From contig WSYJ01000086.1 of assembly GCA_020186115.1 (NCBI GenBank), positions 62,001 to 126,000 on the forward strand: a DNA stretch of 64,000 nt. The letters are read 5' to 3'. The DNA is from Histomonas meleagridis (lineage: Eukaryota; Parabasalia; Tritrichomonadida; Dientamoebidae). Numbering within the stretch: the stretch's first letter is position 1; every line of letters starts with the position of its first letter. Both the position numbers and the translations under genes were made by a program. Below are positions 1 through 64,000 of the stretch, one piece after another. The notes beneath the pieces were generated by a model. It saw only the letters and a list, made by a program, of their open reading frames with translations. It ran no database searches and was not told where the DNA came from.

Positions 1-21
1 TCTGTTTGAATCACTCGAAAC

Positions 22-1008
22 ATGACTAAAGTTGCAGAGTCAGCGGAATTCATCTGCAATAACGCAAATAACATAAAGCTTGGACCAGAAGAAAACTTTA
101 GGAAGGCGGCAGAAGTCCTTGAACCTCTTGTTAACGCTTACAAACCAGAAAATTGGGCCGAAAGTAATCTTCATCCTGGATATTTTGATCCAAAGCAAAA
201 AGCTTCCTGGATTTTTCTTACTGATACGCTCAATTTTGCTTTCTGGGCAGAAAAAGATCAGCCACTTTTTACAGTTAAATATAATGATAAATTATATACA
301 GGATATATGTCTCTTGTTGCAGCAATAAGACGTGCCGTTGATCAAGGTAAGCCAATTCTTAGTCCAGAATTCTGGCAAAATTGCACTTCTGCTGATATCA
401 AAGATATTTTCAGTTCAGAAACAACCACAGAAATTCCACTTTTGGACTACAGAATAGAAGTTCTTCATGAAGCAGGAAGCTATATTATGAAAAACTTTAA
501 TGGTTGCACATATGAAATGATAAAATCCACAAAAAATTCTGCTGTAAATCTTGTTAACTTAGTCAGCACGAACCTCAAAAGCTATTGTGATAAATACACC
601 TATAAAGGAAGGGAAGTCTTTTTCTTGAAGCGAGCTCAAATTTTAGCAGCAGATTTACATTTTGCTTTTTTGGCTGACAATGATCCTGTTTGTCACTTCA
701 ACGACATAGATAAGCTTACTATGTTTGCTGATTATCGAGTTCCACAAGCATTGAACTATTTCGGATTAATTATTTATAGCGATGAATTGATGACAAAATT
801 ACGAGAAGATCCGCACTTACAGCCTGGCTGCGAGATGGAGTGCGAAATTCGCGGCTGTTCGATCCATTCCGTTGAGAAGCTGAAAAAGTTTATGAAGGAA
901 ATTCACCCGTCAGTTTTGATCGACTTCATCCTTTGGGATTACGCCAAAGCTAATTCAGAGAAAATGAATCACATCCCAATTCACAAAACAAGAAGCGTAT
1001 TCTATTAA
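22..1008 (+). CDS. QNG1: Queuosine 5'-phosphate N-glycosylase/hydrolase family (DUF2419)
   Basis: The 328-residue protein matches the DUF2419/QNG1 family (human C9orf64) over its whole length, which is the usual family size. Family-like segments include FDPKQKASWIFLTDTLNFAFW near residues 55-75 and the helical C-terminal half with HFAFLADNDPVCHFNDIDKLTMFADYRVPQ in pieces around 215-245. Family knowledge: these enzymes release queuine from queuosine 5'-phosphate, so that cells unable to make queuine can re-use it for tRNA wobble-base modification. The ATG lies 22 nt into the window behind an initiator-like TCACT. I infer that the organism scavenges queuine or queuosine from its host or from bacteria. 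The product is likely cytosolic; no signal peptide or membrane helix is visible. Confidence 0.8.
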   Translation: MTKVAESAEFICNNANNIKLGPEENFRKAAEVLEPLVNAYKPENWAESNLHPGYFDPKQKASWIFLTDTLNFAFWAEKDQPLFTVKYNDKLYTGYMSLVAAIRRAVDQGKPILSPEFWQNCTSADIKDIFSSETTTEIPLLDYRIEVLHEAGSYIMKNFNGCTYEMIKSTKNSAVNLVNLVSTNLKSYCDKYTYKGREVFFLKRAQILAADLHFAFLADNDPVCHFNDIDKLTMFADYRVPQALNYFGLIIYSDELMTKLREDPHLQPGCEMECEIRGCSIHSVEKLKKFMKEIHPSVLIDFILWDYAKANSEKMNHIPIHKTRSVFY

Positions 1009-1616
1009 CTCAAGTTATTGATTGGATTATTTTTTAATTGATAATCAATAAAATATAAAATTAAAATATTTAAGAAGAAGAACATTTAATTTACATATTT
1101 TTAACACTCTGTTTATTTATTTTATTTAAAATAAGAAAACGATATATTGGAATGATTGCTTGTAATGTAGTATGATAGTATTAGCAATTGATCTAAAAAA
1201 TAATCTTTTTTAAGTTTTTCTTCAGTTTAATTTAGAGAGTTCTAATATATGTATAGGGTGCCCAACTCCAAGTGTAGCATCTCAATGTATAAACATAATT
1301 AAATAAACTTCATAAGTTATACTTAAAATAATTTAAATAAATATTATTATGAATTCTTTTATTCGTTAAAAAAAATTATATTTATGGGTCGAACTTAAAT
1401 GTCATTTTTACTAACCAGTTATATGATTCCGTAAAATTAGACGACATTAAAAAAATAAATGAAAAAATTTTATATGTCCTTGCTTAAGAACCGTTTGCAT
1501 CAGTTCTTTATATTATATAGCTAACATCACGGGCATTCCAAAAAGCGTAATACTTTTTCTTCAATTAATTTCGGGAAAAAACAAATAACAAACAGAAAAA
1601 GTATATTTTCACACAT
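1009..1616. other. Intergenic region, AT-rich, with promoter-like remnants
   Basis: About 600 nt with no long ORF. It contains an isolated GGGTGCCC at 1256-1263 and an AACCGTTT at 1489-1496, both resembling motifs that elsewhere in this window lie just upstream of start codons. On the minus strand a 21-codon ATG ORF (1382-1447, beginning MSSNFTESYN) starts about 40 nt from the AACCGTTT motif. This is too short to support as a gene. No tRNA-like sequence was recognised. Confidence 0.4.
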
Positions 1617-2360
1617 TTATTTTCTTCCTTCTCTCTTTCTTGGCGCGTACACGTCATTATTTTGAGGCCTATCAAGATCTCTAAGCAAAGCCTGCTCGTG
1701 CCTACTTTCTCTTGTAGTTGTATCTTCATTTGTAAGATGCGTCCACTTCGTACGTCCTTTCTTACCATAGTCGTCACCTCTGACGTACATTTCCTTGGGT
1801 AGAGCTGTTTTATCCATAAGATCGTCACCGACAGCGGTTGTGAAATCACGCTGAAGAAGTTCTTGCGCGCGCTCGGACGTTGTGTTCTTAGTGAAGGCAC
1901 CAACGTGGTAGTATTTCTGCATAAGCTTCATGTGACCACGTTTCTTCTTATGTTGCTTCTTAAGTTTGGCAAGTTCAAGATCGCTCATAGATTGTTGTTG
2001 TTTTGTTTTAGCTGCATCATAAGCTACTTGTGCTACTAGACGAAGCTCATCTTTGAGACGACCTATTTCACGTTCTACCCAAAGTTTGTATTCTTCTTCT
2101 TGATTTAACTCAAAATCATTGGTTTCAGGAGCTGGTGGATCTGTAAAAGGATCTATGTCATCTATGTCAGATGCACTTTCTTCTTTAGCAATTTCTTTTG
2201 CAAGTTTTCGTGATTCTTTTTGGCGTTTTTTGTTCTCAGATTCATCTGATTCGGATTCTGTTTCTTCAACCGCAATTGTTTTTCGCTGGTCTTTGTCGAC
2301 AAAAGAAATAGCAAAATTTAAAGGTTCTGACTCCGAGTAATCGGAGTAGTAATCATTCAT
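1617..2360 (-). CDS. MFAP1: MFAP1-like spliceosomal protein
   Basis: A 247-residue charged protein with an acidic, Ser/Glu-rich N-terminal half and a conserved C-terminal half. The segment MQKYYHVGAFTKN, then LLQRDFTTAVGDDLMDKT, then LPKEMYVRG and GRTKWTHLTNEDTTT, follows the order seen in MFAP1 (micro-fibrillar-associated protein 1). Family knowledge: MFAP1 is a nuclear B-complex spliceosome component that binds PRP38. It is shorter than metazoan MFAP1 (about 440 residues), mainly at the N-terminus. I chose ATG 2360; the longer frame upstream starts only with TTG. It is divergently transcribed from the kinase at 2441 across an 80-nt promoter region. Confidence 0.8.
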   Translation of the reverse strand: MNDYYSDYSESEPLNFAISFVDKDQRKTIAVEETESESDESENKKRQKESRKLAKEIAKEESASDIDDIDPFTDPPAPETNDFELNQEEEYKLWVEREIGRLKDELRLVAQVAYDAAKTKQQQSMSDLELAKLKKQHKKKRGHMKLMQKYYHVGAFTKNTTSERAQELLQRDFTTAVGDDLMDKTALPKEMYVRGDDYGKKGRTKWTHLTNEDTTTRESRHEQALLRDLDRPQNNDVYAPRKREGRK

Positions 2361-2440
2361 TAAAAGGTTGAAATTTATGGGGTGCCCCAAAACCGTTTAA
2401 TCAAAATTTAAATTTTGTACGTTTAGATAATCCAAAAAAA
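2361..2440. promoter_or_regulatory. Compact bidirectional promoter
   Basis: Only 80 nt separate two divergent start codons. The interval holds the palindrome-like GGGGTGCCCC at 2379-2388 and AACCGTTTA at 2391-2399. The same two motif types recur in front of other conserved genes in this window. Myb-type recognition elements and short 5' UTRs are known for trichomonad promoters; assigning these particular sites is inference. Confidence 0.5.
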
Positions 2441-4972
2441 ATGAAAAAAAGGCAAATAACAAGGGGAACAATACGAAAACGTGTCCCTAAAAAGAAAGGA
2501 ATTGATCTTTCACAACGATATATTAAACAATCTAAACTAGGGCAAGGTGCATTCGGATTAGTTTATTCAGCATTTGATCAAGAAACAAGTAAAATAGTAG
2601 CAATTAAATGCTTAACAAATAAAGACTCTATTGATTCATTCAAGGATGAATTAGATCTTTTAAAACGACTTCATCATTCTGCTATTGTTCCATATTTGGA
2701 TTCTTTTCTCGATTCAAAAGGATCATTACAAATTGTTATGGAGTATGCAGAAGGCGGTTCGCTTCTTGACATTATTCACAAATATGGAACACTTAATGAA
2801 CAAGTTGCAGCAATTTATGTTTCTCAAATTCTTAAAGGACTTGTATATTTGCATAAACAAAATGTCATTCATCGTGACATAAAAGCAGCCAATGTACTTT
2901 TCCAAGGTGGAATTGCAAAACTAGCCGATTTTGGATTAGCATTAGATCTTAATGATTATGGACATACATTAAGAGAATGTGCAGGATCACCATATTGGAT
3001 GGCACCGGAAGTAATTAATAATGATCCCGTCAATCAGAAAAGTGATATATGGTCAGTCGGTGCAACAACATATGAACTTTTAAAAGGTTATCCGCCATTT
3101 TTTGAAATGGCGCCAGTACCAGCGATGTTTCAAATTGCAGGGCCAAGGCCAATGCCTATTCCACATGATATTTCTGAGCTATGTTATGATTTTCTTTCGC
3201 AATGTTTTCAAAAAGATCCAAAGTTACGACCTGAAGCAATAACATTATTAAAACATCCATGGATTCAACAATCTCTTCAATATGTTGAACAAATCGAAGG
3301 ATCTTTTACCAACAAAAACAAAAAGCAATCGCAAGATTTTAAGAAACTTTCATTAAGACTTGAGTCAATATGTAAAACTATTACAACAACACAATTACAA
3401 TTATCACCTGAAGAAACAATATTACTATTGAATAATGAAAAGGATTATTTACAAGCTTTATCAACAACAATTAAATTATTGAAAACTAAAAAACATATTC
3501 CGGAATTAATTATCAATTTATGTGGTGTTAGAATGCTAATTGAACGACTTGAAAAAGAAGAATTTTATATTCCAACATTAAATTTAATACAATTGTTAAT
3601 TGAACAATCTGAAAAAATTGCGACTTCTTTAATTGAGCATTGTTTATTAGAAAAGTTTTTTAATGAAGAAAACATTTTATTTAAATTAGTTGCTTTATTA
3701 ATTATTATTAAATCTTCGAAAGGTTTTAAATTATTTGCTGCAAATGGATTATTAAAATATATGAAACAATTTTCTAAAATTCCAATTTTAACTATTTTTA
3801 TTCCAACTTTTCTTAATTTATTAATAGATTCAACTCTTCCAAAATGTTTAATTATCAAAACATTTGATGAAGAATTAATTACTTCTATAATAAATATAAC
3901 ATTTAAATCGATAATTAAATTTGATGAATATCAAAAAATATTAAATTCCACATTTAGAAGTTTAAATTCTGATTTTCTTTCAGATAATTTAAATATACCA
4001 CATTTATCTTCATTCTTTTTTGAGAAATCAAAAACATTTATTACAGATTCTTTATTATTGAATATCAAAGTTTTACCACTTAATAGTATTATTAAACTTA
4101 AATATACTGAACATATTCAACCATTAATATATTTAATAAAAAATTCGGTAACAATAAAAAACTTAAAATCAAATTATATCACAGAAATATTAACAATTTT
4201 CGATATTCTTTTTTCTGATTTCCTTTGTAAAGATAAAATTAATGGAATATCATTAATTGAACCCATTATCACATTTGGCTTTTCAGATGATATTAAATTA
4301 AGTACAACATCAATAAAATGTTTAACAAAAATGATTCGATATAAACCAATTCTTTTTGAAAAAGCAGTTGATTCAGGACTTTGTACATTAATCATAAATT
4401 CGATTTCAAAAAATATTTCACTTTCGTTTATTTATGAACTTTTATGTTTGCTTCCAACAATTTCTAAATTTACTGCATATAGAGCACAAAAGTCGGGTTT
4501 GTTCTCATCATTAAAATCGTTGTTATTATTAAATGAATGGCAAGATAAAGCTATACACACATTATCGATTTGGATGAATTTTAATCCTTTATATATAAAT
4601 CAAGAATTAATGAATACGAATGTTATCAAATTGATTTATAATATATTATTAAATAGAATCGAAATGGCTTTTAATTCATTCGTAAAAATTAATTTCTTTA
4701 AAGATATAAAAGTTATAATTCAAAATAGTAATTATTTCGCTTTGAAAACTTTGGATAATGAACTTATGAATAAGCTTGTTGACTTGGTAAATGTTAATAA
4801 AAAAGAAAATGGTGTCGTTTTCATGGAAATAATTAATGAATATGTTATTCAATCTCAAAACCCAAGAAGAATCGCAAATGAAATAATTAGAAATTTTGTA
4901 GGATTAACTGAATCTGATAATTTTGACCTTCAAAGAGCAGCTTTGCACTTAAGAGTGTTGTCAGGTGAATGA
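2441..4972 (+). CDS. Protein kinase, Cdc15/Cdc7/MAP3K-epsilon type, with armadillo-like C-terminus
   Basis: An 843-residue protein with a complete kinase domain at about residues 27-280. It has the glycine loop GQGAFGLVY, catalytic HRDIKAANVLF, DFG in DFGLAL, and GSPYWMAPEVI in the activation segment, all typical of the STE/MAP3K branch. The remaining ~560 residues are Leu/Ile-rich, helical and repetitive, as in the armadillo-like C-terminus of the Cdc7/SepH/MAP3K-epsilon group. Family knowledge: this group includes septation-initiation and mitotic-exit kinases, so a role in cell division or cytoskeletal control is plausible but unproven. No membrane helix is seen. The ATG follows an A-rich leader. 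The DNA of the C-terminal part is very AT-rich. Confidence 0.8.
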   Translation: MKKRQITRGTIRKRVPKKKGIDLSQRYIKQSKLGQGAFGLVYSAFDQETSKIVAIKCLTNKDSIDSFKDELDLLKRLHHSAIVPYLDSFLDSKGSLQIVMEYAEGGSLLDIIHKYGTLNEQVAAIYVSQILKGLVYLHKQNVIHRDIKAANVLFQGGIAKLADFGLALDLNDYGHTLRECAGSPYWMAPEVINNDPVNQKSDIWSVGATTYELLKGYPPFFEMAPVPAMFQIAGPRPMPIPHDISELCYDFLSQCFQKDPKLRPEAITLLKHPWIQQSLQYVEQIEGSFTNKNKKQSQDFKKLSLRLESICKTITTTQLQLSPEETILLLNNEKDYLQALSTTIKLLKTKKHIPELIINLCGVRMLIERLEKEEFYIPTLNLIQLLIEQSEKIATSLIEHCLLEKFFNEENILFKLVALLIIIKSSKGFKLFAANGLLKYMKQFSKIPILTIFIPTFLNLLIDSTLPKCLIIKTFDEELITSIINITFKSIIKFDEYQKILNSTFRSLNSDFLSDNLNIPHLSSFFFEKSKTFITDSLLLNIKVLPLNSIIKLKYTEHIQPLIYLIKNSVTIKNLKSNYITEILTIFDILFSDFLCKDKINGISLIEPIITFGFSDDIKLSTTSIKCLTKMIRYKPILFEKAVDSGLCTLIINSISKNISLSFIYELLCLLPTISKFTAYRAQKSGLFSSLKSLLLLNEWQDKAIHTLSIWMNFNPLYINQELMNTNVIKLIYNILLNRIEMAFNSFVKINFFKDIKVIIQNSNYFALKTLDNELMNKLVDLVNVNKKENGVVFMEIINEYVIQSQNPRRIANEIIRNFVGLTESDNFDLQRAALHLRVLSGE

Positions 4973-5206
4973 AATTTTTTGGCGTTAGTAAAAACTGTTT
5001 TTATAGAATTGAACTTTTTTTTTAGTAAAATATGAATTTCAATGTGATAAAAAAAATAATTTTAAATCCTCAATCTTCATCATCAAAAAATGTTTTTCAT
5101 AATTCATAAATTTAATTTAAATTATAATGTGTTTATACTAAATTTAAAAGAATAAAGCTTTATTAAATCGATTTAATTATGTCAATCACAATTTAGAAAA
5201 TGGAAT

Positions 5207-5231
5207 AAACGGTCATTGGATATAACCGTTT
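5207..5231 (+). promoter_or_regulatory. Paired AAACGGT / AACCGTTT motifs
   Basis: AAACGGT (5207-5213) and AACCGTTT (5224-5231) are in opposite orientation 15 to 40 nt upstream of the ATG at 5246. An initiator-like TCATT lies between them. They match motifs in front of other genes in this window. Confidence 0.4.
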
Positions 5232-5245
5232 GTCAAAAGCAACAA

Positions 5246-5842
5246 ATGGAAAAAAATAAATGTTTAGAAGAATTTAAAATAAAAATAACTCATGCATATG
5301 ATTCTCTCCTTGCGCTTACAGATGATGCGAAAACTCGAGGATTTGGTTCCCTTAATCAAATGAATTATTTCCAAATTCAAAAATTAGAAAGTTTAATTGA
5401 GGAAGTAAAAAAATTCCCCAACTGTAGCTCAGATTTACAAGAGAAATGGAGTCAAATTGCAGATGAATTCAGAAAACCATTAAATTTCTTTGATTTCACA
5501 AAAAGCTACGAATATTTTAAAAAAAGACTCAATTTTATGCGTGCATCTATGTACTATCAGCAGCGTGATATTGATGAATTTTCTTCTTTTGTACAAGATT
5601 TGGAGTTTTTTAATCATAATATTGAAAGAAATATTCCAATACAAACAACCATAGCTTTCAGCTTAGGGCGTGTCAGTGTTTTTGTAACAAAATATCTTCA
5701 AGATGAAAAGTTCAAAGATATTGAACAATACATATCTACTGTTTATGATTCAATTCAAAACTACAATTACTACCTGAAAGTACTTTTTTTCATTGACCAA
5801 ATTGATTCATACATAAAACTTTCAACATATTTTAATAAATAA
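5246..5842 (+). CDS. Unknown helical protein
   Basis: A 198-residue protein that I do not recognise. It is mostly helical by composition, with alternating charged and hydrophobic stretches, and has no signal peptide, membrane helix or known catalytic motif. The frame opens upstream at a TTG, but ATG 5246 (MEKNKCLEEF) is the first ATG and lies immediately behind a double promoter-like motif. That supports a real gene. It is followed 80 nt later by the HMG-box gene on the same strand. Confidence 0.55.
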   Translation: MEKNKCLEEFKIKITHAYDSLLALTDDAKTRGFGSLNQMNYFQIQKLESLIEEVKKFPNCSSDLQEKWSQIADEFRKPLNFFDFTKSYEYFKKRLNFMRASMYYQQRDIDEFSSFVQDLEFFNHNIERNIPIQTTIAFSLGRVSVFVTKYLQDEKFKDIEQYISTVYDSIQNYNYYLKVLFFIDQIDSYIKLSTYFNK

Positions 5843-5922
5843 ATCAATGTAACTGATGTTTTTCTTCATTAAAAAATTAACGTGCAACATCTTAACGTCC
5901 ACATAACAAAAACAACTTAAAA

Positions 5923-6435
5923 ATGTCAGAAGATATTCTTGCAAATCTTCAAAGCACAGTCGATACACAACCAAAACCAAGACGTCCTTTAAACTCTTTT
6001 TTAAATTTTTGCTATCATAAAAGGAAAGATTTACATGAGCAAAATCCAAATCTTTCAAACAAAGAAATAACACAAATGTTGGGAGATATTTGGAAAAAGA
6101 TGAAAGACGATGAAAAAAGACCTTATGTGGAAAAAGCACAAATGGAACAGATGAAATTTAAAGAAGAATATCCAGAATATCATTATTTAAAACCAACACT
6201 AAAAAAGCTTTCAAGGGAAAAGAGAGCAACAGAAATTAATTTACCGGCCTTTTTGGGATTTGAAGGAAAAGCTATGGAATCTGATCCAACAGGATACCTA
6301 CAGTGGCTTGGGGCTCAAGCTCTGATGCAATTTATTTCTTATGCATCACCAAATGTTTTTACTTCGATTTCAAATGACTATCCATCAAATCAAGAATTGT
6401 CAATTAATGATTTCCATCAAAATGAACAATCTTAA
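5923..6435 (+). CDS. HMG-box DNA-binding protein
   Basis: A 170-residue protein with one HMG box at about residues 20-90. It starts at PRRPLNSFLNFCYHKR, continues through NKEITQMLGDIWKKM, and ends near EDEKRPYVEKA-type residues (here DDEKRPYVEKAQME). This is the three-helix pattern of non-sequence-specific HMGB-type boxes. The C-terminal 80 residues are unrecognised, without the acidic tail of HMGB1. Expected role: a nuclear DNA-bending architectural or transcription factor. The start ATG 5923 is preceded by an A-rich leader. Confidence 0.85.
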   Translation: MSEDILANLQSTVDTQPKPRRPLNSFLNFCYHKRKDLHEQNPNLSNKEITQMLGDIWKKMKDDEKRPYVEKAQMEQMKFKEEYPEYHYLKPTLKKLSREKRATEINLPAFLGFEGKAMESDPTGYLQWLGAQALMQFISYASPNVFTSISNDYPSNQELSINDFHQNEQS

Positions 6436-6515
6436 TAAATAATTTGTTTTTATTAAAACATCATATGGGATTGTGTTTATGTTAATTTTTTATTTAAATT
6501 TGAAATAAATAATAA

Positions 6516-7109
6516 TTACCCAGATTGTATATACTTTTGTAACGCTGCATACTCTTTTGGAAGAGGTTCATCATATGGCCAGTGGATCCAAAATGGACCG
6601 TCCATTTGAAGCTTTTCTTCTGGTGACATTTCATTTGGACTTGAAAAGAATGCAGGTTTGTGAACATGAACAGCAGGGACTGGTCTGGGACGTGAGTACT
6701 CCGCAAGAATATAAGGTCTAAGTTTAGCTTTCATAACTACATTTGGATTAGCATATTGAATATTGTAAGATGATGATTTTGATCTGTATATACTATTTTG
6801 TTTTCTCTTTGTGTTCTGAACTTTTTGAGTTTTTTGATTTCTAACTCTAGTTTGTGGGCATTTATTTGAATTATTTGATAAGGTGCTTTTCCGAGAAGAC
6901 TTGGCCAAGGATGCAATTTTTTCTCTTTCTCTTTTTTCTTTTTCCAACTTTTCTGCTTCGATTTCAAATTTGAATTTTCTAATTGGGCGAGTATTTGAAT
7001 ATGTTCCATCCTTTTTCTCATTTATAATTTCTTCAAAGTGATCTTTGTTTTTAACTTGTGGTCCATACTGCCAACAATAAGAATCTCTGTATTCAGTGTG
7101 TACGTTCAT
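6516..7109 (-). CDS. Unknown basic protein, possibly cytoskeletal
   Basis: A 197-residue basic protein, not confidently recognised. The N-terminus has a Tyr/Trp-rich segment (YRDSYCWQYGPQ). The centre is a Lys/Glu coiled-coil-like stretch followed by a Ser/Asn/Lys-rich linker. The C-terminus is Pro/Tyr/Trp-rich (FWIHWPYDEPLPKEYAAL). This arrangement resembles small microtubule-associated or ciliary proteins, but that is only an impression. The ATG at 7109 is backed by AGCCGTTT (7126-7133) and AACGGTTT (7147-7154), which supports expression. Confidence 0.5.
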   Translation of the reverse strand: MNVHTEYRDSYCWQYGPQVKNKDHFEEIINEKKDGTYSNTRPIRKFKFEIEAEKLEKEKREREKIASLAKSSRKSTLSNNSNKCPQTRVRNQKTQKVQNTKRKQNSIYRSKSSSYNIQYANPNVVMKAKLRPYILAEYSRPRPVPAVHVHKPAFFSSPNEMSPEEKLQMDGPFWIHWPYDEPLPKEYAALQKYIQSG

Positions 7110-7125
7110 TCTGGCGGCAATTTTT

Positions 7126-7154
7126 AGCCGTTTACTTTTTTGTCATAACGGTTT
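7126..7154 (-). promoter_or_regulatory. Promoter motifs upstream of the 7109 gene
   Basis: AGCCGTTT at 7126-7133 and AACGGTTT at 7147-7154, 17 to 45 nt upstream of the minus-strand ATG. A GGCGGC stretch (7113-7118) lies closer to the start. The same motif class is seen at other housekeeping genes here. Confidence 0.4.
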
Positions 7155-7369
7155 CTCTATGAATTTGTTTCACTTTTTGATTTTATTCCCATAAATGAAT
7201 CGAAATTATCAATTTTATTATCAATCACATAATAAGGATGTAATAAAATAAATCAAACTGCAGAAAAAATTGTTTTTAATTTAAACAAAAATATTTCAGA
7301 AGCAACGCAATAATAAAAATTCGATAAAAATTATCCATATTCTTCCAAACTTTTTATTGTTCAACTTGT

Positions 7370-7950
7370 TTACATCTCTTTAGTTTCTCATTATGAAGAT
7401 GTTGATGTTTATATAAATTTTTTAAGAGATCTTGAAGAAAACGAATCTAATAACAGTAAATATGAAATAATTAATATTTTTAACCAATATCTTCAAAAAG
7501 AAAGTAGTTTTTATTATCATGAATCAATTTTTCTTCTTGAAAATATGATGGAGATCATATAATTGATCCTGAATCAATTTGTAGATTTAAATAAACATCC
7601 TCATTTTTTACATCGCATAAAGGGTAATAATGGTTTGTATTTTGAATATCGTAACCAGCTCATTTCATATTATGAACTTGCAAAATATACTTTTACTCTT
7701 CATAAGAAATATATGAAAGAAGGGCATAATCCAAATGAAATTGCAAAAATAATTCGAAATGATGAAATCGAAAAACTTCAAGAAATATCATCACAAAATG
7801 ACTTTGATTTTAATCAAATAATTGAACCATCACTTTATTAAAGATGTTCATTTATTAATAAAGATAATGTTATATTAATTAATTATGCAGCGTTTTTTTG
7901 TGCAATAAAGTGCAATAAAAATTTACCTATGAAGGCATCCAAAATAATTT
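7370..7950 (+). pseudogene. DUF3447/ankyrin gene remnant
   Basis: This stretch encodes scattered pieces of the same protein as the loci at 13611 and 20513. The clearest piece is the segment containing EGHNPNEIAKIIRNDEIEKL and ending EPSLY at 7841. There a TAA replaces the Glu codon seen in the other copies. Past the stop the frame continues with recognisable text (FINKDN, then INYAAFF and IKC), which then collapses. Upstream pieces are in other frames. Stops, frameshifts and loss of the ankyrin array mark it as a pseudogene. It runs straight into the TerD-like ORF at 7963. Confidence 0.75.
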
Positions 7951-7962
7951 CCAAACAAGAAT

Positions 7963-8646
7963 ATGCATAATTATTTATTAAGTGTTAAGTCTTTAGTTGT
8001 TAATGAAAATGTAACGGATGAAAAAATATTTCATCGTATTAATTTAAACGTTGACGATCCATTTCCAATTCAATTTGCACTTAAATATTTCCAACGACCA
8101 TTACCTGATACAATACATATTTTTGCAGAACATCAATTATTAACTACGGCTGGTTTCCAATTTGATTTAGGATTTATTGCATATGATATCAATTTTAATC
8201 ACATCGATTTTATTTATCCACAAAAGCCATCGATGCTCAATGATGCAGAAAAACATGCTATTGATGAAAATGGAAGGAAAAATGAATTTGGTAGAGAGAT
8301 ATATTCTATTATCAAACTTAATCAATTGCCTCCAGAAGTATTTTGTTTATCATTCGGAGTTTCGGAAAATACAAACAAGAAATTTAATACGAAATTGGGC
8401 GCATTCTTTAGAGTTTATGATGCAAAAGATGATTTGGAATTAATGGGTTTAAAAAAAAAAAAAAAAGGGCTCCATTCTTGTGTTTGGATGTTTTCCATAT
8501 TTAGATGTAATGGTGATTGGGCAATAGTACCAACAATGCGTACTTACAGTGGTAAAGGCTTAGTAGGTGGAATTATTGCTCTGAATCAAAGTATCAAAGA
8601 AGACATGAAAAAAGAGAGATACTTTGATCGAATTTTAAAACAATAA
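7963..8646 (+). CDS. TerD-like domain protein, probably N-terminally truncated
   Basis: A 227-residue protein whose centre and C-terminus follow the TerD (tellurium-resistance/calcium-binding) fold pattern. It has FDLGFIAYD, then INLNQLPPEVFCLSFGVS-type text (here IKLNQLPPEVFCLSFGV), LGAFFRVYDAKD, and GDWAIVPTMRTYSGKGL near the end. It resembles the second half of the C2-TerD locus at 18640-20257 but has no C2 domain, so it may be a 5'-truncated copy. A run of 16 A at 8451-8466 encodes five lysines and is a likely site of slippage or assembly error. TerD proteins are often linked to stress and Ca2+ binding; the function here is unknown. Confidence 0.5.
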   Translation: MHNYLLSVKSLVVNENVTDEKIFHRINLNVDDPFPIQFALKYFQRPLPDTIHIFAEHQLLTTAGFQFDLGFIAYDINFNHIDFIYPQKPSMLNDAEKHAIDENGRKNEFGREIYSIIKLNQLPPEVFCLSFGVSENTNKKFNTKLGAFFRVYDAKDDLELMGLKKKKKGLHSCVWMFSIFRCNGDWAIVPTMRTYSGKGLVGGIIALNQSIKEDMKKERYFDRILKQ

Positions 8647-9488
8647 AAAGTCAATGAAAAGAGTTTTTGGTAATATTATATAGGAACGTTTCATCACAAG
8701 AAAATTTAACTGTAAGCGATTAGAAAAAAAAATTTAAAATTTAATTATTGATGTTAATAATGGTTCTTTCAAAATAATCATTTGTACCTAAAGTTGAGGC
8801 GAAAAGTTCAAAAAAATTTTTTTCGGTAAAATTGTATCAAACCAAGAAATAGCAATCGTGATAACATATAATGTATCTCTGATAACATATTTCATCATAA
8901 GAAAAATAAAATACAATCCTAAAAATCGCCTGAATTTAATTTTAATTTATTGTGAAAAAAAATCAAAAAAATCTGTTTTGTGAGATTATTAAAAAAATTT
9001 TGATGGAAGTTTTTATCTACTAATCATATTTTTATTTTGATAATTACAGCTGTTTCAAATCTGTTTTGATATTTCGGCATGATTTCTATACTTCACGTTG
9101 ATTTTTGTGTGTTTCACTCGAGATGTCGCATCGACAGAAATTCTTTTACGGTCACTTTTCAAATAATTCTGAAGTACACAATTTTGACATGGACACACAA
9201 AAGTTGAATGAACATTCAATTTAAACTTTCTTTTCATAAAAAGTTGGTTGTTTTTTGTCGTTTTCCTTTGATCCCATTCAAATGTCAAGTCCTCATTTGT
9301 GAGAAAGTAAATGAGATCTTCTCATGTCACCTAATGCTTCATGTGTGTGCCTTGGCATCCAAAATAATTTCGATAAAAACTCACATGTCACATTGAACAA
9401 CAGTTGTTACACACATTTTAAATGAAAAATTGAAGGTTTTTCGTTACAACCAAACCAGATTTATATTGGAAACGCATATACCAAATCG
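8647..9488. other. Intergenic region without recognised genes
   Basis: AT-rich sequence with no recognisable coding segment. A 77-codon minus-strand frame at 9055-9288 has a Cys cluster (CPCQNC) but no homology that I recognise and no promoter motif. I treat it as noise. No RNA gene was seen. Confidence 0.5.
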
Positions 9489-11654
9489 ATGAAATATAAT
9501 GGATATCCTCAATCAATGATAACATTAATTCACATTGGCACTTTCATCCTCCTCATAAATTTCAGCAAACATGTTTTTATTTCAAATAAATATTATTTAT
9601 ATTCTCTGGCTGAAAATAAAACAATGAACAAGCATGTGCATAACAAAAGCATTCATTACATGCCAAGTAACAAGATTGAACTCATAAAGAGTAAAATATA
9701 TTTACAAAAAATTCAAACAGCAAACAACATAAATCATTTACTGCAATTCGCTTCACTCAATAATTCTCTAAATAACAATAGAATAGGTTTTGAGCATTTC
9801 GTTTCTTCAAATTTAATAATTTCGTATTTTTATTCCAAAATAACTACAATCTTTCATATCCTGCATAATATATATCATTTTAATGAAAGTTTTCAATGTA
9901 ATTTATCAATGAATTGCAGCAATAATATTCTTAAAAATCTACCAAAGATATTTAATGTATTAATTACTTCTATATATTCAAATATAACTTTGTTTGTATT
10001 TATATTTTTTGTTTTTACTTTCTTTTCCAAAATTTATTTTAATCAGAAAATCATTCATCAAAAAAACGAAGTTATTCTGATTTTAATGATTATATTTTTT
10101 GTTAATACAAAGCAATCATATGACGAAGAGACAAAAACACTCACAATATCTGATTCCATTGATTATTCAAATGATTATATGAATGTTACAGAGCACGTTA
10201 TAATTATTAATGTTGGCGAGCTTGAAAGTAATGCATTCAGAGAATGGCCTTTATTAACAACAGTAATAATTGGAGAGTCAGTTGGAAATATAAATAGTGG
10301 AGCGTTTGCATCATGTAAACAATTAAAATATGTCCAATTTCCATATAAATTAATGAGTTCAATTGGAGGTGGTGCATTTACAGAATGCATTTCATTAAAT
10401 AATATTACAATTCGTTGTAATAGCATTAGTGGTAATGCATTTTATAAATGTACAGGACTTGAAACGATAACATTATATGAAGGCGTACGAAATATTGACT
10501 CAGATGCATTCAGAGGGTGTACAAACCTTGTGAATATTTATATACCAAGTTCTGTTACTTCAATTGGAAATGCATTTTTAGAATGTACAGAACTTCAATT
10601 TATTAATGTTTCAGAAGAAAATATTGGATATTCGAATTATGAAAATGATGGCGTTTTATATAATAAAGAAATTACACAAATTATTAGTTATCCGAATATG
10701 AAAAGTAAAACATTTACAATTCCTAATTCAGTCATTTCTATTATGAATTATGCGTTTGCAAGTTGTAATAATTTAGAAAGAATTTTTATTGATGAAAATG
10801 TTCAATATATTAATTCATGTGCATTTGTTAATTGTACATCACTTCAATGTATTCATTTTAATGGAGAAAATTCACCAGAAATACAAAATGATGCATTTGT
10901 TAATATCAATGCGACAAGAGTTATGACAATAGAAACATATCAAAATGAAACATTTGGAAATATGGAAATTACTAAGGGAACAACACTTGACGAATGTCTC
11001 CCGCCAACACTCACATTCACATACACACAAAGTGATACATTCACTAACTCAAATACATTTACTAACATAAATACATTTGCTAATTCAAACACATTTACGA
11101 AATCAAAAAATAATTTTGATTCAAATACTTATGTTAATACATTTTCGATGAATTTTACTTTCGTTAATACTATTACTTTAACTTATTCTTTATCGTTTAT
11201 AAAAACTTTATCAATTTATTATACTTTCTTAAAATCTTATTCAGTTACTTTCATTGAATCTGAAACTAAATATATTTATAGCGATTTCATATATTATAAT
11301 TATACAATTATATATTATCCAGAATATTTTACTTATTATTCTAATTTCTTTTATATTTCTTATATCGAAGATGTAATAATAAACACTAATGATAATAATA
11401 CATTAATTATCATTATAATTGTTGTTGTAATTGTAATAATTATTGTATTTGTAATGATAATTATAATATTTATGATTAAATATCAAAATAAGAAGCGGAA
11501 ACAAAATGAAGAAGAAATGAATATTTCAGATGAAAATAATAATAATATTAATGAAATAGATAATACATTTTCAGTTGGGATTAATAATTCAAATATTGAA
11601 GAAGATCCATTTGCAGACGATTTCAAAGAAGAAAAATTTATCAGTCAGATATAA
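9489..11654 (+). CDS. BspA-like leucine-rich-repeat surface protein with long N-terminal extension
   Basis: A 721-residue protein. From about residue 215 it has LRR_5/BspA repeats (for example SVGNINSGAFASCKQL, NIDSDAFRGCTNL, IMNYAFASCNNLERI). A TFTNSNTF-type stalk follows at about 510-545, then a Tyr-rich juxtamembrane segment, a long hydrophobic helix near 635-660, and a cytoplasmic tail with DPFADDF. Other BspA proteins begin with a signal peptide directly before the first repeats. Here that point matches an internal ATG at 10086 (MIIFFVNTKQS, residue 200). The preceding 199 residues contain two hydrophobic stretches and no repeats. The real start is therefore either 9489 or 10086. Family knowledge: these are surface proteins that often bind host cells or bacteria. 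Confidence 0.8.
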   Translation: MKYNGYPQSMITLIHIGTFILLINFSKHVFISNKYYLYSLAENKTMNKHVHNKSIHYMPSNKIELIKSKIYLQKIQTANNINHLLQFASLNNSLNNNRIGFEHFVSSNLIISYFYSKITTIFHILHNIYHFNESFQCNLSMNCSNNILKNLPKIFNVLITSIYSNITLFVFIFFVFTFFSKIYFNQKIIHQKNEVILILMIIFFVNTKQSYDEETKTLTISDSIDYSNDYMNVTEHVIIINVGELESNAFREWPLLTTVIIGESVGNINSGAFASCKQLKYVQFPYKLMSSIGGGAFTECISLNNITIRCNSISGNAFYKCTGLETITLYEGVRNIDSDAFRGCTNLVNIYIPSSVTSIGNAFLECTELQFINVSEENIGYSNYENDGVLYNKEITQIISYPNMKSKTFTIPNSVISIMNYAFASCNNLERIFIDENVQYINSCAFVNCTSLQCIHFNGENSPEIQNDAFVNINATRVMTIETYQNETFGNMEITKGTTLDECLPPTLTFTYTQSDTFTNSNTFTNINTFANSNTFTKSKNNFDSNTYVNTFSMNFTFVNTITLTYSLSFIKTLSIYYTFLKSYSVTFIESETKYIYSDFIYYNYTIIYYPEYFTYYSNFFYISYIEDVIINTNDNNTLIIIIIVVVIVIIIVFVMIIIIFMIKYQNKKRKQNEEEMNISDENNNNINEIDNTFSVGINNSNIEEDPFADDFKEEKFISQI

Positions 11655-11754
11655 ATAAACATATTTTAAGAACAAAATATTTTAATTTGTTTATTAATTT
11701 AATAAAAACAAACTTTTGTGTTATTTAGAAAATTTTATGCTCATGAAAATAACC

Positions 11755-12004
11755 CAAAGAAATTATTCATTTATGTGAACAAAATCATTCATCATTTAAA
11801 GATGCTTATAAAGAATTAGATACCATAAAAATGATATTTTTCATATTCTTTATGAAAGGAAATTTAATAACTTAGAAGAAAGGAGAAAATGTGTTTATAA
11901 TTATGAAATTTTGTCATTTTTGCTTGATGATGGTATGAAAATCAATAATTCTATTATAAATGAATCAGTAAGAATTGGAAATTTATTTGAGAATAATGAA
12001 TTCA
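11755..12004 (+). pseudogene. DUF3447 fragment
   Basis: A short piece closely related to the DUF3447 gene at about 14380-14630. It includes a segment encoding HLCEQNHSSF and downstream text equivalent to FLLDDGMKINNSIINES, in different frames with internal stops. There is no flanking ankyrin array. The rest of the gap 11655-12291 holds nothing recognisable. Confidence 0.65.
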
Positions 12005-12291
12005 AGTAAAGTTTATCCCATTTCATTCAAAAGCTTTTGAACATTTAATGTAAACACAATCATAATTCAAAATTATTGATCGGTGTTCAACAATATTTAC
12101 CTTATTATATTTGAAGTCAGTGATACTATTTAAACATCATAAAAATCATTTCATATTTAAATTAGCTAATTCAAAACATTTTAAAGTCAAAATGATATTA
12201 TCGTTAACATGATTTCATTTTATTTTATCTGACAACACATAATTTTTAGAGATACATTAAATTAATAAATGTTTTTTATTACACATTTTAT

Positions 12292-13182
12292 TCATAGCCA
12301 ATTGACTTCATCTTCTTTCGCAATATCTTCAACTAAACTATTTACTTCTTCGATTTGCTTTGTACTTGACGTTGTCGTGTCCTTGAATTGTAACTTTGAT
12401 TTCGATTTTTCTTTCTTATTATTACTTTTCACTAAAAATATAACAATTCCAACAATGATCAAAACAAATGCAAATGATCCGCAAATAATTCCAATCAAAG
12501 CATTTGTCGTAATTCCATTTGGCGAATTTTCATTGGAAGTGTAAAACATTGTAAAGAAATTAGAATAATAATTACAATAAGTCGAATAAATAACAATCGT
12601 GTAATTGTAATAAATAAATTCTGTTTCAATATATGAAAATGTCGAATTATTTATATATAATGAAAATGATTTCGTTTTTGTTTCATAAATAGTTAATGAA
12701 TGTGTAATTGATAATGTAATTGTTAATGTATATGAAAATGATAATGAAAATGAAATATCACTTTGAAGTGATGCAGTAAATGTATTCGATTGACCAAATG
12801 AATGCGTTGGAGGTGGTTCGCATGTTCCTTCTGTGTTTTCTTTATCAACATCTAAATTTCCAAATTTACTTCCTACGTATGTTGGATATGTGATAACACT
12901 TGTAAAAACATTAGAAAATGCACTTTCACCAATTTCTGGTTCTGAATCTCCATAATAATAAATGCATTGAAGATTATAACAATTACCAAATGCTGAACCT
13001 TCAATATTTCTTATTCCATATCCAAGTGTTAATGTCGTTAAATTAGAACATAATGCAAATGCTGAACTTCCAATTGTTGTAACTGAATTTGGAATTGTAA
13101 TGTTTTTGATTGATGAACAAAATGAAAATGTATGATAAATGATATTTATATAAATAAAGCTTTTTCTTTCAAAATACCACAT
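12292..13182 (-). CDS. BspA-like surface protein, N-terminally truncated
   Basis: 296 residues from the first ATG (13182). It has only about three LRR_5 repeats (SSIKNITIPNSV, IGSSAFALCSNL, NIEGSAFGNCYNL), a short Thr/Ser stalk, the Tyr-rich juxtamembrane module (FIYYNYTIVIYS), one membrane helix near residues 235-260 and a charged tail. The tail has no DPFADDF. The frame is open upstream to 13302 but without an ATG or a signal peptide. Compared with the 334- and 328-residue BspA copies at 47825 and 49375, the signal peptide and first repeats are missing. It is probably a 5'-truncated, possibly dead copy. Confidence 0.6.
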   Translation of the reverse strand: MWYFERKSFIYINIIYHTFSFCSSIKNITIPNSVTTIGSSAFALCSNLTTLTLGYGIRNIEGSAFGNCYNLQCIYYYGDSEPEIGESAFSNVFTSVITYPTYVGSKFGNLDVDKENTEGTCEPPPTHSFGQSNTFTASLQSDISFSLSFSYTLTITLSITHSLTIYETKTKSFSLYINNSTFSYIETEFIYYNYTIVIYSTYCNYYSNFFTMFYTSNENSPNGITTNALIGIICGSFAFVLIIVGIVIFLVKSNNKKEKSKSKLQFKDTTTSSTKQIEEVNSLVEDIAKEDEVNWL

Positions 13183-13302
13183 GCGATCTACTGATTTGTT
13201 CAATTTATTTATAAAAGTAATGCTGCTAGAGCAGATGCATCTGTTACCGGTAATAGTTCCAGGCACTGTGAAGTTTAATTCTTTCTTTTTGTTCTCCTTC
13301 AA

Positions 13303-13610
13303 GTTCGATTCTTCTCCTTATGTCTTTTGATCTATTTTCCAATCATCATTTGATTAATGATCAAATAAAATCTTTTAAGTATCTTCATTTTTTCAAAACT
13401 TAATATTTCCTACACAGAATAAAATCAAATATTTGATTAGTACAAAGGATACTTCTATCATTCCTGAAAATTCTCTATTTCATTTTGATCAAAATACAAA
13501 AGTATTTTTTGTATAAAGTATACAATATAAACTTAATGTCAATATATGTAAACTATATAAAAAATTGTATGCAAAAATAGCACACAAGAAAGAAATAGCG
13601 TCAATAAATA
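13303..13610. other. Intergenic region, nothing recognised
   Basis: AT-rich gap between the divergent BspA-like and DUF3447 loci. It has no ORF and no AACCGTT-type motif. An initiator-like GTCAATAAATA lies just before the ATG at 13611. Confidence 0.4.
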
Positions 13611-16288
13611 ATGGAACAAAACATGTTTAAAGGAAAACAAGATATTTCTCAATCAATATCTGATATAATATCTTCGTTAAATGATAAAAATATTGAAAAA
13701 TGTATAGTTTCAACACTCAAGTTTTTTGATGAAAATTTTTCTTATTCATTTCATTTTCTTATTTATAAGCTCATATATTCTTATTGTATTCGACAGAACG
13801 GAGATTTGCGTTTATATTTCATATATTTAAAAAATCTAGAAATTAGAGAAGAAAAAATTTTCAAAAGAAATTATGAAATTATAAATGGATTTAAAAATTT
13901 TCTTCTTTCACTTTATTCGAATGATTCATATTATATATTGCATAAGATGTATGAAGAAAAATTAATTGATTCAAACTTTCCGAAAAATACATTATACTTT
14001 GCACATATGATGACACCAGAAGAAATCAAAGAAAATCAATATTCAGACTTTGATTTCCCTCATGATAAATTTGATGAACTCAAAAAAGATGAATGGAAAC
14101 TACATAAACAATTAATTGAAGAAGGACATAATCCAAATGAAATAGCAAAAGTAATTCGAAATGATGAAATTGAAAAACTTCAAAAAATATCATCACAAAC
14201 AGATTTCAATTTTAATAAAGCAATTAGACCATCAATTTATGAAAGATATACATTTATTAATAATGAACATGATATTGTTTCTTTAATTGATTATGCAGCA
14301 TTTTTCGGATCAATAAAATGTTTTAAATATTTACTTATGAATGATGCAAATGTAATTAACACAGGTAAATATGCAATTGCAGGTGGAAACATTGAAATCA
14401 TTCATTTATGTGAACAAAATCATTCAACATTTGAAAATGCATATGAAGCAGCAATTCAATTCCATCGAAATAATGTTTTCCTTTATTTGTATGAAAATAA
14501 AATTAAAGAAATCAATAATTTAGAAGAATTAGGAAAGAAATGTGTTGAGTTTTTTGAATATGAAATTTTTTCATTTTTATTAAAAGAAGGAATGAAAATT
14601 AATGATGATATCATTAATGAAGCAGCAAAAGGCGGTAATTTGTTTCTTGTTAGGAATTTTATAGAAAATAATCAAATTCCAAAAAATATTTTGGCTTATG
14701 CTTCGAGTTCAAATAATGTAGAACTTGTGGATTTTATTACTAAGCAAAATGGATTCGATATTAATGCAAAAGATGTACATTAAATTGTTTTGATGAATGT
14801 TTAAAATATTTGGGTCATAGTTTAAAATTTTGATATTATTTTTTAATAAGTTGGACAGCACTTATGTATGCATCTTTCAATGGTCACACAGAAATAGTTA
14901 AATTACTTCTTGAACAAGAAGGAATTGATATCAATGCTAAAGATATTTGTCTGTTTTATTTGATATTTGTTTTAATAATTTTTTATTTCAAAATAATATT
15001 TGGAAATTATTTAAATTATTTGATACAGCACTTATTGATGCATCTTACAATGGTAATACAGAAATAGTTGAATTACTTCTTGAACAAGAAGGAATTGATG
15101 TTAATGCTCAAGATTTTAATTTGTTTTATATGAAATTTATATAAATAATTTGAAATTTCAAAATAATATTTGGAAATTATTTAAATCATTTAATACAGCA
15201 CTTATTAAAGTAATTGAAAATAATCACTTAGATATAGTTAAATTACTTCTTGAACAAGAAGGAATTGATGTTAATATTAAAAATTTTTAATAATATTTTT
15301 TGATGTTTTTACTTAAAAATTAAAATTTCGTAAAAATTTATGGATTTTATATATAAAATTTGAAGCATCACTTTTAATTGGATGTGAAAAAGGTTATACA
15401 AATATTGTCCAAGCACTTCTTGTAAAAAGTAATATTGAACTTAATTTTACTAATATTTTATTTGAATAATTAGTATTTGTTTTTCTTATTTAATATATCA
15501 AAATAATTTTTGGAGTTTTCCTAATTTATTTGAAACAGCTCTTACAATTTCTTGCATAAACCATAATTATGATATCATAAAAATGCTACTACAAAAAGAA
15601 GGCATTGATATAAATAAAAAAAATATTAATTTAATATATTTAAAATTGTTTTCAATCGTGTAAACTTTCAAATTTTCTTGAAACAGCACTTACAATTGCA
15701 TGTTCAGATAATAGTTATGATATTGTAAAATCTTTACTTGGATATCTGAATATTGATGTAAATGTCAAAAATATTTTTATGTTTATTTCGATATAGATAT
15801 CATTTTTTTCATGTTTTAAAATAATATTTGATATTTAAATACATTTATTAAAACACCACTAATGATTTCTTCTCAAAAAGGTTTTATTGATATTGTTGAA
15901 TATCTTCTTAAAGATGAAAACATTGATATTAATATTCAAAATGTTTCAAACTTTTTCATAATTTTTATTTGAATATTTTTATGATCAAGTAAAATACTTG
16001 GAAAATATTTAAAATATTTTGGACAGCTTTAATGCTTGCTTCTCATCATAATCATATTAATATAGTAAAATTATTACTTGAACAAAAAGGAATCGACATC
16101 GATTTACAAACTGTTTTTTTAACATGTTTAAAGTTTATTTTAAATATATTCAGTATGTTATTCTCGTTTGGAATTTCTTACTAAAATTTAAAACAGCAAT
16201 TATGCTTGCTTCTTCAAGAGGATATCAAGAAATTTATAATTTACTTCACGAACATGAAAAAAATAGGTTACCAAATGAAAAATTCTAG
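13611..16288 (+). CDS. DUF3447/ankyrin protein encoded as an ORF followed by nine spaced ankyrin units
   Basis: The 5' part (13611-14783, 390 codons) is uninterrupted. It contains the DUF3447 signature (NPNEIAKVIRNDEIEKL, then SLIDYAAFFGSIKCFKYLL) and a first ankyrin-type unit ending NGFDINAKD at 14774. Nine more ankyrin units follow, each 90 nt from the Thr-Ala-Leu start to the NAKD-like end: 14855-14944, 15025-15114, 15195-15284, 15365-15454, 15535-15624, 15683-15772, 15853-15942 and 16023-16112, then a last unit at 16193-16288 that ends in its own TAG. All units are stop-free in their own frame, but frames differ because spacers of 80 nt (58 nt once) separate them. Ankyrin proteins mediate protein-protein contacts. 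Whether one continuous protein is made depends on removal of the spacers, which the sequence does not prove. If they are not removed, the product ends at 14783. Confidence 0.6.
14775..16192 (+). repeat. 170-nt lattice of 90-nt ankyrin units and 80-nt spacers
   Basis: Spacers are 14775-14854, 14945-15024, 15115-15194, 15285-15364, 15455-15534, 15625-15682 (58 nt), 15773-15852, 15943-16022 and 16113-16192. Eight of nine are exactly 80 nt even though the units have diverged strongly. A TG dinucleotide lies 24 nt before every unit (TGG in six, TGA in two, TGT in the short one). The seven codons just before each unit are stop-free in the unit's frame. The typical spacer has TTTCAAAATAATATTTGGA in its second half. 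No GTATGT donor or ACTAACACACAG acceptor, the known trichomonad intron signals, is present. Confidence 0.7.
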
Positions 16289-16648
16289 AAAAAGGAACTG
16301 CTAAAATTACATTATAATGGAAGTGCAAAATAGTTATATAAAAATCAGTTTCACCAATAAAAGTCATCAATAAAATTATATTTATAATCGAGATCATTAA
16401 CGCAGTATAACATTTGAAATTGTAATACTATAATTTATCAGATTTGATATCCATGAATAAATTTTAACAGACTTTATGATACAAATGTAGGAGCTTTCTA
16501 AAAAGAGAAAATAAAGTGTTTCACTTGAGCAAACAATGATAATTTTATCAATTATAGAGTATAGTCATTTAAACTTGTTTGTTTAATTAATGTTATTATA
16601 CTAATTCACAATTAATATGTAAAACTAAAAGTAAATAAACACAAACAT
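16289..16648. other. Intergenic region, nothing recognised
   Basis: AT-rich gap between the end of the ankyrin array and the 3' end of the convergent Man1/Src1-like gene. A 65-codon minus-strand frame at 16200-16397 overlaps the last ankyrin unit and is not supported. Confidence 0.4.
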
Positions 16649-17494
16649 TTACTGTTCATCACATATTTTCCACATTTTCCCTTGCTTTCCATTTAGAGTA
16701 ATTACAGAATTATTTCTTTCGACTTCGCGCGTCACTTTTTGCCAATAATTTTTTGATGCGTTTTTGTTATTCGCAAAATTTGATTCATAAACAAAGCTAC
16801 CATTGTTTTCTGCAGCAAGCTGATTGATTATTCGATTTGCTTGGGTATGGATCATATTCTGAATTCGTTTTTTATGTTGAATTGAAATGATGAAAATTGT
16901 GATTAGTAATAAACAAATACACATCAATACAACAGACAATCTATTTGCTTCTGCAACACTCATGACCTTACATTTTAATGATTGTATCGGTTTATATGAG
17001 ATGTAATATTTACCATTAAAATTAATGTCATATTTGCTTTGAGTTACAAATTGTAACGCGCTTTCAAAAAATTCTGATTTCCCAAATTCTTCATAAAGAG
17101 TCGGCGTATCAATTGGAATGGATTCTTGACAAGAATCACTTATCTGTGAAGCAATAAAATGTGATATTTTTTGTTGGCGGACACTGTCAGGTACACATTC
17201 ATTATTTTTTACTTTATAACCAAATTTACATTTTAATTTTCCATCAGTACAAATTCCATTGAAAGGACATGGAATGCATTCTTTTTGAAAATTGTTTTCA
17301 CAAAATTTTAGAGTATGGTTTTTTGAGAAAAAAACAAACCAAATTGAAACCATTAATAAAATTGATAATGATAAAGGTATAATTGTCCAAACATCAAAAT
17401 ATGATCTGCCATGTTTAACAAGATCATGGGTTGAGTGCTTTCTGTCTTTTCTAGATGTATCTTGTCGATTTGTTTTTCTGTTTTGGTTTTGCAT
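16649..17494 (-). CDS. Man1/Src1 (MSC-domain) inner nuclear membrane protein
   Basis: 281 residues. A basic N-terminal nucleoplasmic segment is followed by a first membrane helix at about 37-56. Next comes a luminal Cys-rich segment (CIPCPFNGICTDGKLKC, then FGYKVKNNECVPD), a second helix at about 188-207, and a basic C-terminal domain with WQKVTREVERNNSV and a final Trp (KMWKICDEQ). This order matches the Man1-Src1p C-terminal domain of Heh1/Src1, LEM2 and MAN1: EGF-like luminal start, second helix, winged-helix tail. No LEM/HeH domain is visible in the short N-terminus. Expected site: inner nuclear membrane, tethering chromatin. I chose ATG 17494; the codon before it is TTG. A GGGGCGCCCC palindrome lies 33 nt upstream. 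Confidence 0.75.
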   Translation of the reverse strand: MQNQNRKTNRQDTSRKDRKHSTHDLVKHGRSYFDVWTIIPLSLSILLMVSIWFVFFSKNHTLKFCENNFQKECIPCPFNGICTDGKLKCKFGYKVKNNECVPDSVRQQKISHFIASQISDSCQESIPIDTPTLYEEFGKSEFFESALQFVTQSKYDINFNGKYYISYKPIQSLKCKVMSVAEANRLSVVLMCICLLLITIFIISIQHKKRIQNMIHTQANRIINQLAAENNGSFVYESNFANNKNASKNYWQKVTREVERNNSVITLNGKQGKMWKICDEQ

Positions 17495-17526
17495 CAAGAT
17501 GGATTAAAGAGCATTCAATTTTTGAC

Positions 17527-17552
17527 GGGGCGCCCCATGAAAAAATAAACGG
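17527..17552 (-). promoter_or_regulatory. GGGGCGCCCC palindrome and AAACGG motif
   Basis: A perfect 10-nt GC palindrome at 17527-17536 stands out in AT-rich DNA, 33 nt upstream of the start codon at 17494. AAACGG follows at 17547-17552. It parallels GGGGTGCCCC in front of the MFAP1-like and MON2-like genes. Confidence 0.45.
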
Positions 17553-18639
17553 CCAGATTTTGAACGTTTAATATGTCACTTTTGATTCAATTCAACTCAA
17601 ATTTTGAGTGATTGTTATTAATCGTTTTTAAAGAAACGAAATTTACTTATCAAATGTTCTTATCATTGACCATTGTATTTTTGCTATATACTTTTCTCGT
17701 GATGGTTTTACTATGTATGCAAAATTAATTTTGTAAGTAGTGCAAAAAATTATTTATGTGTATGAAATAAATCAGAGCGAAATGATTTGCGTGTTTGGTT
17801 TTCGAAATAAATTTATCTTTTTTCATAATATGTTAATCAGGTTCTATTTTGAACATGTACTCATGAAATTCGTTATATCGCAGAAGCAAAACAATGAATT
17901 AAGATGAATAATCAATTTTGAAGCACTAAAATTTTTGTTGAATACCTTTTCTCACTAATTTTGAGAATTTTGATAAATTATTCATGTAATTTGAATAAAT
18001 ATTTTATTATTGATATTATATTAAAATAGTTTCTAAAAAATATTTTCAATAAGTAGAAAATTTAATGAAAAATATGAAATTATTTAAATCGATAACTTCT
18101 TTTTCTCTATATTCCTTTTCATTATCTTCATGCCGATACAAAAGTTTTGATGTAGATTCAAGAAACGTCAAATCTAATGGCCTAGGGATTCACCATCTTC
18201 TTCAATTGAGTTTGTAGCACGAGACATCTTTAGTGTGTAAGTAAAAAAAGAAAAAAAAATTACGAAAAAATATTTCTAATTAAACTTAATCCGTGGATGG
18301 CTATGAGATCTCTAAATGTCTCTTGTTAAACAAATATAGTTTTTCGGAAGAGTTCAACCCAACTTCGAGAAAAAAAAATTCATATATTCAATTTCTATGT
18401 GCACATAAATTGAGATAGCTTTTCTTCACTGAATGTTTGATTGAGATAGCTCTCAATGTTTTCAATGAAACCCCTTTTTCGATTCAAAATTGAACGCCAA
18501 TTTTGCTGCTCAATGACCGTAAGCCAAACCTCCAAAACGATCTTTTAAAATTGAATTTTTGAAAATGGGTCTCTGAATTAAAAACACATCACCCTTTCAA
18601 AATAAATAAAGTGAAGCAAAGCTATTCTGTTTTTTAAAA
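17553..18639. other. Long intergenic region, nothing recognised
   Basis: Almost 1.1 kb of AT-rich sequence with frequent stops in all frames and no family I recognise. No tRNA or repeat structure was noticed. Confidence 0.4.
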
Positions 18640-20257
18640 GTGTTTCATATTTACATTGTCCGTGGTTCAAATTTACCTGCTGCTGATATCAATGGTAAGT
18701 CTGATCCATATTGTATCATCGAAGCTCGTTGTGGTGGAAAAGACATCAGAATTGCAAAAACAAAAATTATAAAGAAAACATTAAATCCTGTATGGGATCA
18801 AGAACTCATAATTACATATGCAGTCAACACAACATTTCTTAAATATATTAATATCAAAGTTTATGATTATGATATGATTGGATCTGATGATTATCTTGGG
18901 AATGTTAAACTTGATTTTTCAACAAACGAAATAGTTTTTGATCGTACCGTTAAATATAAACTTGATACCAAACTTAAAACCAAAGGTGAACCCACGATTG
19001 AAGTTCAAATAAGGCGTATTCATATTACTAATCAACACGATCCATCATTATATGGCGACCGACTTGTTTTCTATCTTGAATTTAATCCACCATTAAATCC
19101 AGGTCGACGTAATACAAACATTTCATTTTTGACTTTAGATTTATGTAATGGGGGTTGTTGTCGAGTTCAACCAGCACCGCTTGATGACAATGGAATCAAA
19201 GTTTACCATCACGCTACACAATTTTTCCCTACTGGTTGGACTCCATTAGCCTCAATCAATCGCTGGAAGATTAAAAAAGGTCCTACGCCTGATTTCTTAA
19301 TATATGTTCCACTTATTGAAGTCACTGATAACTACCAAGGGGTTGTAATTTTGAATTGTATTGGAACATCACAAGATTTATCACTTGAACCAATTGTATA
19401 TTTCCAAGACGCCATTTCTTTCCAAGGAAAAGACACAATAAGCGGGTCATATTTATTACACATTAGTGATAAAACGGAGCATCCACTTAACAAAGCACCT
19501 CCAGGCTGCTTGCTATGTTAAACTCACCAATTCATATGCGTTATCACAATTCCAACTTCCGCAACAATTTTATTATGCGATTAAAGGAGACATTGTTACT
19601 CCACAGTCATGCATCAAAGCAACTCCTTTCGTACGATATTATTTAGAACAAGGAAAGCCAAGGACATTTCGTTATCTTTGCAATTTCTTCCAAATGCAAC
19701 AAATGCCAAAGTCATTATTAGTTTATGGATATTATGACTTGCCTCCATTTTCTATAAAAGATCTCGATATCGGAATTGGCGCTATCGATAGTAAATTTAA
19801 CGTAATCGGATATGCTAACCATCATAAGCCATCAGTATTTAATAATGCACTGCATTGGAATTTTAGAAATCAAACAAAGCATTGGGACTTCAGCCTTGGT
19901 ACTATTATATCAAGAATTGATTTAAGTTCGTTGCCAAACGAAGTTAAATTTTTGAACATTTACGTGTCTGTAGCAGAAAGTGGTTACTTTGACTTCTTAA
20001 GAGGAGGATTCTTACAGATACATTGCGAAGAGGCAAAAATAGAACTGTTTAGAATAGAAGCAAGACAAAAGGGATCAGGATCAGCTGTTAACTTCTGTGT
20101 GCTGATGAGATTAGATGATGGAAATTGGGCTGCGTTGCCAATGGTGAAGGGTTACAAGGTACCTGGAAGCCAGCCAATGTACGCATCAATTTCAGCTGTG
20201 GCAAGAGATTTGCAAGATCAAAATTTCCTGAACCAACAGCTTAAAGGTTTGGAATAA
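18640..20257 (+). pseudogene. C2-TerD-like protein gene with a missing start and a frameshift
   Basis: The first frame (18640-19521) begins with a C2 domain (VRGSNLPAADINGKSDPYC, then TLNPVWDQEL and YDYDMIGSDDYLG). A beta-rich segment follows. A TerD-like domain follows in the next frame to 20257 (DLDIGIGAIDSKFNV, IDLSSLPNEVKFLNIYVSV, DDGNWAALPMVKGY). The two frames overlap at about 19466-19521, so a one-base shift breaks the gene near LNKAPPGCLLC. The C2 domain itself starts at a GTG where ATG is expected, and no upstream ATG is in frame. C2 domains bind lipids with calcium. Two lesions suggest a pseudogene, although an assembly error could explain the shift. Confidence 0.65.
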
Positions 20258-20512
20258 ATAATCCACTTTTTCATGCTAATAACCGTAAAAGTATGTTTTT
20301 TCAGTTCGTTTTAATCTTCAATAGCGGTTATATATATTTTTCTTTGCTTTCTTTTGATATTTTTTTGTTTGATATAAAAAACGTAAAACTTTCGAGTCTG
20401 TAGGAACCAGAGAATGTCTTAATGTGCCTTTGTTTTCATTTTGAAAAATTTAACAATTTATAAAATTATTGATAAATTTATGTGAAAAGTGGCATTCTGA
20501 ATTTGATATCAA

Positions 20513-22440
20513 ATGAAACATTTTCGAAACAGAAGAAAAATTAAAGACAATAGTGATGAAAACCTAGAAGCGTTACAGTCTATTGAACAAAGTGTATTTG
20601 AATTAAATGAAAAAAATATTGATGAATCAGTATGTTCTTTCATGACTTATTTTTCCAAAGAATATTCATATTCATATAATTTAGCTTTATGCAGATTTAT
20701 ATATTCATATTTTGTATCAAATGACAATTACAAATTATGTTTTGAATATTTAAAAATGGTTCAAAAGAAAGAGAAATTCTGAATGATTCAAATAAAAAAT
20801 CAATGATTGATATCTTTATAGATCTTCTTATTATTAATATAAAAACTCAAGGGTCAAGTTATCTTCTAGAAAAAATGCTTGAAAACAAAATGATTAGTTC
20901 GGACAAACTCAAATTCAAGAAATTACCATATTTTGTATATCTGATTGATGAAAATGATTTGTGTGATTCAGATTATTCTCTGATATCAGAAAATTATGAA
21001 GAACTATCAAAGAATGATTGAACTTCATAAGAAACTTATTAAAGAAGGAGTAAATCCAAATGAAATTGCAAAAATAATTCGAAATGATGAAATAGAAGAA
21101 CTTCAAGAAATATCATCACAAAATGATTTTGATTTTAATCAATTCATTGAACCATCACTTTATGAGAGATGTGATTTTATTAATAAAGAAGATGTTTCAT
21201 TAATTGATTATGCAGTATTTTTTGGATCAATTAAATGTTTTAGATATTTATTATTAAATTGTTATTGTAATCATGCAAAAACAGGTAAATATGCAGCTGC
21301 TGGTGGTAACTTAGAAATGATACATTTATGTGAACAAAATCATTTAAGTTTTGATGATTCATATGATTTATTAATAATGCTTCATCGGAATGATGTATTT
21401 ATTTATCTTTATGAAAATAAACTCATTTATATAAAAGATTTAACATTATTAGGTGATTTATGTATATCGCATAATAATTTTGAGATTTTCTCATTTTTAG
21501 AAAGTGAAGGAATGGAAATCAATAAATAAATGTTTATCACGGCAATTCAAACAGGTAATTTATTACTTTTAAAACACTTACTTCAAAAGATGCCTGTTAA
21601 AACTTATGTTTACGAAATTTTAACATTTTCAGGTAACGAAGAACTTTTTAATTACCTTAGAATCAATAAATATATTAAGTTTAAGTATAAAGAAGGTTTA
21701 TAACTTTTATTTATGATTGTGTATTTTCTTTGGAATTTCTTATTAATGCTAAAGATAAAATTTATTTTAATAATTTTTTATTTCAAAATAATATTTGGAA
21801 ATTATTTAAATTATTTAAAACAGCACTTATGTTAGCATCAAAAAATGGTCATACAGAAACAGTAAAATTACTTCTTGAACAAGAAGGAATTGATATTAAT
21901 GCTAAAGATATTTATTTGTTTAATTTGTGCTTTATTTTGATAATTTGATATTTCAAAATAATATTTGGAAATTATTTAAATTATTTTATACAGCACTTAT
22001 TAGAGCATCTTCAGAAGGTTATACAGAAACAGTTAAATTACTTCTTGAACAAAAAGGAATTGATATTAATGCTAAAGATATTTATTTGTTTTATTTGATG
22101 TTTTTTTCGTTCATCTAAAATATCAAAACAATATATGGAAATTATTTAAAATATTTATGTACTTATTTATGCGTCTGAAAGACGGTCTGATTTTGGCTAT
22201 ACAGAAATAGTAAAGCTACTCATTGAATAAAAAGGAATCGATATTTATGCAAAACATATTTATTTTTATGTTTTTGGATATCTAATTAATTTTTGGAAAA
22301 CATAAAAATTATTCGGCACTGCACTTGATGTAGCAACTTCAAATGTTCACAAAGAAATTAAGGAAATTCTTGATCAAAAACAAAAGAATGATGAGGAAGA
22401 AGAAGTGTATATTGAAGTCTTTGATGAAATAGATTACTAA
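20513..22440 (+). pseudogene. Decayed DUF3447/ankyrin gene
   Basis: Same architecture as the locus at 13611, but broken. Frame 20513-20782 shifts at about 20775 into 20803-21021, shifts again at about 21018 into 20996-21529, and then meets a TAA at 21527-21529, after which the same frame continues. DUF3447 text is clear (NPNEIAKIIRNDEIEEL, SLIDYAVFFGSIKCFRYLL). Spaced ankyrin units follow (TALMLASKNGHTETVKLLL and TALIRASSEGYTETVKLLL). A later unit contains an in-frame TAA (22227-22229). The last unit ends with an acidic tail and a stop at 22440. At least two frameshifts and two nonsense changes make it a pseudogene of the same family. Confidence 0.75.
21757..22317 (+). repeat. Spacer repeats in the decayed ankyrin locus
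   Basis: Spacers at 21757-21819 (63 nt), 21910-21989 (80 nt), 22080-about 22159 and 22258-22317 (60 nt) are close relatives of those at 14775-16192. They share the TTTCAAAATAATATTTGGA core and the TGG 24 nt before the next unit. Lengths vary more here than in the first locus, in keeping with decay. Confidence 0.6.
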
Positions 22441-23109
22441 ATTCTTATATTTCATAAAAATATGTTATTAAAAAAGTAATAAATGTGGTGATATTTATAG
22501 ACAAGAAGATGGATGATTTGTTATCTTAATATAATGCATTTTAAATACAAGATATGTATATATTCATCTTCACATAAAAAGAATATTTGTGTACTTCAAT
22601 CACCAACTTTAAATTTCACTGTATCTTCTTATTATTTTTATATGAAACTCATAATATTAATATCATTGATAAAGGGAGATTTGCTACTGTTATGTCAAAT
22701 GAATTACAAAATTCAAACTTAAACTTATTTATCATGCTTTCATCCAAATAATATTCAGTATATACCGGGTATACCCAAAAAGAATCTATTTACGCAAAAT
22801 ATGTACTAACTGATTTTTTTCTCAGTAAAAGTCAAAAATCTTTTTTAGACATTTGTTCCAAGTATTATCAAATTCCAGCTTCACTAAAAAAAGCGGTAAA
22901 CTCACAAAAACACTTAAAACTTTTTGAAAAGAAAATTGTGCCATTGATAGTTGTACCTTTTTTGCAAACCGATTTTAGATCACAACCAAATAAATATCAA
23001 CTTTTTGAGGAAAAAATTGTGCAATTTTGAATTACAAGTTAACACATTCAATTTCTCTATTGAAATAAAATATCTATAATTTTTCTTTAATGATCACTTC
23101 ATTTTTCTT
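22441..23109. other. Intergenic region, nothing recognised
   Basis: AT-rich gap between the decayed ankyrin locus and the F420-ligase-like gene. The 69-codon frame at 22513 has no recognisable features. Confidence 0.4.
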
Positions 23110-24312
23110 ATGAACTCTTCTCAAAGAACTGTTGGAACTGTTGTTCGTGGTATTCGTGCACCAATAATTCGCCAAGGTGATGATCTTTCTGAAATTGTTG
23201 TTGATTCAGTTCTTTCTTGTGCGAAAAGTGAAAACATTAAATTTAATAATCGTGATGTTGTAGCAATCACTGAAGCAGTTGTTGCAAAAGCGCAAGGTAA
23301 TTATGCAACAATCGATGATATTGCTGAAGATATTAAATCCAAATTCCCAACTGGTGAATTCGGAGTTGTTTTTCCAATTTTATCAAGAAATCGGTTTTCA
23401 ATCATTTTTAAAGGAATTCTTAAAGGAGCTAAAAAAGTTTACTTAATGCTTAGTTATCCATCAGATGAAGTTGGAAATGAACTTGTTCCTATTGATTTAC
23501 TAGATGAAAAACAAATAAATCCATATAGTGATGCACTTACTGAAGAACAATTTCGTGAATTATTTGGGGTTATATATCATCCATTTACTGGTGTTGATTA
23601 TATTTCATATTATAAGCAAATTGCAAAAGAAATGAATTGTGAAATTGAGATCATATTATCAAACCAAATTAAAACAATATTAACAAAAACCAAAAATGTT
23701 CTTTGTTGTGATATTCATACACGCCAAAGAACAAAGAGATTATTGAAAGCAAAAGGAGCTGAAATTATTTATGGACTTGATGATATATTAAATCATTCAA
23801 TTAATGGAAGTGGATATAATCCCGAATATGGTGTTCTTGGTTCAAACAAATCTACTGAAACTAAAATTAAATTGTTCCCAAGAGAATGTAATGAATTTGT
23901 TCATAAAGTATATGAAAAACTTCGCGAAAGAACTGGAAAAAATATTGAAGTTATGATATATGGTGACGGGGCCTTTAAAGATCCCGTTGGGAAAATATGG
24001 GAACTTGCAGATCCGATTGTTTCACCAGCTCATACTTCAGGTTTAATTGGAACGCCAAATGAAATTAAATTAAAGTATATTGCTGATAATGATTTTGGAG
24101 AATTGAAGGGCGATGAATTAAAGGAAGCAATTCAAAAATATATTTCAAACAAAGATTCCGATTTAAAGAACTCCATGACATCAATGGGTACAACCCCACG
24201 TAGATTAACTGACCTCCTTGGATCATTATGTGACCTTACAACAGGAAGTGGCGATAAAGGCACGCCAATCGTTTTAATTCAAGGATATTTCGATAATTAC
24301 TCAATGAACTAA
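23110..24312 (+). CDS. Coenzyme F420-0:L-glutamate ligase family protein (CofE-like)
   Basis: A 400-residue protein that matches the bacterial-type F420-0 gamma-glutamyl ligase family (PF01996/COG1478). Family-like blocks run VVRGIRAPIIRQGDDLSEIV near residues 11-30, AITEAVVAKAQGNYATIDDI, then FPILSRNRFS and LSYPSDEVGNELV. The C-terminal part has MIYGDGAFKDPVGKIWELAD and ends in a Gly/Thr-rich segment. Family knowledge: the archaeal enzyme adds gamma-linked glutamates to coenzyme F420 using GTP. Trichomonads are not known to make F420, so the substrate here may be different, and many fermentative bacteria carry similar orphan ligases. I infer lateral acquisition from a bacterium. No targeting sequence is obvious. 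Confidence 0.75.
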   Translation: MNSSQRTVGTVVRGIRAPIIRQGDDLSEIVVDSVLSCAKSENIKFNNRDVVAITEAVVAKAQGNYATIDDIAEDIKSKFPTGEFGVVFPILSRNRFSIIFKGILKGAKKVYLMLSYPSDEVGNELVPIDLLDEKQINPYSDALTEEQFRELFGVIYHPFTGVDYISYYKQIAKEMNCEIEIILSNQIKTILTKTKNVLCCDIHTRQRTKRLLKAKGAEIIYGLDDILNHSINGSGYNPEYGVLGSNKSTETKIKLFPRECNEFVHKVYEKLRERTGKNIEVMIYGDGAFKDPVGKIWELADPIVSPAHTSGLIGTPNEIKLKYIADNDFGELKGDELKEAIQKYISNKDSDLKNSMTSMGTTPRRLTDLLGSLCDLTTGSGDKGTPIVLIQGYFDNYSMN

Positions 24313-24686
24313 ACAATACATAATGAAAACAATTTTTTTATGAAAAATGCATAATAGTTGAACTCATAATATATACATCTATATATCAAAATCTTAGAAA
24401 TATTTTGTTTCAATATTTCAATTAATATTATCATAAATAACTATATTAAAACATTATCACACCTAAAGAATGAACAATAAATCACTAAAACAAACCAAAG
24501 AAATACCATTGGCATTCTTATTTTCTGATATATTTTCTAACATAAATTTAATATTTAAATTATCAAAATTAATAAAAATACAAATTACAACTGTAATTTC
24601 TATTATTATAAATACCGAACATATTATAACAGAAATAAACATTGTTCAAGATGTTTATTGATTAGTTTTGCCAAACAGTATTTGTT
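24313..24686. other. Intergenic region, nothing recognised
   Basis: AT-rich gap between convergent genes. A 63-codon frame at 24470-24661 is low-complexity Ile/Thr/Asn and is not supported. Confidence 0.4.
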
Positions 24687-25481
24687 TTACTCTTTCCATG
24701 TGTTACCACAATCACCGCAAGTACAAAAATTGGTCATTGGCTCATCAGCGCTTCTTGTCTGCAGTTGGTAAAAGCTAATATTTCTTGACTTGCACCTTCT
24801 GCATTGGAAGAATTCGCTTTTTGTTGCGGGCGGTTTGAAAACAGTAATCTCATTAATTGCTTCGACTCGTAATTGTTCCTTATGCTCTCTCTCAGCAGCT
24901 GTCATATAATCATCAGATGTAAATCGTGCTACAACTTCGGGTTTAAGTTCTCCAGATAATAGTCTTTCTGCAATCATTAACTCATTTTTGTTTTCCGCTC
25001 TGAGAACTTTTAAGAAGTCTGAAACTTTGTTGTTATAGTTGGGGTCTTGAGCAAATGCTTCTTCAAGTTCTTTGACAACTTGATCAAGTGGTATCTTTGG
25101 TGTAATGTGATTTGAATCAATTTTGGCTTGAAGTCTTTCTTGAAGTCTAATACGAACTTGCTTACGAGTGGATTCAGGAACTTCAGATGCAGATGGCTTT
25201 GGGGATGGCGCACGAGCAGTTAATGAACTTTTGAGAATTTCGAAAAGTTCAGCTGCTTGTTTTTTAACATTCGCGTTTTTAGGTTTAGTTTTTAATTGGG
25301 AAATAACACCTGCAATTTTTGTTGAACCTAGAGACCTTTGATCAAATTGAAAATTTTTTAATGTATCTAAATCTGCCAAAACTAAATCGGAATTCGAATC
25401 AACTTTATTTCCGTCGATGAAAGACTTTAAGCGATCACGAATTTCAATAACTTCATCTAATGTAACAGAGCAATTACTCAT
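24687..25481 (-). CDS. Transcription elongation factor TFIIS
   Basis: 264 residues with all three TFIIS domains. The N-terminal helical LW-type domain spans about 1-75. The central Pol II-binding domain lies at about 110-215 (RIRLQERLQAK, DYMTAAEREHKEQLRVEAI). The C-terminal zinc ribbon has C-x2-C and C-x2-C pairs (FQCRRCKSRN ... FCTCGDCGNTW). The ribbon contains the catalytic acidic hairpin QTRSADEPMT, here intact. TFIIS stimulates transcript cleavage by stalled RNA polymerase II in the nucleus. The length is close to the family norm. It is divergently transcribed from the M18-like gene over about 130 nt containing Myb-type motifs. Confidence 0.93.
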   Translation of the reverse strand: MSNCSVTLDEVIEIRDRLKSFIDGNKVDSNSDLVLADLDTLKNFQFDQRSLGSTKIAGVISQLKTKPKNANVKKQAAELFEILKSSLTARAPSPKPSASEVPESTRKQVRIRLQERLQAKIDSNHITPKIPLDQVVKELEEAFAQDPNYNNKVSDFLKVLRAENKNELMIAERLLSGELKPEVVARFTSDDYMTAAEREHKEQLRVEAINEITVFKPPATKSEFFQCRRCKSRNISFYQLQTRSADEPMTNFCTCGDCGNTWKE

Positions 25482-25499
25482 TTTTGTTTTGGTCCATCT

Positions 25500-25602
25500 A
25501 ACCGTTAGTAAATTGAATTAGATTCACTTTTCAAATAAAACGTAAATATTATGTGGTCGAAATAACCGTTTATTATTACCCTTTTACCCTTTGGAGCACC
25601 CC
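25500..25602. promoter_or_regulatory. Bidirectional promoter region between TFIIS and the M18-like gene
   Basis: AACCGTTA at 25500-25507 lies near the TFIIS start, AACCGTTT at 25564-25571 near the M18-like start, and GGAGCACCCC at 25593-25602 is eight nt before ATG 25610. CCCTTTTACCCTTT at about 25580-25593 resembles the CCTTT-type trichomonad core element. Confidence 0.45.
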
Positions 25603-25609
25603 AAGTAAA

Positions 25610-26767
25610 ATGGAAGAAACAAAATCATTTGTCAATCAAACTCCTACAATATTACATTGCATTGAGCAATCAAAGAAATTACTCAAAGATTCCGGATATA
25701 CTGAGTTAGATGAAAAAATTGAATGGACAACAATACCAAATAAATTTTTTGTTATTATTTCAAACAAAATCATTGCATTTAATATTTTAGGTTTAAACAA
25801 AGGTATTGTTATTACTGTAAATGGTGATTCACCAGGGTTTGAAATAAAGCCTCATTCACTCATAGTTCAAAATAATTATGAACAACTTAACTTGATTCCA
25901 CATGGCCAAGGTCTATGGTCTTCTTGGCTTGACAGAGATTTAACAATTTCAGGTAAAGTTTTTTTCAAAAAGGATGGAAAAACAAAATCCAAATTAATTC
26001 ATTGTTCCTCACCTGTAGCGTCAATTCCATCACTAGCTATACATTTACTTTCTCGTGATTGTAATTATAATCTTAAGGAACACTTCAATGCCATCATCAA
26101 TCCACATATAATTGAATCATTTCCCTTGGATTCAAATCACTCGCCTTCTTTGATGAAAATCATTTCAAAAGAATGCGAGTGTAATGTGCAGGACATTGTT
26201 GATTTCGATTTGTTTATGGTTTCGCATCAAAAGTGTTCAACGGTTGGAATTAATAACGAATTCCTTAACGGTCAACGGCTCAGCTCGTCTGTTCCAACCA
26301 TTATTGGGCTTAAGCAATTTATTGGGACAAAACCATCTCAAGGGAATTTTATTTCCTTTATTATTCATGATGGGTCAAATTATGTTAATAGTTTTAATTC
26401 GATTTTGAAGCGAATTGGAACAAAACAAAATATTTTTCGTAATTTGTTTTTTGTTCCAATAAAATGTTTTAATCAAAACAAAATCGTCGAATTTGATCAA
26501 ACTCCATTGGGAAGTGGGCCATTTTATGTTTGTAAGAACAATTTAAATAATAAAATTATCGAATTAACAATGAAAAATTCGGAAAAAGTAAATGTTGTAC
26601 ATGTCGATGAAGTTGATGAAGCAGAACAAATGGGAGCAACAGCTGTAGGCATTGGTTTTCCAGTGATCGGAATGAACTCTATAAGAGAAACAGCTGCTGT
26701 GTGCGATATAGAGAAAATAGAAAAATTGCTGAAAGTAATTTTAAGTAATGAAATTACAAATTGTTAA
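25610..26767 (+). CDS. M18 aspartyl-aminopeptidase homologue lacking metal ligands
   Basis: A 385-residue protein with the M18 fold landmarks in order: DSPGFEIKP, GLWSSWLDRDLTISGKVF, SIPSLAIHL, and near the end IGMNSIRETAAVCD. Each signature normally carrying zinc ligands is altered. The HTDSP His is Asn (NGDSP, about residue 71), the LDN Asp is replaced (EFLNGQRLSS), the DHEEIGS Glu pair is absent (HDGSNYVNS), and the SMHSIRE His is Asn (GMNSIRE). Active M18 enzymes remove acidic N-terminal residues with two zinc ions; this one is predicted to be inactive, a structural or regulatory pseudoenzyme. It is somewhat shorter than typical members (about 450-480). The earlier frame start is GTG, so ATG 25610 is preferred. 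Confidence 0.75.
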   Translation: MEETKSFVNQTPTILHCIEQSKKLLKDSGYTELDEKIEWTTIPNKFFVIISNKIIAFNILGLNKGIVITVNGDSPGFEIKPHSLIVQNNYEQLNLIPHGQGLWSSWLDRDLTISGKVFFKKDGKTKSKLIHCSSPVASIPSLAIHLLSRDCNYNLKEHFNAIINPHIIESFPLDSNHSPSLMKIISKECECNVQDIVDFDLFMVSHQKCSTVGINNEFLNGQRLSSSVPTIIGLKQFIGTKPSQGNFISFIIHDGSNYVNSFNSILKRIGTKQNIFRNLFFVPIKCFNQNKIVEFDQTPLGSGPFYVCKNNLNNKIIELTMKNSEKVNVVHVDEVDEAEQMGATAVGIGFPVIGMNSIRETAAVCDIEKIEKLLKVILSNEITNC

Positions 26768-27221
26768 AAATAAATTTTACATGAATTCTTTTTATTAAAT
26801 ACAATAAATACAAAGTTTTATTATTACAGCACAAACTGCAAAGTCCTTTTGCTCTTATCTCGATTTAATTTTAAGTTTTTAATTAGTTCAAAATTTGATT
26901 AAAATTTAGCTACTTTCTTATATTTTACAAAGTTTTAATAATATTCAAAAACATTTTATTAGATTCTTAAAAGTCACTCCCACTAAGGGTAGAAAATAAC
27001 TATTCACCATATGACGATCGACATCGAGGGAGACACTTTTTCCATCATCTACAAAAAATGGCAAACGATATGTCATCGCTGATCAACATTTACCATCCTC
27101 AATCACTTGCATAACCATTTATCCAAATTACGATCCAAATTCTCTCATATTTACTTACGATACATATTTCATATATAATATTTTTATTCATTACACATAA
27201 AATGATTTACAAACACTTTCA
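26768..27221. other. Intergenic region with a GC-richer island
   Basis: AT-rich flanks surround about 26975-27140, which is noticeably richer in G and C (contains GACGATCGACATCGAGGGAG). It has no long ORF and no family match. It could be a noncoding RNA or relic coding sequence; nothing decides between them. Confidence 0.3.
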
Positions 27222-28739
27222 TTACATGTTTTGTTGGTATCCATAAAATTGCGGATTTCCACTTTGCGGGTTATTATTCACTTGTTGTCCCTTCTGCACT
27301 GGCTTCACCACGCACGACTTCACTGTTCTTGTTTGCACCGGCCTCAGCTGGTATGGCTGCGGCTGTTGCAGTGGCGCTGGCATAATTGTGAAGCTTGGCA
27401 TTTGCTGCGCTTGTACTCTTACCGGGAACGATTGGAATCTTTTTGTTGTTCGCACCACTTGTGCCTGTTGCGGCGGCGGTGGTGGCGTCGGGTTAAATGT
27501 TGGCAACATCAAAAAGCTTTGGAAAAATGGCTGAGGCAATGCCTGTTGCTGTTGCTGTTGTTGCTGAAGCATTTGCTGTTGGTTTTGTAATTCGATATTT
27601 TTGCTCATGTTTATGTTCATATTAATATTCGCGTTGGCGTTGTTGTTCGGAATGATGCTCGTGGATGTGCCCGTGGGCTTTAGTTTCGCCTTGGAGCCAC
27701 ACGTTGGAGGTACGTATAGCCATAACGTGAATTTGTTATCGCCTTCATATAACAAGATGTAATAGTTGTGGTTACTTGACTTACGCATTTGTATTCTTTG
27801 CACATTTTGATGCTGATATTGTAATCGAGAGATCTCACAGCGGCGTTTAACATCATAGATAACAATGATCGTTTCTTCGCTGTCTTGATCTAATAAAATA
27901 CAAAATAAATTGCCGTCAGTGGATAAACTTCGAATAGGTTCTTCAACCTCATAAATTTTGTTGCCGGTTTTGGCTAGAAAAACACTGGCTGAGTAATTAC
28001 TATATGAGATATAATGCGTCCATTGAGAATTACAGACAATATGCGTGCAATCATTGACATTAATTGTGGAATCAAGTTCACGCGAACGAAGGGAGTACGT
28101 TAAAATATTGCTATCGGCTGTAAGGAAAAGTGACACGCAGGCACGGTTAGGTACACAAACATCAATAATAGGACTAGGTGTAAATGCAAAGTCTTTATAT
28201 TGGCCACGGTCAAGAGTGAAAACAGTGGCTTTGTTTTGAAATTGAATAATTAAATGATTATCAGATGTATGAAGTGAAATAATGGGATCGCTAGTGGCTA
28301 ACAAATCAACCCAAACATTATGCTCTCTGGAATATTGTTTAAGTGAATTATTATCAAAAAGAGTGATTAAATCATTATTACAAGTTGGAATAAATTTGCT
28401 TAAAGTAAGTTCAGGTTGAGGAAATTTAAGATTGGTAGGATTATTGCTGGTAGGAACATTAAAAATATAGATCTCCTTTGGACATCCAACAAAAAAATAT
28501 AGATGAGTTGGATGGAAATGATAATCAACAACTTCATCTCTCATATCAATGAAGTTATGAAGGGAAATTGATGATTTGGCTTTGATATTTGAAGTTATGG
28601 AAAATTTTGGTAGTTTTAATTCAGGTTCTTTTAGAAGGGAAATCTTTTTGTTGAGTTCATCAAGTTCATTGATTTCTTCTTGTATTAGAGAATATAGCTT
28701 TTCCACGTCATTTGGAAAACATGGAATGCTGAAGCACAT
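27222..28739 (-). CDS. Beta-propeller-like protein with Gln/Pro-rich tail
   Basis: 505 residues, not assigned to a named family. Residues 1-35 form a short coiled coil (LIQEEINELDELNKKISLL). Residues about 60-350 are beta-rich with repeated blade-like segments (HLYFFVGCPKEIYIFNV, NLFCILLDQDSEETIIVIYD), suggesting a WD40-like propeller without clean WD motifs. From about 360 the protein is low-complexity: Asn, a long Gln run, then Pro/Gln. It looks like a scaffold, possibly RNA- or chromatin-associated, but this is only a composition-based impression. The ATG at 28739 is well placed. The antisense frames over the Gln tract are artefacts. Confidence 0.6.
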   Translation of the reverse strand: MCFSIPCFPNDVEKLYSLIQEEINELDELNKKISLLKEPELKLPKFSITSNIKAKSSISLHNFIDMRDEVVDYHFHPTHLYFFVGCPKEIYIFNVPTSNNPTNLKFPQPELTLSKFIPTCNNDLITLFDNNSLKQYSREHNVWVDLLATSDPIISLHTSDNHLIIQFQNKATVFTLDRGQYKDFAFTPSPIIDVCVPNRACVSLFLTADSNILTYSLRSRELDSTINVNDCTHIVCNSQWTHYISYSNYSASVFLAKTGNKIYEVEEPIRSLSTDGNLFCILLDQDSEETIIVIYDVKRRCEISRLQYQHQNVQRIQMRKSSNHNYYILLYEGDNKFTLWLYVPPTCGSKAKLKPTGTSTSIIPNNNANANINMNINMSKNIELQNQQQMLQQQQQQQQALPQPFFQSFLMLPTFNPTPPPPPQQAQVVRTTKRFQSFPVRVQAQQMPSFTIMPAPLQQPQPYQLRPVQTRTVKSCVVKPVQKGQQVNNNPQSGNPQFYGYQQNM

Positions 28740-28825
28740 TGAATTTAAGCCGATTCCACTTTTACAATTGATTTTAATCGTTTTATATTTTTCCTAAAAA
28801 TGGCCATTTATTTTGGTCCTTGTTT

Positions 28826-29761
28826 ATGAACACTTTCTTGTCTATTCAGAGTTCAATTCTTGAATCTTTTATCAAGGAAGGTTCAGTTTCATTAAAGTAT
28901 TTTACACCAACAGGAGAATTCCTAATTAAAACCAATAAAAAATTTGAATTAATTTCGTTATATGGAAATTTCGTAAATAAAGTAGGAAGATCCATCCTCA
29001 CAATAAATCCAGAAGAAAGTAAATTTACATTTACACCTAACATTTCTTTTAAACCTTCGTTTTCAATCCAATCAATTGCAATTCAAAATAATGAGAAATT
29101 ATGGCTTTTTGAACAAAATGTCCCTATGATGTATAAAAATTCTTTGATTGTTTTTAATGGGATCAAAACAAAACAATCATATTCCATCTCCACAAAAATT
29201 TCTCACCCGTTTAAATATAAAGCAACATCTTTTGAAACAATAGGCATCATAGGTCCTCTTTGTTCTATTACTATAAGTATTAACAATCCTAAATTTAATA
29301 TTATTTCATCTTTTCAACCTCAATCTGTAATATTTCAAGTTAATACTAAACATCAATTAAGGGATAAAATTCCCACAGAATTTTTCGGGAAAATTGACAT
29401 TTTTGATAAGAAAATTAAATCATTTCAATTAGCCACAACATCAAAATATTCTATTTTTGAACTTGGAGCCCTTTATGACCCCTCAAAACATGCATTTTCA
29501 AGTAAATTCGGCGCTTGTTTTCCGTTTGCTAACTTTGGTTTTGAATTTGATTCACATAAAAAAAATCATTTCAAAACGGGCGTTTCATTTAATTATAAAG
29601 ATGTTGACATTATATTAAGTACCAAAGACATTTCTTTGTTCCGTCTCTCTGCCTCTGTTTCACTGGGAGACAACACTTTCACATCTGGCATTCAGTACGA
29701 TAGAAACGGTTCACAAAAGCCACTTTTTGAGTTCTCAGCTTTACTCACGAACCCAAACTGA
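28826..29761 (+). CDS. Possible outer-membrane beta-barrel protein of the hydrogenosome
   Basis: 311 residues of mostly short alternating hydrophobic/polar strands, with few helices and no signal peptide. Examples are FELGALYDPSKHAFSSKFGA, FGFEFDSH, FKTGVSFNYKDVDIILS and a final strand ending in FSALLTNPN. Strand periodicity, length and a hydrophobic C-terminal strand fit the VDAC/Tom40-type barrel proteins of mitochondrion-related organelles. I cannot name the family from sequence alone. If correct, it would transport metabolites or proteins across the hydrogenosomal outer membrane, partnering with the inner carrier at 44598. ATG 28826 is preferred over TTG 28820. Confidence 0.4.
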   Translation: MNTFLSIQSSILESFIKEGSVSLKYFTPTGEFLIKTNKKFELISLYGNFVNKVGRSILTINPEESKFTFTPNISFKPSFSIQSIAIQNNEKLWLFEQNVPMMYKNSLIVFNGIKTKQSYSISTKISHPFKYKATSFETIGIIGPLCSITISINNPKFNIISSFQPQSVIFQVNTKHQLRDKIPTEFFGKIDIFDKKIKSFQLATTSKYSIFELGALYDPSKHAFSSKFGACFPFANFGFEFDSHKKNHFKTGVSFNYKDVDIILSTKDISLFRLSASVSLGDNTFTSGIQYDRNGSQKPLFEFSALLTNPN

Positions 29762-29807
29762 ATTAAACATATGTCGGAAACATGTTTTAGTAAAACTATT
29801 TAATTCA

Positions 29808-31676
29808 TTAAATGTTTACACGATTATCTTCCATGAAATCATCCGCAAATGGGTCATCTAAAATATGATTCATTTTTGTTGCAGTGTAATCATTAGTTGT
29901 TTCCATTTCTATTCCATATTCAACGTCAACACTTTCAGCCTTTTCTGTTTGCTTTAATTTATTTCTTTGATGACGAATATATAAACCAACAACTAAACAT
30001 ATGATCACAATAACTACAACTATACATACGACTACGATTACTATTGTAGTTGTATTATTATTATTTTCATATGTATTGTCGTCTATTGGCATAATCATAT
30101 AATATTGTGAATATATTGGATAATACGTTGGATATTTGACAATTGTATATTGATAAACAATGAGTAATGTGTTGGTATATGAATAAGTTGAATTATAATT
30201 CATTAATGTAAATGTATCAGATAATATCTTTGTCATACTATGAGTCTCTTCAAATGCAATAGAATATGTTAAAGTTATGGAATAAGTATATTGTTCATTA
30301 AACTTTAATGATTCTGTGAATGAATTCGATTTAGTAAATGAATTTGAACCTGAAAATGAATTTGAATTTGAAAATGTGTTCGACTTAGTAAATGAATTTG
30401 ATCTAGTAAATGTATCCGAATATGTGTTTGATCCTGTGAATGTGTTTGACAATGTAAATGTGTTAGAAAATGAATTCGATTGTGTGAACGTGTTTGACAA
30501 TGTAAATGTATTAGAAAATGAATTCGATTCAGTGAATGTATTTGACTGCGTAAATGTATTTGAATTTGAAAATGAATTTGAATTTGAAAATGTATTTGAT
30601 TGTGTAAAAATATATGAATTTGAAAATGTATTAGATTGCGTAAATGTATTTGAATTTGAAAATGTGTTTGATTGTGTATATGTATTAGATTGTGTAAAAG
30701 TGTTTGATTGTGTAAATATATTTGATTCAGTAAATGTATTCGAAAATGTATTGGATGATGTAAATGTATTCGAAAAAGTATTTGACTGAGTAAAAGTTAA
30801 AGTTATTAAATCCATAGTAATATCACAATCATATATATATCCAGAATCTAAAGAAGCAATTTGAATTACTTCATCTACAGATTGTCCATTTCGAACAACA
30901 GATAACGTAATTCCATTTATTAATGTTTGTGGAAATAATATCATTTTACATGCAATGGTTTGAGAAGCTGTATTAGCTGTGCAAATATTTGTAATGTCCC
31001 AATCATTAACTATAGCTGCATCTGAATTAGCAGCCGCTCTTCCATCAGTGTAATAATTTCCATCATGTTTTATGCCATTAATATATAAAGTATACTCTGA
31101 AAGAGTCTGTGATGTAATTTGTGTTGTGCCAAAATGAATTGTTAAATACAAACGAGCCATTTTTCTAGAAAGTGATACAGTTACTGTATCAGTATTGGAT
31201 CGAATAGTGCTTGATTGACCAAACATGAAATCCAAAGCTTTCATTGTTACTTCGCCATTTTGCTTACGTGTGTCAGTTATTAATGCATTCGGGTAGAAGC
31301 AAGTTATGGTAAAATATGTTCCTCCAGAAGCAGACACTGATCCTCCTGAAAACATACCTTGTTTAAACAACCCACTTGAAGAAGATGTGGTCCATACAAA
31401 ATTAGTCATGGACATACCATCGCCTACAAGATCTACTCGCATTTGATCATTTGCTTCCCATGAACTGTCTGTTGCAAGAAGTTTTCTTAAATGATTATTT
31501 GTGTTTTCATGTTCATTACTTAACTTATAAAATGCATTGCTGAGCTTAGATGATTTGATACTGTTACTACCAAGTTCTAACCAGCTTACATCAAATCGTG
31601 CAGTTAAACCTTGGATTTGTGACCTTTGATAAGATGATTGAGAATGTGCTGGTGCTAAAAACAGAAGAATCAACAT
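29808..31676 (-). CDS. Surface protein with possible fimbrillin-like head, TFTxSN stalk and DPFADDF tail
   Basis: 622 residues. It has a signal peptide (MLILLFLAPAHSQ) and an ectodomain at about 20-290. The ectodomain has a fimbrillin-like pattern: WEANDQMRVDL, then FTITCFYP, TMKALDFMFGQ and VSLSRKMARLYLTIHF. A long stalk of TFTQSNTFSNS-type hexapeptides follows at about 290-455. Next come a Tyr-rich juxtamembrane segment (YQYTIVKYPTYYPIYS), one helix at about 545-570 and a tail containing DPFADDF. The WxxND ... LDF ... lsrkMArL order resembles Bacteroidetes Mfa-like fimbrillins, which suggests lateral transfer; this is pattern recognition, not a search result. There are no LRRs, so it differs from the BspA proteins but shares their membrane-anchoring end. 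Confidence 0.6.
   Translation of the reverse strand: MLILLFLAPAHSQSSYQRSQIQGLTARFDVSWLELGSNSIKSSKLSNAFYKLSNEHENTNNHLRKLLATDSSWEANDQMRVDLVGDGMSMTNFVWTTSSSSGLFKQGMFSGGSVSASGGTYFTITCFYPNALITDTRKQNGEVTMKALDFMFGQSSTIRSNTDTVTVSLSRKMARLYLTIHFGTTQITSQTLSEYTLYINGIKHDGNYYTDGRAAANSDAAIVNDWDITNICTANTASQTIACKMILFPQTLINGITLSVVRNGQSVDEVIQIASLDSGYIYDCDITMDLITLTFTQSNTFSNTFTSSNTFSNTFTESNIFTQSNTFTQSNTYTQSNTFSNSNTFTQSNTFSNSYIFTQSNTFSNSNSFSNSNTFTQSNTFTESNSFSNTFTLSNTFTQSNSFSNTFTLSNTFTGSNTYSDTFTRSNSFTKSNTFSNSNSFSGSNSFTKSNSFTESLKFNEQYTYSITLTYSIAFEETHSMTKILSDTFTLMNYNSTYSYTNTLLIVYQYTIVKYPTYYPIYSQYYMIMPIDDNTYENNNNTTTIVIVVVCIVVVIVIICLVVGLYIRHQRNKLKQTEKAESVDVEYGIEMETTNDYTATKMNHILDDPFADDFMEDNRVNI
30307..30797 (-). repeat. 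Coding TFTxSN hexapeptide repeats
   Basis: About 25 imperfect copies of a six-residue unit of the form TFTQSN/TFSNSN, encoded by an 18-nt repeat. It forms the Ser/Thr/Asn-rich stalk of the 29808-31676 protein. Copy number is likely to vary between strains. Confidence 0.75.
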
Positions 31677-32275
31677 TTTGATTTGGGTTAAGATTTGGAA
31701 AAAGTTATTTGTGACAAATAATACAAAAGCTGTTGATAAATTTTGAGTTCAGAATTGAAATTTACATGAGGGACCATGCAGCTTTCTTTGAATTAAATTT
31801 GACCGAACTTATGACATTGGTCACACATTCCTAAATAATCACAGATTTTTGAAAAATGTTTGAAACGGTTTGAGTTGAAAATACACGTGAAAAAACATAA
31901 TTGAAAAAGCTATTTACAACAATTCAATTTTGTCCTGTTTGCAATTTTTTTGTGAGTTTGGTTCCAATTTGAATCATGACTTTTCTGCAGGTTTTGCGGT
32001 TTTATCGTTTTTTATCGATTCAAAAAAAAGTAAAGTTTTCTATTTATCAATGCATTGAATTCAATTCAAAATCAATTAATGAATTGATTTCGTTATAAAA
32101 AATAACGCCAAAAAGATAACCAAAGCAATATAATATGATCAAATGATATCAGCTTAATTTGTTAATGGTTCGACTATAAATTATTTCAATAAAAACGGTG
32201 AATATATTGGACCAATATATCAATTATCTTTATTTTAATTTAACAATGTATCATAATTATATTATTAATATAATA
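31677..32275. other. Intergenic region, mostly unremarkable
   Basis: AT-rich, no ORF of note. AAACGGTTT near 31862 could be a promoter element for the gene starting at 31676, but it is 186 nt away, farther than other such motifs. Confidence 0.35.
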
Positions 32276-35200
32276 TCAATCTGAATAAGAACTAGAATCA
32301 TCAAAAATTGGTGCAGTAAAACTTGATTTTAAGTTTTTGTTACGTGATATTGGAGTTGGTCTCCTACCAATTACTTTTGAACTTCTCGATCCAAAACTAT
32401 GAATATCACTGCTTTCATTCGTTTGTTTACGATTTGAAGATACAGAAAGTTTATCAATTTCATCTTTTTCATTTATAGAATGATTACTTTGTTTATTGGA
32501 AATTGAAAACATGTCCTTTGACTTTGTGGATTTGATTTTCTTTGCTGAATTATTCGAATCATCAGATGAATCCAAAAAAGTAATTTTAGAATTAGTAGCA
32601 CTTGTTTGTTTTGCTTGAGAGTTTGTTGGATGTTTATTTGATTTGGATACAGACGTTTCATGTTTTGATACTTCAGAGATTCCTTCGAAATTAAGATCAA
32701 TTGAATAAGAAGAAAGCTCATTTTTGGTTTTGGATTTTGAGTTAATTTCTTTATGTTTTTCTGTGTTCTTGCGTTCAGAATTGTCATCGATTCCAAAATC
32801 AATTACTATGGAACTTGATTTCGTATTTTTGGTGTTTTTCATTGATTTAGATTTATGAGATGATATTTCCGAAATATCATCGAATTTTTTATTCGCAAAT
32901 GAACTACTTGAAAGAATATTATTATCTTTCTTTGATTTTGATGAATTACTTTGATGAGAAATTTTGCTTTTGCTTTTATCACTTTCGAAACTGTCATCTA
33001 AATCAATGATATCAACTGATTTCATATTAATAGATTTCTTTGATTTTGATGAATTACTTTGATGAGAAATTTTGCTTTTGCTTTTATCACTTTCGAAACT
33101 ATCATTTAATTCAGCATTTGATCTCATGTTTTTCTTAGATTTATTTGAAATACTTTGATGAGAAACTTTACTTTTATTTTTAATGCTATCAAAAGAGTCA
33201 TCTAAATCGATAATATCAACTGATTTCATATTCTTCGATTTCGATGATTTACTTTGATGAGAAATTTTGCTTTTCTTACTTTCAAATGAGTCATCTAAAT
33301 CAATGATATCGACAGAGTTCGTTTTCATAGATTTCTTTGATTTAGATGAATTACTTTGTTGAGAAATAACACTTTTATTTTTAACACTATCATAAGAGTC
33401 ATCCAAATCAATGATATCAACTGATTGTATATTTTTAGATTTCGATGATTTACTTTGATGAGAAATTTTGCTTTTGTTTTTATCACTTTCGAAACTATCA
33501 TCTAAATCAATGATATCAACTGATTTCATGTTAATAGATTTCTTTGCTTGAGATGAATTACTTTGATGAGATATTTTGCTTTTGTCTTTATCACTTCCGA
33601 AAGAGTCATCTAAATCAATTATATCAATTTTTGAACTTTTATTTGTTTTCTTTGATTTAGATGAATTACTTTGACTTAAATTATCTGTTTTATGTTTAGA
33701 TCGATCTGAATTAATCTTCAAATCAGAATCCATAAATGAGCTACTTGAAAGTAATTCCAAATCTTTGTTTTTGTTTGATTTGGAAGAATTACTTTGATGT
33801 AAGTTTGTAACTTTGCTTTGAATATTTTCAAATGTATCATCTAAATCAAGATCAACTTCTGAACTCATTATTTTGTTTGATTTATTTGACTTCGATGAGT
33901 TACTTTGCTGTGAAATTTTGTTTTTATTTTTACCACTTCCGAAACTATCATCTAATTCAATAATATCAACGTCTGAACTCAAATCTTTATTAGATTTCTT
34001 TGATTGAGAATGGCTATGTTGAGATGTTCCTTTTTTACTTTTATTGTTATCAAAAGAGTTATCCAAATCAATAATATCAACATCTGAACTCAAATCTTTA
34101 TTAGATTTCTTTGATTGAGAATGGCTATGTTGAGATGTTCCTTTTTTACTTTTATTGTTATCAAAAGAGTTATCCAAATCAATAATATCAACATCTGAAC
34201 TCATTCTTTTGTTTGATTTCTTTGATTTAGATGAATTACCTTGTTGAGAGATTTTGTTTGTATTTTTACCACTTTCAGAATTATCATCTATGTTTATGCT
34301 TTTATTAAATTTCTTTGATTTAGATGAGTTACTTTGACTTAAATTATCTATTTGATGCTTAGATTTTTCGGGAATAATCTCTAAATCTGAATCCATAAAT
34401 GAACTGCTTGAAAGTAATTCCAAATCTTTGCTTTTATTTGTTTTTGAGGAACTATTTTGGGATAAGAAGATATCATTATTACTTGAAAGTGATTCATCAG
34501 AAATCAAGTCAATAAAAGAAGAATTATTTTTATTTTTAATTTTGTTTGAATTTGACTTTTGAGATTTTTCATTAATATTTGAGTTTTTTGATTTTGATGA
34601 ATTTTTTTCTAAATTTTGAAATGAGCTATTTGATTTATTTTGATTTAAATTATGTTTTGATGATTGCGGAGTATTATGATCACTTAAATTATTATTATTT
34701 TTAGATTTAGATGAATTATCTTGTTTTCTTGAATAACTACTTTGACTTAAAATACTAAATTCATCAGAACTTGATTTTGAATTTTTAATTTGTGCTTTTT
34801 CATTTGATTTTTTAGAATTACTAGAAATGCTTATATCTTCAAATCCTTCTGTAGATAATAAGTTACTACTTCCTGATTTAGAATATTTACTTGTCTTTTT
34901 GAATTTGTTTTCAGAAGTTTTTGAAAAGCTTTTTGAAGATGAAGTATTTTCTGATAAATAAACAGCATATTTTTCATTAGATTTTGTTTTCCCTGTTACA
35001 TTTGATGTAAGAATTGAAGATGAATTCTCGGATAAAAGAGAAATAGAATTTTTATTAAGCAATTGATTAATTGTTACTTTTTTATTTAGAGAATCTAATA
35101 TCTCAAGAATTATTGGATAAAATAATGGACTTGCTTCTTCTTTTTGGAAAGGAAGAACTTTTAATATTTTAATAAACTCATCAAAATGTTTAAGAATAAC

Positions 35201-36439
35201 TTTTTTGATGAATTTTGTTGATGATTTATGTTTCATTTTTGGAATTTGGATTTCAATTGATTGTATCATTTGTAACACATCATTTGTTCTTTTATTAAAT
35301 TCTTCATTAGATAAAAAGTTTATTGTAGTTTCTAAAACTTCTTCAAGAATTAAAGATTGCTCAGTATTATTAAGACAAAAATTCATTAAAATTGATTTCA
35401 ATAGAAAAATCCAAATAAATTCATTTAATTCACCTCTGTCTATATAAATAAAAATTTTCAAAATAATTTGTAGAAGAGACATTGAATAAATATTCATTTT
35501 GTTGAAGTTTTTTGTCGTTTTCCCCATTTTTCCATTGATACATGAATCAAATGATTCTTTAGCCCATTGCGGATCAATAAGTGATATAAATCTTCCGAGA
35601 AGTTCTGGCCATTTATATGTTTTTTTGGTATAAAGAAATTGACAAATTTTGGAACGTATATATAAAGATAAAAAATTATAATTAAAAAGAAAAGAAAAAA
35701 GTTGTTGTGCTTCAGATTGAGTTAATGTTGGAATTGAAAGAAATATGTCTATTAATGAAAGATCATTTTGACTAATTAGTGGATGATCATCTATTGCATT
35801 AAATAGGTATTTAGCTCTTGCTTCATCGGAAATTTTTTCCGTTTCGAATTTGGAAAATTTCAAAGTGCCATAACCGTCAATTTGAATTGGTGAATTGAAA
35901 TTGAATACGTTAAATTCAATGGGTTGGAAAACAATTGTTTGTGAATCATTAACTAATGTAAGTATTCTATCATTTGATAACTGTACATTATACTTAACAT
36001 CTTTTCCTTTTGTTGTGATGGTTGCATGACATTTTTGTAATGGATATTCGATTTTTTGATTATTGAATAGTGATTTGTTTTCATTTAATGATGATGGATC
36101 AATTGCATATGCTAATTGCCACATGAAATCACGCTTTTTTATTCCTGTCTTTTTAGCTTTTTGAAGTTGTTCTTTAAAATTTAATAATAATTTTTCAAAA
36201 TTTTTGGATTTTGTATTAATTACTTTACCTGCATTTATAATCGATTCTTCTTCATCAGGAATTTTTATTATTATGTCATTGAGAAATTCTTTTGGGCATT
36301 CAAAAGATATAGGAATATCTTTTTTGATTAAATTCTTGTCTTCATTTGATGAAATTGATTTGGTGTTCGTTATATTTACATCAGTTTGTGTTTCTTTATT
36401 TATATATTTATGTAAAATGTTTAATGAGGTTTCTTCCAT
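32276..36439 (-). CDS. Large Ser/Lys-rich protein with repeated SUMO-interacting-type motifs
   Basis: 1387 residues. The N-terminal ~460 residues are folded in appearance: a beta-rich, possibly PH-like segment at about 145-225 (TITTKGKDVKYNVQL), then a helical part. I do not recognise the domain. The rest is Ser/Lys/Asn-rich and disordered. In it, nine copies of a motif of the form VDIIDLDD (variants IDIIDLDD, VDIIELDD, VDIIDLDN) recur every 30-45 residues, each followed by S-F and a Lys/Ser linker. This matches the SUMO-interacting motif pattern: hydrophobic V-x-I-I core with adjacent acids, as in PIAS VEVIDLT. I infer a multivalent SUMO-binding scaffold, probably nuclear. Confidence 0.65.
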   Translation of the reverse strand: MEETSLNILHKYINKETQTDVNITNTKSISSNEDKNLIKKDIPISFECPKEFLNDIIIKIPDEEESIINAGKVINTKSKNFEKLLLNFKEQLQKAKKTGIKKRDFMWQLAYAIDPSSLNENKSLFNNQKIEYPLQKCHATITTKGKDVKYNVQLSNDRILTLVNDSQTIVFQPIEFNVFNFNSPIQIDGYGTLKFSKFETEKISDEARAKYLFNAIDDHPLISQNDLSLIDIFLSIPTLTQSEAQQLFSFLFNYNFLSLYIRSKICQFLYTKKTYKWPELLGRFISLIDPQWAKESFDSCINGKMGKTTKNFNKMNIYSMSLLQIILKIFIYIDRGELNEFIWIFLLKSILMNFCLNNTEQSLILEEVLETTINFLSNEEFNKRTNDVLQMIQSIEIQIPKMKHKSSTKFIKKVILKHFDEFIKILKVLPFQKEEASPLFYPIILEILDSLNKKVTINQLLNKNSISLLSENSSSILTSNVTGKTKSNEKYAVYLSENTSSSKSFSKTSENKFKKTSKYSKSGSSNLLSTEGFEDISISSNSKKSNEKAQIKNSKSSSDEFSILSQSSYSRKQDNSSKSKNNNNLSDHNTPQSSKHNLNQNKSNSSFQNLEKNSSKSKNSNINEKSQKSNSNKIKNKNNSSFIDLISDESLSSNNDIFLSQNSSSKTNKSKDLELLSSSSFMDSDLEIIPEKSKHQIDNLSQSNSSKSKKFNKSINIDDNSESGKNTNKISQQGNSSKSKKSNKRMSSDVDIIDLDNSFDNNKSKKGTSQHSHSQSKKSNKDLSSDVDIIDLDNSFDNNKSKKGTSQHSHSQSKKSNKDLSSDVDIIELDDSFGSGKNKNKISQQSNSSKSNKSNKIMSSEVDLDLDDTFENIQSKVTNLHQSNSSKSNKNKDLELLSSSSFMDSDLKINSDRSKHKTDNLSQSNSSKSKKTNKSSKIDIIDLDDSFGSDKDKSKISHQSNSSQAKKSINMKSVDIIDLDDSFESDKNKSKISHQSKSSKSKNIQSVDIIDLDDSYDSVKNKSVISQQSNSSKSKKSMKTNSVDIIDLDDSFESKKSKISHQSKSSKSKNMKSVDIIDLDDSFDSIKNKSKVSHQSISNKSKKNMRSNAELNDSFESDKSKSKISHQSNSSKSKKSINMKSVDIIDLDDSFESDKSKSKISHQSNSSKSKKDNNILSSSSFANKKFDDISEISSHKSKSMKNTKNTKSSSIVIDFGIDDNSERKNTEKHKEINSKSKTKNELSSYSIDLNFEGISEVSKHETSVSKSNKHPTNSQAKQTSATNSKITFLDSSDDSNNSAKKIKSTKSKDMFSISNKQSNHSINEKDEIDKLSVSSNRKQTNESSDIHSFGSRSSKVIGRRPTPISRNKNLKSSFTAPIFDDSSSYSD
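32990..34210 (-). repeat. Repeats encoding SIM-type motifs
   Basis: Nine copies of a 90-130-nt unit centred on the codons for VDIIDLDD, with linkers such as KSKISHQSNSSKSKK. Two adjacent units at about 34000-34200 are nearly identical, indicating recent duplication. Confidence 0.75.
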
Positions 36440-36508
36440 TTTTGGGTTTATTTATAACGTCTTATTTTCGGTAACTTTTTCTGGCTAATGTAAAATTTTC
36501 AATTCCAA

Positions 36509-38749
36509 ATGTCGACAAAGGAAAAGTTTCAAGCTCTGAACAAAAAGTATGAACGGAAGAGCTTAAAATATAGTTTTAGTTCTCCTCAACTTGTTGATAC
36601 GCTTCCTCGATTTACAAGAGAAATTCATTTACAATATCTATCAAATCTTCTTTTTCTCAATTTAACACAATATCAAAGTTCATTAAAGCAAATCCCAGAA
36701 GACAGAGTTGTTGCTCCAATAATTATTCAATTAAAAGATGAAAACTTTAATAACATGCTTGTAAATAATATCAAAGAAATCTTTTTCACATTTGGAACTG
36801 ACGAAAGCTGTATAACATTTTCAAACATTGATAATTTCTTTACCAACTATGAAGATTATTACAATTATTTCCTTCATGTAGGTTTTTGTAATATTTTTTG
36901 TGGGTTTTCCACAGATGAATATAACGAACTAGCCGAACAATTTCTTATTTCTTATTATCCTGCTGATAGGAATCATGTACATTCCTTAGGTTTATTTTCA
37001 TCATTTTTATATCAATGCATTCCATTCCAACAAAGCTTCCACGACGCATTTCTGTCGCGTATATTACAACGTACATTTTGTAGTGATCATGCAGATGCAC
37101 GCGAACTCATCAAAGTTGTAAAGGAATCATTTCAGCATTCAATTTCCACTTTTTCAGTGCACCACTTAAACGTTCTCCAATTTTTATTCGACAAAAACAA
37201 ACAACAATTTCGTAAAGTAATTTTAGAAGGCTTAATTATTCCAATCATTCAATTGTGGATGTTTTCACCACATTTATCATCCAACATCATTATATCACAT
37301 CCATTTCCTAAAGCACCAGAAGCAAGTTCCAGCAGAAAGAAAACGAATTTTTATCAATATAATGAAATCACTTATTTATCATTATTAATTGAAGGCTTAA
37401 TTAAAATGACAGAAGAAGAATTCAACGACTTATTTGTTGAACCATTACTTAAAGAAATTCAAAAAACTGAATCGAAACGTTACGTTACATTTTCTCGGCA
37501 TTTATATTTAGGCGAAATGCAAACGCTATTAACAAATTCTGATATCTTTATCATAAATGAGCTTTCTAAAACGCATAACAAACTTAAAGATGTACCATTA
37601 TTAATGCAAGAGCCAAAACTTCGAGAGTTCAATGATTCGATGGTTGCGTATTGTTTTCATATGCCGAATCAAACGTTTTTGTTACCTGAAGTAAAGAAAC
37701 AAAACAATTTATATGAAAACGTTGAGCTGAATCGAAAATGGGAAAAGATTCGATTTGAAAGTCTTCGCATTGGAATTGATCCAATTTCCACATTAAAGAA
37801 TGAGAAAGACGAAAAGTTGATCGAATATGCGTATGAATATGAAATTGAAGAATTGCGCATTGTGAAACGAATCCAAAATTACATTTGCGACAACATGAAC
37901 GTCATTACTAAAATTAAAGAAAACATAAACGAGATAAAACGTGTTCAAGAAATGAACTGTTTACAAGTCGCGCTACATTTCCCCGTTAAATTCGAGATGA
38001 GGAAGAAGAAAACTGTTTGGGAATCGTTTGCGATTCATTTTAACAATTTAATTGTCGATTACATTACACGAGTTGGACTAACGATTTTACAGAATAAGAT
38101 TTTCCCCATCAATCAAAAGCATTCAAATGATATTAAAATCCCAGAAATAGAATTCAAAAAACAAATCTTAGAGGCCGCCAGCAAAAAGAATGTCATCGAT
38201 TTGTTCATTTCGATTGTTAACGATTTCCTTAACAAGTTTAACGTCAAATTAAACAAAAAAGAAATTGAAAGCATAAAAGTCACTTTTGAACGCATTCAAA
38301 TCTTTGGGCAAGGTTACGTTTTGTATACGGCAACCGTCATCCCATACAATTCAAAAATAAACCAGTCAATTCCGGAGGTTAAATATGACCCAAAGCTAAA
38401 CTTGGACGAATTTAAAGAAGCGTTAATAATCCCATTAAGATTAATCATGTGGGCATGCGATAAGATGCAATTGGTAAAAGAAAAGAATTTGTACTTGGGT
38501 CAATACTTATTAAGTTTCGTGCTGATCTCAAATATTATCGAAAAAATTGCTGAAACTTTGGAATTAAGGCCAAAGGATATATTGGCGGCGATCTTACATA
38601 AATTGGAATTAAAGAAAAATGAGGTGTCAAATATATTTTATTTGCTCGTCGAAAGAGCAAAGAAATTCATATCAGAATATGGGGGCTTGTTGGGAATACC
38701 AAAGACAATAACAATTCCAATAGATAAATTGTACAACTGTTTTCAGTAA
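36509..38749 (+). CDS. Unknown large helical protein
   Basis: 746 residues with no signal peptide or membrane helix. It is helical throughout, with a charged middle (VELNRKWEKIRFESLRIG) and a C-terminal helical block (ALIIPLRLIMWACDKMQLV and ISNIIEKIAETLELRPKDI). The last block has a faint similarity in spacing to VPS9/RasGAP-type helical domains, but key motifs are not clear, so I leave it unnamed. It is divergently arranged with the 36439 gene over 70 nt. ATG 36509 is supported by the short leader. Confidence 0.6.
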   Translation: MSTKEKFQALNKKYERKSLKYSFSSPQLVDTLPRFTREIHLQYLSNLLFLNLTQYQSSLKQIPEDRVVAPIIIQLKDENFNNMLVNNIKEIFFTFGTDESCITFSNIDNFFTNYEDYYNYFLHVGFCNIFCGFSTDEYNELAEQFLISYYPADRNHVHSLGLFSSFLYQCIPFQQSFHDAFLSRILQRTFCSDHADARELIKVVKESFQHSISTFSVHHLNVLQFLFDKNKQQFRKVILEGLIIPIIQLWMFSPHLSSNIIISHPFPKAPEASSSRKKTNFYQYNEITYLSLLIEGLIKMTEEEFNDLFVEPLLKEIQKTESKRYVTFSRHLYLGEMQTLLTNSDIFIINELSKTHNKLKDVPLLMQEPKLREFNDSMVAYCFHMPNQTFLLPEVKKQNNLYENVELNRKWEKIRFESLRIGIDPISTLKNEKDEKLIEYAYEYEIEELRIVKRIQNYICDNMNVITKIKENINEIKRVQEMNCLQVALHFPVKFEMRKKKTVWESFAIHFNNLIVDYITRVGLTILQNKIFPINQKHSNDIKIPEIEFKKQILEAASKKNVIDLFISIVNDFLNKFNVKLNKKEIESIKVTFERIQIFGQGYVLYTATVIPYNSKINQSIPEVKYDPKLNLDEFKEALIIPLRLIMWACDKMQLVKEKNLYLGQYLLSFVLISNIIEKIAETLELRPKDILAAILHKLELKKNEVSNIFYLLVERAKKFISEYGGLLGIPKTITIPIDKLYNCFQ

Positions 38750-39178
38750 ATAAGTTCTAATTATATTATTTTTGTTTAATTAATAAAATGTCTGAATTTG
38801 ATGAATTGTCACTATTCAACAATTGTTGAATTAAAAATTGATTCTATTTTCAACAAATATTATACTTTAACATTGATATCAATTCCTTTTTGTTTAAGAA
38901 ATAATTAAACTATTTCTGTTTCACCATTTTTAGATGTAATCGTAAGAGCTGTACGATATATATTGATTGATTTTTAAATATTATTTTGAAATCCAACATT
39001 ATGTTTTAATACATGATCATATCAAATATATGTAATGAAAATATTAAAAAATAAAAAATAAAATATTATATTTTTTAAATTTATCTTATTTACTGATTTT
39101 TGTTTCATATTAATTATTAACAAATTTGTAGTCATCTTCCTGTTAACAAAAAAGAAATTATATTTCTAACAAATATTT
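38750..39178. other. Intergenic region, nothing recognised
   Basis: AT-rich gap between convergent genes with no ORF or RNA-like structure noticed. Confidence 0.4.
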
Positions 39179-40528
39179 TTATTCATTTTCATTTTCATTT
39201 ACGCTTTCTTCGCTTTCTGATAGTAGTGATGGATCAAATTCACCGCCGCCGAATGTGAAATGCATTTGCACTGGCATTACATTCCTTAAGAAGTTATCGT
39301 AAAGTTTTGCGACTGGAATTTCTTTCGATTTTTCTTCTTCTTTTTTCAACTTTTTATTATTTGCATTTTTCGTATTTTTTGCGTTCTTTTTCGGAACTTC
39401 GTTTTCTTTAGGCTCGGGCGAGTTAGCGACTCTCTTAGTCCGTCCTCTTTGCTTTTGCGCTTTGTTTTCAGTTTCGTTTTCTTTTGACTTTTTCACTTTT
39501 TCTTTTTTCGTTTGATTTGGATTTTTCACTTTTTCTTTTTCACGTGTTTCTGCTTCATTTTCCGTTTTCCTTTTTCTAGATTTTTCTGTTTCTTGTGCTT
39601 TTGTTTCTTTCTTTTGTTTTTCCGACGTTTTCTTTTTATCCTTTTCTTTGTTATTCGGTTCAACGGATTCGGACTTCTTTTTACTGTTATGCGCGTTTTT
39701 CCCCGTTTTTTTAGTTTGCGGAGTTTGTTGTTCATTTCTTTCGGAATGTTCTTCTTCCTCTTGATCATCTATGTCGCTGATCATTAAGTAATCTTGAAGT
39801 AAGTCTTGATCCATTTTAATGCTCGGACAAAGTTGGTGGATGGAGCTAAAAAGAAGTCGTGCTTCTTTTGGCCGTTGGATTACGTCATGCGGCTCTTTCT
39901 TTCGTTGCTTTTGTCGACCGGATTTTTTAACGAATTCGTAATTATTGATATATTTGCGACAATTAGAAGAGCCGCAATTACAAGGAATAGCATCAGATTT
40001 GTTACAGGGAGGAAGTTTATAGTCAATACAAAGTTCTTCGGAAGGACGAATATATTGTCTCGAATAAAGATATACTGCTTGCCTCCCGGAAATATTGACA
40101 ATCTTTAAAATACAATTGGGATTGCAACTATGATTGACATATCGAGCAAGACTTCCCGAACCTGTTGGGTCAAAATAGTTTTTTTCATCAATCTTGTAGC
40201 TTTTCGTGCCTGGACTGTTGGTGATTTTCCCATGAAATTCTATTATTGGTTCACCATTATTAAAGGGAGCTGCTGAGAAAATCCCCCATTGATGTATTTT
40301 ACTTTTGTTAAACATGACTTTTTCACTGCCTGGAGAGGGAAAATTGAAATTTTGTCTTTCACCTTGAGTACGTATCTTGTAATTTACAAAAGATGTGTTG
40401 CCTTGCATATCAGCAAAAATTCTGGAATAATAAGCAGCAGAAGAAAAAATAAACTGTTCATTAGATTTTTGGGTCTGTAGCTTATTGTCATGTCCCGAGC
40501 TTTGCGTTTTTGTTTTATCTTTTTTCAT
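39179..40528 (-). CDS. SET-domain lysine methyltransferase
   Basis: 449 residues. A SET domain lies at about 60-190. It opens with KIHQWGIFSAAPFNNGEPI, has GSLARYVNHSCNPNC (the NHSCxPN motif) and EELCIDYKL (the catalytic-core ELxxDY-type motif), and is followed by a post-SET Cys cluster (CNCGSSNCRKYI). The SET plus post-SET pattern points to the SET1/MLL/SET2 type of histone lysine methyltransferase; which lysine cannot be told. The remaining ~250 residues are Lys/Glu-rich and disordered, ending in an acidic tail. Expected location is the nucleus. The antisense frames over the Lys-rich region are artefacts of composition. Confidence 0.85.
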   Translation of the reverse strand: MKKDKTKTQSSGHDNKLQTQKSNEQFIFSSAAYYSRIFADMQGNTSFVNYKIRTQGERQNFNFPSPGSEKVMFNKSKIHQWGIFSAAPFNNGEPIIEFHGKITNSPGTKSYKIDEKNYFDPTGSGSLARYVNHSCNPNCILKIVNISGRQAVYLYSRQYIRPSEELCIDYKLPPCNKSDAIPCNCGSSNCRKYINNYEFVKKSGRQKQRKKEPHDVIQRPKEARLLFSSIHQLCPSIKMDQDLLQDYLMISDIDDQEEEEHSERNEQQTPQTKKTGKNAHNSKKKSESVEPNNKEKDKKKTSEKQKKETKAQETEKSRKRKTENEAETREKEKVKNPNQTKKEKVKKSKENETENKAQKQRGRTKRVANSPEPKENEVPKKNAKNTKNANNKKLKKEEEKSKEIPVAKLYDNFLRNVMPVQMHFTFGGGEFDPSLLSESEESVNENENE

Positions 40529-40978
40529 TTACAAGTACGAATTTAAATTGAAATAAGCCATTATGGGAAATTCAATATATAACTGGTCAATGGGGAAAAT
40601 ATAAAAAAAACAATAATTAGAACATATCTATAATATTTAAACATTATAAATTTTCATTAATAAATTCAGATGCATTTGTACGTGTGGTTATCTTAGAATT
40701 TTATCAAAATGATCGAAATTTTGTATATTTCAATAAGATAAAAATGATGAAAAACCTCAATAAACATCATTACAAGCAAACTTTGATCAAAGTTTAACCA
40801 AATTGTAAAATCAGCAATTTACAAAAGATATTTAATATCAAAAAATGTTTCATCAACAATTTTACACAGTATTTTTAAGCTCAACACAAAGTTATATCAC
40901 TACACGTAGTAATAGCATACAACTTAAAGTATACATTTAGAAAAGCATCGCATGAAAATAACGAACGTTATGATCTAA
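40529..40978. other. Intergenic region, nothing recognised
   Basis: AT-rich gap between the divergent SET and RPS9 genes, with no ORF or RNA gene noticed. The RPS9 promoter motifs are at its right edge. Confidence 0.4.
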
Positions 40979-41004
40979 GCGGTTATGGTCGGCCTTTCCA
41001 GCTA
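40979..41004 (+). promoter_or_regulatory. RPS9 promoter motifs
   Basis: GCGGTTA at 40979-40985 and CCTTTCC at 40993-40999 lie immediately before ATG 41005. A CCTTT-type core element at the transcription start is known for trichomonad ribosomal-type promoters. Confidence 0.5.
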
Positions 41005-41577
41005 ATGACAAGCCACAATTTTGGCCGTACTTTCAAGAAGCCTATGCGTCCTTACGAAAAGGAACGCATCCACCGTGAACTTAAGGTTGTCGGTGAATAT
41101 GGTTTAAAGAACAAACGTGAACTTTGGAGGGTAAATTACACTCTTGCCAAGATCCGTAAGGCTGCTCGTAACCTTCTCATGCTTCCAGAAAATGACACAA
41201 AGCGTATCTTCGAAGGTGCTGCTCTCCTTCGTCGTCTTACACGTCTCGGTGTTCTTGATGAAACAAAGCAAAAACTCGATTATGTACTTTCACTTACACC
41301 AAATGATCTTCTTGATCGCCGTCTCCAAACTCAAGTTCATAAAGCAGCTCTTGCTAAGTCAATCCATCATGCTCGCACACTCATCAACCACCGTCATATC
41401 GCAGTTGAAAATCAACTTGTCAACCAACCACAATTCCTCGTTTGGAAGGAATCTGAGCGTAACATTCGTTATGCTGATAACTCTGTTATGACAACTGAAA
41501 AGGCCGGACGTAAGAGGAGAATGAGGGCTAAGGATGCCGCAAAGAAACAAGGAAAGGGTGATGATTTCTCTGAGTAA
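41005..41577 (+). CDS. RPS9: 40S ribosomal protein uS4 (RPS9)
   Basis: 190 residues with full-length similarity to eukaryotic RPS9/uS4, including [20 protein letters not shown] near the N-terminus, the S4 RNA-binding region ([20 protein letters not shown]), and [13 protein letters not shown]. The basic C-terminus has [14 protein letters not shown]. The protein is a structural component of the small ribosomal subunit. Codon use is more GC-biased at third positions than in its neighbours, as expected for a highly expressed gene. Confidence 0.95.
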
Positions 41578-41861
41578 AAAGCTTATCAACTCATAGAAGT
41601 GAGTTTTTGGTTACCTAGGCTAATTAATTTAACGGCTCCTAAGTATCGGCACACAACTTTTTGAATGTATTGTTATCGTTCCATTTTTGCTCACTTTTTC
41701 AGTTACTTATGATCGTATATTTTGACTTTATCACTTTTTGATAACCATCAGCTGCTGACAAAAGTGAGGTGTGATTTTATTTGGAGGTTTATAACACCAT
41801 ATTCAAAAAGTAAATAATTTTTTTGAGAATTTTACAATTTTTGAACGGTTTGCTTAAACGA

Positions 41862-44321
41862 ATGGTGTTTTTCGTTCTGGCGTTTTCTTTCGTAACTTAT
41901 CAATATAATCTCAATATCAAGAAATTATGCGAAGAAATACCTTTTGTTCCTTCAAACAAAGTTTTAAATGAAGTTGACTCGCGATGGTGTTATCTCACCA
42001 TCATTGATAAATCTTTTTTCAATGATAATATAATAAAGTTTGAGTCAAACCAACAAGTTTCCAAAGATACTTATATATCATTTTTGTCATCAACTCAAAT
42101 TTCATCGATCCAATCTTCGAAAAAAGCCATCGTTTATTCTATTCCAAAGGATCTCAAAGCTAAATCAGATATTTATACTCTCAGATATTCCAGTAAGCTC
42201 TTTGTTATTGCAGATCCATCATTTTCAAGAACTAATTTTAAAATCTTCCAAACACTTCGACCGGATACATTTATTGTCGATACTACTAACAGCCAAACTA
42301 TTGATGAACTTCTTGATTCGAATCTTGTTCTTTCAGTCGGAATAGTTCCAGAAATCGAATTACAAAATAATTATGGCGTTGGCTTTGTCCAAACAGGATC
42401 ATTCGAAACCACAACAAAAGGCTCTGTTCAGTTTATTCCCAGACCACTACATGACAAAGGTATTACTGGTGAAGGCCAAACAATAACAATTATTGACAGT
42501 GGCCTAAATGTTCATTCAAAATATTTTGTTGATGAAAACGTGGAAGTTCCTTTTGATAACATTTCACAGTTACACCGTAAAATCAAAAGTTATTATGTAT
42601 CAGGTGATCGAGAAGATGGAAGTGGTCACGGAACGCATTGCGCTGGAACAGCCGCAGGCAAAGCCATTGGAGTTGAAGGAGGCGATCCGTATGATGGCGC
42701 TGCTCCTGATGCAAAAATCTCATTTTACGATATTGGAATCAATAAGTCGATCAAGATACCATCTGCTCTTTACACGGATATAATCAAGAACATGACTGAC
42801 AATAACTCTTATTTGAGCTCAAATTCGTATTCAATTAGCCCGATATCAAGTAGCACAAATGTTTTTCGAAATCGTTTCGACGAAAATTTATATAACAACA
42901 ATGGGTTCTTGTTTGTGTTTGCCGCAGGAAATCACCCATTCTTGAACGACGTAAGGCCGCCAGGTAATGGAAAGAATGTATTAACGGTCGGCGCGATGAA
43001 AGCCATTAAGAACATGAATCGCTCTATAGCTACATTCTCAGGAAGAGGGCCAACAACATTCGGTCAAGTCAAGCCAGAAGTTGTTGTACCTGGACAATAT
43101 GTATTAAGTGCAAGTCATACAAATAATACTTCTGTAAGACAATTGTCTGGCACATCTATGGCAACCCCACTTGTAGCAGGTACAATGGTCTTATTAAGGC
43201 AATATTTAATTCAACATTTTAATAACAAGAAACCTTCCGGTCCTTTATTGAGAGCATTAGCAATTGCATCTGCTGATAAAGAAGACCCTGAGACACCTAA
43301 CCCAACTTGGGGTTTTGGATCTCTAAATATGGCTAACATAGTCGAAGGAGTTGGAAGCATTTCAAATTCAGTACTTTACGATGAAATTTCCACTTTTTCA
43401 GATAACGAATCCGTTTATTCTGTTGAAGTTAAAAAAGGAAGTGATTTAAGAATTGTAATTTCTTATAATGACATACCATTAGCTCCTGAATCAGAAATAT
43501 CATTATCTCATGACATAGATCTATTTGTTGTTGGGCCAGATTCAAAAATTTATCATCCATTATTTGGCGATAGTGAAGATTGTTTCTCAACCAATGAAAG
43601 AATATATATTCGTAACAATAACATAGTTGAAGGCAAATACTTTATTTATCTTAAAAGTACCAAATGTATATCAGTAACATGTGAATCATATCTATCATTA
43701 GTTGTTGTCGGACAAGTTTCAAACCTTACTAAAGTTAACAACCAAATTGATTGGTCAAAACTTTGCACAGCTAACAACACTTTAGACACTAAAAATGGTT
43801 GTATCTGCAAAGAAGAATTTGCTGGTCTGTTTTGCCAACATAATATCATAACACTAACACCTAATATTGCGTATAATTTCACATTTTCACCATACCAAAC
43901 CAAATTCTTTAGGATATCAATTGCCAATAAAAAATCATTCACATTCAATCTGACTCAAGTTGGAGCTGTAACAAAAGAAATTAACGCATCTCTGATATAC
44001 AGTTTAGAAGGCGGTCAAACGGAAATTACAAAATATTTAAATAATTCAATAGCGATAATAAATGAACAAACAAGATTTTTCGATGGTGCTTCATATGTTT
44101 ATGTAAACTTTACATGCTTGTCTCAAACAACAGCAAATGCTAAAATTGTAGCAACTGTTGAAGAAAGTTCGAACAACAAATGGATCACAATTGGATTAAT
44201 TATCGGAAGTGCTTTGTTGGCAATAGCAGGAATCATATTGGCTGTATTATTTGTAAGACTGAAAAAGAAGAAGGAAAATGATGTAAGTACAAACAACGGA
44301 TTCACGGAATTCAAAAATTAA
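41862..44321 (+). CDS. Subtilisin-like serine protease, membrane-anchored
   Basis: 819 residues from ATG 41862; the open frame upstream has only TTG. A signal peptide (MVFFVLAFSFVTY) is followed by a prodomain. The S8 catalytic domain has Asp in ITIIDSGLN (about 212), His in GSGHGTHCAG (about 256), the oxyanion Asn in FAAGNH (about 357) and Ser in LSGTSMATP (about 432). A beta-rich P-domain-like region and an EGF-like Cys segment (NGCICKEEFAGLFC) follow. The protein ends in a membrane helix (IIGSALLAIAGIILAVLFV) and a short Lys-rich tail. All catalytic residues are present. Trichomonad subtilisins of this layout sit at the cell surface. Confidence 0.9.
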   Translation: MVFFVLAFSFVTYQYNLNIKKLCEEIPFVPSNKVLNEVDSRWCYLTIIDKSFFNDNIIKFESNQQVSKDTYISFLSSTQISSIQSSKKAIVYSIPKDLKAKSDIYTLRYSSKLFVIADPSFSRTNFKIFQTLRPDTFIVDTTNSQTIDELLDSNLVLSVGIVPEIELQNNYGVGFVQTGSFETTTKGSVQFIPRPLHDKGITGEGQTITIIDSGLNVHSKYFVDENVEVPFDNISQLHRKIKSYYVSGDREDGSGHGTHCAGTAAGKAIGVEGGDPYDGAAPDAKISFYDIGINKSIKIPSALYTDIIKNMTDNNSYLSSNSYSISPISSSTNVFRNRFDENLYNNNGFLFVFAAGNHPFLNDVRPPGNGKNVLTVGAMKAIKNMNRSIATFSGRGPTTFGQVKPEVVVPGQYVLSASHTNNTSVRQLSGTSMATPLVAGTMVLLRQYLIQHFNNKKPSGPLLRALAIASADKEDPETPNPTWGFGSLNMANIVEGVGSISNSVLYDEISTFSDNESVYSVEVKKGSDLRIVISYNDIPLAPESEISLSHDIDLFVVGPDSKIYHPLFGDSEDCFSTNERIYIRNNNIVEGKYFIYLKSTKCISVTCESYLSLVVVGQVSNLTKVNNQIDWSKLCTANNTLDTKNGCICKEEFAGLFCQHNIITLTPNIAYNFTFSPYQTKFFRISIANKKSFTFNLTQVGAVTKEINASLIYSLEGGQTEITKYLNNSIAIINEQTRFFDGASYVYVNFTCLSQTTANAKIVATVEESSNNKWITIGLIIGSALLAIAGIILAVLFVRLKKKKENDVSTNNGFTEFKN

Positions 44322-44464
44322 TAAATTTGTTAAACCCGATTACTACTGGAATTCAACTTGTGAAACTGAGTGTGGTTTAATTCGGATTCTCACGTGTATA
44401 AAATCCCAACATAATTTTACGCTCAAATTATTGTTGCTAGCGCTTCAGAAATTTTTCGGTTGTC

Positions 44465-44590
44465 AACGGCTTTTCTAACAATTTTCAGTTCGTAATGACG
44501 GTTAATTTTTGACGTTGTGAATCATCGTTTTATTTTTTGATTGTATTTTAAGTGGTTTACAATTTGGCGGCTAAAAGTCGATGAGATAAT
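44465..44590 (+). promoter_or_regulatory. Promoter motifs upstream of the mitochondrial carrier gene
   Basis: AACGGC at about 44465, GACGGTT at 44498-44504 and TTTGGCGGCTAAA at about 44563. An initiator-like TCACTCT precedes ATG 44598. Confidence 0.35.
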
Positions 44591-44597
44591 TCACTCT

Positions 44598-45533
44598 ATG
44601 GAAGCAGACCAAATTCTTGTTGCTACATCCCCAGCACCAAAGGTTGAACTTGGAAAAATCGAAAAACTTTCTGTTGGATTCATCGCTGGAACACTGTCAA
44701 GAACAATAACATCTCCTCTTGATGTTGTGAAAATGCTTATGCAAGTTTCTTCAAAGGGAGGAAATGTAAAAGACATCCTCGCTAAACTTTGGCAAGAAGA
44801 TGGAATTGCTGGGTTCTGGAGAGGAAATACTGCAGCTTGCATTCGCCTTGGACCACAATCTGCAATTAAATTCTATGCCTTTGAAGAAATCGAAAAGAGG
44901 TTAGGCAAAGGAAAGCCACTCACAGGAATCCAAAGAACAGTTGCTGGAGCAGCAGCAGGAACTATCAGTCAAGTTCTTACATATCCACTTGATGTTGCCC
45001 GTACCCGTATTACTGTTGATCCTAAGAAGTACAACGGTATCTTCAGTACCCTTGCCACAATTGTAAAGGAAGAAGGAGTCACATCACTTTATTCAGGTAT
45101 CTTACCAACAATCATGGGTGTTATCCCATACGAAGGTGCACAATTCTATGCCTACGGTGGTCTCAAGAACTTGTACTCCACCAAAATAGCACCAGGAAAG
45201 CCAATCAGCCCATTCACAAATTGCCTCATCGGTGCAACAGCTGGAATGTTCTCACAAACATTCTCATATCCATTCGATGTTGTTCGCAAGCGTTTAATGC
45301 TCCGTGATGCTAACAATAAGCCAATCTATAATGGAACTATTGATGCATTCGCAAAGATTCTTAAAGAAGAAGGTCCACTTGGACTCTACCGTGGAGTTGG
45401 TCTTAACCTTGTTAAGGTTGTTCCATTTGCTGCTCTTCAATTTACGCTTGTTGATGAGGTAAGAAAGACCCTATATCGCTTTGAGCAACGAAGAGAAGCC
45501 CAAAAGGCACCTCAAAAGAAGCCAAGAAAATAA
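44598..45533 (+). CDS. Mitochondrial carrier family protein, probably hydrogenosomal
   Basis: 311 residues with three repeated carrier modules of about 100 residues. Each has the PxD/ExxK/R signature (TSPLDVVKMLMQ, TYPLDVARTRI, SYPFDVVRKRLM) and two membrane helices. The layout is like the hydrogenosomal ADP/ATP-type carrier Hmp31 of Trichomonas. The RRRMMM hexapeptide of true ADP/ATP carriers is not present, so the substrate could be a nucleotide such as ATP-Mg or another metabolite. The protein would sit in the inner hydrogenosomal membrane. Start ATG 44598 (MEADQILVATS); the frame upstream opens at TTG. Confidence 0.85.
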   Translation: MEADQILVATSPAPKVELGKIEKLSVGFIAGTLSRTITSPLDVVKMLMQVSSKGGNVKDILAKLWQEDGIAGFWRGNTAACIRLGPQSAIKFYAFEEIEKRLGKGKPLTGIQRTVAGAAAGTISQVLTYPLDVARTRITVDPKKYNGIFSTLATIVKEEGVTSLYSGILPTIMGVIPYEGAQFYAYGGLKNLYSTKIAPGKPISPFTNCLIGATAGMFSQTFSYPFDVVRKRLMLRDANNKPIYNGTIDAFAKILKEEGPLGLYRGVGLNLVKVVPFAALQFTLVDEVRKTLYRFEQRREAQKAPQKKPRK

Positions 45534-45682
45534 AGAGCACATCAAGTTATGTTTTTTTATACGAATTCATTTTTAAGCAAAAAGTCTTTTTTGATTACTA
45601 TTAGTGTGCATATTTTATCAAACATTAACATTTTTTTCTATCAATGATGTTGTGCAAATGTTGACTCACTCCTGTGAAAAAA

Positions 45683-45957
45683 TTATAGAAGAGATATATT
45701 TTTGTTTTTCATTTTATGATTCTTCTTACCACTACTTGTGCCAGATGCACTCATTATTTTAATGAGAGATGAAAATGATTCTTTGATGTTAACGTTAACT
45801 ATTACTTTTCCAGATGTTTCAAAAAATGCGATGCAAGCTGTTTCCCTTCGAACTGGCTGACTTGACGGGCGCCCTTAAGATCACATTTTTTCCCACAAAG
45901 AACAATTGGGACTTTACTTCTTTGTTTTTCTCTGGTAATCTTTCGAATGAAAAATTT
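45683..45957 (-). pseudogene. Ras-like GTPase remnant
   Basis: The minus strand encodes the C-terminal half of a Ras-family GTPase. First comes FFIRKITREKQRSKVPIVL, with CGKKCDLKGARQVS (the NKxD-type base-binding motif altered to KKCD) and FEGKQLASHF. Then, after a one-base shift in a T-run near 45815, it continues as FFETSGKVIVNVNIKESF and ends MSASGTSSGKK to a stop at 45683. FETSGK corresponds to the ETSAK motif. The N-terminal half with the P-loop is absent, so it is a truncated, frameshifted relic. Confidence 0.7.
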
Positions 45958-46105
45958 TCAGATTGTCGGAAATTTAAATTATAATATTCTAAAATACTTC
46001 ATGTGGAAATTTAAATTTTCTAGCAAATAATCGACTTTCAAGATAATAACAACTTGATTTTTTGTTTCTTAAAAAACACTAAAATATATTTATAACAATT
46101 TTTAT

Positions 46106-47371
46106 TCAGCAAGTTCCATTTTTCTTTCTTTCATCTATTAATTCGGTACATTTATTTAAAAAGTCAAAATATTTTTCTTCATTTTCATTTGATTCCGCTA
46201 ATTCTAACGCGTCTTCAGTAAGTAATTCATATTCGATCAAAACCATTTGGAACTCCTTATTTTTCACATGGTTAAACACGGTAATAAACAAATTTAAAAT
46301 TGCAAATTTTTCTTTAATTTCCAAATTTTCGTTATACAAGTTAAAAACGAATGCGAAAAAATGATTTTCAATATAGTACGCAAGTATATCATTTGATTTT
46401 ACCAAATTCATTAAGACATTACAAATCGGCGCACAATAAATTTCTGCATTTTCATGAATTTTTTGCTCAACGATTTTAATTATATTAAACGAATAAAAAA
46501 ACTCAAATTTTTGTTTTGTATAAAAAGTTAATAAAAACAAAAAATCAAAAATATATAAATTTGTTTCATGAAAATTTGTGTTTTTAAAGACAAGGAACTC
46601 TATTAAATATGAAATATATTTACGTTTCGTTAATAAACAATTAGTTAATATAATGTTTCGTTTTTCTAATGACTCGATTAATGAAATAAGTGATTCATTA
46701 ACTACTTGGATACAGTGCGATTCTAATGTAGTAAACATATGATCAATAAATAGACTATGAACATCCGAAAGATTTAACGAAAAACAAAATTTCATAAGAA
46801 TTAAAATTCGAATTGTTAACTTATGATAAATATAAAGATAAGAATTAATGGGAATTGAATCAAGCGTGTAAAAGCCATCGGTTTCAAATGTTCGAATGTT
46901 TTGTTGTGTTGTTTGAAAATGTTCAACTATTGAATAATATATGGAATCAATAAAATTAATGTTTTGAATTCCATGTTCAAAAGCGATGATGACTGTCTTA
47001 TAGAGCTTGGATATAAGCTGTGGAGAATCTGCTGATTGAATCGCATGTGTAAGATAATCAAAAAAATTATCGTTAAAAACTTTTTGGAGCATTAAAGAAT
47101 TAGAATTTGCTGTGTAGCTCACAATCTTAAGGATTGGGATACAGAATTGTAATTGATATTTCATTAAAAAAGATAAAATTGACTCGTTGAAAATAAAATT
47201 AATTGTTTGAAAGTTGAAACAATCTACATCAAGCAACTGGATGAGTTCATGAATTCCATTAGGAATGTTCTCCTCATTTTGAAAAGATTGTCGAATTGAG
47301 CTAAAATGTTCGAGTAATTCCTTTGCTTGATTTTCATCGAGTTCAACACTTGCTTGGGAATGTTTTAGCAT
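46106..47371 (-). CDS. Armadillo/HEAT-like protein of unknown function
   Basis: 421 residues, nearly all helical with Leu/Ile/Phe-rich repeated segments, suggesting an armadillo-type solenoid. No membrane helix or catalytic motif is seen. The DNA is very AT-rich. The ATG at 47371 starts MLKHSQASVELDENQAKELL. I do not recognise a specific family. Confidence 0.6.
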   Translation of the reverse strand: MLKHSQASVELDENQAKELLEHFSSIRQSFQNEENIPNGIHELIQLLDVDCFNFQTINFIFNESILSFLMKYQLQFCIPILKIVSYTANSNSLMLQKVFNDNFFDYLTHAIQSADSPQLISKLYKTVIIAFEHGIQNINFIDSIYYSIVEHFQTTQQNIRTFETDGFYTLDSIPINSYLYIYHKLTIRILILMKFCFSLNLSDVHSLFIDHMFTTLESHCIQVVNESLISLIESLEKRNIILTNCLLTKRKYISYLIEFLVFKNTNFHETNLYIFDFLFLLTFYTKQKFEFFYSFNIIKIVEQKIHENAEIYCAPICNVLMNLVKSNDILAYYIENHFFAFVFNLYNENLEIKEKFAILNLFITVFNHVKNKEFQMVLIEYELLTEDALELAESNENEEKYFDFLNKCTELIDERKKNGTC

Positions 47372-47824
47372 CTCAAGTCTATATTGACTTTTTTGCTTGT
47401 TTCCTTTTTTATAATTGGAATTTATTATGTTTTTGGGCTTATTAACGTTCTCTCTTCTGTTCAGGCAAAAATTTAAATTTCAAGTAAAAAAATCATAAAT
47501 GGTAAAAAATCATACAGGTATAACTTAAATTTCACTATTTTTTTTATGAGATGGTGTAATCTCAAAATCAACAAGTAATTTTTTTCGAATCTTTAACAAT
47601 TTATTATTTTACGAATATATATCTTAAATAATGCATTACAAAATAGATTAGTACAAACTGCATGGTAAATATGTTTATTATTTTTTCATACTTGTAATTT
47701 AAATTTTTGTTTTTTGTTTGATCCTCAATCATTATTATAAATAATCTAGCATAGAGCATTACAAAATTATGGAAGTAATTTTTACAAAATGAAAAATTTT
47801 TTTGATTGAAAACCATTTTCTTTG
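47372..47824. other. Intergenic region, nothing recognised
   Basis: AT-rich gap. A 70-codon minus-strand frame at 47604-47816 is Phe/Ile/Asn-rich without supporting features. Confidence 0.35.
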
Positions 47825-48829
47825 TTAAGCATCATCTTGTTCTGCAATTTCTTGCGTTTTATTTTTAATTCTATTACGGATTAATATTGTAGCTACTGTT
47901 ATTGCGACGACAGCTGCAATGCCACCACAAACTGCACCTACAATTATCCATTTATTGAAATTATTATTTTCTTTTTCAATTAATTCGTTTGATACATTTG
48001 AAGATTCATTTGTAAAATCAAATGTATTTGTTTGTGTATATGAATTTGTTTGTGTTTTTGTATTTTGTTCAGTATGTGTAATCGTATTCGAAAATGTATT
48101 TGTTTGTATTTGGGATTTTGATTCACTTATCGTGTTTGAAATAGTTTTTGTATTTATTGGTGAATTTGTTTTTGTATTTGATATCGTTTGTGTTTTTACG
48201 ATTGGAATACATCCGTCAGCACCTTCTGTCGAAGCAGTGAGTGCACCAAAACTTGTTCCTTTATAACTTGAATCAGTCATAACATGTCTTGCAGCTATAT
48301 CATAAAATGCACTTTGATCAATGTTTGGCTCTGATTCACCATAAAAATAAATACATTTAAGTTTGTGACAATGATTAAATGAGTTTTGGCCAATGTTTCT
48401 TATTCCTGTTCCAAGAATAAGTTTTTCCAACTTTGTACAATTTATAAATGCATATACTCCAATTGTTTCTACTGAATTTGGTATTGTTAATTCAGTAATT
48501 GAACAAAAGCTAAACGAAGTTCCAATTGTTTTTATCCCTTCATCAAGAACAATTGTAGTTAGTTGAATACATGATATAAACGAAGCTCCTATTGTTTTAA
48601 CTGTTCCTGTAATTCTTACATAATTAAGCGCAGGCCATTCTTGAAATGATTTATCTGGGATTTCTTGGATGCCTTGTCCAATGATTAAAACTTTTGTTGT
48701 GTCTTTATATTTTTGAATTTCTTGATTTGTAAAATCACCTAGTTGATTTATAGTTAGAGTTTCATCTTTTGCTGCATACTGAAATGAATTTTTTACAAAT
48801 ATAATTAAAATTAACAAGTTTAACATCAT
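47825..48829 (-). CDS. BspA-like leucine-rich-repeat surface protein
   Basis: 334 residues from ATG 48829. It has a signal peptide (MMLNLLILIIFVKNSFQYA), about six LRR_5 repeats (for example VKTIGASFISCIQL, VETIGVYAFINCTKL, NIGQNSFNHCHKL), a cap with PNIDQSAFYDIAARHVM, and a Thr/Asn stalk (NTKTISNT). One helix lies near residues 290-315, followed by a short tail. It lacks DPFADDF. The frame extends upstream to 48976 without an ATG. It is tandem with a sister gene at 49375 on the same strand and shares a promoter block with it. Confidence 0.85.
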   Translation of the reverse strand: MMLNLLILIIFVKNSFQYAAKDETLTINQLGDFTNQEIQKYKDTTKVLIIGQGIQEIPDKSFQEWPALNYVRITGTVKTIGASFISCIQLTTIVLDEGIKTIGTSFSFCSITELTIPNSVETIGVYAFINCTKLEKLILGTGIRNIGQNSFNHCHKLKCIYFYGESEPNIDQSAFYDIAARHVMTDSSYKGTSFGALTASTEGADGCIPIVKTQTISNTKTNSPINTKTISNTISESKSQIQTNTFSNTITHTEQNTKTQTNSYTQTNTFDFTNESSNVSNELIEKENNNFNKWIIVGAVCGGIAAVVAITVATILIRNRIKNKTQEIAEQDDA

Positions 48830-48882
48830 CTTCGTAAGAATGTGATATGTAAAAAATGAAGAGTTCTTATTAAATATATAAA

Positions 48883-48900
48883 TTTTTTCTTCAGCGTCAA
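48883..48900 (-). promoter_or_regulatory. Shared upstream block of the BspA pair
   Basis: TTTTTCTTCAGCGTCAA (plus-strand reading) lies about 54 nt upstream of the start at 48829. The identical 17-mer occurs at 50422-50438, about 60 nt upstream of the sister gene's start. Surrounding sequences are otherwise different. Confidence 0.5.
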
Positions 48901-49374
48901 AGGGAATTTTCCTAATATGAATGTCCTTAATGTCAATCAAATTATTTACAGTTTGATATACAACAAATTGAATCAATGCTTAGAACATGTTATAACTCAT
49001 AGAAAAAATAATCTAACCACATTGTTTAAAAAATAACCATTAGCGGCTTTTTGTCCAGATTTCACACACAAAAAGGTTTAAACCCGTTGTGAAAAAATCA
49101 TAAAAATCGATGAATAATTATATAGTAAGATAAATTAGTAGTAACACGAATTTTATTTTGAGTTAACTTATCATAAAATCAGAAATAAAATATAAGTAAA
49201 ACAAAATGCTATCAAACGACTTTATAAAATCACAATTGACGAAGAATGAATATTTTTGATATCCAAAAATGAAATAAATTATATTTAAATAAATTTTTTA
49301 TTACTCATGTTCAGGAATATTTCTTAAATAAAATCATATTACGTAACAAGTAATATAAATTACTATACAGATTT
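48901..49374. other. Intergenic region, nothing recognised
   Basis: AT-rich gap between the two tandem BspA-like genes, without ORF or RNA features. Confidence 0.35.
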
Positions 49375-50361
49375 TTAAACCAAAGGTTTATCTTCATTAT
49401 ATTCATCCGATGCGTGTTCTTGCGTCGGATTTTGTTTTTTCTTCCTTTTATATATGACAACTCCAACTACAACCGCAATAACAATTACTACAACACCACA
49501 GCAAACAGATATAATAATTATTAACGTGTTATCATTTTCTGTATTATCTTTAATCAACTCATTAGATACAGAATTAAGTGAATTTGTAATAACATTTGTT
49601 GGCGTATAAATATTTGATTCGATATATGTTGAATGAGAAAATGTATTTGGAGTAAATGTATCAGGTGTTAATGTGTTTGATTCTATTGTGCTTGGTTTTG
49701 TATTTGATTGCGTAAATGTTACAACTGAAATGCATTCATTTATAACACTTCCGACTGATACATTTAAATGACCAAATTTTGTACCTTTATAAAATGAATA
49801 TGTCATAACTATTGCAGTAACATTAAAAAATGCATAGTCCCCAAATGTTGGCTCATTTTCACCATAGAAATAAATACATACAAGGTTACTGCATCGATCA
49901 AATGCTTGTTGTTCAATGTTCTTTATTCCAGAACCAAGAATTAACGTTTCTAACTTAGAAGAAAAAAATGAAAAAAATCCAATTGTTTCAACAGAATTCG
50001 GAATTCTTAAATTCCTAACCGAACATAATGCAAATGATGAGCCTATTGTTTTTATGTTTTCACCAAGAAAAATGGTTTCTAAGTTTCCGCACAGATAAAA
50101 ACAATTGTCACCTATAATTTTAACTGAATTACTAAAATTAATTTGAGAAAGTAAAGGCCAATAAGAGAATGTTCCATCTTGAACCATTTCAATGCCATCG
50201 CCAATAATTAAGGATGTCGTGTTATTTTGATACACATTGATATTTTGAAAATCATTTGTATCATTTATGAAAAGCGTTCCATTATCATAACTTATTGCAT
50301 TCGATTTAATAAGAAATGTACAAATAAAGTAAATCGAATAAGATAATACAAAGTGTTTCAT
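49375..50361 (-). CDS. BspA-like leucine-rich-repeat surface protein
   Basis: 328 residues from ATG 50361. It has a signal peptide (MKHFVLSYSIYFICTFLI) and LRR_5 repeats (VKIIGDNCFYLCGNLETI, VETIGFFSFFSSKLETL, NIEQQAFDRCSNL). A cap segment, a Thr/Pro/Ser stalk (TFTPNTFSHSTY), one helix at about residues 275-300 and a short acidic tail follow. It is closely related to the copy at 47825. It is likely a surface protein anchored by one helix. Confidence 0.85.
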   Translation of the reverse strand: MKHFVLSYSIYFICTFLIKSNAISYDNGTLFINDTNDFQNINVYQNNTTSLIIGDGIEMVQDGTFSYWPLLSQINFSNSVKIIGDNCFYLCGNLETIFLGENIKTIGSSFALCSVRNLRIPNSVETIGFFSFFSSKLETLILGSGIKNIEQQAFDRCSNLVCIYFYGENEPTFGDYAFFNVTAIVMTYSFYKGTKFGHLNVSVGSVINECISVVTFTQSNTKPSTIESNTLTPDTFTPNTFSHSTYIESNIYTPTNVITNSLNSVSNELIKDNTENDNTLIIIISVCCGVVVIVIAVVVGVVIYKRKKKQNPTQEHASDEYNEDKPLV

Positions 50362-50421
50362 GAAGGAGTTAAAAAAAAGAATATGAAATGGTGAAGAGAA
50401 CGAAAGAACAGAAATCAAGAC

Positions 50422-50438
50422 TTTTTCTTCAGCGTCAA
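50422..50438 (-). promoter_or_regulatory. Shared upstream block of the BspA pair (second copy)
   Basis: Same 17-mer as at 48884-48900, here 60 nt upstream of ATG 50361. AACCGTG at about 50436 adjoins it. Confidence 0.5.
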
Positions 50439-50907
50439 CCGTGTTTTTTTCTGTTGTTTACGATTTAAATCCATAGAAAAAACATGCCAACAAATCACTT
50501 CAATTCACATTCTTAGCGTCAGATTCACAACGCTGCGCGATTCATAACAAATTGTATTCTCAAAATAAACAGTTTGAATAAAATTCGATGCGCCCATTTC
50601 CTAAAGATGTTTTTTATTATGATATCTTACATTGGGCTATTTCCTATAAATATTTTTATGTTAATAGTTCGTTAAACATTTATCTATCAATGTTATGAGA
50701 AATAATTTAAAATCTAAAATTACAAAAACATTGATTTAATTTAATGTATATACATAACCATGTTTTTAGTAAAGAACGCATAACCATATTTTTATTAGTC
50801 TTTTATTCCAATTTTCATAATATGTTGGAGTAATAGTTTTTATTATTACATTTCTAAAAACGGAATCTCAATAGAATATAATTTAAATAAACAAACAATT
50901 TTATATT
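50439..50907. other. Intergenic region, nothing recognised
   Basis: AT-rich gap between the BspA-like gene and the katanin-like gene. No ORF or RNA gene was noticed. Confidence 0.35.
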
Positions 50908-52341
50908 TTATACAACACCGAATCTTTTTTGCCATTCCTCATACTTCTTGACATCGTACATATCGCTTGCGCCAGTTCTTTCCAAAGCTATTTCCAAATC
51001 CTTCTTCTCTATCAGTCCGAGTTTCATATCATTTATATTTACTTCGTCCAAGTAATCATCACCGTATTCACTTTGTAACTTTTCCATCAATCTTCTTAAT
51101 GGTTCCATAGCAGCTTCTTTACAAACTAATCGAATATCGCTGCCGCTATAACCATTTGTTTTCTTCGCGAGCTCATTAAAATCAATATCGTCTTTAATAA
51201 TTCCGCCACTTAAAAACGATTTGAACATTTGCTCACGTTCAAATTCATTTGGTAATGGAACTAAAACTCTTTTTTCAAGTCTTCTCAACAATGCAGGATC
51301 TAAATCAAAAGGGAAATTGGATGCAGCTAATACAAAAACTAACGCATCGCTTTGAAATAGTCCGTCCATTTGTATCAAAAACTCAGTTTTCATACGACGT
51401 GATGCTTCGTGCTCATCACTTGATGAACGCTTAGACATCACAGCATCAATCTCATCAATAAAGATAGTGGATGGCGCATGATAACGCGCAAGTTCAAATA
51501 ATACTCGAATGAGTTTCTCAGAGTCACCTCGCCACTTAGAGATGATTGATGAAATGGAAATGTTAAAAAAAGTGGTCCCTTCACCAGCAACAGCTTTAGC
51601 AAGCATGGTCTTGCCGGTCCCTGGAGGGCCATGGAGAAGCACACCACGCCATGGCGTTAAAAGTTTATTAGATGAAAAAAGTTGTGGAAATTTAAGTGGA
51701 AGAACAACAGCCTCACGAAGTACACGTTTGGTGTCTTGTAAGCCAATGATGTCATTCCATTTGACACCAGTACTATCAAGAAAAATATCTCGAGCGATAA
51801 TACTCGTTAAGTCACCATACTCAGATCGAAGTTGGATTGGAATTGGTTTAAGAAGTTTAACTTCGGTAGAAATATCAGGCGTTCGTTTGGTGTTGGTAAC
51901 ATCGGAAGAAGTTGGGTTGTTGGTAGGTGATTGAAGATCTTCAAGATTTTGATCAGATTTGGTTTTGACTTTAGTCGGTCGAATATATTGTGGTCGCTCT
52001 TTGGATTTATCACCAAGAGGTGGAAGATTGGGTTTTTTGATGTTGGGAGGCGTTGATGATTTTTTTGAAAGTTTAGATATTTTAGGCTTTTGACCATATT
52101 TTAATTCTTGGAAAGATTCAAAATCTGTTAGTATTTGTAGTAAATTTATGTTATCACATAGTTCATATTTATCTGTGGTGATTCCTGATTCTTGAGAGAT
52201 TTTTTCAGCTGAATCAATGTATCCAAGAGAAATCATATGCTGTATACAAAGAACAATTGAATCACGAATTTTCCTTTTTTTTTCGGCTTCATCAGAATCT
52301 TTTGATTGCTGCCTTACTCTCCTCATTTCCAAAGTCGACAT
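50908..52341 (-). CDS. KATNAL2: Katanin p60-like AAA ATPase (KATNAL2 type)
   Basis: 477 residues. It has a LisH motif at about 26-60, a Ser/Pro/Lys-rich linker and an AAA domain from about 190. Visible motifs are KWNDIIGLQDTKRVLREAVV, the Walker A GPPGTGKTML at 238-247, SKWRGDSEKLIRVLFELAR, Walker B TIFIDEIDAVM, and the sensor/arginine region RRLEKRVLVPLP. A C-terminal VPS4-like helix follows. The LisH plus GLQDTKR pattern is closest to KATNAL2. Katanins cut microtubules using ATP hydrolysis, so a role in mitosis or flagella is likely. All nucleotide-binding residues look intact. Confidence 0.9.
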   Translation of the reverse strand: MSTLEMRRVRQQSKDSDEAEKKRKIRDSIVLCIQHMISLGYIDSAEKISQESGITTDKYELCDNINLLQILTDFESFQELKYGQKPKISKLSKKSSTPPNIKKPNLPPLGDKSKERPQYIRPTKVKTKSDQNLEDLQSPTNNPTSSDVTNTKRTPDISTEVKLLKPIPIQLRSEYGDLTSIIARDIFLDSTGVKWNDIIGLQDTKRVLREAVVLPLKFPQLFSSNKLLTPWRGVLLHGPPGTGKTMLAKAVAGEGTTFFNISISSIISKWRGDSEKLIRVLFELARYHAPSTIFIDEIDAVMSKRSSSDEHEASRRMKTEFLIQMDGLFQSDALVFVLAASNFPFDLDPALLRRLEKRVLVPLPNEFEREQMFKSFLSGGIIKDDIDFNELAKKTNGYSGSDIRLVCKEAAMEPLRRLMEKLQSEYGDDYLDEVNINDMKLGLIEKKDLEIALERTGASDMYDVKKYEEWQKRFGVV

Positions 52342-52558
52342 CGCATATTATTCAATAGTTTATCAAAAAAGTAAAAACAATTTCACTTCGCAAGCATTTT
52401 ACACCTTGAAGATAATATCTTTTAATGTAGCAACATTAAAGAACTACCTAAAAATATATTTGAATTTTTTGTTTTAAAATATTTTGTAAATTGATGATAA
52501 TTAAATTTTGATTAATCAAAATTTAGAATAAAAAATATTTCCAACTAATTATAAATGT

Positions 52559-53722
52559 TTATTCTAACAAAGTCAATTTTGGTTCCTTATATGGTTCAAT
52601 TAACCAAACAATTTTTTTTCTTTTTGGCGTTTGCTTAGATGTTTTATAGAAGAAGTATCTCATCTGCGTTATGAAGAGCATTATTATTCCCGTTTCCATA
52701 GTTAACACTCTCCAAAAACACCAAAATCGAAATGCTAATGCAATCACATTCATTATGAACAAAACGAAAACAGCCAAAAGAGTCATATTCATAAAGGATG
52801 TTATTTTAAACAGTCTATACCGCTGCGAATTTTCGTGCGATTTCTTCCAAAGTTTTTTGATATTTAAATATGTATTTCGGACTTTGAGCACAATGATGAG
52901 CAAAGCTAAAAATGAAAAGTTTAAAAATGATGGATAGTAATTAGAAAGAGCATTAGACCCAAAAAATATAAATGGACAAATTGAATATATTAATATGTCA
53001 ATTATTCGAAGATGTTCAGAATACGTACTAAGCCCGGAGAATGAAAGGCCTATGGTAGTAAATAGTAACGAATAGAAAACTACTGAGAAAACTAATGGAA
53101 TTGAGACATCGAAAAATGAATTTTGTATATATATTTGAGATTCGAGTAATAGGGAAATACATTTAAATAACGGGAGAAATGTCATGACGCGATGGATCCA
53201 GACATGAAATTGTGGATAAAAATGGGAATTAATTAGCCATAATATGAATATGATGAAATACAAAAATGCTATAAAGATAAGAAGTGGAAATACACCAAAC
53301 TCACGATAATCACCTTTGGAATCTGGATTTGAATATTGAAGGGAAACAGTGATTTCTTGATGATTTCGATCACAATCAATTATATAAGTAGAATATACAT
53401 TATGAGCTTTAATTGTACCATTCCATTTGTATCTCGGAATTATTTTGTTCTTACATATCTTCCGAGCCGATATTTTAAATGAAGATTTTTCAATTAAGTA
53501 GAGAATATTCCCCATATTTTCCCCTATAATTTGAGCACTGTAAGTTCCACCTGTTTCAAACCCGTATGATGGAAGATGAGTTATATATGAATTTGCAGGA
53601 ATTTTAATATTGTAATTATTATGTTTTTGTCTGTATTCGCAAAAGAACAACCACTCAGCGGGGTCAAATATATTGGTATTTGTCCACTTGTGAAATTCAG
53701 CAACGAGAAAAAGTATATTCAA
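52559..53722 (-). CDS. GOST-like seven-TM membrane protein (GPR107/TMEM87 type)
   Basis: About 387 codons. A beta-rich luminal N-terminal domain (residues ~20-140, with Cys and GTYSAQIIG, ISLQYSNPDS-like strands) resembles a GOLD domain. Seven hydrophobic helices follow between about 145 and 370. This layout fits the Lung_7-TM/GPR107/TMEM87 (GOST) family, Golgi proteins of trafficking. The start is unclear: the frame opens at TTG 53722 with no in-frame ATG until deep in the domain, and a stop lies just upstream. An ATG in another frame upstream suggests a frameshift, or a small 5' exon that I cannot see. A promoter-like TTACGGTTA is near 53848. Confidence 0.55.
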   Translation of the reverse strand: MNILFLVAEFHKWTNTNIFDPAEWLFFCEYRQKHNNYNIKIPANSYITHLPSYGFETGGTYSAQIIGENMGNILYLIEKSSFKISARKICKNKIIPRYKWNGTIKAHNVYSTYIIDCDRNHQEITVSLQYSNPDSKGDYREFGVFPLLIFIAFLYFIIFILWLINSHFYPQFHVWIHRVMTFLPLFKCISLLLESQIYIQNSFFDVSIPLVFSVVFYSLLFTTIGLSFSGLSTYSEHLRIIDILIYSICPFIFFGSNALSNYYPSFLNFSFLALLIIVLKVRNTYLNIKKLWKKSHENSQRYRLFKITSFMNMTLLAVFVLFIMNVIALAFRFWCFWRVLTMETGIIMLFITQMRYFFYKTSKQTPKRKKIVWLIEPYKEPKLTLLE

Positions 53723-54495
53723 GATTCAGTTTTATGGAGACTTAAAACGATCATTTTCCACACATTTCAAAAATCACAATTTTGCAATAAAATTCTTAAT
53801 TTGCGAAATAAAACTCTCAATTTTTGAAAAATTCAACTATGAAAATTACGGTTATTAATTCAAATAAAATCTCAACGATGAGAATTTGTGATGGTAATGC
53901 TAAAGCTGACAATACTTATTTGCTGTAATCTTTTTCTTATAAAGAAGAAATATAAATAACTATTGGACATAAAACATATATATTTGATAGATTGTGCCAA
54001 TATGTTTGTTTTGTTCTAAAAACAATGTGGAAATTGGTGTATTTACACACGATTTTTAATAATTTGCAAAACAATTTTCTGCTAATTGTCAAATGATATA
54101 AAGTTAAAGTGAAGTCATCATAAAGAACAATGTTTTAAATTTTTTGAAAGGATCATTTTTGATCAAACTTCAAAAACATTCACTCATTTAGTCTGTGTCA
54201 ATAAGGTTTTTTCACTATAAAAAATATAAGTTCAAATAAAAATGAATTATTACATTATAATAATTTATTTACTAAATCTATTTTTAGTAAAAATTCACAA
54301 AATCAAATTCTGAAACCATTAAACTGTATTTATTCGAATTATTTAAATAGATGTTTTTTTGTTTGTCTTGATATCAATGTTAAAAGGTATCTAAATTGAA
54401 TTCATTTTTCCTGAAACAAAACAGTTATTTAAATACATTACAAAAAAGTTGAAACATGCTTTTTCTATCGGTGCATTTTGATAAGTTTACGCTTG
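53723..54495. other. Intergenic region, nothing recognised
   Basis: About 770 nt, AT-rich, with no ORF or RNA gene that I recognise. The promoter-like motif near 53848 probably serves the GOST-like gene. Confidence 0.35.
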
Positions 54496-57400
54496 TCACT
54501 TTCCAATTGTTATTGATATTTCATTCATTAACATTTCCAATATAATTTTTGCTTGATTTTTAATTTTATCTCTATCATCATTTATTAAATTTATAATTTT
54601 TGGTGTGATATTATATAAATGCCATGAGTTACATTGTTTTTGATTTCCAATAGTTTTTTTTGGTACTTTAGCCGAAGTCAAAAACTTTAAAATTTCGAAA
54701 AGTTTTTCTTCGTCTTTAATATAAATATTCAACAATTCCATAATTTTATCCAAAACCATTTCGAAGCAATTCTTATACACGAAATCATTAAATTTCTCAG
54801 AGAAAGGATCACAATAAATGTTCCAAATCTCCATTAAAACTTTTGAATTTTGGAAACATTTATTTATAAAAACATTTAAATTTTCGACTTTTAAATTTGG
54901 CAAAAAAGAAATTATTTTCATTGCGATATTATCATCCAAATTTTTATTTTTCACATAAATATCCATAAAACAATCGAAAATAACATCGAAATTATCGACA
55001 AAATCATAATTAATAAAACTTTGTATTAACGAAGTTGTTTCAGCACAACTAAAAATTGGTTTCGTTAACACCAAAAAATGAATTTTATCCACATAATCGA
55101 AGTTATAAATTTGATTTAAACATTTTGTAACATATTCTTTCACGCATTTTATCTCACAATTAATTATTATCTCAATTAATCCCTTATAAATCAACTCAGT
55201 AAACTCAATATTTAAAGGGAACAAATCCATTAAACCATTTAAAGTTTTTTGTGTTGAAAAATTAATATAAATATTACATGGAAGATATATACAAACCTTA
55301 GAAATGATCAAAATCCAAACGTTTAAATCGTCGACATCCAAATAATTTTTTTGTGTCAATAAAATTCGAGGCAAAATTCGACCGAAAGAAGTTAATACTA
55401 AAGATTTAGGAGGTTCATTGATTATGAAGTTTATAATAATTCTTGAAAATGAATTCAACAAATATTTATGTATTTGTTTTGTATATAAGTTCATATTGGA
55501 GAAAAGTTCTTCATAAAAAGTAAATGAATTAATATTAATGTCTTGATTCGTACAATTCTTTAAGAACAATTCTTGTTTATCAATTAACAAATACCAAAAC
55601 GACGAATTAAAATTCGAAATATTTTCGAAGTAATTATAAAACGATGTAATACAATGACATATTTCTAATATTGCTAAGTTTTGTACGTCCCAAGTTTTAT
55701 TATTAATTTCATTCATTGTCGTTAAATATTGGATGAAACAATTATTAATTAAATCGTTTTTGATTTCATTTGATAGTTGAGAAATATGTGAATTAATTAA
55801 AGTGAAAAATGTTCGAATTGCACAAGTCGAAACATCATTTCTTAAATCATTAAATAATATAATAATTTTATTCGAAATTAATTTCCAATTATTAAACTTA
55901 TTAATTATTTCAAATGGTATATTCCATAATAATCCTAAAGAAGATAATGAAATATTTATATCGTTTAATTGTGACGCGTATTCGAATATTAAATTTATTA
56001 AATTACCAGTACATTCTTCATTTAATACTTGTATATAATCATTACAAATCGATGTAATAATGATGAAAACTTCAGATAAAACTGATTGTGTAATATGTTG
56101 GAAATTTTCGATTTTTAATGAATTTAATATTAAGTTCCAATTATTTACTTTTAATGATTTTGTATTACTTTGGATTAAATATTTGATTTGCCCAATTGTA
56201 ATTTTGATGATTTCTTCATTAACATCATTTAGTTTTAATATTTCACAAAAGATTTCTAATATTTCTTTATACGTTTGTTCGGAATTATATTTATTCGTTG
56301 ATATTTCAATGATCATTTTGTTGATTATTCGTTGGAATTCTTTTTCATTGATTTTGGTAATGATAAATTCTTTGATTATTGGAATGATTTGATTAATTCG
56401 TTGATTATTATTTTCTATAATTGGTAATATAAATGAAACACAAAAATTATTTCCTTTTATTAACTCATTACAAAATTCATATAATTCATTGTCATTAAGT
56501 CTTTGTGTAAATGTAATATCAATTCGTATGGAATCAATTGTAGAAAATATTGAAAAAAGTTCTAAATAAAAACTTTTAAATATTTTTGGTGTTATATTTA
56601 ATAAATGTTGTAAAAGTTTAATTGCATAATTTTTCTTTTGTTTGTAATTATATAAATCAAGTTCTTTGGTACATATTTCAAATAAATATTTAATTAAATA
56701 TTCTTTACCACTTTTGGTTTCATATTTAATAAATAATAATAAAAGAAGTTCATAAATGTTAAATGTGGTTTGAATAGAGTCATCATCCGAATATTTAATC
56801 GCTTTTATTAAGATAAATACTAATTTCTTCCAGATACGATGAAGAAATTTGGAGCGTGGTAAAATAGAAATTGTATTTATTGATGAAAATCGTCTCGACT
56901 TTTTGTTAGGTTTATCTTTTTGTGACAAATTTTCTGACGATAGAGAATTTGAATGGTTTATGTAAAATTCCTTGTTTTGTTTATTGTTTGTTTTGATGAT
57001 TTTTGGTGTTTGTGTTTTGTTTAATAATTTTTCGGTGCTTTTCATTTCATTATCTAATGATAATATGATTTGGAAACAGATTTCAATTGGAACAGTTTGG
57101 AAAAATCGTTCTTTTTCATATATAGTTTGGATGTTTTTTGTCGATATTTTTATTGATTGAAATTTTTGATTGTTTATAGTAATTACTCTTAAGCTTTCAA
57201 TAAAAGTATCAATTAAAATACCTTTTCGATCACATGAATCAAGAAAAGAAGTTAAGAAAAAATTATTTTTAAAAAACAATTCATAAAAAAACATCAATGA
57301 TTGGTGTTGTGAAGAGGTTCCGTTTAAATTACAAAGAAAATATGAAAAAATGGAAATTGATGTGTCTGGAAATATGTCACAATAATAAACTAAAAAGGAA

Positions 57401-58191
57401 ATAAGGAAGTTAACTTCGGAAATATCAATAATTGGAATAACAACTGAGTTTTCAATGATTTCTAATAATGATGGCTCATTTAAAATAATGGAATGATGCG
57501 ATATGGCTAGGTTTTCCCACAGTTTAAAGAGTGTGTCTTTTGGAATATTTGGAATATCAAGCCAAATTAATGGTTTCGATAATATTATGGATGAAATATC
57601 ATAAAAAATGGCATAAACAACAGCAAAAAGAGGTTTGCTAAATTTATGCTTACATATTTGTATGAGATTTTCAATTTCATTATCAGATATTTGTGGATTT
57701 TCAGTGTGGATAAAATTAATAAACAATGAGATCATTTGTAAAGAGGATGCATATGACGTTGAAGAAACAATTTGACTTGGTCTAATTATTAAAGAAATTG
57801 ACATTGAAAATAATAATTGAAGAATCTTAATATCTGTAATATAAACTGGCAGCAAAGTAGCATAAAATTGCAGTAACTTTAAAACTTGCTCTGTTTCTGC
57901 ATTATTTGAATAAATTTGAATTCCATGTAATAATTTTTGGATTGATAAAGAAGGGAAAAATTTTGATAATATTAAAACACAAACTTTATTCACAAGGCTT
58001 GATGCTTGCTTTGAATATTTTTTATTTTCAAGAATCATTGATATTGCTTTGATCAAATTTGAATCATCTGATACATCCTGTTTTTTAGAAGATAAAACTT
58101 CTTGGATAATACTTTTTGCTTTTTCTGAAATATTTAGATGAGAAAATTTTGCAATTTCATTAAGTAATTGCACGAAATTTTCTTTTTCCAT
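54496..58191 (-). CDS. MON2-like armadillo protein
   Basis: 1231 residues, helical throughout. The first ~250 residues have a DCB-like pattern (LLQFYATLLP, LIIRPSQIVSSTSYASSLQMISLF), comparable to the N-terminus of MON2/Sec7-type Arf regulators. The C-terminus has an armadillo-like block with TWDVQNLAILEICHCIT. No Sec7 domain is present, as in MON2. Family knowledge: MON2 works with Dopey in endosome-Golgi trafficking. The identification rests on pattern only. The ATG at 58191 is preceded by GGGGTGCCCC 50 nt upstream. Confidence 0.5.
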   Translation of the reverse strand: MEKENFVQLLNEIAKFSHLNISEKAKSIIQEVLSSKKQDVSDDSNLIKAISMILENKKYSKQASSLVNKVCVLILSKFFPSLSIQKLLHGIQIYSNNAETEQVLKLLQFYATLLPVYITDIKILQLLFSMSISLIIRPSQIVSSTSYASSLQMISLFINFIHTENPQISDNEIENLIQICKHKFSKPLFAVVYAIFYDISSIILSKPLIWLDIPNIPKDTLFKLWENLAISHHSIILNEPSLLEIIENSVVIPIIDISEVNFLISFLVYYCDIFPDTSISIFSYFLCNLNGTSSQHQSLMFFYELFFKNNFFLTSFLDSCDRKGILIDTFIESLRVITINNQKFQSIKISTKNIQTIYEKERFFQTVPIEICFQIILSLDNEMKSTEKLLNKTQTPKIIKTNNKQNKEFYINHSNSLSSENLSQKDKPNKKSRRFSSINTISILPRSKFLHRIWKKLVFILIKAIKYSDDDSIQTTFNIYELLLLLFIKYETKSGKEYLIKYLFEICTKELDLYNYKQKKNYAIKLLQHLLNITPKIFKSFYLELFSIFSTIDSIRIDITFTQRLNDNELYEFCNELIKGNNFCVSFILPIIENNNQRINQIIPIIKEFIITKINEKEFQRIINKMIIEISTNKYNSEQTYKEILEIFCEILKLNDVNEEIIKITIGQIKYLIQSNTKSLKVNNWNLILNSLKIENFQHITQSVLSEVFIIITSICNDYIQVLNEECTGNLINLIFEYASQLNDINISLSSLGLLWNIPFEIINKFNNWKLISNKIIILFNDLRNDVSTCAIRTFFTLINSHISQLSNEIKNDLINNCFIQYLTTMNEINNKTWDVQNLAILEICHCITSFYNYFENISNFNSSFWYLLIDKQELFLKNCTNQDININSFTFYEELFSNMNLYTKQIHKYLLNSFSRIIINFIINEPPKSLVLTSFGRILPRILLTQKNYLDVDDLNVWILIISKVCIYLPCNIYINFSTQKTLNGLMDLFPLNIEFTELIYKGLIEIIINCEIKCVKEYVTKCLNQIYNFDYVDKIHFLVLTKPIFSCAETTSLIQSFINYDFVDNFDVIFDCFMDIYVKNKNLDDNIAMKIISFLPNLKVENLNVFINKCFQNSKVLMEIWNIYCDPFSEKFNDFVYKNCFEMVLDKIMELLNIYIKDEEKLFEILKFLTSAKVPKKTIGNQKQCNSWHLYNITPKIINLINDDRDKIKNQAKIILEMLMNEISITIGK

Positions 58192-58240
58192 CTTAAAAAT
58201 TGTAAAGCTTTCAAAAATATGTTTTTTTGCCTCAAAAACA

Positions 58241-58250
58241 GGGGTGCCCC
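58241..58250 (-). promoter_or_regulatory. GGGGTGCCCC motif
   Basis: Exact copy of the 10-mer at 2379-2388, here 50 nt upstream of the start at 58191. Confidence 0.45.
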
Positions 58251-58305
58251 AAAATTAATTACGCTTACGAATCGAAGCTGTCCAATCATAGAAAGTATGA
58301 TTTAA

Positions 58306-58419
58306 CTAGCTCAAACCAAAAATAATTTCATCAACAGATTCTAAATCTTGCATAAACTTGGGTAAAGAATAATTTTTAATCAATGTTTTTGTTTTAGCGT
58401 TACTTGTCTTATTGTTCAT
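58306..58419 (-). CDS. Candidate small protein gene (37 codons)
   Basis: A minus-strand ATG ORF of 37 codons that begins MNNKTSNAKTKTLIKNYSLP and ends DEIIFGLS. Its composition is balanced, unlike the Ile/Asn/Lys noise in intergenic DNA. It lies 35 nt downstream of a promoter-like cluster (ATGGCGCCAT at 58454-58463, GACGGTT at 58468-58474, AACCGTTT at 58480-58487) of the type that marks other genes here. Function is unknown. Confidence 0.4.
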   Translation of the reverse strand: MNNKTSNAKTKTLIKNYSLPKFMQDLESVDEIIFGLS

Positions 58420-58453
58420 TAATGAGTTTTATAATTTTATCCAGAATATTAAT

Positions 58454-58487
58454 ATGGCGCCATTTTTGACGGTTGTGGTAACCGTTT
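58454..58487 (-). promoter_or_regulatory. Promoter-like motif cluster
   Basis: The palindrome ATGGCGCCAT, GACGGTT and AACCGTTT are packed within 34 nt. The nearest downstream ATG is the 37-codon ORF at 58419. Confidence 0.4.
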
Positions 58488-58869
58488 TTTATCATAATGC
58501 TAAATTAAACATAAATACCATTTATTTTAAGCCTAGAAGATTGCTGAAACTCTGTTTTTGAGATTGACTATATATGTATAATATATATTTAAATTGGTTA
58601 GGTTCGCAAAAAAATATCTTCAAATTGATAAGCTTTTAACTTGAGATGAATTCACTGAGAATATCTTAAAATTCTCCCACAAAAGTATGTTGAGTTTTTT
58701 TTTATTAAAGTTTTAACCTTTGACAATTAATGTCAAAAAAATATTTTTCCATCAAACTAAGAAAAACAATTCTTTACTAAAAGATATTTATTTTAGCTAA
58801 TATATATTAAAAATATTTACATATTATTTTAAAACTATTTTCTTCATTCAAAACACTTTTCTTTTAAAA
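58488..58869. other. Intergenic region, nothing recognised
   Basis: AT-rich gap before the 3' end of the 14-3-3 gene. No ORF or RNA gene was noticed. Confidence 0.35.
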
Positions 58870-59595
58870 TCATTTATCTTCTTCATTTAATTCTGACCAA
58901 ATAGAAAGGTTTTGCTTCATGAGCCCTAATGTTGCCATTGCTTCTTTTTGTTCTATTTCGTTAAGATTTTGGAGAATTTGTTCGGAGTTATTAACTTCAT
59001 TCTCTAACATTTCAGTTGCTGCTTCATAATTTTTACGGATCTCATATTTAAAAACAGCAGCATTTAAAACAAGTGTTAAACGAACAAGATCAAAGAATGG
59101 TAAATTGGAATCGCTGACATTGAATGCTTCACTATATGCTTCTTCACCCATATTAGCAGCAGAAACAGATTCTGTTTCATCAGAATACTCTGCAACATAT
59201 CTGTAAAAGTCTCCTTTTAACTTTAAGAAATATACTGACATTTGAGGATCTTGCGCATTTGGTAAAAGAATATTGTCGATAAGACCAATAGCTTCTTTAC
59301 ATAGAGGGATTAACCTGTCACACATTTCCTCTTTTTTCTTAAGAAGAAATGAAGCCATTTCTGTGTGATTCATCTCTTGTTCAATTTCATAATATGAATT
59401 AATAATACCTAAAGAGCTTCTTAAATTATCGATAATTTGTTTATAAACAACTTGGAAATAGCCTCTAGTTTTAATATCTAAAACAGGATTTAAATTAATA
59501 AGTTCTTTAATAGATTCAATAGCACTTGAGTTTCTTCCTTGGGAAAGATACATTGAAGAGAAGAACATTAAATCTTCTTGCTGTTGATCTATCAT
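58870..59595 (-). CDS. 14-3-3 protein
   Basis: 241 residues, the normal family size. Nine-helix 14-3-3 pattern with the phosphopeptide-binding region LKLKGDFYRYVAEYS (Arg and Tyr of the basic pocket present) and LTLVLNAAVFKYEI-type helix 7. A slightly altered C-terminal LGLMKQNLSIW replaces the usual LTLWT. It differs from canonical members near helix 3, where the RRxxWRxISSIEQK block is replaced by a divergent segment (LGIINSYYEIEQE). It binds phosphoserine/threonine proteins, including targets of kinases such as those at 2441 and 62667. It is divergent from the gene at 59712. Confidence 0.9.
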   Translation of the reverse strand: MIDQQQEDLMFFSSMYLSQGRNSSAIESIKELINLNPVLDIKTRGYFQVVYKQIIDNLRSSLGIINSYYEIEQEMNHTEMASFLLKKKEEMCDRLIPLCKEAIGLIDNILLPNAQDPQMSVYFLKLKGDFYRYVAEYSDETESVSAANMGEEAYSEAFNVSDSNLPFFDLVRLTLVLNAAVFKYEIRKNYEAATEMLENEVNNSEQILQNLNEIEQKEAMATLGLMKQNLSIWSELNEEDK

Positions 59596-59653
59596 TGCGA
59601 ATAAAATGATTTTTGATGGCTGGAAAGTCGTTTATATTTTCCGTTAATAAAGA

Positions 59654-59692
59654 AGCCGTTTATTAAATTCCTATCGGAATATTAAACGGTTT
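59654..59692. promoter_or_regulatory. Motifs in the divergent 14-3-3/Heh-like promoter
   Basis: AGCCGTTT at 59654-59661 and AAACGGTTT at 59684-59692, in opposite orientation, within the 116-nt intergenic gap. Confidence 0.45.
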
Positions 59693-59711
59693 CGCAACTT
59701 TTTTTAACTGG

Positions 59712-60890
59712 ATGAATGAAGAAACTAAAAAGGACATAATTGAAACAAAACTCTCAGATCGGTTAATTGGTGTACAGGAAAATAACATTAAACCAGTTCA
59801 GCTCCCTGATGGAAAAGAAATTTTTTTAAGAAGAATTGAAGATCCACCAGTAGATTTAGAGCAAAGTTCATCTGATTACTCCGAAGAAGAGGAAGAAGAA
59901 GTTAATGAGATAAGCAATATTACTGAAAATCCTGTTGAAGGAATCCCGCCTGATATTATTGCTGATGATGAAATTACTAATGATTTACAAAAATTTAATA
60001 CACAGGATACTCCTTTTGATATGGAGACAGAGCAGCCACAAGAAGAATTGGATTTATTTGAAAAAAACGATATTTTAGATCAAGATTCATCTCAAAATTC
60101 ATCACAAATGAAATCTCCATTACCTAACTATCATCTTAGTCCTCGGAGTTTATCATGTCCTACAAAAGGGTTTGTTCCACCAAATTTGCCCTCATCTCAC
60201 TCGACACAGAAATCGCCTCTATCGGCGGATGAAAAAATGACACCTTTCTCAACAAACCGTCACAAACCTCCCGGTAAAACCGTTAACCGTCAGTTTTGTT
60301 CTGGTTTCATTATTCTTATTATTGCTATTTTTATTGGTATCTTTTCCTTTACCAAACTCAAACAAAACACTGAAATATTTGTTGACACGAATAATTTTGA
60401 AGAACTTGAATCACAACTTATTTTCCAATTAAATGATTGCATTTCACCAATAGAAAGCATCCCAATTACATCTGAGTTTAATGATGACTTCATTAAATAT
60501 ATTGCATTTGATTCTAATCACGTACAGATTTCGAATTCTTCTTTTGTCATTTCCCAACCGAGCAGGACACTTTTTTGTAAAGTAGTCGATTTTTGTGATT
60601 TGCATTCAGATCTTTGTGGCTTAACAATTGTTTGGCTGATTGTGTTTTTCCTTTATATTTATTATTTATTTGCGAATTATCAAACAAATAAAATTTATCC
60701 AATAATTGTAAATCTTCTGAAAAGTAAAGATGGTCAAATGTCTTACATTGATGACGTAAGAAGAAATGTTGAATCACAAGGAAATAATGTATCATGGACA
60801 TGGGGATTCATCAAAAGAAAAGTTGAGAAAAATGGAAACATAAAAACAGTTCGAATGGCGGGCGAACGACCTTTTTGGTCATTAAAGTAA
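59712..60890 (+). CDS. Second Heh/Man1-like nuclear membrane protein
   Basis: 392 residues. An acidic, Ser/Pro-rich N-terminal ~195 residues is followed by a helix at about 198-216 (FIILIIAIFIGIFSF). A luminal domain of about 90 residues with Cys pairs comes next, then a second helix near 302-322 and a C-terminal domain. The latter has SWTWGFIKRKVEKNGNI and a final GERPFW. This W-x-V-x-N-x-W spacing is like the tail of the 16649 protein (WQKVTREVERNNSV ... W). It therefore seems to be a paralogue with a longer nucleoplasmic part and no clear EGF-like motif. Expected location: inner nuclear membrane. The identification is moderate. Confidence 0.5.
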   Translation: MNEETKKDIIETKLSDRLIGVQENNIKPVQLPDGKEIFLRRIEDPPVDLEQSSSDYSEEEEEEVNEISNITENPVEGIPPDIIADDEITNDLQKFNTQDTPFDMETEQPQEELDLFEKNDILDQDSSQNSSQMKSPLPNYHLSPRSLSCPTKGFVPPNLPSSHSTQKSPLSADEKMTPFSTNRHKPPGKTVNRQFCSGFIILIIAIFIGIFSFTKLKQNTEIFVDTNNFEELESQLIFQLNDCISPIESIPITSEFNDDFIKYIAFDSNHVQISNSSFVISQPSRTLFCKVVDFCDLHSDLCGLTIVWLIVFFLYIYYLFANYQTNKIYPIIVNLLKSKDGQMSYIDDVRRNVESQGNNVSWTWGFIKRKVEKNGNIKTVRMAGERPFWSLK

Positions 60891-61136
60891 TGTGAATTTA
60901 TTACTTGATTTATGATATATATATATTTGTAAATAAAAATTGGTCATGTTATTAAATGTGCAAACTTTTAAAATCACAAAGACTGTTTCAAGGAAATGTA
61001 AAAGATATAATAAGCTGTTAAGTTTCCAATGACATGTTTTTATAACTAATAATATATCATACATAGTAACATTTATTTAATTTTCTTTGTCGAATCAGTG
61101 CGGTTCTGAATTCAAATTCAATGCATTTTGAATGAC

Positions 61137-62111
61137 ATGACACTTTTCCCAAAAGTGAGTAAAACAACAAATATAACGGCTAACACGTGCTCGAGCAAGA
61201 TGGACGATTCAAAGCTAGACGTAATCATGCGGAATATTATATCAACAGGAGTTATCAAAATGGATGCAGAGGAAGCCATCTTACTATGTAAAACTGTTAG
61301 TACAATCTTATTGAATGAACCAACAGTACTTGATTTAAGCCCACCAATAAATATTTGCGGTGATATTCATGGTCAGCTCTATGACCTAATAGCAGTTTTC
61401 CAATCAGGTGGTTTTGATCCATCTGTCAAATACTTATTCTTAGGTGATTATGTTGATAGAGGACCTAACAGTGTTGAAGTCATATGCTTACTCTTTGCTA
61501 TGAAAGTGCGTTTCCCATCCAACATATTTTTATTGAGGGGTAATCATGAAAGCCCTGAGATGACAGAATACTTTGGATTTGCTAATGAATGTTGCACCAA
61601 ATTAAGCAACGAAGCTTTATCATATTTTTACGGAGCCTTTTGTTGTCTTCCAATATCAGCCATCATTGGTGGTAAGATATTTTGCGTTCATGGAGGGTTA
61701 TCACCCGATCTTCAATCAATAGACCAGATCCAAGCAATCAAACGGCCAACTCCAATACCTGAAGAAGGTCTCCTTGCAGATCTTCTCTGGTCCGATCCAT
61801 CAAGATATGTTACTGAATGGGGTCCAAATGAACGAGGCTCAACATATACATTTGGACCTAGCGTCGTGCAGTCGTTCTTAGAGAAGAATGGCTTCATTAT
61901 GCTCATCAGAGGCCACCAAATGGCGCAAAAAGGAGTTGATTTCCCATTCGCACCGTTAAAAACCGTCGCGACCGTTTTCACTGCATCATGTTATGCTGGA
62001 CAAAATACAAATAAAGCAGCATATATGTCCTTCGACCAAGCGCTTAACTTCAATATCTTCGTGTTGCATCAAAGCGCTGATATTAATGAAGAAGAAGCCG
62101 AAAATGAATAA
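61137..62111 (+). CDS. PP1/PP2A-type serine/threonine phosphatase, divergent C-terminus
   Basis: 324 residues (ATG 61137; an alternative ATG at 61200 gives the usual N-terminus, MDDSKLDVIM). Core motifs are intact: GDIHGQLYDL, GDYVDRGPNSVEV, RGNHESPEM, and the later metal-site histidines in HGGLSPDL and RGHQ. The family's SAPNYC loop is replaced by FTASCYAGQN, and RAHQ by RGHQ. These changes affect the toxin/inhibitor-binding loop, so regulator binding may differ. The enzyme should remain active. Confidence 0.85.
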   Translation: MTLFPKVSKTTNITANTCSSKMDDSKLDVIMRNIISTGVIKMDAEEAILLCKTVSTILLNEPTVLDLSPPINICGDIHGQLYDLIAVFQSGGFDPSVKYLFLGDYVDRGPNSVEVICLLFAMKVRFPSNIFLLRGNHESPEMTEYFGFANECCTKLSNEALSYFYGAFCCLPISAIIGGKIFCVHGGLSPDLQSIDQIQAIKRPTPIPEEGLLADLLWSDPSRYVTEWGPNERGSTYTFGPSVVQSFLEKNGFIMLIRGHQMAQKGVDFPFAPLKTVATVFTASCYAGQNTNKAAYMSFDQALNFNIFVLHQSADINEEEAENE

Positions 62112-62666
62112 GGAAAAGTTTTTTGAATAAATCTTTATTTTGCTCAACGCAATGACAGCGAGTTTTTATGTTGTTTCGTTTGATAATTTGGTTTTTTGAT
62201 CAAAAACTTCTGAACTTGTCCAAGCATTTATGAATATTATGACAGCAAAAGTGACAAAATCAAAATGTTTCTTTCATTTTACCCAAAAGATATATTATAT
62301 TTCTTATAATCAAAACATTTTATAGTCTTATGTGGAATGAAATCATAAATGTCATAATTAATTATCCAATATAAAGCAATTCTTAAACATTTTTTCTTTC
62401 TCAACCGAAGCAAAAACATTATTAATCTTCTAATATTTTGTGTTAAATAGGTTTGGCTTGTTTTTCATAGTAAGGGTAAAACAAGTAACTCTAATTTTTC
62501 ATCAAAAACACGAATTCGCAACATAACAACCGTTGAAGAAATTTTATCAACAGTGTTTTAGAGAGGAATTTTATCCACCCTCTGAATTTTTCAAAGGACT
62601 TTTTCATTGTCAAATTGGAATATTGAGGCGAAAATAATCAGCTAAGGAACGAAAGAGTTAACCAAA
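62112..62666. other. Intergenic region with one promoter-like motif
   Basis: AT-rich. AACCGTTG at 62528-62535 is 130 nt upstream of the MOK-like start. Otherwise nothing recognised. Confidence 0.35.
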
Positions 62667-63842
62667 ATGAGCACAAGGATAGACGCACTCAAAGAATACA
62701 CCATTATTTCCAAGATAGGTGAAGGAAACTTCAGTTCTGTATACCATGTACAACACAAAGTTACTCAAACACCTTATGCTCTAAAAGTATTTAAAAGAAA
62801 ATTCCAAAAAATTGAAGAAATTGAACAAATCGAAGAGATAAATATCATGCGTAGGATCAAAGATTCTAAAAATGTTATAAAGCTACACGAAGTAATATTT
62901 GAACCAAAAAAGTTTCGGCTGTCATTGGTAATCGATTTAATGGATAAAGATGCCTTTGCTTATATGAGGGAAATTCGTGGACCGTTTCCAGTTAATCATG
63001 CTCTTTTACTTGTATATCAACTCTTGACTGCTTTAGATGATATTCATTCCAAAAACATAATACACCGAGATGTCAAACCAGAAAATTGTTTTATTAACCC
63101 ACGTAAAATGGAGCTTAAGCTTGGTGATTTTGGGTCTTCTAAAGATCTTTCTTCCAATACTCCATTAACTGAATATATATGTACACGTTGGTATCGTCCA
63201 CCCGAGCTTCTTCTTTCCTGTGGCACCTATGGTCCTGGCATCGACATATGGGCAGTTGGCTGTATTCTTTATGAATTCTTAACGGGCTTTCCATTATTTG
63301 CAGGAAAAACTACAATTGACCAAATAAATCGAATTCACCGAATCCTCGGGACACCATCGCATACTGTACTTGCCGAAATGTGCCCACCTGATAAACTTCA
63401 TACATTTGAATTTGTCCAATATCCACCACAAAAGCTTTCACGGCTTTTACCGAAAGTCAGCCCATCCATAATTGACCTCCTTTCCAAACTTCTTGCATAT
63501 CGGCCAAAAGATCGTATCACTGCAAAAGCATCTCTTTCACATCCCGCGTTCAAAGAAGGCCAAAAGCCGAACTTCTTTAGGCATCCGAACTTAAGCACTT
63601 CATCTGCGCCTGGAATAGATTATATTGCAATTGCAAATGCGATTAAGCAAGACGATCAGTTAAGCCCGAAAATTAAAGATGACGCTACTGTGGTTAAGAA
63701 GGATATAACAAAAAGGGCAAACTCTGTCGTTGTAGTACCAAGACCTCCAGGCGGATTCGAAATTCCGAAATCGCAAAAAAAGAAAGTTGTTATTTCAACA
63801 CCTCCATCATTTTCAATGCAGAAAAACGAAGAATTTTTCTGA
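62667..63842 (+). CDS. MOK/RCK-type CMGC protein kinase
   Basis: 391 residues with a kinase domain at about 12-300. It has GEGNFSSVY, HRDVKPENCFI, DFGSSKDLSSN and a TEY-containing activation loop (LTEYICTRWYRPPELLL), as in the RCK family (MOK, MAK, ICK). The CMGC insert is present (HRILGTPSHTV). The C-terminal 90 residues are basic/Pro-rich and disordered. RCK kinases control flagellar length in other protists, which would suit a flagellated cell. Catalytic residues are intact. The ATG at 62667 follows an A-rich leader. Confidence 0.88.
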   Translation: MSTRIDALKEYTIISKIGEGNFSSVYHVQHKVTQTPYALKVFKRKFQKIEEIEQIEEINIMRRIKDSKNVIKLHEVIFEPKKFRLSLVIDLMDKDAFAYMREIRGPFPVNHALLLVYQLLTALDDIHSKNIIHRDVKPENCFINPRKMELKLGDFGSSKDLSSNTPLTEYICTRWYRPPELLLSCGTYGPGIDIWAVGCILYEFLTGFPLFAGKTTIDQINRIHRILGTPSHTVLAEMCPPDKLHTFEFVQYPPQKLSRLLPKVSPSIIDLLSKLLAYRPKDRITAKASLSHPAFKEGQKPNFFRHPNLSTSSAPGIDYIAIANAIKQDDQLSPKIKDDATVVKKDITKRANSVVVVPRPPGGFEIPKSQKKKVVISTPPSFSMQKNEEFF

Positions 63843-64000
63843 ATAAATATGTTTTTGATTGAATAAATTTGATGTTTTAAATTACAAAAATTATTTCATA
63901 ATAAAAACAAAAAATCAATTGTGAAAGTTTATTCATTCTTGAAGTCATTCGGCAATTTTAATTATAATTGTCAAATAGATTTCATAAGTTGATATAAAAC

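Follow-up and report, generated by a model that had tools for sequence, protein, structure and literature searches.

Ankyrin-repeat genes of the poultry parasite Histomonas meleagridis contain 90-nucleotide (nt) repeat units set apart by spacers, most of them 80 nt long, and each 80-nt spacer is composed of four modules in which a 17-nt A/T-rich insert is followed by one codon. Taken together, the four codons mostly read x-x-G-x, a normal ankyrin linker. Judged from the DNA, it is likely that every one of these single codons is an exon left behind when the 17-mer before it is excised as an ultrashort intron of fixed length, and that units and linkers are thereby joined into an ankyrin protein.

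The focal gene occupies positions 13611-16288 of the window, by which we mean the whole 64,000-nt stretch that was analysed. Its reading frame starts with an ATG at 13611 and is open up to a stop at 14781-14783. The features of this gene, and of a second copy in the window, are as follows.

13611..14774, + strand: uninterrupted first part of 388 codons, an N-terminal domain with DUF3447 and ankyrin matches, ending in unit 1 (14685-14774)
14775..14854, + strand: spacer S1, with 17-mers at 14775-14791, 14795-14811, 14815-14831 and 14835-14851 and codons GAT GGG GAT TGG (D G D W)
14855..14944, + strand: ankyrin unit 2, 30 codons
14945..15024, + strand: spacer S2, four times 17-mer plus codon, GAT TTT GGA GAT (D F G D)
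15025..15114, + strand: ankyrin unit 3
15115..15194, + strand: spacer S3, codons GAA GAA GGA AAT (E E G N)
15195..15284, + strand: ankyrin unit 4
15285..15364, + strand: spacer S4, codons GAT AAA GGA GAA (D K G E)
15365..15454, + strand: ankyrin unit 5
15455..15534, + strand: spacer S5, codons AGT AAT GGA GAA (S N G E)
15535..15624, + strand: ankyrin unit 6
15625..15682, + strand: spacer S6, 58 nt, the sole spacer of the focal gene without a clean 17+3 parse
15683..15772, + strand: ankyrin unit 7
15773..15852, + strand: spacer S7, codons GAT CAT GAT AAA (D H D K)
15853..15942, + strand: ankyrin unit 8
15943..16022, + strand: spacer S8, codons AAT TAT GGA TGG (N Y G W)
16023..16112, + strand: ankyrin unit 9
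16113..16192, + strand: spacer S9, codons AAA TCA GGA AAA (K S G K)
16193..16288, + strand: ankyrin unit 10 with the C-terminus and the TAG stop
20996..22440, + strand: a further copy of this gene type, decayed; its spacers are alike in kind, and stops break its N-terminal part

A sequence-only reading of this gene had described nine ankyrin units of 90 nt; the length holds, and the number rises to ten when the closing unit of the first part, 14685-14774, is counted. Its other measurements were confirmed. All ten units (starting at 14685, 14855, 15025, 15195, 15365, 15535, 15683, 15853, 16023 and 16193) are free of stops in their own frames, S1-S5 and S7-S9 are 80 nt and S6 is 58 nt, making nine spacers in total, and the last unit is closed by a normal stop, with ...PNEKF followed by TAG at 16286-16288. 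The spacers also break the frame between units as had been described: 80 nt shifts the frame, and reading on from the upstream unit runs into a stop in 125 of the 207 distinct 80-nt spacers sampled from the genome (see below). Of these 207, 149 have one or more open frames of their own. The 170-nt period was detected independently by TRF at 14855-15275, which is part of the focal array, and at 21761-22157 in the decayed copy. Six of the eight regular spacers have Gly as the third linker residue, in line with the x-x-G-x that links ..NAKD to TAL.. in ankyrin repeats. A near-identical paralogue on contig C55 has 80 nt at the place of S6, 22 nt more than the focal gene; S6 either has lost sequence recently or tests the strictness of the 17-nt rule. 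The decayed copy retains few units, and its 63- and 80-nt spacers can still be read by eye as 17+3 modules.

Related loci were identified by searching the genome (43.28 Mb in 121 contigs) with a two-unit probe, which resulted in at least 234 scored matches, the probe's own place included, many of them stepping by exactly 170 nt. A search with the 388-residue N-terminal domain gave at least 108 matches, of which 97 are without an internal stop by our own count. A sample, not a random draw, was then put together from the window, the top 30 matches at the DNA level and 20 of the 108 loci found with the N-terminal domain. It yielded 366 units, 320 spacers, 207 distinct 80-nt spacers and 40 arrays with three or more units. 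One array, at C75:597611, has 14 units and spacers of 80 nt throughout. Because spacers were counted only between recognisable units, badly decayed arrays are under-sampled. Spacer length is regular beyond chance in the sampled loci, where 252 of 320 spacers are 80 nt, and 279 of the 320 lengths fall in the series 12+17n. The starting clues to the anatomy were the two main lengths, 80 and 63 nt, which lie one 17-nt block apart, and the occurrence of variable triplets at fixed places.

When the 18 phases of a 20-nt period were scanned over the 207 distinct 80-nt spacers from 40 arrays, the triplets at 18-20, 38-40, 58-60 and 78-80 stood out. None of these 828 triplets is a stop, Gly is encoded at slot 3 in 172 of 207 spacers (83%), and the top column entropy is 1.13 compared with 0.42-0.88. 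Among the 18 phases this one alone joins zero stops, slot-3 Gly and the highest variability; phases 1 and 14 are also stop-free, but with low variability and without Gly, and phase 17 contains 411 stops. At every other one of the 78 triplet positions in 80-nt spacers, Gly reaches at most about 4%, in a scan for which, as for the G+C figures and the non-80-nt parses given below, a few overlapping units are doubled or merged in the underlying set, with no effect on the conclusions. The same phase was recovered in the 43 diverged spacers (less than 80% identity to the consensus), with no stops in 172 triplets, Gly in 30 of 43 and again the highest entropy. Column shuffles of all 207 spacers produced a mean of 43.6 stops and a minimum of 28 in 1000 shuffles, and those of the diverged set a mean of 13.1 and a minimum of 7, against zero observed in either case. 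If only one spacer was taken from each of the 40 arrays, which limits relatedness, there were still no stops, and the shuffles gave a mean of 8.9 and a minimum of 2 (500 shuffles). Base composition follows the same division, as G+C in the diverged spacers is 11% in the 17-mers and 32% in the linker codons, next to 28% in the sampled units. Since contiguous reading is impossible and the linker codons are constrained, the 17-mers must either leave before translation or be skipped during it.

Even in strongly diverged spacers the linker codons contain no stop and retain Gly, which contradicts a tandem duplication without function, one of the options raised earlier. The same findings weigh against the possibility that a coding linker was invaded by 17-mers and its product then lost, the 170-nt unit going on to spread and diverge as repeated DNA, with expression confined to the first part of the gene, up to the first stop. 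Several observations are in keeping with such relics: most of the 108 listed N-terminal copies have a contiguous frame of about 380-450 amino acids that ends not far behind unit 1, four proteins of a related species (P0001-P0004) end right behind unit 1, a decayed copy is present in the window, and pN/pS is 0.74-0.79 for the units compared with 0.61 in a shifted frame. The dN/dS check suggested earlier, run here as pN/pS, was thus equivocal, with core codons at 0.60 and a second shifted frame at 1.12. We nevertheless regard relics as unlikely, given stop-free triplets exactly at the linker-codon positions and coding-like C-termini, about a dozen arrays closing with a protein-like C-terminus and a stop, with no spacer there. 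Stops in the units themselves are also depleted, 16 of 308 distinct units having one compared with 144 in column shuffles, a count for which the profile search mildly favours stop-free units; the earlier view that the units are maintained as coding sequence is upheld.

Spacers of other lengths follow the same arrangement to a considerable extent. The 63-nt spacers (21 distinct) consist of three 17-mers and four codons; their codon slots are free of stops, and 19 of the 21 have Gly in the third. A length of 46 nt corresponds to two 17-mers and four codons, 60 to three and three, 83 mostly to four 17-mers and five codons, and 100 to five and five. For 32 of the 58 distinct non-80-nt spacers the parse uses 17-mers only, and the remaining 26 either call for an insert of 16 or 18 nt or give a poor parse; these parses were made with a model trained on the 80-nt class and are hence not independent, as the phase scans are. 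Spacers of 64, 79, 81 and 82 nt mostly need an insert of 16 or 18 nt, or two such inserts, often located in runs of A or T, and lengths of 58, 67, 74, 84, 88, 137 and a few others have no clean 17+3 parse. One locus, L029 (C72:129427-132763), has many 81- and 82-nt spacers, several of them arising from one extra base in A/T runs, which could be long-read assembly error or real 18-nt inserts. At the other extreme, linkers of 280, 180, 140 and 100 nt in L055 (C120:1704467 region) correspond to 14, 9, 7 and 5 modules with very diverse 17-mers, the flanking units having been found at a low score threshold (10). The module codons of this locus contain no stops in 35 and have the highest G+C of all phases, with six other phases stop-free too and the rest holding up to 20 stops; its linkers seem to grow by duplication of 20-nt modules. 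Another subfamily uses ATATGTTTTAATAATTT modules, and none of the 47 triplets that follow this exact 17-mer in the fetched loci, overlapping loci included, is a stop.

If the units and the four single codons are joined, the result is an ankyrin repeat of about 33-34 residues with a D-x-x-G-x-T-A-L linker and an E-I-V-K-L-L-L helix. The joined reading of L044, a paralogue with 14 units, is 819 residues long and contains 13 Pfam Ank stretches (417.8 bits); among the best 120 of 4913 database hits, no relative exceeds 57% identity to it. Uninterrupted ankyrin ORFs in the same genome (L073-L077, five chosen regions) have Gly as the second residue before T-x-L in 25 of 40 linkers picked by regular expression, a few of which are clearly not linkers, and L077 has similar repeats whose linker is four residues long (NAKN-TLGQ-TAL). 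The ORFs of P0012 and P0010, both proteins of a related species, cross a spacer, and back-translation by hand places Gly exactly at the predicted slot of the 63- and 83-nt spacers; in a third protein, P0005, Gly is off by one and the downstream unit is not visible. P0012 and P0001 are 51-66% identical to their best matches in this genome among the top matches. Annotated ankyrin proteins of Tritrichomonas foetus (P0020) and T. musculus (P0021) have hydrophobic inserts between repeats, which measure about 51 and 39 nt by hand from unit end to T-P-L and are not 12 plus multiples of 17; these proteins possibly carry inserts of other lengths.

The residues that vary are those of the linker codons and of unit positions 4, 5, 8, 9, 11, 12 and 22; these are largely binding-surface positions of ankyrin repeats. 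We read the loci as a large, diversifying family of predicted binding proteins. A comparison of the focal gene with its C55 paralogue, in which the last unit was compared in part, gave differences at 5 of 832 sites in the units, 14 of 544 in the 17-mers and 11 of 96 in the linker codons. This contrast may partly reflect recombination, because 7 of the 11 linker-codon differences and 7 of the 14 17-mer differences adjoin an extra repeat in the C55 paralogue. In the N-terminal part (13611-14774 against C55:726528-727691), 13 of 14 differences were scored as non-synonymous, two of them in one codon, which suggests relaxed or diversifying selection on that part. In one subfamily (L058-L067 and L072), profile searches make the N-terminal domain look split near residue 297; this reading was rejected, as the loci read have an in-frame, variable, low-complexity loop there and no insert.

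The 17-mers have a consensus of about RTWYRTTTTAATAATTT, and the diverse set from L055 gives about R-T-W-Y-R-T-T-T-T-A-A-T-A-A-T-T-T. Among the 172 17-mers of the diverged spacers, the first two bases are AT, GT or AA in 144 and the last two are TT in 126. GT..AG ends occur in one of the 172, in agreement with the earlier statement that the canonical intron ends of trichomonads are absent from the spacers. The branch site CTAAC, fused in the Trichomonas style, is not kept; there is a TTTAAT-like tendency only, and TAAC occurs in 4 of 35 L055 17-mers. No canonical intron of the form GTATGT-N4-34-CTAACACACAG was found in the genome, and the form GTATGT-N40-70-ACTAACACACAG has one match of 71 nt, at L031 (C91:123554-123624), which suggests that standard introns coexist in this genome. 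Two copies of an ordinary-looking U2 with GUAGUA were identified, together with one equally ordinary-looking U6 with ACAGAGA (43.7 bits against a cut-off of 44), and the search of the genome for U1 returned no match, the control being equally silent. When six window spacers with their flanks, as distinct from single 17-mers, were folded, five did no better than shuffled sequences (z between -0.8 and 0.5) and one had z = -3.8. Searches of viral and prokaryote collections for DNA with the exact pattern found none.

Because the array cannot be translated contiguously, and the signal at the level of the protein requires the codons to be joined, we favour removal from RNA. We infer that the 17-mers are removed, and excision from the transcript as ultrashort introns is the likeliest route. 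Each codon of the four-codon linker would then sit behind an intron of its own, one-codon exons would be left, and units and linkers would fuse into one long ankyrin repeat protein. The machinery could be a spliceosome acting on degenerate signals, a guess prompted by the order of motifs in the 17-mers, which recalls the type B introns of Trichomonas, but the 3' end is without AG. Points against excision are the ordinary U2 and U6 beside ends that are not GT-AG, the misfit of S6, the 26 of 58 non-80-nt spacers without a pure 17-mer parse, the 149 of 207 spacers with an open frame of their own, the pN/pS values, the unsplit Ras-family matches described below, a genome paper that predicts no more than one intron per gene, and the want of a relative above 57% identity to the joined L044 product among the best 120 hits.

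If the 17-mers instead stay in the mRNA, the ribosome would skip each in turn by serial programmed bypassing and decode one codon between hops. This option, raised in the sequence-only reading, is retained as a rival of low probability: it predicts the same protein and the same codon constraint, and it accords with a fixed length and the lack of a splice-site consensus. The matched take-off and landing codons that would go with it are absent, as just 20 of 621 pairs of neighbouring linker codons are identical (4 of 129 in the diverged spacers), no common RNA fold was seen in the window spacers, and four hops per linker, some 32 or more per gene, would need a very high efficiency. A -1 programmed frameshift at T_TTA_AAT near the 3' end of the spacer, seen by eye, was rejected since the upstream frame stops earlier in 120 of 207 spacers and in 34 of the 43 diverged ones. 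It is very improbable that the downstream units are a silent store of cassettes that donate repeats to an expressed copy by gene conversion; such a store would suit the hypervariability of unit and linker codons, the near-identity of units inside a single array and the many loci, but donated cassettes would carry 17-mers along, no 17-mer-free spacer exists in the sample (the smallest is 46 nt), and the codon constraint inside spacers would be left unexplained. Least probable is an intron, conventional or not, that takes up the whole 80-nt spacer. The fixed length, the A/T-richness and the upstream-frame stops in 36 of 43 diverged copies would allow it, but the ends are wrong for GT-AG, four triplets with 0 of 828 stops and slot-3 Gly in 172 of 207 spacers would be thrown away, and the series of lengths, from 46, 63, 80 and 100 nt on to 280 by steps of 17 or 20, would go unexplained. 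Of the earlier proposal of a fixed-length intron, then, what survives is that something of fixed length is removed or skipped, the element being 17 nt rather than 80 and alternating with retained codons.

Ultrashort introns of this kind would be numerous. A 31-place pattern for the spacer end, allowing up to two mismatches, occurs 3809 times in the genome and not once when read backwards, and in the small part of the 3809 that was listed no match has a stop in the last linker codon. Assuming three to four inserts per spacer end, the genome would hold roughly 11,000 to 15,000 inserts, decayed copies included. As far as was looked, they are not spread over ordinary genes, because Ras-family genes had no stops or visible splits in 150 listed matches (150 of 666 candidates scored). 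The chances seem to us evenly balanced that an RNA-processing or decoding activity removes measured 17-nt A/U-rich segments without GU-AG ends, thousands per genome, leaving exons of a single codon, while the modules multiply by 20-nt duplication and the linkers lengthen by single residues, reaching 14 codons in L055. Were the 17-mers excised, the bulk of a very large ankyrin family would escape gene prediction, and a hidden and very frequent form of gene interruption, differing from known introns, would either challenge minimum-size models of splicing or indicate another machinery. We found no earlier report of such inserts in the accessible portion of the open-licence PMC literature.

Several known systems share features with these genes. 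Translational bypassing, as in phage T4 gene 60 and the byps of Magnusiomyces mitochondria, involves longer elements with matched take-off and landing codons, and we know of no serial single-codon arrangement among them; bypass elements and 17-mers are alike as untranslated segments inside a reading frame, the 17-mers being shorter and without matched codons. Nor are arrays of introns interleaved with single codons known to us from Stentor. In plants, microexons are isolated exons between ordinary introns and are not known to form arrays. Like the linker codons they are extremely short, and sizes down to 1 nt are described (PMC8831610). The introns of Stentor coeruleus, reported as 15-16 nt and mostly with a GU start and an AG end (PMC9505925), resemble the 17-mers in their near-fixed tiny length, and most of them differ in their ends. 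The nonconventional introns of euglenids lack conserved splice borders and have their ends joined by a stable secondary structure (PMC6221363, PMC4770533); the 17-mers are likewise without conserved borders, and unlike them have a fixed length and no such fold in five of six spacers. If excised, the 17-mers would be introns near the smallest length known, that of Stentor (PMC9505925), without the usual end dinucleotides and with 3-nt exons between them, and more than an order of magnitude commoner than the 573 introns, at most one per gene, that the H. meleagridis genome paper reports as predicted (PMC8529796). The closest resemblance in motif order is to the type B spliceosomal introns of Trichomonas vaginalis, reported as 25-26 nt with the consensus GTWYWDN{7}TCTAACH{1,2}AACAG (PMC6260720). 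Both are ultrashort and have a parabasalid host, and the 17-mers run RTWYRT-TTTAAT-AATTT, which may be read as the type B consensus without its 7-nt gap and with C changed to T and AG to TT, a correspondence offered without a claim of membership; by our reckoning, GTATGT, TCTAAC and AACAG would together total 17 nt. The 17-mers differ from type B introns in being 17 nt long, in starting with A or G, in not keeping CTAAC, in mostly ending in TTT, and in being arrayed with 3-nt exons by the thousand per genome. Were spliceosomal removal proved, the finding would become a variant of ultrashort introns.
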